A program made the position numbers and the translations under genes. A stretch of DNA of 35,307 nucleotides from Candidatus Sulfotelmatobacter sp. (GTDB lineage: Bacteria; Vulcanimicrobiota; Vulcanimicrobiia; Vulcanimicrobiales; Vulcanimicrobiaceae): positions 1 through 35,307 of the forward strand of contig DATJRY010000002.1 of assembly GCA_035504415.1 (NCBI GenBank), read 5' to 3'. This document shows, in pieces, positions 1 through 35,307 of the stretch. The notes under the pieces are model-generated. The model ran no database searches, had not been told where the DNA came from, and saw only the letters and a list, made by a program, of their open reading frames with translations. The stretch's first letter is position 1. Each line of letters begins with the position of its first letter.

Positions 1-396
<396 letters not shown>

Positions 397-511
397 CAAT
401 ATACGCCAAAAGAACGCATTGAGCGTTTGGCCATGGAAGTTCTTCTCTGTGCAGCTTTCGCACCGCGACTAGCCTCGAGCCTCGGCTCGGCGTCGCGGGG
501 CGGATCAAGTT
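397..511 (+). other. 23S-5S intergenic spacer with two hairpins
   Basis: The spacer holds no tRNA gene. Two inverted repeats are visible. AACGC (413-417) pairs with GCGTT (423-427), extended outward by GCCA/TGGC, giving a hairpin at about 405-431. CCGCGAC (463-469) pairs with GTCGCGG (492-498) around an inner GAGCC/GGCTC stem. Stems in this position usually serve pre-rRNA processing by RNase III-type enzymes. That role is inferred from position, not shown. Confidence 0.5.
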
Positions 512-627
<116 letters not shown>

Positions 628-639
628 TTATCCGTCACG

Positions 640-684
640 AACAGCCCGCCGATCGGCAACGATCGAGCGGGCTGTTCGCTTTTG
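640..684 (+). terminator. Intrinsic terminator of the rRNA operon
   Basis: AACAGCCCGC (640-649) pairs perfectly with GCGGGCTGTT (667-676), giving a 10-bp stem. A short pyrimidine-rich tract containing TTTT (680-683) follows. It lies 13 nt after the 5S 3' end, as expected for the end of the rRNA transcript. On the opposite strand no T-run follows the stem, so it probably does not terminate the converging gene that ends at 710. Confidence 0.85.
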
Positions 685-709
685 CGGACCGCAGCGATGC
701 GAGCGGCGC

Positions 710-1540
710 CTACTGTTGGAACTTCGTGCCGGCGTCGATCGGCGCGGAGCGCAGCGCGCCCTCTTCGAGGTTCCACTTGCGCAGCAGCCGGTCGTAGGTG
801 CCGTCGCGCACGAGCGCGAGCAGCGCACCGCGGACGTCGTCGAGCAACGCGCGATTCGACTTCGCGACCGCTATGCCGAACGGCACGACGTCGAACGGGC
901 GGCCGATCACCTCGTAGGCTTTGCCCTCACCGAGCGTGCGTGCCAAGTACGCGACCACCGGGTAGTCGGACAGGTGCGCGTCGGTCTTGCCGGCGGTGAA
1001 CGCGGCGAGCGCCGCTTCGTCGGTCGGCGCGGTGACGAGCGCGATCGAGCCCAGGCCGATCTCGGCGCAGCGCGCGCTCTGCGCGCGGGCGGCCGTCTCG
1101 CCCGAGGTCCCGGCTTCGACGCTCACCCGGTGGCCGCACAGGCTGGCCAGATTCCACAAGTGCGCGGGGTTGCCGGCGCGCGTGAGGATCCCGGTACCGG
1201 AAAGGAAGTAGTCGACGAACGTGACCTGCGCTTCGCGCGTGCGGGTGTCGGAGAGCGCCGAGACGACCAAATCGAAGCGGCCGCGCTCGAGTCCCGGCAG
1301 CAGCGTCGAGAAGTCGTGGTTGGCGAAGTCGATGCGCTCGTGCAGACGCGCGCCCAGCGCTTGCGCGAGATCGTAGTCGAAGCCCTCGACCCGGCTGCTG
1401 CCGGCGGGGCGGAACTCGAGCGGGGCGTACGAGATGTCGGAGGCGACGCGCAGCGCGCCGGGCGGCGCGGCCACGACGACGGAGGTGAGGGCGAGCGTCG
1501 ACGCCGCGGCGGCGACGACGGCGAGTAGGCGGCGGATCAT
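710..1540 (-). CDS. Family 3 periplasmic solute-binding protein (amino-acid-type ABC transporter)
   Basis: This 276-residue protein begins with a clear Sec signal peptide (MIRRLL followed by an Ala/Val/Leu core, cleavage near residue 25). A bacterial extracellular solute-binding family 3 fold (PF00497) follows. It opens with LRVASDISYAPLEF, then GFDYDLAQALGARL, and later DLVVSALSDTRTREAQVTFVDYF, all typical of the polar-amino-acid binding family. Two cysteines (LASLCGHR and SARCAEI) could form the disulfide common in this family. There is no lipobox, so it is likely a soluble periplasmic protein. I chose the ATG at 1540 because it starts the signal peptide; the open frame extends upstream without protein character. 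No permease or ATPase gene is adjacent, so the partner transporter must be elsewhere. The ligand cannot be told from sequence. Confidence 0.88.
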   Translation of the reverse strand: MIRRLLAVVAAAASTLALTSVVVAAPPGALRVASDISYAPLEFRPAGSSRVEGFDYDLAQALGARLHERIDFANHDFSTLLPGLERGRFDLVVSALSDTRTREAQVTFVDYFLSGTGILTRAGNPAHLWNLASLCGHRVSVEAGTSGETAARAQSARCAEIGLGSIALVTAPTDEAALAAFTAGKTDAHLSDYPVVAYLARTLGEGKAYEVIGRPFDVVPFGIAVAKSNRALLDDVRGALLALVRDGTYDRLLRKWNLEEGALRSAPIDAGTKFQQ

Positions 1541-1640
1541 CGAACGCTCACTACTCCACCGGCCCGGCGGCGGCCCGCCGAAACGAGCCACGTCCCGGCG
1601 GAGGGGGGGAGGACCGCTCCCCGCGAAGCCGACGGACGAC

Positions 1641-1751
1641 ATGCCCTCGTATTTTCTGATTCCGATTCTGCTCGTGATCTTGTCGGTCGGCATCGTCGCC
1701 CTGCTCTATTGGGGCGGCTTCGTCGAAGAGCGGCGCAACGGCCGCACCTAG
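1641..1751 (+). CDS. Small single-span membrane protein, 36 aa
   Basis: A short frame starts at ATG 1641 and encodes one strongly hydrophobic helix (YFLIPILLVILSVGIVALLY, residues 4-23). A charged, Arg-rich C-terminus follows. The pattern predicts one transmembrane segment with the basic end in the cytoplasm. A purine-rich GGAGGGGGGAGG stretch lies upstream but is farther from the ATG than a usual Shine-Dalgarno, so the start is uncertain. It sits between the divergent binding-protein gene and the M16 peptidase gene, 48 nt before the latter, and could be cotranscribed with it. I do not recognise a family. It could be chance, but such a clean helix with a stop soon after is unlikely in random GC-rich DNA. 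Confidence 0.45.
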   Translation: MPSYFLIPILLVILSVGIVALLYWGGFVEERRNGRT

Positions 1752-1799
1752 ATCGCCGTGACGGCGCCCACCGGGCGCCGCTTTCGTGCTCTCGGATAC

Positions 1800-4511
1800 A
1801 TGCGCCGTTCGATTGCGCCGCTCGCCCTCGCGCTGTGCGTGCTGCTGCCGCCGCCGGCGGTCTGGGCACGGCAACCCGTTCCCGCGCCGAGCGCATCGCC
1901 GGCGGTGACCGCCGCGCCCAGCGCGACGCCGGCGGCTCAGGTCGTCGCGGCCGACGCCGACGTCACCCTGCCCAACGGGATGCGGGTGATCGTCGTGGTC
2001 GATCGCTTGGCGCCGGTCGCGCTGACCGCGCTCGCGTACGGGGTCGGCTCGGCCGACGATACCGCGCCGGGGATCGCGCACGCGACGGAACACATGCTCT
2101 TTCGCGGTACGCAGGCGCTCAGCGCCCAGCAGCTGGCCGCGATCGAAGCGCGCATGGGCGCGGTCTACGACGCGTACACCGCCGAGCAGAGCACCGTCTA
2201 TTGGTATCGCATCCCGGCCGCCTACGTGCCGGTCGCGCTCGCGATCGAGGCCGATCGCATGCGCGGCGCGCGCATCACCGAAGCCGACTGGTCGACCGAA
2301 CGCGGCGCGATCGAGCAAGAGGTGCGCGCCTTCGAGGGCAACCCGATCGCCGGGCCGGCGCAAAAGCTGCGCGACGCGTTCTTCGCCGGCACGCCGTTCG
2401 CGCACACACCGATCGGGACGAAGCCGGCTTTCGACGCACTGCACGCCGACCAGATACGCGCTTTCTATCAGCGCTGGTACGTGCCGTCGAACGCGACCTT
2501 GATCGTCGCCGGCGACGTCGATCCGCACGACGTCGTGCGCCGGGCGCGGGCCGCGTTCGGCGCGATCGACGCGCCGCCCGTGCCGGCGCACGCCGCCTTC
2601 ACCGTCCCGGATCTCGCCGTCGCGACGGTCAACGCGGACGTCGACTTTCCGCTGCCGCTGGCGGCGATCGGGTTTCGCTTTCCCGGTCGGCACGATCCGG
2701 ACTACGCGGCGGCGCAGGTGCTCGCGGTCGCCTTGCAGTCCGCGCGCGGACCCTTCGGGACCCTCTCGACGAGCGGCAAGGTGCTGGCGGCGTTCCCGGT
2801 GGCAAGCGCGTTCCGCGAGCTCGGCGCGTTTGCCGTCTTCGCGATCCCGGCGCGCGGCGAGGGTGCGGCCCACGCGCTCTCGCTGGTGCAAGGGATCATC
2901 GACGCCTGTCGCGCCGGCGGCGTGCCGCCGGAACTGATCGAGGTTGCCAAAGCGCGGCTGTTGGCCGGCTTCGCGACGCGCGCCGCGTCGATCTCCGGGC
3001 TCGGGCTGAGCTGGCTCGACGCCGAGCAGGCCGGGACGACGCCGGCCGCGCTGGCGGCCGCCGTCGCGGCGGTGACGCCCGCCGACGTCGACGCCGCGCT
3101 GCGCAAGTACGTCGCACCGGGCCGCGCGGTGACGATGCAGCTGACGCCCAAACCGACCAAGAACGTCGCCGCGCCGGCATCCGGGCCGCTGACCGAACAC
3201 GTCGGCGTCGAACCGGAAAGCGAACAGCGCCTGCCGGCCTGGGCGACCGCGGCGCTCGACGTTCCGCTCGTCCCCGCCACGTATCACGAGGAGGCGGCGG
3301 TGTTCGGGCGGCTCCCGAACGGCGTCCGCTATGCGATCCGCCGCGAGACGAGCGCGCCGGCCGTCATCGTCAAGGGCATCGTCCGAACCGCGCCGGCGCT
3401 CTACGAGCCGCGCGGCAAGGACGGCGTGCAGCAAGTCGTCGACACGCTGCTGGGCTGGGGCACGCAGACGTTGACGCTCGATCAATACCAACGCGCCTAC
3501 GACGCGTTGGCGGCGAACTGGCACGTCGGGTTCAGCTTCTCGCTCGGCGTGCGCTCGGAAGACCTCGAGCGTGGCCTGGGACTCCTCGCCGACGGGTTGC
3601 TGCACCCCTCGTTCGCGCCGGACGCGTTCGTGGTCGCGAAGAGCACCCTCGCGCAGTCGGTCGCGGCAGCGGACGGCATGCCGAGCGCGCTGGCGGCGGA
3701 CGCGGAACGGAAAGCGATGTACGGGCCGAGCGATCCGCGCCGGCGCGTCGCGACCGATGCGACCGTCGCCGCGATCACGCTCGATGACGTGCGGAAGTAC
3801 TACCGGTTCGCGTGCCGGCCCGACGTCACCGCGATCGTCGTCGTTGGCGACGTCGATCCGAAGCGCGTTGCCGCGGCGTTGCGCGCGGCGTTCGGCGGCT
3901 GGCGTGCGAACGGACCGCCGCCCAGCTTCCGCTACCCCGTGCCCAAGGAGCGGCGCGCCACCTCGCTGACGGTGAAGTCGGCGACCGCGACGCAGTCGCA
4001 GGTGACGCTGCGCCAGACGATCCCGCTGCGCGTCGACGATCCCGACTACGTCCCGCTGCTGCTGGCCAACACGATCCTCTCGGGCGAAGGGATGGGGTCG
4101 CTCTTGATGCGCGAGCTGCGCACGCGCAAGGGCTACGTCTACGACGTGAGCTCGTCGCTGACGGTCGATCAGAGCGGCGGTACGTTCACGCTGAGCTACG
4201 CCAGCGATCCGAGGGACGCGCAAGCGGCGAACGCGTCCGCGCTGGCCGTGCTGCGCCGCCTGCGCGAGCATCCGCTGCCGCTCGACGACCTCCAGCGCGC
4301 GAAGGCGCTCTTGCTGGCGCAGCGGATCTTGCCGCTCGACAGTTTCGAAGGCGTCGCCGACGACATGCTGGCCGGCGCCGACGGCGGCTTGGACCAAGGG
4401 ACGGCGTGGTACTGGCGCGCGCTGTTGCGCGTGACCCCGGCCCAGCTGCAGCACGCGATGCGCCGCATCGACCCGGACCGTTTCGTGCGGCTCACCGTGC
4501 AGCCCGGCTAA
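1800..4511 (+). CDS. Exported M16-family zinc metallopeptidase (tandem M16 domains)
   Basis: From ATG 1800 this is a 903-residue protein with an N-terminal signal sequence (MRRSIAPLALALCVLL) and an Ala/Pro/Ser-rich linker. Four M16 lobes follow. The inverted zinc motif HxxEH is HATEH (His94, Glu97, His98; codons from 2079). The third ligand is a Glu near residue 174 in ERGAIEQEVRAFEG, at the spacing typical of the family. The second half starts near FGRLPNGVRYAI and has no HxxEH, so it is the usual inactive half. It keeps the Arg/Tyr element RTRKGYVYDVSS that helps bind substrate. Total length fits PqqL-like or insulinase-type single-chain M16 enzymes, probably acting on peptides in the periplasm. 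A GTG at 1758 would add 14 residues before the signal; neither start has a convincing ribosome binding site. A bidirectional terminator follows directly. Confidence 0.93.
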   Translation: MRRSIAPLALALCVLLPPPAVWARQPVPAPSASPAVTAAPSATPAAQVVAADADVTLPNGMRVIVVVDRLAPVALTALAYGVGSADDTAPGIAHATEHMLFRGTQALSAQQLAAIEARMGAVYDAYTAEQSTVYWYRIPAAYVPVALAIEADRMRGARITEADWSTERGAIEQEVRAFEGNPIAGPAQKLRDAFFAGTPFAHTPIGTKPAFDALHADQIRAFYQRWYVPSNATLIVAGDVDPHDVVRRARAAFGAIDAPPVPAHAAFTVPDLAVATVNADVDFPLPLAAIGFRFPGRHDPDYAAAQVLAVALQSARGPFGTLSTSGKVLAAFPVASAFRELGAFAVFAIPARGEGAAHALSLVQGIIDACRAGGVPPELIEVAKARLLAGFATRAASISGLGLSWLDAEQAGTTPAALAAAVAAVTPADVDAALRKYVAPGRAVTMQLTPKPTKNVAAPASGPLTEHVGVEPESEQRLPAWATAALDVPLVPATYHEEAAVFGRLPNGVRYAIRRETSAPAVIVKGIVRTAPALYEPRGKDGVQQVVDTLLGWGTQTLTLDQYQRAYDALAANWHVGFSFSLGVRSEDLERGLGLLADGLLHPSFAPDAFVVAKSTLAQSVAAADGMPSALAADAERKAMYGPSDPRRRVATDATVAAITLDDVRKYYRFACRPDVTAIVVVGDVDPKRVAAALRAAFGGWRANGPPPSFRYPVPKERRATSLTVKSATATQSQVTLRQTIPLRVDDPDYVPLLLANTILSGEGMGSLLMRELRTRKGYVYDVSSSLTVDQSGGTFTLSYASDPRDAQAANASALAVLRRLREHPLPLDDLQRAKALLLAQRILPLDSFEGVADDMLAGADGGLDQGTAWYWRALLRVTPAQLQHAMRRIDPDRFVRLTVQPG

Positions 4512-4516
4512 AGAAG

Positions 4517-4540
4517 AAGGGCGCCCGCGCGGGCGCCCTT
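4517..4540. terminator. Bidirectional intrinsic terminator between convergent genes
   Basis: AAGGGCGCCC (4517-4526) and GGGCGCCCTT (4531-4540) form a perfect 10-bp stem around a GCGC loop. On the minus strand the stem is followed by TTCTTCTTTAG, a good U-rich tail for transcripts arriving from sdhE. On the plus strand the tail is weaker (TTCGGTGTTG). It separates the M16 gene (+) from the sdhABE operon (-), which converge here. Confidence 0.85.
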
Positions 4541-4565
4541 CGGTGTTGCGTGCGGCTCGCGCCGT

Positions 4566-5516
4566 TTACGCGACGTGTGCCGGGGCGAGGTCGTGCTCTT
4601 CGAGGATCATGCCCGGCGAGATGATGTGCTTGTTGAGACCGAGCGTCGACGGATCGATCCCCAACGCCAGCCCGACCAGCTGCGGCAGGTGGAAGATCGG
4701 CAGATCGGTGCGGCCCCAGCGCGCGACCGAGTCGGCCTGGTAGCCGTCGAGCGCGAGGTGGCAGAGCGGGCACGGCGTGATCACCGCTTCCGCACCCTGG
4801 TCCTTGGCCATGCGCATGTTCTGGCCGACCATGTTGGCCGCGATGCCGTCCTTCTCGAGCTGGACGTGGAAACCGCAGCAGCGCGTCTTGCCCGCGTAGT
4901 CGACGGCTTCGCCGCCCAGCGCGACGATCAGGTCTTCGAGCGAGTGCGGGTTGCGCGCCGACTCCCAGCCGTTGACCGACTCGGGGCGGATGATGTGGCA
5001 GCCGTAGAACGGCGCGACCTTGAGGCCGTTGAGCGGGTTGACGACCATCTTCTTGAGCTCGTCCAGGCCGATATCGTCGATCAGCAGCCACAGCAGGTGC
5101 CGGACCGTGACCGAGCCGTCGTACTTCGCGCCGAACTTGCCCAGGATCGCGTTGGCCTGACCCATGCGGCCTTCGTCCTCGAGCAGCTCCTTGTTGGCCG
5201 CGCGCATGTGGCCGGTGCAGGTCGAGCAGATCGTGATCACGTCGTCCAGGCCGAGCGCTTCGGCCTGCGCGTACGTGCGCGCGTTGAGGACGCGCGCGAT
5301 GTCGCGGTTGGTGTCGTTGAGCACCGAGGCGCCGCAGCACGAAGCGGCGGTCAGCTCGACGAGCTCGATGCCCAGCCGGTCGGCCAGGAGCATGGTCGAG
5401 TTGAACAGCTCCTTGCACGACTCTTTGGCGACGCAGCCCGGGAAGAACCCGTACTTGCGCATCTGGGCGGACTTCGATTTGCCGCGAATCTGCGGCTTCT
5501 CCATCACTGCAGTCAT
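4566..5516 (-). CDS. sdhE: Succinate dehydrogenase/fumarate reductase HdrB-like subunit (SdhE type, two CCG domains)
   Basis: This 316-residue protein contains two complete cysteine-rich CCG domains (PF02754). The first has Cys28, Cys60-Cys61 and Cys97/Cys100, spaced Cx31CCx35CxxC. The second has Cys173, Cys213-Cys214 and Cys249/Cys252, spaced Cx39CCx34CxxC. This is the layout of HdrB of heterodisulfide reductase, whose CCG motifs bind noncubane [4Fe-4S] clusters, and of SdhE in class E succinate:quinone reductases. In those complexes the subunit replaces the haem-bearing membrane anchors and passes electrons between SdhB and the quinone. It has no transmembrane helix, so membrane contact would be peripheral. 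The ATG at 5516 lies 1 nt after the sdhB stop, so the genes are cotranscribed and probably translationally coupled. A thiol:fumarate reductase-like role is an alternative, but the SdhA/SdhB partners favour succinate/fumarate chemistry. Confidence 0.9.
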   Translation of the reverse strand: MTAVMEKPQIRGKSKSAQMRKYGFFPGCVAKESCKELFNSTMLLADRLGIELVELTAASCCGASVLNDTNRDIARVLNARTYAQAEALGLDDVITICSTCTGHMRAANKELLEDEGRMGQANAILGKFGAKYDGSVTVRHLLWLLIDDIGLDELKKMVVNPLNGLKVAPFYGCHIIRPESVNGWESARNPHSLEDLIVALGGEAVDYAGKTRCCGFHVQLEKDGIAANMVGQNMRMAKDQGAEAVITPCPLCHLALDGYQADSVARWGRTDLPIFHLPQLVGLALGIDPSTLGLNKHIISPGMILEEHDLAPAHVA

Positions 5517-5517
5517 G

Positions 5518-6474
5518 TCAGAGCGTCGGGGCCTCCAGGGTGTCGAAAATGGTCCGGATCTCGTCGACCTTCGGAACGGGCTTGAGGAACAGCGGCGGCA
5601 TCTTGCCCGCCAACGCGAGCCGCATCCCGAACGGCGCGGTCTTGAACAAGCCGACGATATTGAAGCGACCGACGGTGCCTTGGATGACCTCGGTCTCGTG
5701 CAGCATGCCGGTCTGTTTGACCGTCTTCGCGACCACCAGCGCGTGGCGGGGGCCGGGCGCGTCGGTCAGGCCTTCCTCGATCGTCGCGCGCTTGACGGCG
5801 ATGATGTCGTCGTGCGGGTCGACGTGCTTGGGACAGTACGAGCACGCGTAGCAGTGCGCGCACAGCCACAAGTAGTCGTCGCTGATCTGCGCCGCGCGCT
5901 CCTTGCGCTTGGAGTCACGGACGTCTTCGATGAAGCGGTACGCGTACGCGATCGCGGCGGGGCCGGCGAACGACGGGTCGACCGAGACGACCGGGCAGAG
6001 CGCGTAGCAGGTCGCGCACATCACGCAGTTCGCGACGGCGACCAGCTTGTGCATGTCTTCCGGCGAGACGCGGCGCTCGCGCTCGTGGTCCTCGTCGCGA
6101 TCGGCCGGCTGCAAGTACGGCTTGAGGCGCGTGTACTTGTCCCAGAACGGATCCATGTGGACCACCAGGTCCTTCATGGGCTGGAAGTTCGGCATCGGAT
6201 CGACTTGGACGCTGCGGTCGGCCTTGAGCACCGACTTGACCGGCGTCTTGCACGCCAGGCCGGTCGTGCCGTTGATGTTCATCGAGCACGAGCCGCAGAT
6301 CGCCGACCGGCACGAGCGCCGGAAGGAGATCGAGCCGTCGATCTCCGCCTTGGCGTGCTCGAGGGCGTCGAGCACGGTCACCGTGTCGGGCAGATCGGTG
6401 ATCTCGACCCGGTCGCGGTGCGGAACCTCGTCGGTCGCCTGGTCGTACCGGAAAATGTCTAAGGTATAGGCCAT
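5518..6474 (-). CDS. sdhB: Succinate dehydrogenase/fumarate reductase iron-sulfur subunit with HdrC-like tail
   Basis: The 318-residue electron-transfer subunit connects flavin and quinone sites. The N-terminal plant-type ferredoxin domain has [2Fe-2S] ligands Cys55, Cys60, Cys63 and Cys75. The C-terminal domain has CVMCATCYALCP (Cys150, 153, 156, 160) and CAHCYACSYCP (Cys205, 208, 211, 214). In E. coli FrdB the residue matching Cys208 is Val207, and the third cluster is [3Fe-4S]. A cysteine there allows a [4Fe-4S] cluster, as in class E enzymes. The protein is about 80 residues longer than ordinary SdhB. The extra tail (about 230-318) is helical and resembles the region after the clusters in HdrC, the natural partner of HdrB. 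Its ATG at 6474 lies 3 nt after the sdhA stop. Confidence 0.94.
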   Translation of the reverse strand: MAYTLDIFRYDQATDEVPHRDRVEITDLPDTVTVLDALEHAKAEIDGSISFRRSCRSAICGSCSMNINGTTGLACKTPVKSVLKADRSVQVDPMPNFQPMKDLVVHMDPFWDKYTRLKPYLQPADRDEDHERERRVSPEDMHKLVAVANCVMCATCYALCPVVSVDPSFAGPAAIAYAYRFIEDVRDSKRKERAAQISDDYLWLCAHCYACSYCPKHVDPHDDIIAVKRATIEEGLTDAPGPRHALVVAKTVKQTGMLHETEVIQGTVGRFNIVGLFKTAPFGMRLALAGKMPPLFLKPVPKVDEIRTIFDTLEAPTL

Positions 6475-6477
6475 GAT

Positions 6478-8163
6478 CTAATAGCTCCGGACCGCGGGCT
6501 GCCACTTGGTGATCGTCACCTTGCGGCCGTAGTCGGGCTCGGGGTCGGTGGTAGCTCCCTTGTACCGCATGAGCGTGTGGACCATCCACTTTTCGTCGTC
6601 GCGGTCGGGAAAGTCGGTGCGCGCCTGCGCGCCGCGCGACTCTTGGCGGTTGAGCGCGCCGAGCATGATCGGCTGCGCGATGTCGGCCAAGAACTCGGTC
6701 TCCAGCAGGTTGACCAAGTCCGTGTTGAACGTCTTGGACTTGTCCTGAACGGTCATCGTCGTCGCCGCTTGGCGCGCGGCGCGCAGCCCGTCCATGCCGG
6801 CCTTCAGGTCCGCTTCGTTGCGGAAGATGAAGGCGTGCTCGCTCATCGCCTCGTTGACGGCCTGGCGCACGTGGCTGTGGCGTTCGCCGCCGCTGCGCGC
6901 GAGGATGCCGGCGATGCGGTCCTTTTCGCTCGCGAGGGTCTTCTCGCCGGGCTTGACCGCGGGGACGTTCTTGATGTAGTCGATCGCGTGCTGCGCGGAG
7001 CGCGCACCGAAGACGATCGTCTCGAGCAGCGAGTTGCCGCCCAGGCGGTTGGCGCCGTGCACGGAGACGCAGGCGCACTCGCCGGCGGCGTAGACGCCCG
7101 GAATGCGGGTCGCGCCGAACTTGTCGGTCTCGATCCCGCCCATCGCGTAGTGCATGCCGGGGAGGATCGGGATCGGCGTGTCGATCGCGTCCTTGCCGGT
7201 CGCGTCCAGCGCCAGCTCGCGGATCTGCGGCAGCCGCTCGAGGATCTTCTCGCGGCCCAGGTGACGCAGGTCGAGCAGCACGCAGCCGTCGATGCCGCGG
7301 CCTTCGAGGATCTCGGTCCACTCGGCACGGCTGACGACGTCGCGCGAGGCCAGCTCGCCCTTGTTCGGGGCGTATTTGAACATGAACCGCTCGCCCTCGG
7401 AGTTGAGCAGGTACGCACCCTCACCGCGCGCCGCTTCCGAGAGCAGCACGCCGTTCTCTTTGAGCGAGGTGGGGTGGAACTGGACGAACTCCATGTCCAT
7501 CAGCGGGATGCCGGCGCGATACGCGATCGCCATCCCGTCGCCGGTCGACGCGTAGCCGTTGGTCGTCTTGCGGTAGACGCGGCCCAGGCCCCCGGTCGCG
7601 AAGATGGTCGCCTTGGCGGTCACCAGCTCGAGCTCGCCCGAGCGCATGTTGTAGGCGACGACGCCGGTGCCGATCCCGTCCTCGACCGCCAGGGCGGTCG
7701 CGAAGTACTCCTCGTACACCTTGACGCCGAAGCGCTCCAGCTGCTCCCACAGCGTGTGCAGGATGACCAGACCGGTGACGTCGGCCGAGTAGCAGGTGCG
7801 GGGCGAGCCGGCGCCGCCGAAGGGGCGCTGCGCGATGCGGCCGTCGGGCATGCGCGAGAAGATGCAGCCGCGGTGCTCGAGCCAGATGATCTGGCGCGGT
7901 GCGTCGTCGGCCATGGCCTCGATCGCGTCCTGGTCGCCCAGGTAGTCCGACCCCTTCGCGCAGTCGAAGGCGTGGTTCTCCGGCGAGTCGTCCTCACGGT
8001 TGCCCAGGGCGGCGTTGATGCCGCCTTGGGCCGCGCCGGAATGGCTGCGGACCGGGTGCATCTTGGAGACGATCGCGACGTCGGCCCCGCGCTCCGCAGC
8101 CTCGACGGCCGCGCGCATGCCTGCCAGACCCCCGCCGATCACGACGATGTCGTGCTTGATCAC
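6478..8163 (-). CDS. sdhA: Succinate dehydrogenase/fumarate reductase flavoprotein subunit
   Basis: This 562-residue FAD subunit oxidises succinate to fumarate or runs the reverse reaction. The dinucleotide-binding motif is at residues 6-20 ([15 protein letters not shown]). [16 protein letters not shown] places His41 where the FAD is covalently attached in complex II. Later motifs include [20 protein letters not shown] and [10 protein letters not shown], plus [20 protein letters not shown], all diagnostic of the SdhA/FrdA family and covering substrate-binding Arg and His residues. I chose GTG 8163 because the family motif begins five residues later and GAGGGG lies 11 nt upstream. The open frame reaches 8265 but that extension has no homology character. 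It is the first gene of sdhA-sdhB-sdhE, with no SdhC/SdhD anchor or SdhF gene nearby. Confidence 0.95.
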
Positions 8164-8208
8164 GTGTGTGTTTGCGCCCCTCGCATGTGGGTTGTGCTTC
8201 GAACCTAC

Positions 8209-8229
8209 TTTATACGGAAACCGATTTCC
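8209..8229 (-). promoter_or_regulatory. Candidate sdhA promoter -10 with overlapping inverted repeat
   Basis: On the minus strand TATAAA (8214-8209) lies about 46 nt upstream of the sdhA GTG. Immediately upstream is the short inverted repeat GGAAA-N4-TTTCC (8216-8229), placed where the -35/-10 spacer would be. No good -35 hexamer is present at 16-18 nt spacing, so an activator might be needed, or this is not the promoter. The region is AT-richer than its surroundings, which supports a regulatory role. Confidence 0.3.
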
Positions 8230-8305
8230 CGACGCACCACCTTCGTCGCACGGTCGGTTCCCCATTTTAACGGCACGTAGTTAAACGGCGCTCCGTCCCG
8301 GACTC

Positions 8306-8375
8306 CGCGCCCCCCACCGCTTCGCGGCGGGTCCCCCCCGACGCCCGAGCCCGGGGGCGTGAGGGTGGGGCGGGA
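8306..8375. repeat. Cluster of GC-rich palindromes, possible REP-like intergenic element
   Basis: The gap between sdhA and the diguanylate cyclase gene holds nested inverted repeats. CCGC-TTC-GCGG lies at 8317-8327 and ACGCCC-N8-GGGCGT at 8341-8360. An outer pairing CGCCCCCCACC (8308-8318) with GGTGGGGCG (8364-8372) would close both into a branched structure. A further CCCC/GGGG pair follows at about 8378-8387. There is no T-run of terminator type. The element lies in non-coding DNA downstream of the cyclase gene and upstream of the sdh promoter region. Only one copy is visible here, so repetition in the genome is a guess. Confidence 0.4.
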
Positions 8376-8406
8376 TTCCCCGAGGGGGCTCGGATTGGAC
8401 GTTACC

Positions 8407-9486
8407 TTAGGCGGGTTCGGGGGCGAAGCGGAAGCGGTTCTTGCCGGCCAGCTTGGCCTCGTAGAGCGCCCGGTCGGCGGCGGCGAACAGGGTGGTGGCG
8501 TCGGCGCCGTGGCGCGGGAAGAGCGCGATCCCGGCCGAGCAGTGCAGCTCGGAGCGGTCCATGGCGGCGTAGATGCGGCGCAGGATGGCCTCGGTCGCGA
8601 TCCGGTCGGTCTGGGCCATGACCAGCACGAACTCGTCGCCGGCGTAGCGGGCCACGATGTCCCCGCGCCGGGCGTTGGCCCGCAGGATCTCGGCGAACGA
8701 GCGCAAGGCCTCGTCGCCGGCATGGTGGCCGAGCCCGTCGTTGATCTTCTTGAGGTCGTCCAGGTCGAGAACCAGGAAGGCCAGCGGCGCACCGTAGCGC
8801 TCGGCGTTGTGGAGCTCGCGCTCCATCAGCTCGTTGAGGGCGCGCCGGTTGGCCAGGCCCGTCAGCGGGTCGGTCGAGGCCAGCCGTTGGGTCTCCTCGA
8901 GGAGCCGCTTCGTCTCGCTGTAGAGGCGGGCGTTCTCCATCGCGATGGCCGCCTGGGCGGCGAAATCCCACAGCAGCTGGACGTTGGTCTCGCTGATCGC
9001 CGAGTCCGGCGGACGGTCGACGTAGAGGATGCCGCGGACGGTGTTGCGGCTGATCAGCGGGACCATGCAGTAGATCCCCTCGGCGTCGTCGAGCGGGCTG
9101 TCGTCCTCCTCGGCCGCGCCCTCCTTGAGCTCCAGCGTGCCGGCGACCATCGAGGCGAAGGCCGGCGTCCGGCGCAGGGCGTCGGGGTCGGGGCTGTGGA
9201 CGACCGTGCCGCCGGGGTCGGTCTCCAGCCGCCGGCTGGGGACGCCGTCGCGTACCTCGAACAGAACCACCCGGCCGAAGTGGAGCGCCTCGTGGACGCC
9301 GCGCAACACCATCGCGAGGATGTCGTCGATCTCCAACGTGGAGTTCATGCTCGAGAAGACCTGCTGCAAGACGAAGAGCCCAGAGTTCTGCTGGGCGAAT
9401 TCGTCGCGCTCGAGCTCGAGCGAGGAAACACGACGACGGAGCAGCGCGATCTCCTCGCGGAGCGCGATCAGCTCTTCGGTCGCCAT
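8407..9486 (-). CDS. Diguanylate cyclase with coiled coil and GAF domain
   Basis: From ATG 9486 this is a 359-residue cytosolic protein. Residues 1-35 are a heptad-like coiled coil, about 40-190 form a GAF-type sensor domain (ligand unknown), and about 200-359 form a GGDEF domain. The domain opens with STDPLTGLANRRALNE, has a metal-site DLDDLKKIND, and the active-site loop is AGDEF (282-286), a variant compatible with activity in the family. RRGD (273-276) sits five residues before it and matches the RxxD inhibitory site, so product feedback is likely. It would make cyclic di-GMP from two GTP. No TM segment is seen. A GTG at 9519 would add 11 residues; neither start has a strong ribosome binding site. 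It is divergent from dnaE across about 130 nt. Confidence 0.92.
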   Translation of the reverse strand: MATEELIALREEIALLRRRVSSLELERDEFAQQNSGLFVLQQVFSSMNSTLEIDDILAMVLRGVHEALHFGRVVLFEVRDGVPSRRLETDPGGTVVHSPDPDALRRTPAFASMVAGTLELKEGAAEEDDSPLDDAEGIYCMVPLISRNTVRGILYVDRPPDSAISETNVQLLWDFAAQAAIAMENARLYSETKRLLEETQRLASTDPLTGLANRRALNELMERELHNAERYGAPLAFLVLDLDDLKKINDGLGHHAGDEALRSFAEILRANARRGDIVARYAGDEFVLVMAQTDRIATEAILRRIYAAMDRSELHCSAGIALFPRHGADATTLFAAADRALYEAKLAGKNRFRFAPEPA

Positions 9487-9615
9487 GTCCAGCGGTAAGA
9501 CGGGGACGGGAACTTCCACGTACGGTCCGGGGTTGACGCTCGCAGGGTACCGCTACCGTTCTCAGGTATCAGGTGGGTTTCCCGCGCCCGGCCGTCGGTC
9601 AAGGTAAGCTTTTCG

Positions 9616-12600
9616 TTGAGTTCGTTCGTCCATCTGCACGTGCACAGCGAGTATTCGTTGCTCGACGGCGCTTGCCGCGTCGACCAGCTGTGTCGGCGCA
9701 CGGCCGAGGACGGTGCTCCGGGCATCGCGCTGACCGACCACGGCGTGATGTTCGGCGCGGTCGAGTTCCACGACACGGCCAAGAAGAAGTACGGTCTCAC
9801 GCCGATCATCGGCTGCGAGGCCTACATCGCGCCGCGCGGCCGTTTCGACCGTACGGTACGGGACGAAGCGCACATCACGCTGCTGGCCGCAAGTGACGTC
9901 GGTTACAAAAATCTCACCACGCTGATCTCGAAAGGCTTCCTCGAGGGGTACTATTACAAGCCGCGGATCGACATGGAGTTGCTCGAGAAGCACAACGAGG
10001 GGCTCATCGTCCTCTCCGGCTGCATGTCCTCGCTGGTCTCAGCGCCGCTGCTCAAGAACGACTACGAGACGGCCAAGAAGAACGCCAAGATGTTCGCCGA
10101 CATCTTCGGCGACCGGTTCTACGTCGAGATCATGCGGCACGGGATGCCCGAGGAGGACGCGATCAACGCCGGCCTGATCAAGCTGGCGAGAGAGGCGAGC
10201 TACCCGCTCGTCGCGACCAACGACTCCCATTACCTGGCGCGCGAGGACGCGCAGGCGCACGACGTGCTGCTGTGCATCGGCACCGGCAAGACCGTCGCCG
10301 ACACCAGCCGGATGAAGTTCTTCTCGGACCAGTTCTACGTCAAGAGCGCCGAGGAGATGCGCGAGCTGTTCGCCGACGTCCCCGATGCGTGCGACAACAC
10401 GCTCGAGATCGTCAAGCGCATCGACATCACCATCCCCGAGAAGGTCTTCTATCTGCCGGACTACCCCGTGCCGAGAAGCGCGGCGGAGGACGTGGCCGGC
10501 GTGCTCGCGCAGGCGGCGCCGGGCACGCTGCCCTCGGACGTCGACGCGGCGCGCGAAGTCGGCATGAGCGCGGAAGACTATCTGCGCCTGGTCTGCGAGC
10601 AGGGCATGATCGCGCGCTACGGCGAGCGCGCGAGGACCGACGCCGCGCTGCGCGAGCGGTTCGAGTACGAGCTCGGCATCATCAACACGATGGGCTTCGC
10701 GTCGTACTTCCTCATCGTGTGGGACTTCATCAAGTACGCGCGCGATCAGGACATCCCGGTCGGTCCGGGCCGCGGCTCGGCGGTCGGTTCGGTCGTGTCC
10801 TACGCGCTGGGGATCACCGATCTCGACCCGATCAAGTTCGGGTTGATCTTCGAGCGCTTCCTCAACCCCGAGCGCATCTCGATGCCGGATATCGACACGG
10901 ACTTCTGCGTGGAACGCCGCGACGAAGTCATCAAGTACGTCATCGAGAAGTACGGCAAGGACCGCGTCGCGCAGATCGTCACCTTCGGGACGATGGCGGC
11001 GCGGGCCGCCATCCGCGACGCGGGCCGCGCGCTGGGCGTGCCGCTGCCGGACGTCGACCGGGTCGCGAAGCTCGTGCCCTCGGGGCCGAACGGCCTGACC
11101 ATCCCGGCCGCCCTGGAGCAGATCCCGGAGCTGGGCGCGCTCTACCGCCAGGATCCGCAGATTCGCAAGCTGCTCGACACGGCGACGTCGATCGAGGGGC
11201 TGGCCCGCAACGCCTCGACCCATGCCGCCGGCGTCGTCATCTCGAAGAACCCGCTGACGGATCACGTCCCGCTGGTGAAGATCGGCGAGGACGGCGTGAA
11301 CACGCAGTACGAGATGTCGATGGTCGAGCGCATCGGCTTGCTCAAGATGGACTTCTTGGGCCTGCGCAACCTGACCGTGATGAAGGCGGCCGCCGACGAG
11401 ATTCGCCGCACGGTCAATCCGCAGTTCGACCTCGCGACGATTCCCGACGACGACCAGCGGACGTACCAGATGCTCGGCCGCGGCGAGACGCTGGGCGTCT
11501 TCCAAATGGAATCCGAGGGCATGATCCGGGTCTGCGTCGACCTCAAGCCCTCGCGTCTGGAAGACATCATCGCGCTCGTCGCGCTGTACCGTCCGGGACC
11601 GATGGAGTGGATCCCGGACTACATCGCGGGCAAGCACGGCCGCGTCCAAGCCAAGTACCTGCACCCGAAATTGGAAGCGATTCTGGCGGACACGTACTCC
11701 GTGTGTCTGTACCAGGAGCAGGTGATGCAGATCGCGCGCGACTTGGCGGGCTTCTCGATGGGGCAGGCCGACGAGCTGCGCAAGGTGGTCGGGAAGAAAC
11801 AGAAGGACAAGATCCCGTACTACAAAGAGAAGTTCGTCGCCGGCTGCGCCGAGAACGACGTCGAGGGCGAGCTCGCCGAGAAGATCTTCGCGTTCATCGA
11901 GCCGTTCGCGGGCTACGGGTTCAACAAGGCGCACGCGACGGCGTACGGGTGGATCGCCTATCAGACGGCGTACCTGAAAGCCAACTACCCGCTGCAGTAC
12001 TTTGCGGCGTTGATGTCCTCGGTGCGCGACAAGACCGACAAGCTGGTCGAGTACATCGAAGAGGCGAAGAAGCTCGGCATCCCGGTGCTCCCGCCGGACG
12101 TCAACGCCTCGCTGGTCGACTTCGCGGTCGTCGGCGAGTCGATCCGCTTCGGCTTGGCGGCCGTCAAGGGCGTCGGCGAGGGTGCGGTGCTGGCGATCCT
12201 CGCCGCGCGCGAACAGGGCGGCGCCTTCGCCGACCTCTTCGATCTGGTGCAACGGGTCGACGTGCGGGCGGCGAACCGCAAAGTCTACGAAGCGCTGATC
12301 AAGTGCGGCGCGCTCGACCAGCTGCCGGGCAACCGCGCGCAACTGCTCGACGCGCTCGACGCGGCGATGGACGCCGCCTCGCGTGAGGCGCGCGACCGCG
12401 AGCTGGGCCAGGCCTCGCTGTTCGGGATGATCGAGGAGCCGCACCCGGCCCTCAAGCCCTCGCTGCGCCCGCTGCCGGCGCCCTCGACGATGGAGGCGCT
12501 GGGCTGGGAGAAGGAGACGCTGGGCATCTTCGTCTCCGGGCACCCGCTGGCCGACGTCACCGAGGCGCTGGCGCGCACCGGCGCGATTCCGGTGCGCGAG

Positions 12601-13131
12601 CTGCGCAACCTCGAGGACGACGCGCCGGTGAAGATCGCCGGCCTGGTCACCGCGGTGCGCCGCACGCTGACCAAGGCGCAGATGCAGATGCTGATCGCGA
12701 CGGTCGAGGACACGACCGGGGCCGTCGAGTGCGTCGTCTTCCCCAAGCAGTACGGCGATCTGCAGGCGAAGTTCGAGGAAGACCGCATCGTCGTCATCAC
12801 CGGCCGGCTGCGCTTGCGCGAGCGGCGCGGCGGTGCGACGCCGGGTGAGGAAGCACCGGTCGACCTCAACGTCTCGGTCAACGACGTGCAGCTGTTCGAT
12901 CGCAACGCCGTGCGCGCGGCCGCGCCGCCGGAAGGCTGGCACGTGACGATCAACTCGCGCGATCAGATCGACGATCTGGCGACGCTGCTCTCGGAGTGGA
13001 GCGGGACGACGCCGCTGGTGCTGCACATCAACGGCTCGACGGTGCAACGGCAGGTCGCCGGCGACCGCCGGGTCGCGCAACGCCTGGCCGCCATCGTCGG
13101 CGGCGCGAACGTTCGCGAAGGGCCGCCGTGA
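9616..13131 (+). CDS. dnaE: DNA polymerase III alpha subunit
   Basis: The 1171-residue replicative polymerase is of normal DnaE1 length. The N-terminal PHP domain begins with HLHVHSEYSLLDG and retains TDHG, MRHG and NDSHYL, so its metal site looks intact. PHP-mediated proofreading is therefore possible (inference). Polymerase catalytic aspartates are Asp425 and Asp427 in MPDIDTDF and Asp579 in KMDFLGLRNL. VGPGRGSAVGS and YRPGPMEWIPDYI are typical palm and finger elements. A helix-hairpin-helix region and a C-terminal OB-fold (VKIAGLVTAVRRTL) follow near residues 1010-1100. The start is TTG 9616, with AAGG 11 nt upstream; the PHP motif begins immediately after, so no later start is possible. 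Its stop overlaps the hisZ GTG by 4 nt. Confidence 0.97.
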   Translation: MSSFVHLHVHSEYSLLDGACRVDQLCRRTAEDGAPGIALTDHGVMFGAVEFHDTAKKKYGLTPIIGCEAYIAPRGRFDRTVRDEAHITLLAASDVGYKNLTTLISKGFLEGYYYKPRIDMELLEKHNEGLIVLSGCMSSLVSAPLLKNDYETAKKNAKMFADIFGDRFYVEIMRHGMPEEDAINAGLIKLAREASYPLVATNDSHYLAREDAQAHDVLLCIGTGKTVADTSRMKFFSDQFYVKSAEEMRELFADVPDACDNTLEIVKRIDITIPEKVFYLPDYPVPRSAAEDVAGVLAQAAPGTLPSDVDAAREVGMSAEDYLRLVCEQGMIARYGERARTDAALRERFEYELGIINTMGFASYFLIVWDFIKYARDQDIPVGPGRGSAVGSVVSYALGITDLDPIKFGLIFERFLNPERISMPDIDTDFCVERRDEVIKYVIEKYGKDRVAQIVTFGTMAARAAIRDAGRALGVPLPDVDRVAKLVPSGPNGLTIPAALEQIPELGALYRQDPQIRKLLDTATSIEGLARNASTHAAGVVISKNPLTDHVPLVKIGEDGVNTQYEMSMVERIGLLKMDFLGLRNLTVMKAAADEIRRTVNPQFDLATIPDDDQRTYQMLGRGETLGVFQMESEGMIRVCVDLKPSRLEDIIALVALYRPGPMEWIPDYIAGKHGRVQAKYLHPKLEAILADTYSVCLYQEQVMQIARDLAGFSMGQADELRKVVGKKQKDKIPYYKEKFVAGCAENDVEGELAEKIFAFIEPFAGYGFNKAHATAYGWIAYQTAYLKANYPLQYFAALMSSVRDKTDKLVEYIEEAKKLGIPVLPPDVNASLVDFAVVGESIRFGLAAVKGVGEGAVLAILAAREQGGAFADLFDLVQRVDVRAANRKVYEALIKCGALDQLPGNRAQLLDALDAAMDAASREARDRELGQASLFGMIEEPHPALKPSLRPLPAPSTMEALGWEKETLGIFVSGHPLADVTEALARTGAIPVRELRNLEDDAPVKIAGLVTAVRRTLTKAQMQMLIATVEDTTGAVECVVFPKQYGDLQAKFEEDRIVVITGRLRLRERRGGATPGEEAPVDLNVSVNDVQLFDRNAVRAAAPPEGWHVTINSRDQIDDLATLLSEWSGTTPLVLHINGSTVQRQVAGDRRVAQRLAAIVGGANVREGPP

Positions 13132-14336
13132 GGCTGCCGGCCGGGGTTCGCGACTGGTTGCCGCACGAGCTGGCGCGCAAGCGCGAGGTCGAGTGGCAGA
13201 TGCGCGCGGTCTTCGGCCGCTGGGCGTACGAAGAGGTCCAGACGCCGATGATCGAGCGCTACGACGTGCTCGAGCGCGGACTGGGCGAGGAGACGGCCGA
13301 GCTGCTGTTCCAGTTCAACGACCGGCGCTCGACCGCGCTGGCGCTGCGCCCGGAGATGACGACGCCGATCGCGCGGCTGGTCTCGACCCGCATGCGCGAG
13401 CAGCCCTTGCCGTTGCGGCTGGCCTACGTCGCGCCGGTGTTCCGCTATTACGAGCAGCCGCAAGAAGGCCGGATGCGCGAGCTGACGCAGGCCGGTGCCG
13501 AGCTGATCGGCGCGGCCGGCGTCGACGCCGACGCCGAGACGCTGTTCATGGCCATCGAGGCGATGGACGAGATCGGCCTGCGCGACGCGCGCTTCGACAT
13601 CAACGACGCGCGCGTCATCGACGGGCTGCTGGACGGCGTCGGGCTCGACGGTGCGGCGGCACACCAGGCGAAACAGGCTCTGCGGCGGCGCAATCTGGTG
13701 GCGTTGGCGGGGTTCGAGCGGCCGGCGCTGCTCGAGTTCGGGCTGCGCCGCGGCGGGCGCGAGACGATCGACGCCGCGCGCGCCGTCTGTCGAACCGCCG
13801 AGTCGCTGGCCGCGCTCGACGATCTCGCGACGTTGCTGCAGCGCGCCGAGCTGCTCGGCTACGCCGGCCGCGTCCACGTCGACTTCTCGCTCTTGCGCGA
13901 CCTCGAGTACTACACCGGACTGCAGTTCGAAGGTTACGTCGAGGAGATCGGCTTCGCGCTGTGCGGCGGCGGCCGCTACGACTCGCTCTTGCCCAAGCTC
14001 GGCTTCGAGGTTCCGGCCGTCGGCTGGACGGCCGGCGTCGAGCGGCTGCTGATCGCGCTGGAACGGCGCGGCAAGCACGTGGCGCGCCGCCGCCATCGCA
14101 TCGACGTGCTGGTGGCCGGATCCGACGTGGTCGCGGCGCGCGAGCGCGACGCCGGCAACGTCGTGCGCTACGCCGGCTCGCAGCTCAGCGACGCCGAGCT
14201 GGTGGAGGAGGCGCGCGCGTACGGTATCCCGCGCGTGCTGATCGCGCGCAACGGCAACGTGCGCGAGGTGCGCGTCGGCCCGCGCACCGACGAGCTGCCG
14301 CTGCCGCGCACCCCCTCGAACTGGGACGCGCGCTGA
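13128..14336 (+). CDS. hisZ: ATP phosphoribosyltransferase regulatory subunit
   Basis: HisZ is a catalytically inactive HisRS paralogue that binds short-form HisG and makes it active and histidine-sensitive. This 402-residue protein has the class II synthetase core: motif 2-like FRYYEQPQEGRMRELTQAG (about 105-123), LEYYTGLQFEGY (about 260), CGGGRYDSL, and motif 3-like AVGWTAGVERLLIAL. A full HisRS anticodon-binding domain is absent; about 80 C-terminal residues form only a reduced alpha/beta unit. That, and the adjacent short hisG, separate it from a true histidyl-tRNA synthetase. The GTG at 13128 overlaps the dnaE stop (GTGA), so translation is probably coupled. The open frame extends farther upstream inside dnaE but without family similarity. 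Confidence 0.9.
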   Translation: MRLPAGVRDWLPHELARKREVEWQMRAVFGRWAYEEVQTPMIERYDVLERGLGEETAELLFQFNDRRSTALALRPEMTTPIARLVSTRMREQPLPLRLAYVAPVFRYYEQPQEGRMRELTQAGAELIGAAGVDADAETLFMAIEAMDEIGLRDARFDINDARVIDGLLDGVGLDGAAAHQAKQALRRRNLVALAGFERPALLEFGLRRGGRETIDAARAVCRTAESLAALDDLATLLQRAELLGYAGRVHVDFSLLRDLEYYTGLQFEGYVEEIGFALCGGGRYDSLLPKLGFEVPAVGWTAGVERLLIALERRGKHVARRRHRIDVLVAGSDVVAARERDAGNVVRYAGSQLSDAELVEEARAYGIPRVLIARNGNVREVRVGPRTDELPLPRTPSNWDAR

Positions 14337-14974
14337 TGCTCGCCGTCGAGCCGCTGACGATCGCCGTCCCCAAAGGCGCGCTCTACCCCGACGCGGCCGC
14401 GCGCTTGCGCGCCGCCGGCATCGACGTCCCCGACGACGTCGGGCGCAAGCTGACGATCACGACCTCGGACGGTACGACGCTGCTCTTGCTGCGGCCGAGC
14501 GACGTCCCCGCCTACGTCGAGTTCGGCTCGGCCGACTGCGGCATCGTCGGCAAGGACGTGCTCTGGGAGACCGACCGCAACGTCGCCGAGCTCGCCGATC
14601 TGGGCTTCGGCTACTGCCGGCTCGTCGTCGCCGGGCGCCGCATCGACCGCTATCACGAAGGCGCGCCGCTGCCGACGTTTCTGCGCGTCGCGACGAAGTT
14701 CACCCGTTCCGCCGAAACGTTCTTCGCCGAGCGCGATCTGCCGGTCGAGCTGATCCCGCTGCACGGCTCGGTCGAGCTGAGCCCGCTGGTCGGCCTGGCG
14801 GATTTGATCGTCGACCTGGTCGCGACCGGCACGACGCTGCGCGAGCACGACTTGGTGATCGTCGAGCAGATCGCGGAGAGCACGGCGCGCTTCGTCGTCA
14901 ACCCGGTCCGTTTCCGCACCAAGTACGCCGCCATCACGACCCTGCTCGGACGGCTCTCGGCGATCCCGGCGTGA
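14336..14974 (+). CDS. hisG: ATP phosphoribosyltransferase, short form
   Basis: This enzyme catalyses the first step of histidine synthesis, joining ATP and PRPP to give phosphoribosyl-ATP. The 212-residue length is that of the HisG short form, which lacks the C-terminal regulatory domain and needs HisZ. It begins with LTIAVPKGALY, has SADCGIVGKDVL (about 65-76), and the PRPP-binding segment ADLIVDLVATGTTLREH (about 155-171). The ATG at 14336 shares a base with the hisZ TGA (TGATG), so hisZ and hisG are translated as a pair. Its own TGA overlaps the next gene's GTG. Confidence 0.96.
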   Translation: MLAVEPLTIAVPKGALYPDAAARLRAAGIDVPDDVGRKLTITTSDGTTLLLLRPSDVPAYVEFGSADCGIVGKDVLWETDRNVAELADLGFGYCRLVVAGRRIDRYHEGAPLPTFLRVATKFTRSAETFFAERDLPVELIPLHGSVELSPLVGLADLIVDLVATGTTLREHDLVIVEQIAESTARFVVNPVRFRTKYAAITTLLGRLSAIPA

Positions 14975-15768
14975 GCGACGTCGTCGCCTTCGGCCCGCAT
15001 GTGCGGCTGGAGCGCGACGGCGCGGTCGCGACGATCGTGCTCGACCGGCCGGAACGGCGCAACGCCGTCGACCGTCCCGTCGCGGACGCGCTGCGCGCCG
15101 CCTTCGAGACGTTCGAGGCCGACCCGGCGCTGCGCGTCGCGGTCCTGTGGGGCGCGGGCGGAACGTTTTGCGCCGGAGCCGACTTGACCGCGATGGACGA
15201 TCCCGCACGGCGCAACGCGGTCGAGCCGGACGGCGCGGGACCGGGGCCGATGGGGCCGACGCGCATGGTCTTCGCCAAACCCGTCATCGCGGCCGTCGCC
15301 GGCTACGCGGTCGCCGGCGGTCTCGAGCTGGCGCTGATGTGCGATCTGCGCGTCGTCGAGGACGACGCGACCTTCGGCGTGTTCTGCCGCCGCTGGGGCG
15401 TGCCGCTGATCGACGGCGGCACCGTCCGATTGCCGCGCCTGATCGGTCAGAGCCGCGCGCTCGACATGATCCTGACCGGGCGCTCCGTCGGCGCGGCCGA
15501 GGCGCTGCAGTTCGGCCTGGCCAACCGGGTCGTGCCGACCGGCGCCGCGCGCGCCCACGCCGAAACGCTGGCGCGCGAGCTGGCCGCGCTGCCGCAGTCG
15601 TGCATGCTGACCGACCGGCGCTCCGCCTACGCGGGCTGGGACCTCGCGACGGACGCCGCCTTGCGTGCCGAGGGACGCAGCGGTTACCCGGTCGTGTTCG
15701 CCGAAGGAATCGGCGGCGCGGCGCGCTTTGCGGGGGGCGCAGGCCGGCACGGCCGCCCCGAGGAGTGA
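14971..15768 (+). CDS. Enoyl-CoA hydratase/isomerase (crotonase) family protein
   Basis: The 265-residue crotonase-fold protein opens with AVATIVLDRPERRNAVD. It has the oxyanion-hole segments GTFCAGADL (about 65-72) and AVAGYAVAGGLELALMCD (about 109-125). Glu119 matches the first catalytic Glu of enoyl-CoA hydratase (rat Glu144). The position matching the second, Glu164, is Cys139 in FGVFCRRWG if aligned without gaps. A simple hydratase reaction is therefore doubtful; an isomerase, hydrolase or other crotonase activity is possible. The C-terminus is Gly/Arg-rich and lacks the usual long trimerisation helix. GTG 14971 overlaps the hisG stop, and the stop lies beside the start of an acyl-CoA ligase gene, so the two probably act on the same CoA thioester. 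Confidence 0.85.
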   Translation: MSDVVAFGPHVRLERDGAVATIVLDRPERRNAVDRPVADALRAAFETFEADPALRVAVLWGAGGTFCAGADLTAMDDPARRNAVEPDGAGPGPMGPTRMVFAKPVIAAVAGYAVAGGLELALMCDLRVVEDDATFGVFCRRWGVPLIDGGTVRLPRLIGQSRALDMILTGRSVGAAEALQFGLANRVVPTGAARAHAETLARELAALPQSCMLTDRRSAYAGWDLATDAALRAEGRSGYPVVFAEGIGGAARFAGGAGRHGRPEE

Positions 15769-15770
15769 CG

Positions 15771-17309
15771 ATGATCGGACCGACCTACCGCGAGCTCATC
15801 GTGCGCGGTGCCGAGCAACACGGGGACCGCGTCGCCGTGTGCGTCGGGGAGACGACGCTGAGCTTCGCCGAGGTCGACGATCTGAGCACCCGCTACGCGA
15901 ACGCGCTGCTGGGCGCCGGGATCGCGCCGCGCGCGCGGGTGGCGCTGCTGATCAACAACTCGCTGCTCAGCGTTCCGGTCGACTTCGCCTGCGTCAAAGC
16001 CAACCTCAACCGCGTCCCGCTCAACGCGCGCCTCTCGCTCGACGAGCACGCCCGCATGCTGGTCGAGACGCGGGCCGAAGTGCTCTTGCACGGCCCCGAC
16101 TTGCGCGAGCGCGCGCTCGAGCTGGCCGACCGCATCCCGGGCTTGCGCCGCATCCCGCTCGTCGCTGCCGAAAACGAAGAGGTCGCCTCGCTCGCGCGCC
16201 TCGGCCGCACGGCGTCGCCGCGGCTGCCCGCGCTCGACGTACGGCCCGACGACGTCATCATCACCCTGTTCACCTCGGGAACGACCGGGACGCTCAAAGC
16301 CGCCCAGCACACGCAGGCGTCGTACGCCGCGATCTGCCGCAACGTGCTGCTCAACCTGATCGCTGTGCGACCCGACGACGTCATGCTGCACGCGGCCTCG
16401 TTGCTCCACGCCAGCGGCGTGTTCGTGCTGCCGTTCTGGCTGCGCGGCGCGCGCACCGTCATCTTGCCGGGTTTCGAACCGGCCGGCTACCTCGACGCGC
16501 TCGAGCGCGAAGGCGCGACCACGATCAACCTCGTGCCGACGATGCTGCAGCTGCTCTTGGCCGAGCCCTCGATTTCCGGTCGCGACTTCTCGCGGCTGCG
16601 CGCGCTGATCTACGGCGCCTCGCCGATCCCGCGCCCGGTGCTCGAACGCGCGCTCGACGTCTTCGGGCGCACCGTGTTCTATCAGTACTACGGACAGACC
16701 GAAGCGCCGCTCTGCCTGACGGTGCTGCGGCCCGAGGATCACGTGCCGGCGCGGCTGGGTTCGTGCGGACGCCCGGCGATCGATGTCGAGCTGGCGCTGG
16801 TCGACGAAGCGGGCGCACCGGTCCGGCGCGGCGAGGCCGGCGAGATCGCGGTGCGCTGCCCCTCGATGATGGCCGGCTACTTCGAGGCGCCCGAGCTGGA
16901 CGCGCAGATGCGCTTACCCGACGGCTGGCTGCGCACGCGCGACGTCGGCCGGTTCGACGGCGACGGATTCTTGTACTTGCTCGACCGCACGTCGGACATG
17001 ATCGTGACCGGCGGCTACAACGTCTATCCGCGCGAGGTCGAGGACGTCTTGCTGGCGCACCCCGCGGTGCGCGAGTGCGCGGTCATCGGTCTGCCGGACG
17101 AGACCTGGGTCGAAGCCGTGACCGCGGTGGTCACCTTGCACGCCGACGGCGCCGCCGGCGCGGACGAGCTGATCGCGTTCTGCCGCGAACGCCTGGCGTC
17201 GTACAAGAAGCCGCAGCGCGTGCTGTTCGACCCGGCGATCCCCAAGACGGCGGTCGGCAAGCTCAGCCGCAAGGCGTTGCGCGAGCGCTACGGCCCGGTG
17301 CGCGCCTAA
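15771..17309 (+). CDS. AMP-dependent acyl-CoA synthetase/ligase
   Basis: This 512-residue ANL-family ligase activates a carboxylic acid to its CoA thioester through an acyl-adenylate. The ATP loop is TSGTTGTLKA (168-177), where the usual Pro-Lys-Gly is Leu-Lys-Ala. Other signatures are YQYYGQTEAPL, GEIAVRCPSMMAGYF, DGWLRTRDVGRFDGDGF, and MIVTGGYNVYPREVED. The C-terminal PKTAVGKLSRKAL carries the adenylation lysine. The ATG at 15771 has GAGGAG 5 nt upstream, overlapping the stop of the crotonase gene, so the start is secure. Substrate class (medium/long fatty acid or aromatic acid) cannot be fixed from sequence. It is embedded between hisG and hisD. Confidence 0.93.
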   Translation: MIGPTYRELIVRGAEQHGDRVAVCVGETTLSFAEVDDLSTRYANALLGAGIAPRARVALLINNSLLSVPVDFACVKANLNRVPLNARLSLDEHARMLVETRAEVLLHGPDLRERALELADRIPGLRRIPLVAAENEEVASLARLGRTASPRLPALDVRPDDVIITLFTSGTTGTLKAAQHTQASYAAICRNVLLNLIAVRPDDVMLHAASLLHASGVFVLPFWLRGARTVILPGFEPAGYLDALEREGATTINLVPTMLQLLLAEPSISGRDFSRLRALIYGASPIPRPVLERALDVFGRTVFYQYYGQTEAPLCLTVLRPEDHVPARLGSCGRPAIDVELALVDEAGAPVRRGEAGEIAVRCPSMMAGYFEAPELDAQMRLPDGWLRTRDVGRFDGDGFLYLLDRTSDMIVTGGYNVYPREVEDVLLAHPAVRECAVIGLPDETWVEAVTAVVTLHADGAAGADELIAFCRERLASYKKPQRVLFDPAIPKTAVGKLSRKALRERYGPVRA

Positions 17310-17310
17310 G

Positions 17311-18636
17311 GTGGGACGTTCCGTGCCGGACACGGAAGCGAAGCGGGTGAGCTTGGAGATCGTGAACGCTTCGGACCGCGAGGCGCTGGGCGGCTTGTTC
17401 GAGGGCGGGTGGAATCCGCCGCTGGCCGTCGTCTTCGCCGTGCGCGCGATTCTGGATGACGTCCGCCTGCGCGGCGACGTCGCCTTGCTCGAGTATACGC
17501 GCCGCTGGGACCACGCGCAGGCGGAGCTCGACGCGCTGCGCGTGGAGATTCCCTCGCGCAAGAACGCGCGCGCGCTCGTGCCGGAGCAGATCGCGACCGG
17601 CCTCGAGCTGGCGCGCGAGCGCATCGCGGACTTCCACGCGCGCCAGCTGCCGGCGCCGATCGACTATCACGTGCACGACATGACGCACTACGCGTACCTC
17701 TCGCGCCCGCTGGGCGCCGTCGGCGCGTACGTCCCCGGCGGCAGCGCCTCGCTGCCCTCGACCGTGCTGATGACCGTCGTGCCGGCCAAGGTCGCCGGCG
17801 TCGCGCGCGTCGTCGTCGTCACGCCGCCCCAGCGCGACGGCACGATCGATCCGGCCGTGCTCTACGCCTGCGCGCTGACCGGCGTCGACGAGCTGTACGC
17901 GGTCGGCGGCGCGCAGGCGATCGCCGCGCTGGCGTACGGCACCCCGACGATCGCGCCGGTCGACAAGATCGTCGGCCCGGGCAACGTCTACGTCACCGAA
18001 GCCAAGCGCCAGGTGTTCGGCGCCTGCGGGATCGACGGACTGGCGGGCCCCTCCGAGGTGCTGGTCGTCGCCGATGCCGGTGCGCGCGCCGAGCTGGTCG
18101 CGGGCGAGCTGGTCGCGCAAGCCGAGCACGATCCGCTGGCGCGCGTCGCCGTCGTCTCGCGCCACCGCCCGCTGCTGTTCGCCGTGATCGATCTGCTGCA
18201 GGGACCGTTCGGTCAGAAGAGCGGCCGCGACGCGATCGTCGCCAAGGTGTTGGCCGAGCGCACCTGGATCGTGCACGCGCTGCGCGACGAGGAGATCGTC
18301 GAGGTCATCGATCGCTTCGCGCCCGAGCACCTCTCGCTGATGGTCGCCGATCCGGCCGAATGGATCCCGAAGATCCGCCGCGCCGGCGCGATCTTCGTCG
18401 GCGAGCACACGCCGGTCGCGGCCGGCGACTACATCGCCGGGACGAACCACACGCTGCCGACCTCCGGTGCCGCGCGCTTCTCATCGGGCCTGCGGACGAT
18501 CGACTACCAGCGCACGATGACGCTGGTCGAGAACAGCGCGCAGCGCATGCGCGACGACGCGCCGCTGCTGGCCGCGCTGGCCGACTTCGAGGGACTGCCC
18601 GCTCACGCGCGCACCGCCCGCTTGCGCGGCGGCTAA
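17311..18636 (+). CDS. hisD: Histidinol dehydrogenase
   Basis: This zinc enzyme oxidises L-histidinol to L-histidine in two NAD+-dependent steps, the end of the pathway. The 441 residues match the family. VGPGNVYVTEAKRQVFG (about 221-237) and DGLAGPSEVLVVAD are diagnostic. Zinc ligands are Gln270 and His273 (VAQAEHDP), Asp373 (AGDYIAGTNHT) and His432 near the C-terminus; the catalytic Glu339-His340 pair is in FAPEHL. All expected residues are present. GTG 17311 begins 1 nt after the acyl-CoA ligase stop. GTG 17323, preceded by AAGGTGG at a good distance, may be the real start. It is the last gene of the dnaE-to-hisD run; no T-rich terminator is visible after it. Confidence 0.96.
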   Translation: MGRSVPDTEAKRVSLEIVNASDREALGGLFEGGWNPPLAVVFAVRAILDDVRLRGDVALLEYTRRWDHAQAELDALRVEIPSRKNARALVPEQIATGLELARERIADFHARQLPAPIDYHVHDMTHYAYLSRPLGAVGAYVPGGSASLPSTVLMTVVPAKVAGVARVVVVTPPQRDGTIDPAVLYACALTGVDELYAVGGAQAIAALAYGTPTIAPVDKIVGPGNVYVTEAKRQVFGACGIDGLAGPSEVLVVADAGARAELVAGELVAQAEHDPLARVAVVSRHRPLLFAVIDLLQGPFGQKSGRDAIVAKVLAERTWIVHALRDEEIVEVIDRFAPEHLSLMVADPAEWIPKIRRAGAIFVGEHTPVAAGDYIAGTNHTLPTSGAARFSSGLRTIDYQRTMTLVENSAQRMRDDAPLLAALADFEGLPAHARTARLRGG

Positions 18637-18690
18637 CAAAACCGCTAGGCGCTCGCGTCCCGGGCGGGCGGCCGTGGTACGCTCGGGTCC

Positions 18691-19311
18691 ATGCAGGCTC
18701 GTTTTTGCGTGGCGGCGCTGTTCCTCGCCGGTCTGACCCTCGCCGCGTGCAGCGGGCCCGGCGGCAACCGCGGCACGACGGTGCCGGTGCCCGCGGTGGG
18801 CGTGGTCGGCGCGACGGGGCCGACCCCGAGCCCCTCGCCCAGCCCCGTGCCGACGGCGACGACGGCGGCCATCGCGCCGGGCTCGACGCTGACCGCGGCC
18901 GGTGCGAACGGCGTCGTGTTCACGGTCGTCGTCGGCTCTCCGGCACCCAGCGGCGAAATGATGACGCTCGCCGCGGACACGACCGATTCGGCCGCCCTTT
19001 TCGCGCCGGCCAGCCCCGCGCCGGTCGATCGCATCGCGGTCACCGTCTCGCCGTCGGCGCTGACGATGACGGCAGTTTCGCAGTTGCTCTTGAGCCGAGA
19101 TCCGGCCAGTTCCGCCGGCTACGGCTTCGTCCTGGGCAACGTGACGACGAGTCAGTCCATCATGGATTTCGACTTGCCCGGCAACGGCGGCGGCGCGCCG
19201 TCCGAGGAGTGGTGCGACACGCCGGTGTCGAGCCTGCAGTTGCAGCCCGGCAACCGCTATCTGCTCGTCCTCGTGCAAACGGAGTTCGCCTACCCGCAGT
19301 TCTGCACGTAG
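18691..19311 (+). CDS. Putative lipoprotein with Pro/Ser/Thr-rich linker
   Basis: This 206-residue protein starts with a lipoprotein signal peptide; the lipobox is LAAC with Cys20 as the lipidation site. Residues about 25-60 are low-complexity Pro/Ser/Thr/Val and probably a flexible tether. The remainder is predicted beta-rich, with two cysteines near the C-terminus (EEWCDTP and PQFCT) that may pair. No known domain is recognisable. It starts 54 nt after hisD, in a GC-rich gap with no clear promoter. Function is unknown; an extracytoplasmic anchored protein is all that can be claimed. Confidence 0.8.
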   Translation: MQARFCVAALFLAGLTLAACSGPGGNRGTTVPVPAVGVVGATGPTPSPSPSPVPTATTAAIAPGSTLTAAGANGVVFTVVVGSPAPSGEMMTLAADTTDSAALFAPASPAPVDRIAVTVSPSALTMTAVSQLLLSRDPASSAGYGFVLGNVTTSQSIMDFDLPGNGGGAPSEEWCDTPVSSLQLQPGNRYLLVLVQTEFAYPQFCT

Positions 19312-19354
19312 CGCACGCGGAATCGCCGCGCTCGGCGGCGAACACGTCTGCCCG

Positions 19355-20167
19355 ATGGTGTCCTCGACGCGCATTCGCCTCGTCGCGCTGGACCTCGACG
19401 GAACGCTGATCGGAGAGGATCTCGTCGTGCGGCCGCGGGTCGCGGCGGCGGTCGCGGCGGCCCAAGCGGCCGGCGTCGCGGTGACGATCGTGACCGGCCG
19501 CATGTTCGCCGCGGCCAAGCCGTTCGCGCGGCAGCTGCACATCGCGGGGCCGATCGTCTGCTACCAGGGTGCCGCGATCTACGACGTCGCCACCGGCGCG
19601 ACGCTGCGCGAGACGCCGGTCCGTTCCGACGTGACGCGTGAGGTGCTCGACTGGGCGCACGCGCACGGCGTCCACGCGCAGTGCTACGCCGACGACCGCC
19701 TGTACGTCGACGAGATCAACCGCTTCTCGCGCCGCTACACGGCGCTGGCGCGCGTGGAGCCGGTCTTGGTCCCCTCGCTGCGCGACGCGTTCGCGCAACG
19801 GCCGACGATCAAGATCGTGCTGGTCGACGAGCCGGCGCGCGCCGACGAGCATCTGGCGGCGCTGCACGCGCTGCTCGGCGAACGCGCATACCTTACGCGC
19901 AGCCACCCCGATTTCGTCGAGGTCGTCGATCCGGCCGTCGACAAGGGCAAAGCGCTGGCGTTCGTCGCGGCGCGCTTGGACGTGCCGCTCGACGCGACGC
20001 TGGCGGTCGGCGATTCGTGGAACGACGTTCCGCTGCTCGAAGCGGCCGCGGTCGGGGTCGCGATGGGCTCGGGTCCGCCCGAGCTGCTCGGGAAAGCCGA
20101 TCACGTCGTCGCCGACGTCGCGCACGACGGCGTCGCCGAGGCGATCGAACGGTACGTCCTCGCGTGA
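19355..20167 (+). CDS. HAD-superfamily hydrolase, Cof type
   Basis: The 270-residue enzyme has the HAD motif I LVALDLDGTLIG (nucleophile Asp13, acid Asp15), motif II VTIVTGR, a conserved Lys in VDKGKAL, and motif IV AVGDSWNDVPLLEAA. A large alpha/beta cap lies between motifs II and III, as in the Cof/YbiV subfamily (type IIB). These enzymes dephosphorylate sugar phosphates or cofactors such as FMN or pyridoxal phosphate; the substrate here is unknown. The gene's TGA overlaps the ftsQ GTG (GTGA), so it is translationally coupled to cell-division genes. Confidence 0.9.
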   Translation: MVSSTRIRLVALDLDGTLIGEDLVVRPRVAAAVAAAQAAGVAVTIVTGRMFAAAKPFARQLHIAGPIVCYQGAAIYDVATGATLRETPVRSDVTREVLDWAHAHGVHAQCYADDRLYVDEINRFSRRYTALARVEPVLVPSLRDAFAQRPTIKIVLVDEPARADEHLAALHALLGERAYLTRSHPDFVEVVDPAVDKGKALAFVAARLDVPLDATLAVGDSWNDVPLLEAAAVGVAMGSGPPELLGKADHVVADVAHDGVAEAIERYVLA

Positions 20168-20943
20168 AGGCGGCAACGCGTCAGCGACCGCGACTGACCG
20201 CCGTACGCCGCCGCAGACCCTCGGTCGTGGCGCGCGTGCGGCCGTTTCGCATCCTCGCGGTGGTGCTGGCCGTGCTGGCCGTCGTCGCCGGCGTCTATCT
20301 CGCCAACGCGCCGTTCTTCCGCGTCGCGCACGTCGGCGTCGACGTGCCGCTCGGTTCACCGGTCTCGGCGCAAGAGGTGCGCGCGGCGGCCGCCGTCGCG
20401 CCGGGCGCGAACGTGTGGCTGCTGCGGCCGGGCGCGATCGCGCGCCGCGTCGACGCGATCCCGTACGTCGAGCGCACCAGCGTGCACCGCGGGCAATTTC
20501 CGGCGCCGTTCGTCGAGCTGGCGGTCACGGTGCGGCGTCCGGCGTTCTGTCTGCGCGCCGGCGGCGGCGAGATGACGCTCGACGCGAGCGCGCGCGTGCT
20601 GCAAGCCGGCTGCGCGTCGGGCGCGCTGCCGCGCCTGACAGCCGGTCCGGCGAGCATTCCGGCGCCCGGCGCCACGGTGAGCGACCCGGCGATCGTGCGT
20701 CTCCTCGCCGACGCCGCGACGCTGGCTGACGCCGGGCTGTCGATGCGCAGCCTGGGCTGGGACCGCTGGGGCGGCCTGGAGGGCGTCGATGCCAGCGGGG
20801 TCGTCCTACTGCTCGGCGAGGACGGCGATCTGGCCGCCAAGGCCGCCCTGGTCGGCCCGGTCCGGGCCGGGATCGGGCATGCTCGGACCGTCCGGGCGAT
20901 CGACCTGCGCGCGCCCGGTACGCCGGTCGTCGACTTCCGCTGA
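20164..20943 (+). CDS. ftsQ: Cell division protein FtsQ/DivIB
   Basis: This 259-residue bitopic protein has a short Arg-rich cytoplasmic N-terminus, one TM helix (about 29-47, RILAVVLAVLAVVAGVYLA) and a POTRA domain (about 51-120). A beta domain follows. The POTRA segment FFRVAHVGVDVPLGSPVSAQ, with IPYVERTSVHR after it, is typical of FtsQ/DivIB. FtsQ links FtsB/FtsL to the septal peptidoglycan machinery. The start is GTG 20164, overlapping the HAD gene stop; a much longer open frame exists upstream but is only a shadow of that gene. Identification rests on topology plus position directly before ftsA and ftsZ, since sequence conservation in this family is low. Confidence 0.88.
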   Translation: MKAATRQRPRLTAVRRRRPSVVARVRPFRILAVVLAVLAVVAGVYLANAPFFRVAHVGVDVPLGSPVSAQEVRAAAAVAPGANVWLLRPGAIARRVDAIPYVERTSVHRGQFPAPFVELAVTVRRPAFCLRAGGGEMTLDASARVLQAGCASGALPRLTAGPASIPAPGATVSDPAIVRLLADAATLADAGLSMRSLGWDRWGGLEGVDASGVVLLLGEDGDLAAKAALVGPVRAGIGHARTVRAIDLRAPGTPVVDFR

Positions 20944-21025
20944 TCTGTGGAATGTGTGCAGAGATTTCGTAGGTATCCGCGGACCCAGCCACAATATATG
21001 GTGGTGCAAGTGAAGGCGCACAGGG

Positions 21026-22246
21026 ATGGCTAGGGGCGAGACGATCGCCGGCCTGGACATCGGCACGACGAAAACGTGTGCCGTCATCGCGACATCGGGT
21101 GCCGACGGTCTGGAGATCATCGGCATCGGCGAAGCGCCTTCGACGGGGATGAAGAAAGGGGTCGTGACCGACCTCGAGGAGACCGTCCGCGCGATCGAGG
21201 CCGCCACCGAGAAGGCCGAGCGGATGGCCGGCGTCCACGTCTCGCACGTCTACGTCGGCGTGACCGGCGAGCACATGCAGTCGACCAACAACCGTGGGGT
21301 CGTCGCGGTGACCGGAGACGACCGCGAGGTCATCGCCGCCGACGTCAAGCGCGTGGTCGACGCGTCGAAGATCATCAACCTGGCCGCCGACCGGCAGATC
21401 ATCCACGCGCTGCCGCGGCACTACACGATCGACGGGCAGGACGGCGTCACCGACCCGGTCGGGATGAGCGGCGGCCGGCTCGAGGTCGACACGCACATCG
21501 TCACCGGCGGGGCGACCTTCATCGCCAACGTGCTCAAGTGCGTGCACCGCGCGGGGCTCGAGCCGGCGGCGATCGTGTTCGAGCCGCTGGCCTCGTCGGC
21601 GTCGACGCTGCTGCCGGAAGAGAAACAGGTCGGCGTCGTGCTGCTCGACATCGGCGGCGGGACCACCGACATCGCCGTGTACGCCGGCGGGGGCGTCGTG
21701 CACAGCGCGACGATCCCGGTCGGCGGCAACATCCTGACCAACGACATCGCGCTCGGCCTCAAGACGACCTTCGCCGAAGCGGAGAACGTCAAGCGCACCT
21801 ACGGGTCGGGCGTCTTGCGCGCCGACGAGCCGGAACAAGCCTTCCAGGTCAAGACGCTCGACGGGCGCAGCACGCGCGAGGTGACGTCCTCGCAGCTGCG
21901 CGCGATCGTCCTGCCGCGCGTGCTCGAGATCCTGCGGTTGGCGAAGGCCAACGTCGTCGAGCACATCGCACGCGATCAGGTGCTCAGCGAGGTCGTGCTG
22001 ACCGGAGGCGGTGCGCACCTGCGCGGCATCGAAACCACCGGCGCCGACGTGTTCGGGCTACCGGTCCGCATCGGCGTCCCGTCGACGATCGCCGGGCTGA
22101 CGGACGCCGTCAAGCAGCCGGAGTACGCGACGGCCGTCGGGCTGGTGTTGTTCGGCCCGCGCGGCGAGCAGGCGCCGCACCTTTCCTCCCAGGGCGGCGG
22201 CGCGCTGGGCAAACTCTGGTCCTGGTTCACGTCGATCTGGAATTGA
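21026..22246 (+). CDS. ftsA: Cell division protein FtsA
   Basis: This 406-residue actin-like ATPase tethers FtsZ to the membrane. ATP-site motifs are IAGLDIGTTKTCAVI (phosphate 1), VGVVLLDIGGGTTDIAVY (phosphate 2) and SEVVLTGGGAHLRG (adenosine). The FtsA-specific 1C domain lies between the first motifs (from about residue 85). The C-terminus ends in GALGKLWSWFTSIWN, an amphipathic helix that serves as the membrane-targeting sequence. The ATG at 21026 is separated from ftsQ by 82 nt, enough for an extra promoter, although none is convincing. ftsZ follows after 56 nt. Confidence 0.97.
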   Translation: MARGETIAGLDIGTTKTCAVIATSGADGLEIIGIGEAPSTGMKKGVVTDLEETVRAIEAATEKAERMAGVHVSHVYVGVTGEHMQSTNNRGVVAVTGDDREVIAADVKRVVDASKIINLAADRQIIHALPRHYTIDGQDGVTDPVGMSGGRLEVDTHIVTGGATFIANVLKCVHRAGLEPAAIVFEPLASSASTLLPEEKQVGVVLLDIGGGTTDIAVYAGGGVVHSATIPVGGNILTNDIALGLKTTFAEAENVKRTYGSGVLRADEPEQAFQVKTLDGRSTREVTSSQLRAIVLPRVLEILRLAKANVVEHIARDQVLSEVVLTGGGAHLRGIETTGADVFGLPVRIGVPSTIAGLTDAVKQPEYATAVGLVLFGPRGEQAPHLSSQGGGALGKLWSWFTSIWN

Positions 22247-22302
22247 CGAACCGCACGTGATTTCCGATGCTCCCACTCTTTCCGGAAGAGGAACACGCAC
22301 CG

Positions 22303-23376
22303 ATGGCTGACGCGAAACGTTTCGTCCCCGAGCACGCCGCGACGATCAAGGTGATCGGCCTGGGTGGCGGCGGCTGCAACGCCGTCAACCGCATGATCGA
22401 CGCCGGTTTGACCGGCGTCGACTTCTACGCGATCAACACCGACGTTCAGGCCTTGCGTAACGCCAAGACGAACAACACGGTGCAGATCGGGAGCGGGCTC
22501 ACGCGCGGCCTGGGTGCCGGCGCGAACCCCAACATCGGGCGCGAAGCGGCCGACGAGTCGCGCGAAGACCTGGCCATGATCCTCGACGGCGCCGACCTGG
22601 TGTTCATCACCGCCGGCATGGGCGGCGGCACCGGTACCGGCGCGGCGCCGGTGATCGCCGAGCTGGCACGCGAGTCCGGCGCGCTGACGGTCGCCGTCGT
22701 CACCAAGCCGTTCGCGTTCGAGGGCCGCAAGCGCATGCAGGCCGCCGAGCGCGGCATCGCCGACCTCGAGAGCAAGGTCGACACGCTGATCACGATCCCC
22801 AACGAACGCATCCTGCAGATCATCGAGAAGCGCACGCCGCTCAACGAGGCTTTCGGCTGCGCCGACGACATCTTGCGCCAGGGCATCCAAGGGATCAGCG
22901 ATCTGATCACGCAGCCGGGACTCATCAACCTCGACTTCGCCGACGTCAAGACGATCATGACCGACGCCGGCTCGGCGATGATGGGGATCGGGGAGGGCTC
23001 GGGCGAGCACCGCGCCGCCGACGCCGCGCAGAAGGCGATCGCCTCGCCGCTGCTCGAGACCACCATCGAAGGCGCGCGCGGCGTGATCTTCAACATCACC
23101 GGTGGCCTGGATCTCTCGATGTACGAGGTCAACGAGGCGGCCGAGATGATCTCGCGCGCGGTCGACTCCGAAGCGCAGATCATCTTCGGCGCGTCGGTCG
23201 ATCCCGAGCTGCAGGGCAAGGTGCGCGTCACCGTGCTGGCGGCCGGGTTCGGGAACCGCCCGCACCGCACCGCGAGCGGCAGCGGCTTCACCGCGGCGCC
23301 GATCGAGTTCGACAAGGTCGCGCCGGTCAACATGGACGACATCGAGGTCCCGGCGTTTCTGCGCTACCGCAGCTAA
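22303..23376 (+). CDS. ftsZ: Cell division GTPase FtsZ
   Basis: This tubulin homologue of 357 residues forms the division ring. The GTP-binding tubulin signature is GGGTGTG (107-113), preceded by [17 protein letters not shown] and NTDVQAL. The catalytic T7 loop is in [13 protein letters not shown] very short linker leads to the C-terminal peptide [13 protein letters not shown], which binds FtsA and other partners. I chose ATG 22303 because AGAGGAA lies 9 nt upstream and the N-terminus then matches the family; ATG 22267 would add 12 residues and lacks such a site. Confidence 0.98.
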
Positions 23377-23411
23377 TCGCGCCCGTGCGCGCGGCGCTGG
23401 AGCGACCGTGA

Positions 23412-24410
23412 ATGGACGACCGCCAGCTGGTTCCGCGCTCGCTGGTGGTCGCCGGCGTCCTGCTGCTGGTGGTGCTGGCGGTCGGAACGGCGGGCTACGT
23501 CGGGCTCGAGAACTGGTCGGGCTTCGACGCGCTCTACATGACGGTTACGACGATCACCACGATCGGCGGCGGCGAGCCGCGCCCACTGGACCTGGCCGGC
23601 AAGTGGTGGACGATGATCGTCGTCGCCATCGGCTTCGGCGTGCTGACGTACACGCTGTTGGCGCTGATCGGCTTCGTCATCGAGGGCCGCTTGGGCGAGG
23701 CGGTCGAGCGGCGGCAGATGCGCTTGCGGGTGCGACGCATGCGTGATCATTTCGTGCTGTGCGGTTTCGGTCGCGTCGGGCGCGAGATCGCGCTCGCGCT
23801 GCGCACCGAGAAGATCCCGCTCGTCGTCATCGACAGCGACGAGCCCTCGCTGGAGCGCGCGAAGGCCGACGGCTTCGTCGTCGTGCACGGCAACGCCGCC
23901 GACGTGGCGACGCTGCGCGAGGCCGCGATCGACACCTCGCGCGGGTTGATCACCGCCGTCGACAGCGACGCCGACAACGTCTACGTCACGCTCTCCGCGC
24001 GCGTGCTGCGGCCCGACCTGTTCATCGTCGCGCGTGCCAACGCGGCGGACGCGGAGCCGAAGCTGCGGCTGGCCGGCGCGAACCGCATCGTCTCGCCCTA
24101 CACGCTGGCGGGCCGGCGGCTGGCCAGCCTGGCCATGCGCCCGAGCGCGGTCGAGTTCGTCGATACCGTCCTCTCGACCGAGAACGACCAGCTGATGCTC
24201 GAGGACTTCCACCTCGGGGCCAACTCGCCGTGGATCGGCAAGCGGCTGGGCGACCTGGTGCCGGCCGACGGCGGTCTGATCGTGCTGGCGCTCAAGCACG
24301 AGGGACACATGCAGTTCCGGCCCGGCGGCGATGCGCTGCTCAGCGCGCACGACGCCGTCGTCGTGGCCGGCCCGACCGAAGCGATCCGCACCGTCGAAGC
24401 GCGCTTCTGA
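23412..24410 (+). CDS. Two-TM potassium channel with RCK (TrkA-N/TrkA-C) domains
   Basis: This 332-residue channel has TM1 (about 11-30), a pore loop and TM2 (about 65-88). A Rossmann RCK domain follows (FVLCGFGRVGREIALAL, about 114-130, through about 230), then a TrkA-C domain (about 250-332). The architecture is that of MthK/GsuK-like channels, where cytoplasmic RCK rings bind nucleotide or Ca2+ and gate K+ flow. The selectivity filter reads TTIGGGE (residues 49-55) instead of the canonical TVGYGD; the usual aromatic residue is Gly. An acidic residue follows as expected. It starts 35 nt after ftsZ and has no visible link to cell division. Confidence 0.9.
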   Translation: MDDRQLVPRSLVVAGVLLLVVLAVGTAGYVGLENWSGFDALYMTVTTITTIGGGEPRPLDLAGKWWTMIVVAIGFGVLTYTLLALIGFVIEGRLGEAVERRQMRLRVRRMRDHFVLCGFGRVGREIALALRTEKIPLVVIDSDEPSLERAKADGFVVVHGNAADVATLREAAIDTSRGLITAVDSDADNVYVTLSARVLRPDLFIVARANAADAEPKLRLAGANRIVSPYTLAGRRLASLAMRPSAVEFVDTVLSTENDQLMLEDFHLGANSPWIGKRLGDLVPADGGLIVLALKHEGHMQFRPGGDALLSAHDAVVVAGPTEAIRTVEARF

Positions 24411-24450
24411 GCGGCGAGGACCGGCTCGCGCGCAGCCGAAGCAAAGTCGG

Positions 24451-25635
24451 GTGAGCACGACGCTGCCGCAGACCGCCGAGCGCGCGGTCGAGATTCGCCG
24501 CGAGATCCATCGCCATCCCGAGCTGGGTTTCGAAGAGCACCGCACGCAGGCGATCGTCGAGCGCGAGCTCGCCGCGCTGGGCGTCGCCCACCGCAAGATC
24601 GCCGGCACCGGCGTCGTCGGCGTCGTGGAAGGCGCGCTGCCGGGCCGCGTCGTCGGGTTGCGCGCCGACATGGACGCGCTGCCGATCACCGAGGACTCGG
24701 GCGAGGCGTGCGCCTCGGAGATCGCGGGCAAGATGCACGCCTGCGGCCACGATGCGCACACGGCGATGCTGCTGGGCGCCGCGCGCGAGCTGCAAGCGTC
24801 GCGCGCGACGCTGCACGGTACCGTGGTGCTGTTGTTCCAGCCGGCGGAAGAAGGGCCGGGCGGTGCGCTGCCGATGATCGAAGCCGGCGCGCTCGACGAC
24901 CCGCCGGTCGAAGCGGTCGCGATGCTGCACGTCGACAACCGGCTGCCGACCGGAACCATCGGGATCACGTCCGGGCCGGTGAACGCGGCGGCGGACGAGT
25001 TCCACGTCACGATTCGCGGCAAGGGCGGACACGGCGCCTCGCCGCACAAGTCGATCGATGCGATTCCGTGCGCCGCCGCGACGGTGCTGGCGCTGCAGAA
25101 CGTCGCCGCGCGCGAGACCGATCCGTTGGCGACGATCGTGGTGACGATCGGCACGATCGAAGGCGGTTACCGCAACAACGTCATCGCCGATCGCGTGAAG
25201 ATGACCGGCACCGTGCGCACGCAAGATCCCGCGATTCGCGACGGCGTCGAAGCGCGGCTGCGGCGCATCGTCGACGGCGTCGCCGCCGCGTACGGGGCGA
25301 GCGCGACGCTCGAGATGTTCTTCGGCTATCCGCCGGTCGTCAACGACGCGACGCTGGCGACGAGCTTCGCGCAGTACGTCACCGAAACGAGCGCGATTCC
25401 CGTCGCGTCGCCGCCGCCGACGATGGGCGGCGAGGACTTCGCCTATTTCGCGCAGCGCGTCCCCGGCGTGATGGTGCGCCTGGGCATCTACGACGAGGGC
25501 GTCGGCTCGGTCCACCCCGGCCACAGCCCGCAATTCCGGCTCGACGAAGGCGCCATCCCGACCGGCATCGCGATCCTGGTCGCCTTTGCGCGCGGCGTCG
25601 GCGACGGCTCGGTCGCTCTCCCCACCATCCCCTGA
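24451..25635 (+). CDS. M20 family amidohydrolase/carboxypeptidase (hippuricase/IAA-amino-acid hydrolase type)
   Basis: From GTG 24451 the enzyme has 394 residues. It opens with the family signature EIRREIHRHPELGFEEHRT. It contains RADMDALPI, the metal-binding HACGHDAHTAMLLGAA (about 96-111, including Cys98 and His100) and FQPAEEGPGGA (about 129-139). A lid/dimerisation domain includes GKGGHGASPHKSIDAI, and the last metal ligand is His in VHPGHSPQF. This is the M20D layout of enzymes that remove N-acyl groups from amino acids or peptides. The exact substrate is unknown. The frame is open upstream to 24331, but that part overlaps the channel gene and has no similarity. The gene starts 40 nt after the K+ channel. 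Confidence 0.92.
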   Translation: MSTTLPQTAERAVEIRREIHRHPELGFEEHRTQAIVERELAALGVAHRKIAGTGVVGVVEGALPGRVVGLRADMDALPITEDSGEACASEIAGKMHACGHDAHTAMLLGAARELQASRATLHGTVVLLFQPAEEGPGGALPMIEAGALDDPPVEAVAMLHVDNRLPTGTIGITSGPVNAAADEFHVTIRGKGGHGASPHKSIDAIPCAAATVLALQNVAARETDPLATIVVTIGTIEGGYRNNVIADRVKMTGTVRTQDPAIRDGVEARLRRIVDGVAAAYGASATLEMFFGYPPVVNDATLATSFAQYVTETSAIPVASPPPTMGGEDFAYFAQRVPGVMVRLGIYDEGVGSVHPGHSPQFRLDEGAIPTGIAILVAFARGVGDGSVALPTIP

Positions 25636-25715
25636 ATCCTCCACATTCCTCCACAAGGCCTAGTGTCGACGGTGGATGCGGTGCACAACATCTTGTGGTC
25701 GGCGGGAGGACCCGC

Positions 25716-26246
25716 GTGACGCACCCCGAACCGCCCGACATGGCTTTGTCGTCGATTGCGTACGACCGGCCGTCAGCGCGGGCGCTCCATTGCGCACAAG
25801 ACGTCGCGTCGCCCGCGCGGACCGCGTTCGACCTCGTGTGCGAGGTCGAGAAGTGGCCGGTCTGGTTGTCTTTCCTGCGGAGCGCGCGCCGCGTCGACCC
25901 GCAGCTGCCGCTGGGCGTCGGCAGCGAGGTCGTGATCCGCTCGACCCTGCCGGGCGAGGCGGAAGAGCTGTTCGAGGTCGACCGCTTCTTGCCGGGCCAC
26001 CAGCTCTCGCTCGTCGGTGCCTTCTCGGTCCGCCGGCGGATCGACATCCGCATCGAGCAGAAGTCCGAGCGCTCGAAAGTCGTCGTGCGGGTCGACTACC
26101 CGACGTACGGCGGCTTCCTCGGCCGCTTGATCGACCGGCTGACCCGTCGCCGCAAGATCGACAGCGCCCTCAACGACTCCCTGATCCACTTCAAGGGGTT
26201 GTGCGAGTACGACACCTCCCCCGACGCCGTCTTGGTCGACTTTTAG
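25716..26246 (+). CDS. SRPBCC (polyketide cyclase/START-like) family protein
   Basis: This 176-residue protein resembles the SRPBCC fold. It has an N-terminal strand, then an amphipathic helix with FDLVCEVEKWPVWLSFLRSARRVD, strand-rich middle segments, and a long C-terminal helix (RKIDSALNDSLIHFKGLCEY). Proteins of this fold bind hydrophobic ligands or act as cyclases/aromatases; the role here is unknown. GTG 25716 has GGGAGGA ending 5 nt upstream, a strong ribosome binding site, so I prefer it to ATG 25740. The 80-nt upstream gap holds an inverted repeat, CCACAAG (25651-25657) and CTTGTGG (25692-25698), of uncertain meaning. Confidence 0.8.
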   Translation: MTHPEPPDMALSSIAYDRPSARALHCAQDVASPARTAFDLVCEVEKWPVWLSFLRSARRVDPQLPLGVGSEVVIRSTLPGEAEELFEVDRFLPGHQLSLVGAFSVRRRIDIRIEQKSERSKVVVRVDYPTYGGFLGRLIDRLTRRRKIDSALNDSLIHFKGLCEYDTSPDAVLVDF

Positions 26247-26252
26247 CAGTCG

Positions 26253-26281
26253 TTGACGGGCTCTGCTAGAGCCGGTAGAAT
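26253..26281 (+). promoter_or_regulatory. Sigma70-type promoter with a palindrome in the spacer
   Basis: TTGACG (26253-26258) and TAGAAT (26276-26281) are separated by exactly 17 nt, the best promoter match in the window. Transcription would start near 26288, about 30 nt before the fmdB-like TTG start. The spacer contains the inverted repeat GGCTCT-GCT-AGAGCC (26259-26273), a possible operator. A small GGGG-AGT-CCCC element followed by TTTTT (26284-26299) lies at the presumed start site. Confidence 0.6.
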
Positions 26282-26318
26282 TGGGGGAGTCCCCTTTTTG
26301 CCCATCCGGAGTTTCCGT

Positions 26319-26588
26319 TTGCCGCTCTACGACTACCAGTGCCGTCAGTGCCACCAGGTCACCGAGGTTCGCCACGGTGCTCGCGAAGCGTACGACGGGA
26401 CCTGCCCGGCGTGCGGCGGTGCCCTCGGCCGCGTCTTCAACCCGGCCGGCATCGTCTTCAAGGGGTCCGGGTTCTACATCAACGATTCGCGCAAGTCGTC
26501 CGGCCCGTCCGAATCGTCGTCGTCCTCCGGGTCCACGCCGCCCGCGTCCGGCGGCGACGCGAAGAAGTCCGAGTCGAGCGCCGCGTAG
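26319..26588 (+). CDS. FmdB-family zinc-ribbon protein
   Basis: This 89-residue protein begins (M)PLYDYQCRQCHQVTEVRH, the typical FmdB/CxxC regulatory-family opening. It has two CxxC pairs (CRQC and CPAC) that would hold one zinc, and the family end motif IVFKGSGFYINDSRK. A Ser/Pro/Gly-rich disordered tail follows. I chose TTG 26319 because the family always starts right before PLYDY and GGAG lies 7 nt upstream; the open frame upstream reads over the promoter. Family members are small regulators or RNA/protein-binding ribbons of unclear function. It is followed 2 nt later by a small membrane-protein gene, and both probably use the promoter at 26253. Confidence 0.9.
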   Translation: MPLYDYQCRQCHQVTEVRHGAREAYDGTCPACGGALGRVFNPAGIVFKGSGFYINDSRKSSGPSESSSSSGSTPPASGGDAKKSESSAA

Positions 26589-26590
26589 CC

Positions 26591-26926
26591 GTGTCGCCGG
26601 AGGCGGTCGTGCGCTGGGCGCTGCTGGCCGCCGTGGTGGCGGTCCTGCTGGCGACCGCGATCGTCGCCGTGCGCATCTGGCGCGGGATCGCCGCGATCGC
26701 GGCGCGCGTGGGCGCCTACGGCGACCTGCCGGTCGTCGCCGCGCTGCGCACGGCTGAGGTCGACGGGGCCCGCATCCAGGCCGCCGTCGCGGCCGTCGAC
26801 CCGCTGCTGACGCGAGCACAGATCGCGTTGGCGACCATCCGCCGCGGACCGCTGCCGCCGGAGCTGTTCGCCGCCTTCGCTCGCGTGCGCGCCGAGTTCG
26901 GCGCCTTCACCACCGCGCGGCGCTGA
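26591..26926 (+). CDS. Hypothetical protein with one N-terminal TM helix
   Basis: From GTG 26591 this is a 111-residue protein with one hydrophobic helix (about 7-27, WALLAAVVAVLLATAIVAVRI). A helical Ala/Arg-rich soluble part follows. No family is recognised. The start lies 2 nt after the stop of the zinc-ribbon gene, which suggests an operon. It ends 12 nt before the convergent methyltransferase-like gene, with no terminator hairpin between them. Confidence 0.65.
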   Translation: MSPEAVVRWALLAAVVAVLLATAIVAVRIWRGIAAIAARVGAYGDLPVVAALRTAEVDGARIQAAVAAVDPLLTRAQIALATIRRGPLPPELFAAFARVRAEFGAFTTARR

Positions 26927-26938
26927 GCGCGAGCGCGC

Positions 26939-28108
26939 CTAGGACTCGTTTTCCGGCGGCTCCCAGGCCCAGCCGAAGCCGTCTTTGGGCGGTGGGGCGC
27001 CGCCCCCGAACGGCGCGTCCTCGTCGAGGTCCTCGTCTTCGCCGGGCAGCGCGAACGGTGCGCCGAACGGCGTCCCCGGCTGCCCCGCCGGGACGGGTGG
27101 CGGGGTCGGGACCGGCGGCGGTTTGGGCGCCGGCGGTGCCTTGGGCGGCGGCGTCGGCTTGCCCGCCGCCGGTGTGGACGCGGGCGCGGCGGGCTGCTCC
27201 TGGCGTAGGGTGGACAGCGGGAAACCGGTGAACGGCTCGTCGGTCGCTTGCACGATCGACTCGGGCGAGATCGTGCGCGGCGGCGGCAGCGTGCGCTGCG
27301 GCGGCGCCGCGGCGATGGCCGGTGCGGCCGGCGGTGGCGCCGGCGGCGCGGGCGGTACGAGCTCCACGCCCGGGCGGAACGGCTCGACCGCGCCCTGCGG
27401 CGGCACCTCGCCGGCTCCCGTGCCGACCAGCACGATGCGCGAGAGCGGCAGCAGCTGCGCGTCGGGCCGCGCCGCCAGGTCGCGCAGCTCGTCGAGATAC
27501 GACTCGGGCATCTCTTCGATCGCCATCGCCTCGAGCACGAGGTCGACGGTCTGCGCGACCGCGTGCTTGGGCGGGATGCGGGTGAACGTCAGCAGCGACT
27601 GCCAGACGTCGCCTTTGACCAGCGCCATCAGCTTGCGCCAGTAGTCGATCGGCTGATAGGCCTCGAACAGTCCCGCCTCGCGCTTCGCGCGCCCGTAGAG
27701 CGCGGCGATGCGGCGGCCGAGCGGGTCGGCCGGCGGCGAGGGTTCGATCAGCACCACCCGCTTGGCGACCCGCGCCAGCTCGGTGAGCACCTGGCCGTGG
27801 AAGCCGGGATCGATCTCGTGCAGGTAGTGCATCGCGACGGCCGCGTCGTAGGCGGCCTCGCCGGCCGGAATCATCGTCGCGCTGCCGCGGATCGCGCCGG
27901 CGCCCAGCTTCTCGACGCGCGTCAACGTCTCGTCGTCGGCGCTCAGCACGTCGGCTTTGACGCCGATCTCGAGCGCGCGGGCGATCCAGGCGCCGTCGTT
28001 CGGCAGGCCCAGGAACAGCACGCGCTCGCCCGAGCGCAGCGCCATCGCGTCCCAGATCTGCTCGTCGATGCGGTAGGACTCGCGCTGAAAATCAGAGGGA
28101 TTGGTCAT
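26939..28108 (-). CDS. Methyltransferase-like protein with long Pro-rich C-terminal tail
   Basis: The 389-residue protein has an N-terminal class I SAM-methyltransferase-like Rossmann domain. GERVLFLGLPNDGAWIARALE stands at the place of motif I but with a degenerate Gly pattern. DVLSADDETL then resembles the acidic motif II, and YDAAVAMHYLHEIDPG motif IV. Residues about 235-389 are low complexity: repeated Pro/Ala with APPAPPPAAP-like and PPPVPTPPPVPAG runs and an acidic end. This is likely disordered and could be an interaction or tether region. Whether SAM is bound is uncertain. The start ATG (28108) comes right after the 3' end of tRNA-Leu, with no room for a conventional leader; ATG at codon 22 is an alternative. 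Function is unknown. Confidence 0.75.
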   Translation of the reverse strand: MTNPSDFQRESYRIDEQIWDAMALRSGERVLFLGLPNDGAWIARALEIGVKADVLSADDETLTRVEKLGAGAIRGSATMIPAGEAAYDAAVAMHYLHEIDPGFHGQVLTELARVAKRVVLIEPSPPADPLGRRIAALYGRAKREAGLFEAYQPIDYWRKLMALVKGDVWQSLLTFTRIPPKHAVAQTVDLVLEAMAIEEMPESYLDELRDLAARPDAQLLPLSRIVLVGTGAGEVPPQGAVEPFRPGVELVPPAPPAPPPAAPAIAAAPPQRTLPPPRTISPESIVQATDEPFTGFPLSTLRQEQPAAPASTPAAGKPTPPPKAPPAPKPPPVPTPPPVPAGQPGTPFGAPFALPGEDEDLDEDAPFGGGAPPPKDGFGWAWEPPENES

Positions 28109-30793
28109 CTAGGGAAGGTGGGACTCGAACCCACATGAGCTCTCGCTCGGTCGCTTTTGAGGCGACTGCGTATACCGTTTCGCCACTTCCCCGTGTACCA
28201 TGCTCCCGGCCCGCGCATTCGCGGCAACCCAGGCGCGCTCCGCTTCGCCGAACCGGCCGGCGGACGATCCGGCCGCCGCGCTCAGGGCATACGTGATGCG
28301 AACCGGCCCCGGGGTCAACGTCAGACGCAACGTACCGTTGGATTGGTGCGGTTCCCAGCGGGCCGCGAGCACCGCCCGCGGCGGCCACGAGACGGCCGTC
28401 GCCTCGCGGCCGTCGGCCGAGGCGACCACCACGCCGCCCCGCTCCGCGTGCAGCTCGACGGGGACGCCCGCGGCCGCGTCCGCCACCGGCTGATCGCCGT
28501 CGTAGGCCAGCCGGCCGGTCAGCGCGTCGAGCACGACGCCGCGTTCGGCCGGCGCCCGCGGGAACGTGTCCTCGCGATCGACCACGACGCGCGCGCCGTG
28601 CGGATCGAGCGCGATCGTGCGCGCGAAACACGCCGGCCCGGTGACCAGGTCCGGCACGCGCAGCCGCGTGTCGACCACGGCGCGCGGGCCGCGCTGCGCG
28701 ATCGTCGCCGCGACGTCACGGTTGAACGTGCCGGCCGGATACGAACGGGTCCACTTGCCGATCCGGTCGGTCGTCGAGGGCGGCGGCGGCACGCTGACGT
28801 CGTCGCGCCACGCGCCGGTCGCGTCGAACGCGTTGACGCCCGTCGCGAGGTCTTCGAGGACCGGACTGCGTCCGCCGCCGCGCGGTACGAGCACGACCCG
28901 CAGGCGGTCGTTCTGCAGCACGACGTCGTCCTGGCCGTCGGCGAACACGTCGGCGTCCCAGGCCAGCGCGGCGTCGGGCGCGACGCTGCGCAGCCCGGCC
29001 AGCGGCACGAGCGCATGCGGCGAGAGCAGGACCGCATCGCGCGAAGCCGACGAGCGCGGCGCCGGCGAGGGCGGCGGAACGTCGCCGGAATCGTCGGGCA
29101 GCGCGACGCGCACGCGGTCGACGACGAGCGTCCCGTCGCGCGCGCCCAGCGCGATCGTCTTTCCGTCGACGGGATCGTGCACGCTAATCGGCGCGTCGCC
29201 CCAATTGACGGCGACGGTGAACGACGCGTCGGGACCGACCAAGTGCGCAAGCGTCACGTCGCCCAGGCCGGCGACCGGCGCGAAGGGCACGGCGTCGACG
29301 ATACGGCCGCCCGCGCGCGCGTAGGCGCGCAGGCGCGCGCGCGAGAGCGCGTCGAGCTGCGTTCCGGGTGGAACGACCAGCCACGGCTGCGCGTGCAGCG
29401 CCGTCCCACCGAGCGCGTGCGGATCGACCAGCGCGCAGGAGATCGCGGCGGCGCGGCACGCGTCGAGCGCGCGTTGCGTCGCCGCCAGGGCCGAGGCGAT
29501 CGCGGCGTTGCCGGCCGGTCCCGGCGCGGACGCCGCCGGCCAGACGATCGCGCCCGCGGTCACGCGGTGCGTGCGCTCGAGCAGCGGCCCGTAGCGGCGC
29601 ACCAGCGCGGCGAACCGCGCCGTCGGTGCGTACCGCGGCGAGGCGCCCGGGGGCGGATACGGGATCGCCGCGTCCCAGCCGTAGAGCGCGTTCGAGAACG
29701 GTGCCTCCCACCCGAACGGCGCCAGCGTGTCTTGCAGCGGAAAGTCGACGACGCCCTTGACGCCCCACGCCAACAGCTCGTAGAGCGCGAGCGTCGTGTT
29801 GGTCGGCGAGACGCTGCGCGGCAGCGGGTCCTCGGGCTGCGCCAGCCAGCCGGCTTGGAACTCGCTCATGGCGAGTGGCACGTGCGGTTGCGTCGTCAAC
29901 AGCGCCGTCGCGACGTCGAGCTCGCTGCGGTCGTGCGCGCCGATCTGCGCCGCGTCGCTCTGATACCAGTTGCCCATCGCCCAGACCGGTGACGAGGCCG
30001 GCACCTTCATGTCGTAAGTGTTGATGAACAGCGGCGTGCGCGGCCCGACGACCGCGCGCACCTGCGCGGCCAGCCAGCCGAGATATGCGTGCAGGTGCGG
30101 CGCCGGGTAGGTGTCGTTGTCGATGTAGGCGCCTTGATCGTCGTCGAGCTGGACCGCCAGCACGCGGTCCGCGACCGGGCGAAACTCGGCCAGCGCGCGG
30201 CGCAGCCAGCGCGCGGCGTAGCGGCGGTGCGTCGCGTTCGCCAGCCATTGCGCGGCGGCGGCGTCGCTGTGCGCGTTCTGCAGCGTCGCGGTCGCCGGAT
30301 AGCGCCCTTCGAGCACGTCGTGGAGCGGCATTCCGTACGCGGGCCGCCGCAACAGCCACGCCGGATAGCCGCCGTTGCGCCACTCGTTGCGGATCACCGG
30401 CCCCGGCCGCACGATGAAGTAGAAGCCCAGTTCCTTGCCCAGCCGCAGCACCTCGCGCAGGTTGCGGCGCGGATCGGTGTGGCCGTCGAAGTCGAACGCG
30501 CCGTCGGCCGGCTCGTGCCAGTTCCACGGCACGTACAGGTCGAGCGTGTTCGCGCCGAGCGCGCGCAGCGCCAGCATCGCCGTGCGCCACGACGCGACCG
30601 GCAAGCGCTCGTAGAAGAACGCGCCGCCGAAGAAGAAGAACGGCCGGCCGTCGACCTGCAGCTGCGGCGCACCGTCGCGCTCGACCAGCACCGCGTGGTC
30701 GAACTGCGGCTGCGCGGGCGGGGGCGCCGCGCCGCCCGTCAGCAGGGCGAGCACGAGCGCGATGGCACGCCGCAGGCCCGCCCGATCGGTCAT
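28109..30793 (-). CDS. GH35-type beta-galactosidase-like glycoside hydrolase, secreted; frame runs through tRNA-Leu
   Basis: The open frame is 894 residues with a signal peptide (about 1-28). The TIM-barrel domain matches GH35: GGAFFYERLPVASWR, then NTLDLYVPWNWHEP (about 82-95) and FYFIVRPGPVIRNEWRNGG (about 124-142). The predicted nucleophile is Glu311 in MSEFQAGWL. At the acid/base motif, usually QVENEYG, the sequence is QLDDDQG, so Asp219 stands where Glu is expected. C-terminal beta domains follow (about 400-860). It would cleave galactosides outside the cytoplasm, or may have altered activity. No stop occurs before the tRNA gene: residues 868-894 are encoded by tRNA-Leu and the TAG (28111-28109) uses its last two bases. 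The native C-terminus may therefore be lost or differ. The ATG at 30793 is 20 nt from the divergent esterase. Confidence 0.85.
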   Translation of the reverse strand: MTDRAGLRRAIALVLALLTGGAAPPPAQPQFDHAVLVERDGAPQLQVDGRPFFFFGGAFFYERLPVASWRTAMLALRALGANTLDLYVPWNWHEPADGAFDFDGHTDPRRNLREVLRLGKELGFYFIVRPGPVIRNEWRNGGYPAWLLRRPAYGMPLHDVLEGRYPATATLQNAHSDAAAAQWLANATHRRYAARWLRRALAEFRPVADRVLAVQLDDDQGAYIDNDTYPAPHLHAYLGWLAAQVRAVVGPRTPLFINTYDMKVPASSPVWAMGNWYQSDAAQIGAHDRSELDVATALLTTQPHVPLAMSEFQAGWLAQPEDPLPRSVSPTNTTLALYELLAWGVKGVVDFPLQDTLAPFGWEAPFSNALYGWDAAIPYPPPGASPRYAPTARFAALVRRYGPLLERTHRVTAGAIVWPAASAPGPAGNAAIASALAATQRALDACRAAAISCALVDPHALGGTALHAQPWLVVPPGTQLDALSRARLRAYARAGGRIVDAVPFAPVAGLGDVTLAHLVGPDASFTVAVNWGDAPISVHDPVDGKTIALGARDGTLVVDRVRVALPDDSGDVPPPSPAPRSSASRDAVLLSPHALVPLAGLRSVAPDAALAWDADVFADGQDDVVLQNDRLRVVLVPRGGGRSPVLEDLATGVNAFDATGAWRDDVSVPPPPSTTDRIGKWTRSYPAGTFNRDVAATIAQRGPRAVVDTRLRVPDLVTGPACFARTIALDPHGARVVVDREDTFPRAPAERGVVLDALTGRLAYDGDQPVADAAAGVPVELHAERGGVVVASADGREATAVSWPPRAVLAARWEPHQSNGTLRLTLTPGPVRITYALSAAAGSSAGRFGEAERAWVAANARAGSMVHGEVAKRYTQSPQKRPSESSCGFESHLP
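28110..28192 (-). tRNA. tRNA-Leu (anticodon CAA)
   Basis: The 83-nt class II tRNA reads 5'-GGGGAAG from 28192. The anticodon stem GTCGC/GCGAC encloses the loop CTCAAAA, giving anticodon CAA (reads UUG). The long variable arm folds as GAGC-GAGA-GCTC, as expected for leucine. The T arm is GTGGG-TTCGAGT-CCCAC. The acceptor stem closes with CTTCCCT and discriminator A (28110). The 3' CCA is not encoded. It lies within the open frame of the GH35 gene and its 3' end is 1 nt from the methyltransferase ATG, all on the same strand. Confidence 0.95.
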
Positions 30794-30813
30794 GCGAACG
30801 CTTTCGCCGTCCC

Positions 30814-31848
30814 GTGAACGATCTCTCGTTGCTTCTGGGCCTGCGCGGTCAGGTATCGATCGATCGGGTCGATAGTCCGGCGTTGCGCGACAACCCGCTG
30901 GGCGATCCGTCGGTGCGCCCGCTGGCCGTCTATACGCCGCCCGGGTACGATGCGCAGGGCTCGGGCGCGTATCCGGTGCTCTACTGTCTGCACGGATACG
31001 GCGGCGACGTCGCCGCGCTGGTCTCGAGCCGGCCCTGGGAGACGAACGTGCTCCAGTGGGCCGACCAGCTGATCGCGCAGGGGGCGATGCCGCCGGCCAT
31101 CGTCGCGATCGTCGACGGGTTCACCCGCTTGGGCGGCTCCCAATACGTCGACTCGGTCCACAACGGCGCGTACGCGACCTACGTGGTGCGGGACGTGATC
31201 GGCCACGTCGACGCGCGCTACCGCACCCTGGCGCGCGCCGGCGGCCGCGGCGTGTTCGGCAAGTCGTCGGGCGGGTTCGGGGCGCTGCACCTGAGCTTGG
31301 CGTACCCGGGCGTCTTCGCCGCGTTCGCCTCGCACAGCGGCGATGCGTACTTCCCGTACTGCTATCAGATGGAATGGCCGGTCGCGATGATGACGCTCGA
31401 GCAGCACGGCGGCTCGATCGCGGCCTTCATGGAAGCCTACGAAGGGCGCAACAAACGCCCGCACGCGTTCATGGCGACCGTCAACCAGCTGGGCATGTCG
31501 GCCGCGTACTCGCCGCGCGCGGCGGAGCGCTGGGCGATCGATCTGCCGTGGGATCCGCGTACCGGTGAGATGCGCGCGGACGTGTTCGCGCGCTGGCTCG
31601 CGTTCGATCCCGTCGAGCGGGTCGCGGCGAGCCGCGACGCGCTGGCCGCGATGCGGCTGCGCTATCTCGATTGCGGCACCCGCGACGAGTACGGCCTCTA
31701 CGTCGGGGCGCGCGTGTTCGCACAGCGCTGCCGCGACCACGGGCTCGCGGTGCGGCACGAAGAGTTCGACGACGACCACCGCAACGTCGGCTACCGGTAC
31801 GCGATTTCGTTGCCGGCGCTCGCCGGCGCGTTGGACCGCGCCGGCTGA
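30814..31848 (+). CDS. Alpha/beta-hydrolase fold esterase (esterase D/Fes-like)
   Basis: The 344-residue protein has the putative-esterase fold (PF00756). Features are VYTPPGYDAQGSGAYPVLYCLHGYGG (only partly quoted elsewhere as LYCLHGYGG), then PPAIVAIVDGFTRLGGSQY, and the nucleophile elbow GVFGKSSGGFGALHLSL with Ser151 in GKSSG. The acid is probably an Asp in YLDCGTRDEY and the base His in EEFDDDHRNVGY. No signal peptide is seen, so it is likely cytoplasmic, unlike the GH35 product. Substrates in this family include S-formylglutathione, siderophore esters and feruloyl or acetyl sugars; the divergent GH35 gene hints at carbohydrate esters (inference). GTG 30814 has no evident Shine-Dalgarno. 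Confidence 0.86.
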   Translation: MNDLSLLLGLRGQVSIDRVDSPALRDNPLGDPSVRPLAVYTPPGYDAQGSGAYPVLYCLHGYGGDVAALVSSRPWETNVLQWADQLIAQGAMPPAIVAIVDGFTRLGGSQYVDSVHNGAYATYVVRDVIGHVDARYRTLARAGGRGVFGKSSGGFGALHLSLAYPGVFAAFASHSGDAYFPYCYQMEWPVAMMTLEQHGGSIAAFMEAYEGRNKRPHAFMATVNQLGMSAAYSPRAAERWAIDLPWDPRTGEMRADVFARWLAFDPVERVAASRDALAAMRLRYLDCGTRDEYGLYVGARVFAQRCRDHGLAVRHEEFDDDHRNVGYRYAISLPALAGALDRAG

Positions 31849-31857
31849 GCCCGAGCG

Positions 31858-32367
31858 TTACTGACCCTGGTGCTGCTGGCGCGCTTCGCGCAGCGCCCGC
31901 ATCCGTTCGCGGCTGAGGTTGACCATCAGCACGAACCGGCCCGGATCGTTGGAACGCATCATGCCGCCACCACCGCGGCGACCGCCGCCGGGGCCGTTGG
32001 CTCCGGCGTTCGGCGGCGCGGCGGCCTTCATCGCGGCCACCATCTTGTCGCGCTCGCCCATGACCGCCTTCGACTCGTCGGGGCTGAGGATTGCGTCGAT
32101 CTTCTGAATGTCACCGCCGAAGTCGGTGTCGGTGCCGTTGTTGACGCCGTCGACGATCGCTTGGATCTGCGCGCGATGAGCGGCCGAGAGGTCGTTCATG
32201 ACGTTGGTCTTGGCGTCGTCGCGGGCTTTCTCCATCGCCGCGCGCATGCCGGAGTTGGGGCCCTGACCTCCGCCGTTGTCCTGCGCCTGCGCGTTCGATC
32301 CGCAGCCCGCCAGGAGCACGCTCGCCGCCATCACCGTGGCGGCGAGCGCCGAAAAGTACTGTCTCAT
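31858..32367 (-). CDS. Small putative lipoprotein, helical, Gly-rich C-terminal part
   Basis: From ATG 32367 this 169-residue protein has a lipoprotein signal peptide with lipobox LAGC (Cys22). The central part is helical and charged (MEKARDDAKTNVMNDLSAAH, later LSPDESKAVMGERDKMVAAM). It is loosely like LTXXQ/Spy-type periplasmic proteins, though I cannot confirm the family. A Gly/Arg-rich stretch with NGPGGGRRGGGGMMR follows, then a basic helix. The open frame extends to 32523 but the signal peptide fixes the start. It converges on the esterase gene with only 9 nt between stops and no terminator. Confidence 0.75.
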   Translation of the reverse strand: MRQYFSALAATVMAASVLLAGCGSNAQAQDNGGGQGPNSGMRAAMEKARDDAKTNVMNDLSAAHRAQIQAIVDGVNNGTDTDFGGDIQKIDAILSPDESKAVMGERDKMVAAMKAAAPPNAGANGPGGGRRGGGGMMRSNDPGRFVLMVNLSRERMRALREARQQHQGQ

Positions 32368-32434
32368 GCCTGCGAGGATAGCGTGCGTTCCCGTGCCTTT
32401 CCTCGGAACGGGATGAGAGTCGCGAGAGGCCGAG

Positions 32435-33030
32435 TCAGGCGCGGACCCCTTCCCTCCCGCTCGGCTGGCGCTGCGCCTGCTTCGTCCGCTCGTCGGCACG
32501 GGCGAACAGGACCAGCATCTCACGGTTGAAGGCCGGGATATCGTCGGGTTTGCGGCTGGTCACCAGGTTGCGATCGACGACGACTTCGCGGTCGAGCCAG
32601 TCGGCGCCGGCGTTGCGCAGGTCGTCCTGGATGGTGAAGTAGCTGGTCAGCGAGCGCCCCTTGACGATGCCCGAGCTGATGAGCAGCCAGGGTGCGTGGC
32701 AGATCGCCGCGATCGGCTTGCCGGCGCGGTCGAAGGTCTGCACGAAAGCGCGCGCTTGGGGGACCATGCGGATCGCGTCGGCGTTGAGCGCGCCGCCGGG
32801 GAGCAGCAGCGCGTCGTAGCGCTCGGGATCGGCCTCCTCGAAGGCGAGGTCGGCCGTGACCCGGTCGGCGCGATCGTGGTGCTTGAATCCCTGCACCGGG
32901 CCGCGCTGCTCCGAGATGATGTCGACGACGGCGCCCGCGTCGCGCAACGCTTTGAGGGCTCGGCGAGCTCGGCCCACTCGAAGCCTTCGGTGGCCAGGCA
33001 CGCGACGTGCGTATTGCTGAGTTGTGGCAT
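32435..33030 (-). pseudogene. DJ-1/PfpI-family protein, frameshifted
   Basis: The gene matches PfpI/DJ-1-type class I glutamine-amidotransferase-like proteins (deglycase or protease annotation). It appears in two frames. The N-terminus from ATG 33030 reads MPQLSNTHVACLATEGFEWA then ELAEP. The rest continues in another frame from about 32957: LKALRDAGAVVDIISEQRG, PVQGFKHHDRADRV, YDALLLPGGALNADAIR and the nucleophile motif AAICHAPWLL, to the stop at 32435. Adding one C to the CCC run (plus strand GGG, 32956-32958) restores one continuous protein of about 199 residues. Catalytic Cys and neighbours are intact. Either the gene is recently inactivated or the base is a sequencing/assembly error in a homopolymer. 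Confidence 0.8.
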
Positions 33031-33119
33031 GGGCGCGCTGTTCCCGCGCACGACGACGAGCACACGCAGCGCATGCCGTTGGTGGCAGTCGAGCAGAGGC
33101 GGCCCCGCTCGACCGGCCC

Positions 33120-34286
33120 TCACGTGACCGGGACCTCGGCCAGTGCGCGCGTCGCGTCGAGCGCGCCGCGCAGGTCGGCCAACAGATCGTCGATCCCCTC
33201 GATGCCGACTGAGAGGCGCAACAGACCGTCGGTGACGCCGCGCCGCTCGCGGTCGGGCTTGGGGATCGAGCCGTGCGTCATGCGCGCGGGATGGCAGAGC
33301 AGCGACTCGACGCCGCCCAGCGACTCGGCCAGCGAGAACAGCCGCACGTGCTTGGCGAACTCGAGCGCGCGCGACTCCGGTCCACGCATCACGAACGAGA
33401 CCATCCCGCCGAAGCCGCGCATCTGGCGCTTCGCCAGCTCGTGCTGCGGGTGCGAGGGCAGACCCGGGTAGTAGACCTGCGCGACGTCGTCACGCGCGGC
33501 GAGAAACTCGGCGACGGCGATCGCGTTGCGCTCGTGCTCGCGCATGCGCAGCGCCAGCGTCTTGGCGCCGCGCAGCGTCAGGAACGCGTCGAACGGACCG
33601 GGGACGCCGCCGACCGCGTTCTGATGGAACTTGATCTGCTCGGCCAACGCGTCGTCGTTGGTGATGGCGATGCCGCCGACGACGTCGCTGTGGCCGCCGA
33701 TGTACTTGGTCGTCGAGTGCACGACGACGTCGGCGCCCAGCGCCAGCGGCGACTGAAAGTAGGGTGAGGCGAAGGTGTTGTCGACGACGACGACCTGACC
33801 CGGCTGGCGCAGCGCGACGATCGCCGCGATGTCGACCAGCTTGAGCAGCGGATTGGTGGGCGTCTCGAGCCAGAACAGCTTGGTGTTCGGTTGGATCGCC
33901 GCGCGGACGGCGTCGAGGTCGGTCATGTCGACGTAGGTGAAGGTGAGCCCGTAGCGGACCAGGACCTTCGAGAACAGGCGATACGTGCCGCCGTAGAGGT
34001 CGTCGCCGACGACGACGTGATCGCCGGACGAGAGCAGGTTCATCACCGCCGACGTCGCCGCCATCCCCGAGCCGAACGCGTAGCCGTGTTCGCCGTTCTC
34101 GAGCGCGGCGAGCTGCCGCTCGAGCGCCAAGCGCGTCGGATTGATCGTGCGCGAGTAGTCGAAGCCCTTGGTGACGCCGACCTCTTCGAGGGTGTAGGTC
34201 GAGGTGGCGTAGATCGGGACGATGGTCGCGCCGGTGGCGGGATCGGCGTCTTGTCCGGTATGAATGGCGCGCGTCGCGAAGTCCAT
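33120..34286 (-). CDS. Cystathionine gamma-lyase/gamma-synthase (PLP, Cys/Met metabolism)
   Basis: This 388-residue fold-type I PLP enzyme (PF01053) carries DYSRTINPTRLALE (PLP phosphate Tyr/Arg of the neighbour subunit) and FGSGMAATSAVMNLL. It also has Asp169 in VVVDNTFASPYFQ (pyridine N), the Schiff-base Lys194 in HSTTKYIGGHSD, and SLGGVESLLCHPARMTH near the C-terminus. The family covers cystathionine gamma-lyase, gamma-synthase and O-acylhomoserine sulfhydrylases. Directly preceding it (stop TAA, then ATG with no gap) is cystathionine beta-synthase, so a lyase completing reverse transsulfuration (homocysteine to cysteine) is most likely. Gamma-synthase activity cannot be excluded from sequence. 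Confidence 0.93.
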   Translation of the reverse strand: MDFATRAIHTGQDADPATGATIVPIYATSTYTLEEVGVTKGFDYSRTINPTRLALERQLAALENGEHGYAFGSGMAATSAVMNLLSSGDHVVVGDDLYGGTYRLFSKVLVRYGLTFTYVDMTDLDAVRAAIQPNTKLFWLETPTNPLLKLVDIAAIVALRQPGQVVVVDNTFASPYFQSPLALGADVVVHSTTKYIGGHSDVVGGIAITNDDALAEQIKFHQNAVGGVPGPFDAFLTLRGAKTLALRMREHERNAIAVAEFLAARDDVAQVYYPGLPSHPQHELAKRQMRGFGGMVSFVMRGPESRALEFAKHVRLFSLAESLGGVESLLCHPARMTHGSIPKPDRERRGVTDGLLRLSVGIEGIDDLLADLRGALDATRALAEVPVT

Positions 34287-35307
34287 TTAGCTCTGCTGGG
34301 CGGAGAGGAAGGAGATGATGTCCTGGCGGGTGACGACGCCGACCGGGCGGCCCGAGTCGGTGACGACGATCGCGGCGTTGGCCATCGTCAGGAGCTTGTA
34401 GGCGCGGCCGACTTCGACGTCGTGTTCGAGCATCGGGAACGGCCGGCCCATCACGTCGCCGACCGGCTTGTGGACGATGTCGGCGTGGTCGAAGACGGCC
34501 TGCATGACCGCCACGTCGTTGATCGAGCCGACGACCTCGTTTGCGCGCACCACCGGGATCTGGGATATCTCGTAGCGGCGCAGCAGGTCGAGCGCCTCCT
34601 TCACCGGCTGCTGCTCGGTGACGGTGATCAGCGGCGGCAGCGGCTGCTTCGTGCGCAGCACGTCGCCGACGGTGTCCTTGCGCCGCTCGTCCTCGAGGAA
34701 GCCGTTGGCGTGCATCCACTCATCGTTGAAGATCTTCGACATGTAGCCGCGGCCCGAGTCGGGCATCATTACGACCATCACCGCGTCGGCCGGCAAATCC
34801 TTGGCGATGCGCTGTGCCGCGACGGCCGCGGTGCCCGACGAGCCGCCCACCAGCAGCCCTTCCTCGCGCGCGATGCGGCGCGCCATCAGGAAGCTCTCCT
34901 TGTCCGTCACGCGCAAGATCTGGTCGATGACGCGCATGTCGACGGTCTGCGGGAGGTAGCTCATCCCGATCCCTTCGACCTTGTACGATTTGGGCGTGTC
35001 GCCGCTGTAGATCGAGCCCTCGGGATCGGCCCCGACGACGACCAGCGCCGGATTCTGTTCCTTCAGAAAGCGGGCGGTCCCGGAGATCGTCCCGCCGGTC
35101 CCCATCCCGCTGACGAAGTGCGTGATGCGCCCCGCGGTCTGCTCCCAAATCTCGGGGCCGGTCGTCACGTAGTGCGCGCCGGGGTTCTGCGCGTTGTGCC
35201 ACTGGTCGGGCTGGATCGCGCCGGGGATCTCGGCCGTCAGGCGGTTCGCGACGCCGTAGTACGACTCCGGAGAGTCGTTCGGGACGTTGGTCGGCGTGAC
35301 GACGACC
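34287..35307 (-). CDS. Cystathionine beta-synthase with C-terminal CBS pair (N-terminus beyond window)
   Basis: This is the partial 3' part of a fold-type II PLP enzyme that condenses serine (or O-acetylserine) with homocysteine. In-frame codons run to the window edge, beginning VVVTPTNVPNDSPESYYGVA, then QNPGAHYVTTGPEIWEQT. The catalytic-domain motifs VSGMGTGGTISGTARFLKE and GGSSGTAAVAAQR (PLP-phosphate loop) are present; the Schiff-base Lys lies in the missing N-terminal part. The last about 115 residues form two CBS motifs (TVTEQQPVKEALDLL with ISQIPVVRANEVVGSIND, and MLEHDVEVGRAYKLL with PVGVVTRQDIISFL), a Bateman module that may bind an adenosyl ligand. The module and the adjoining gamma-lyase gene favour CBS over a plain cysteine synthase. 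Confidence 0.94.
   Translation of the reverse strand, partial: VVVTPTNVPNDSPESYYGVANRLTAEIPGAIQPDQWHNAQNPGAHYVTTGPEIWEQTAGRITHFVSGMGTGGTISGTARFLKEQNPALVVVGADPEGSIYSGDTPKSYKVEGIGMSYLPQTVDMRVIDQILRVTDKESFLMARRIAREEGLLVGGSSGTAAVAAQRIAKDLPADAVMVVMMPDSGRGYMSKIFNDEWMHANGFLEDERRKDTVGDVLRTKQPLPPLITVTEQQPVKEALDLLRRYEISQIPVVRANEVVGSINDVAVMQAVFDHADIVHKPVGDVMGRPFPMLEHDVEVGRAYKLLTMANAAIVVTDSGRPVGVVTRQDIISFLSAQQS

Follow-up and report, generated by a model that had tools for sequence, protein, structure and literature searches.

The 35,307-nucleotide stretch of DNA analysed here (the window) is part of a metagenome-assembled genome of an uncultured soil bacterium of Ca. Eremiobacterota, designated G000 in the comparisons below. 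Its minus strand carries, at positions 28109–30793, an open reading frame of 894 residues for a β-galactosidase-like glycoside hydrolase of family 35 (GH35; Pfam PF01301, 7.8e-32), and the 3′ end of this frame is shared with an 83-nt tRNA-Leu(CAA) gene on the same strand (28110–28192), in which CCA is not encoded. ARAGORN and Infernal (RF00005; 56.5 bits, E = 2.5e-11) agree on the tRNA and its strand, and its sequence has a single match in the G000 assembly. The original prediction, that the GH35 frame has no stop until the TAG at 28111–28109 and so passes through all of tRNA-Leu(CAA), is borne out by the list of reading frames and by both tRNA searches. Its finer points are likewise correct in the sequence: the tRNA begins at a codon boundary and supplies the last 27 codons of GH35 (GEVAKRYTQSPQKRPSESSCGFESHLP), while the T and A of the stop codon double as tRNA position 72, the last pairing base, and discriminator 73. 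Comparison of the tails of related proteins places the end of the conserved GH35 C-terminus near AEAERAWVAAN, approximately 8–10 codons 5′ of the tRNA. Two further features flank the tRNA on the minus strand. The ATG of the next reading frame (389 residues, 26939–28108) stands at 28108, immediately 3′ of the GH35 stop (TAGATG), and a promoter-like two-block element, AGCGGAGCGCGCCTGGGTTGCCGCGAAT, occupies GH35 codons at 28217–28244, as judged from a sequence profile, family-wide conservation and a bias in Asn codons.

The overlap of the GH35 frame and the tRNA gene is real and unusual. It is not in itself improbable that a frame should stay open across a tRNA, because 64 of the 147 sense frames among the ARAGORN tRNA predictions of G000 are open, and tRNA-Leu(CAA) is free of stops in all three of its own. 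The G000 tRNAs were surveyed with a home-made codon-model gene finder, in which start positions are approximate; tRNA-Leu(CAA) was the only believable tRNA into which a strongly coding gene on the same strand runs from the 5′ side, and no other believable tRNA in the same survey had a strongly coding start so close on its 3′ side. The remaining overlaps in the survey table are weakly scored or cover the 3′ part of the tRNA, and the other tRNAs of the genome show normal spacing. A Leu(gag) call lying wholly within a coding sequence was discarded as an ARAGORN false positive, absent from the Infernal output.

Gaps and overlaps in related genomes

A family search of 99 genomes from 38 genera found GH35 directly upstream of tRNA-Leu(CAA) in most of them, its stop lying 0–12 nt 5′ of the tRNA, which supports the first of two alternatives in the original prediction, namely that the enzyme here lost its original stop. 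Among 74 loci of the family where a GH35 homologue precedes the tRNA, the median gap between stop and tRNA is 7.5 nt; 46 of these loci have a gap of at most 12 nt, overlaps included, and at 16 the GH35 frame and the tRNA overlap. Within the genus of G000, the order GH35, tRNA-Leu(CAA), methyltransferase-like reading frame (the 389-residue frame described above) is found. The tRNA occurs without GH35 directly upstream in five genomes of the family (G013, G052, G055, G063 and G096).

Full passage through the tRNA is seen in G000, G001, G003, G005 and G010, all of one genus, and in G036. In G009 and G093 the GH35 frame stops within the tRNA, at +18; six of the seven species of genus g33 have the stop at +56, likewise within the tRNA, and the seventh (G084) at −6; in G036 and G093 the evidence for the frame is weaker, with homology ending 50–64 nt before the tRNA. 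Sister species of the read-through congeners keep a stop 2–7 nt before the tRNA. AU tests on trees of GH35 alone and of GH35 together with the methyltransferase-like protein, built from HSP-stitched alignments, rejected a single clade for the five read-through congeners (p = 0.0013 and 0.0010), placing at least two origins of the overlap inside this genus; genus-level counting (these origins together with g33, G009, G093 and G036) gives about six origins. The stop was thus lost repeatedly where almost no spacer exists. Conservation of the C-terminal extension is uninformative, because the function of the tRNA already fixes this sequence; to judge from the comparison, nothing suggests that the read-through is maintained.

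A promoter-like element upstream of the tRNA

Comparison of upstream regions revealed GCGAAT approximately 20–30 nt before the tRNA in many genera, as the second part of a two-block element with fixed spacing (AAGG, then 14–15 nt, then GCGAAT). GCGAA occurs within 45 nt of the tRNA at 56 of 74 loci, compared with a mean of 6.3 and a maximum of 14 in shuffled sequences, and the element is absent from 18 of the 74. When the loci are aligned on GCGAAT, with one weight per genus, the five columns of the other block (A, A/G, G, G, at −20 to −16 from GCGAAT) hold 4.51 bits, whereas the null reached at most 1.18. The window has GCGAAT at 28217–28222 and a CGGAGC block at about 28237–28242, and the site as a whole (28217–28244) scores 11.6 bits with a profile built from other genera.

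Protein conservation does not explain the element, because it lies beyond the GH35 stop in 7 genera; in 17 it is in frame within GH35, mostly in one codon phase and in another in g29 and g31. Codon choice at the site is also distinctive. Relative to the rest of the same genes, the rare Asn codon AAT is over-used there in this genus (6/10 versus 13/92, p = 0.0026) and outside it (18/23 versus 57/170, p = 5e-5), by Fisher tests that treat related sequences as independent and hence give p values that are too small. When this genus was left out of the profile, the scan located sites upstream of six other G000 tRNAs, compared with 0.55 in shuffles; in G061 and G035 the same profile found one and two tRNA sites, where 0.2 were expected in each, a weak support. 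Sites of at least 6 bits number 176 in approximately 1 Mb of strand, just 7 of them near tRNAs.

Upstream of the tRNA, a scan for sigma-70 promoters found no site above the level of shuffled sequences in the window or the genus, and AAGG-N14/15-GCGAAT does not match the sigma-70 consensus. The tRNA-Leu(CAA) gene of the sister family f2, with no GH35 upstream, has a TACAAT box about 12 nt before it. Conserved, fixed in position, independent of frame and common to other tRNAs, the element has the marks of a promoter belonging to the tRNA, and tRNA-Leu(CAA) is probably served by a promoter of its own, not of the sigma-70 type, inside GH35. The original prediction had named a separate promoter and terminator, isolating the tRNA transcript, as evidence that would speak against it; part of this, the promoter, now has a counterpart in the promoter-like element.

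A search with the pattern CAAGGA-N14..16-GCGAAT matched tRNA-Leu with the 15-nt spacer only, and the matches with a spacer of 14 look like background. In genus g12 (L253, L255 and L250), CAAGGAGCG...GCGAAT is kept in several genomes, at a place that is neither 5′ of a tRNA nor 5′ of any Rfam family.

The downstream reading frame

The reading frame that follows the tRNA has orthologues in 8 congeners and is called methyltransferase-like on sequence motifs only, searches of Pfam and PDB having returned nothing. The N-terminal part is coding: codon positions 1, 2 and 3 show 36, 15 and 108 differences between pairs of sequences, and no further ATG, GTG or TTG was found 5′ of its conserved part. 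The start lies 0–1 nt from the 3′ end of the tRNA in G000, G002, G003, G004, G007 and G010. In G007 the A of the ATG is the discriminator base of the tRNA, so that tRNA maturation and use of the start codon would be mutually exclusive. The acceptor stem upstream of the ATG contains no purine-rich Shine-Dalgarno sequence, and such sequences are used weakly throughout the genome (22% versus 11% in the control). From this arrangement we infer that the frame is possibly translated from a leaderless or an unprocessed transcript. A match to an RNase Z-like gene fell below the curated cut-off.

The 3′ side of the tRNA is arranged differently in some other genomes. In G001 (L045, 3862–4951), approximately 1.1 kb with a lipoprotein-like reading frame separates the tRNA from the methyltransferase-like frame. 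In G009 (L064, after 5629), a terminator-like hairpin with a run of T residues lies directly 3′ of the tRNA, and the methyltransferase-like frame was not found in that genome.

Discussion

The explanation that we consider probable is that the GH35 stop codon has drifted beside an ordinary tRNA gene with a nested promoter of its own, and that the resulting overlap is tolerated, not used. tRNA-Leu(CAA) would be transcribed independently, from the promoter-like element located within the 3′ end of GH35 or shortly beyond it; such nesting would keep GH35 and the tRNA together across the family and leave a spacer of a few bases. A GH35 stop in that spacer would have been lost in several lineages, this one included, after which the frame would have continued through the tRNA, which by chance has no stop in this phase, until it met the next one. 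A nested promoter would thus account at once for stable gene order, little spacer and harmless stop loss, the last being tolerable because the tRNA probably carries its own promoter inside GH35. The tRNA would come mostly from its own transcript, with the GH35 transcript running through just occasionally, and the C-terminal extension, or the nonstop end left after RNase P cleavage, would be tolerated rather than used. The observations from which this explanation starts are the overlap, its recurrence, the short spacers of stop-keeping relatives and the frame-independent conservation of the element; that the element is a promoter, and that both genes are mostly transcribed separately, seems the best reading of these sequence patterns, and the patchiness of the overlap suggests that it is close to neutral.

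Parts of this arrangement resemble known systems. As in other stop-loss extensions at the C-terminus, close relatives have their stops 0–12 nt before the point of extension; what differs is that the neighbouring sequence here is a tRNA gene, which is not free to evolve a new stop. The position of the promoter-like element in GH35 codons recalls promoters nested in the 3′ end of an upstream coding sequence, except that the element is not sigma-70-like.

A more elaborate reading likens tRNA-Leu(CAA) to the tRNA punctuation of mitochondria. RNase P would free a GH35 message, nonstop in five species, RNase Z would free a leaderless methyltransferase-like message beginning at its AUG, and all of this would happen downstream of a tRNA promoter belonging to a hitherto undescribed class, AAGG-N14/15-GCGAAT, which several of the family's tRNAs would share. 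The likeness is in the tRNA lying between two reading frames with zero or one base on its 3′ side, a spacing at which excision of the tRNA would determine where the mRNAs begin and end and would produce a leaderless message. In contrast to mitochondria, this is a bacterial genome in which a single locus is so arranged and the other tRNAs are normally spaced, and the processing is putative; we regard this composite reading as rather unlikely. A search of open-access papers found no direct precedent for a nonstop mRNA made by RNase P, or for a leaderless mRNA arising from tRNA processing, which does not prove that none exists.

The locus may also be viewed as a classical mRNA-tRNA operon, in which processing of GH35 transcripts would be the sole source of the tRNA and the element would not be a promoter. 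The spacer, very short or absent, and the gene order kept across the family would fit such an operon, as would the failure of the sigma-70 scan in this genus. In E. coli secG-leuU the reading frame is not known to run through the tRNA, whereas here it does, and the protein gene here seems to contain the promoter-like element; the likeness to that operon seen in the sequence is one of adjacency only, with a protein gene directly 5′ of a same-strand tRNA-Leu. The secG-leuU mRNA-tRNA transcript is reportedly processed by RNase P at the junction, in work attributed to Mohanty and Kushner from 2008. An operon leaves unexplained a frame-independent element conserved at a fixed distance and common to other tRNAs, and the five genomes in which the tRNA has no GH35 directly upstream; moreover, if an essential tRNA with one gene copy depended on a sugar hydrolase gene, its regulation would presumably be difficult. 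This makes an operon unlikely in our estimation, and the conserved element suggests instead that most of the tRNA comes from a separate transcript.

The second alternative in the original prediction was that the overlap is used in regulation: RNase P cleavage would yield a nonstop GH35 mRNA, and tmRNA tagging, or competition between ribosomes and tRNA folding, would limit the amount of GH35. This idea presupposes that the tRNA is excised from the GH35 transcript. The frame is indeed open through the tRNA, a tmRNA gene is present in G000 (C17:290618–290976), and overlaps, full or partial, appear repeatedly across several genera, so that GH35 transcripts that run through could be putative tmRNA substrates. 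However, the read-through is patchy, with sister species keeping their stops and at least two separate origins within the genus; there is no sign that selection keeps the frame, in a stretch whose sequence is already set by what the tRNA itself requires, and the tRNA probably has its own promoter. The regulatory claim is left without support, and the independence of read-through from abutment of the next reading frame, described below, counts against it too. A regulatory or tmRNA-related role has no positive support, and we hold it to be distinctly unlikely; the overlap is probably not a regulatory device. In G005, a second, weaker tmRNA match (C10:62037–62338) scored above the Rfam cut-off.

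Translational coupling, in which ribosomes that complete GH35 at the 3′ end of the tRNA start again at the adjoining ATG, might give the read-through another purpose. The GH35 stop directly adjoins the start in G000 (TAGATG) and overlaps it in G003 and G010 (ATGA), and the downstream ATG is without a Shine-Dalgarno sequence in a genome that uses them weakly. Yet the ATG adjoins the tRNA in the stop-keeping G002, G004 and G007 as well, and G001 and G005 read through although the methyltransferase-like frame starts approximately 1.1 kb and 90 nt further on, respectively. An abutting start is thus found in three of five read-through species and in three of four stop-keeping species with the methyltransferase-like frame; because abutment and read-through are not associated, coupling is disfavoured as the reason for the read-through and seems to us very unlikely.

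An artefact of sequencing, assembly or binning, or a decaying GH35 pseudogene, might be suspected in a window taken from a metagenome-assembled genome, but is scarcely credible when the same passage occurs in separate assemblies of five species of one genus, which also excludes the base-call error that the original prediction had named as its possible refutation, and when the 894-residue frame is intact with its GH35 match.

Gene callers normally forbid a coding sequence over a tRNA, so that such overlaps escape notice; the one described here is real, recurs across the family and is probably tolerated. No direct precedent for a same-strand overlap of coding sequence and tRNA in bacteria was found among open-access papers, which does not establish that there is none. 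The element, as a candidate second class of tRNA promoter in Ca. Eremiobacterota, is directly testable and perhaps more useful than the overlap, and the G000 tRNAs may possibly be served by two promoter classes. GGCAGG is enriched upstream of G000 tRNAs (8 versus 0.63), a hexamer chosen post hoc from many. Sites resembling GGCAGG or AAGG-N14/15-GCGAAT lie 13–56 nt 5′ of the Pro(cgg), Gln(ttg), Gln(ctg) and Asn tRNAs of G000, and also of its Met, Leu(tag), Arg(acg) and Glu(ttc) tRNAs. A separate set of tRNAs in the same genome, Ile, Val(gac) and Ala(cgc), has clear TTGACA-N17-TANANT-like promoters.
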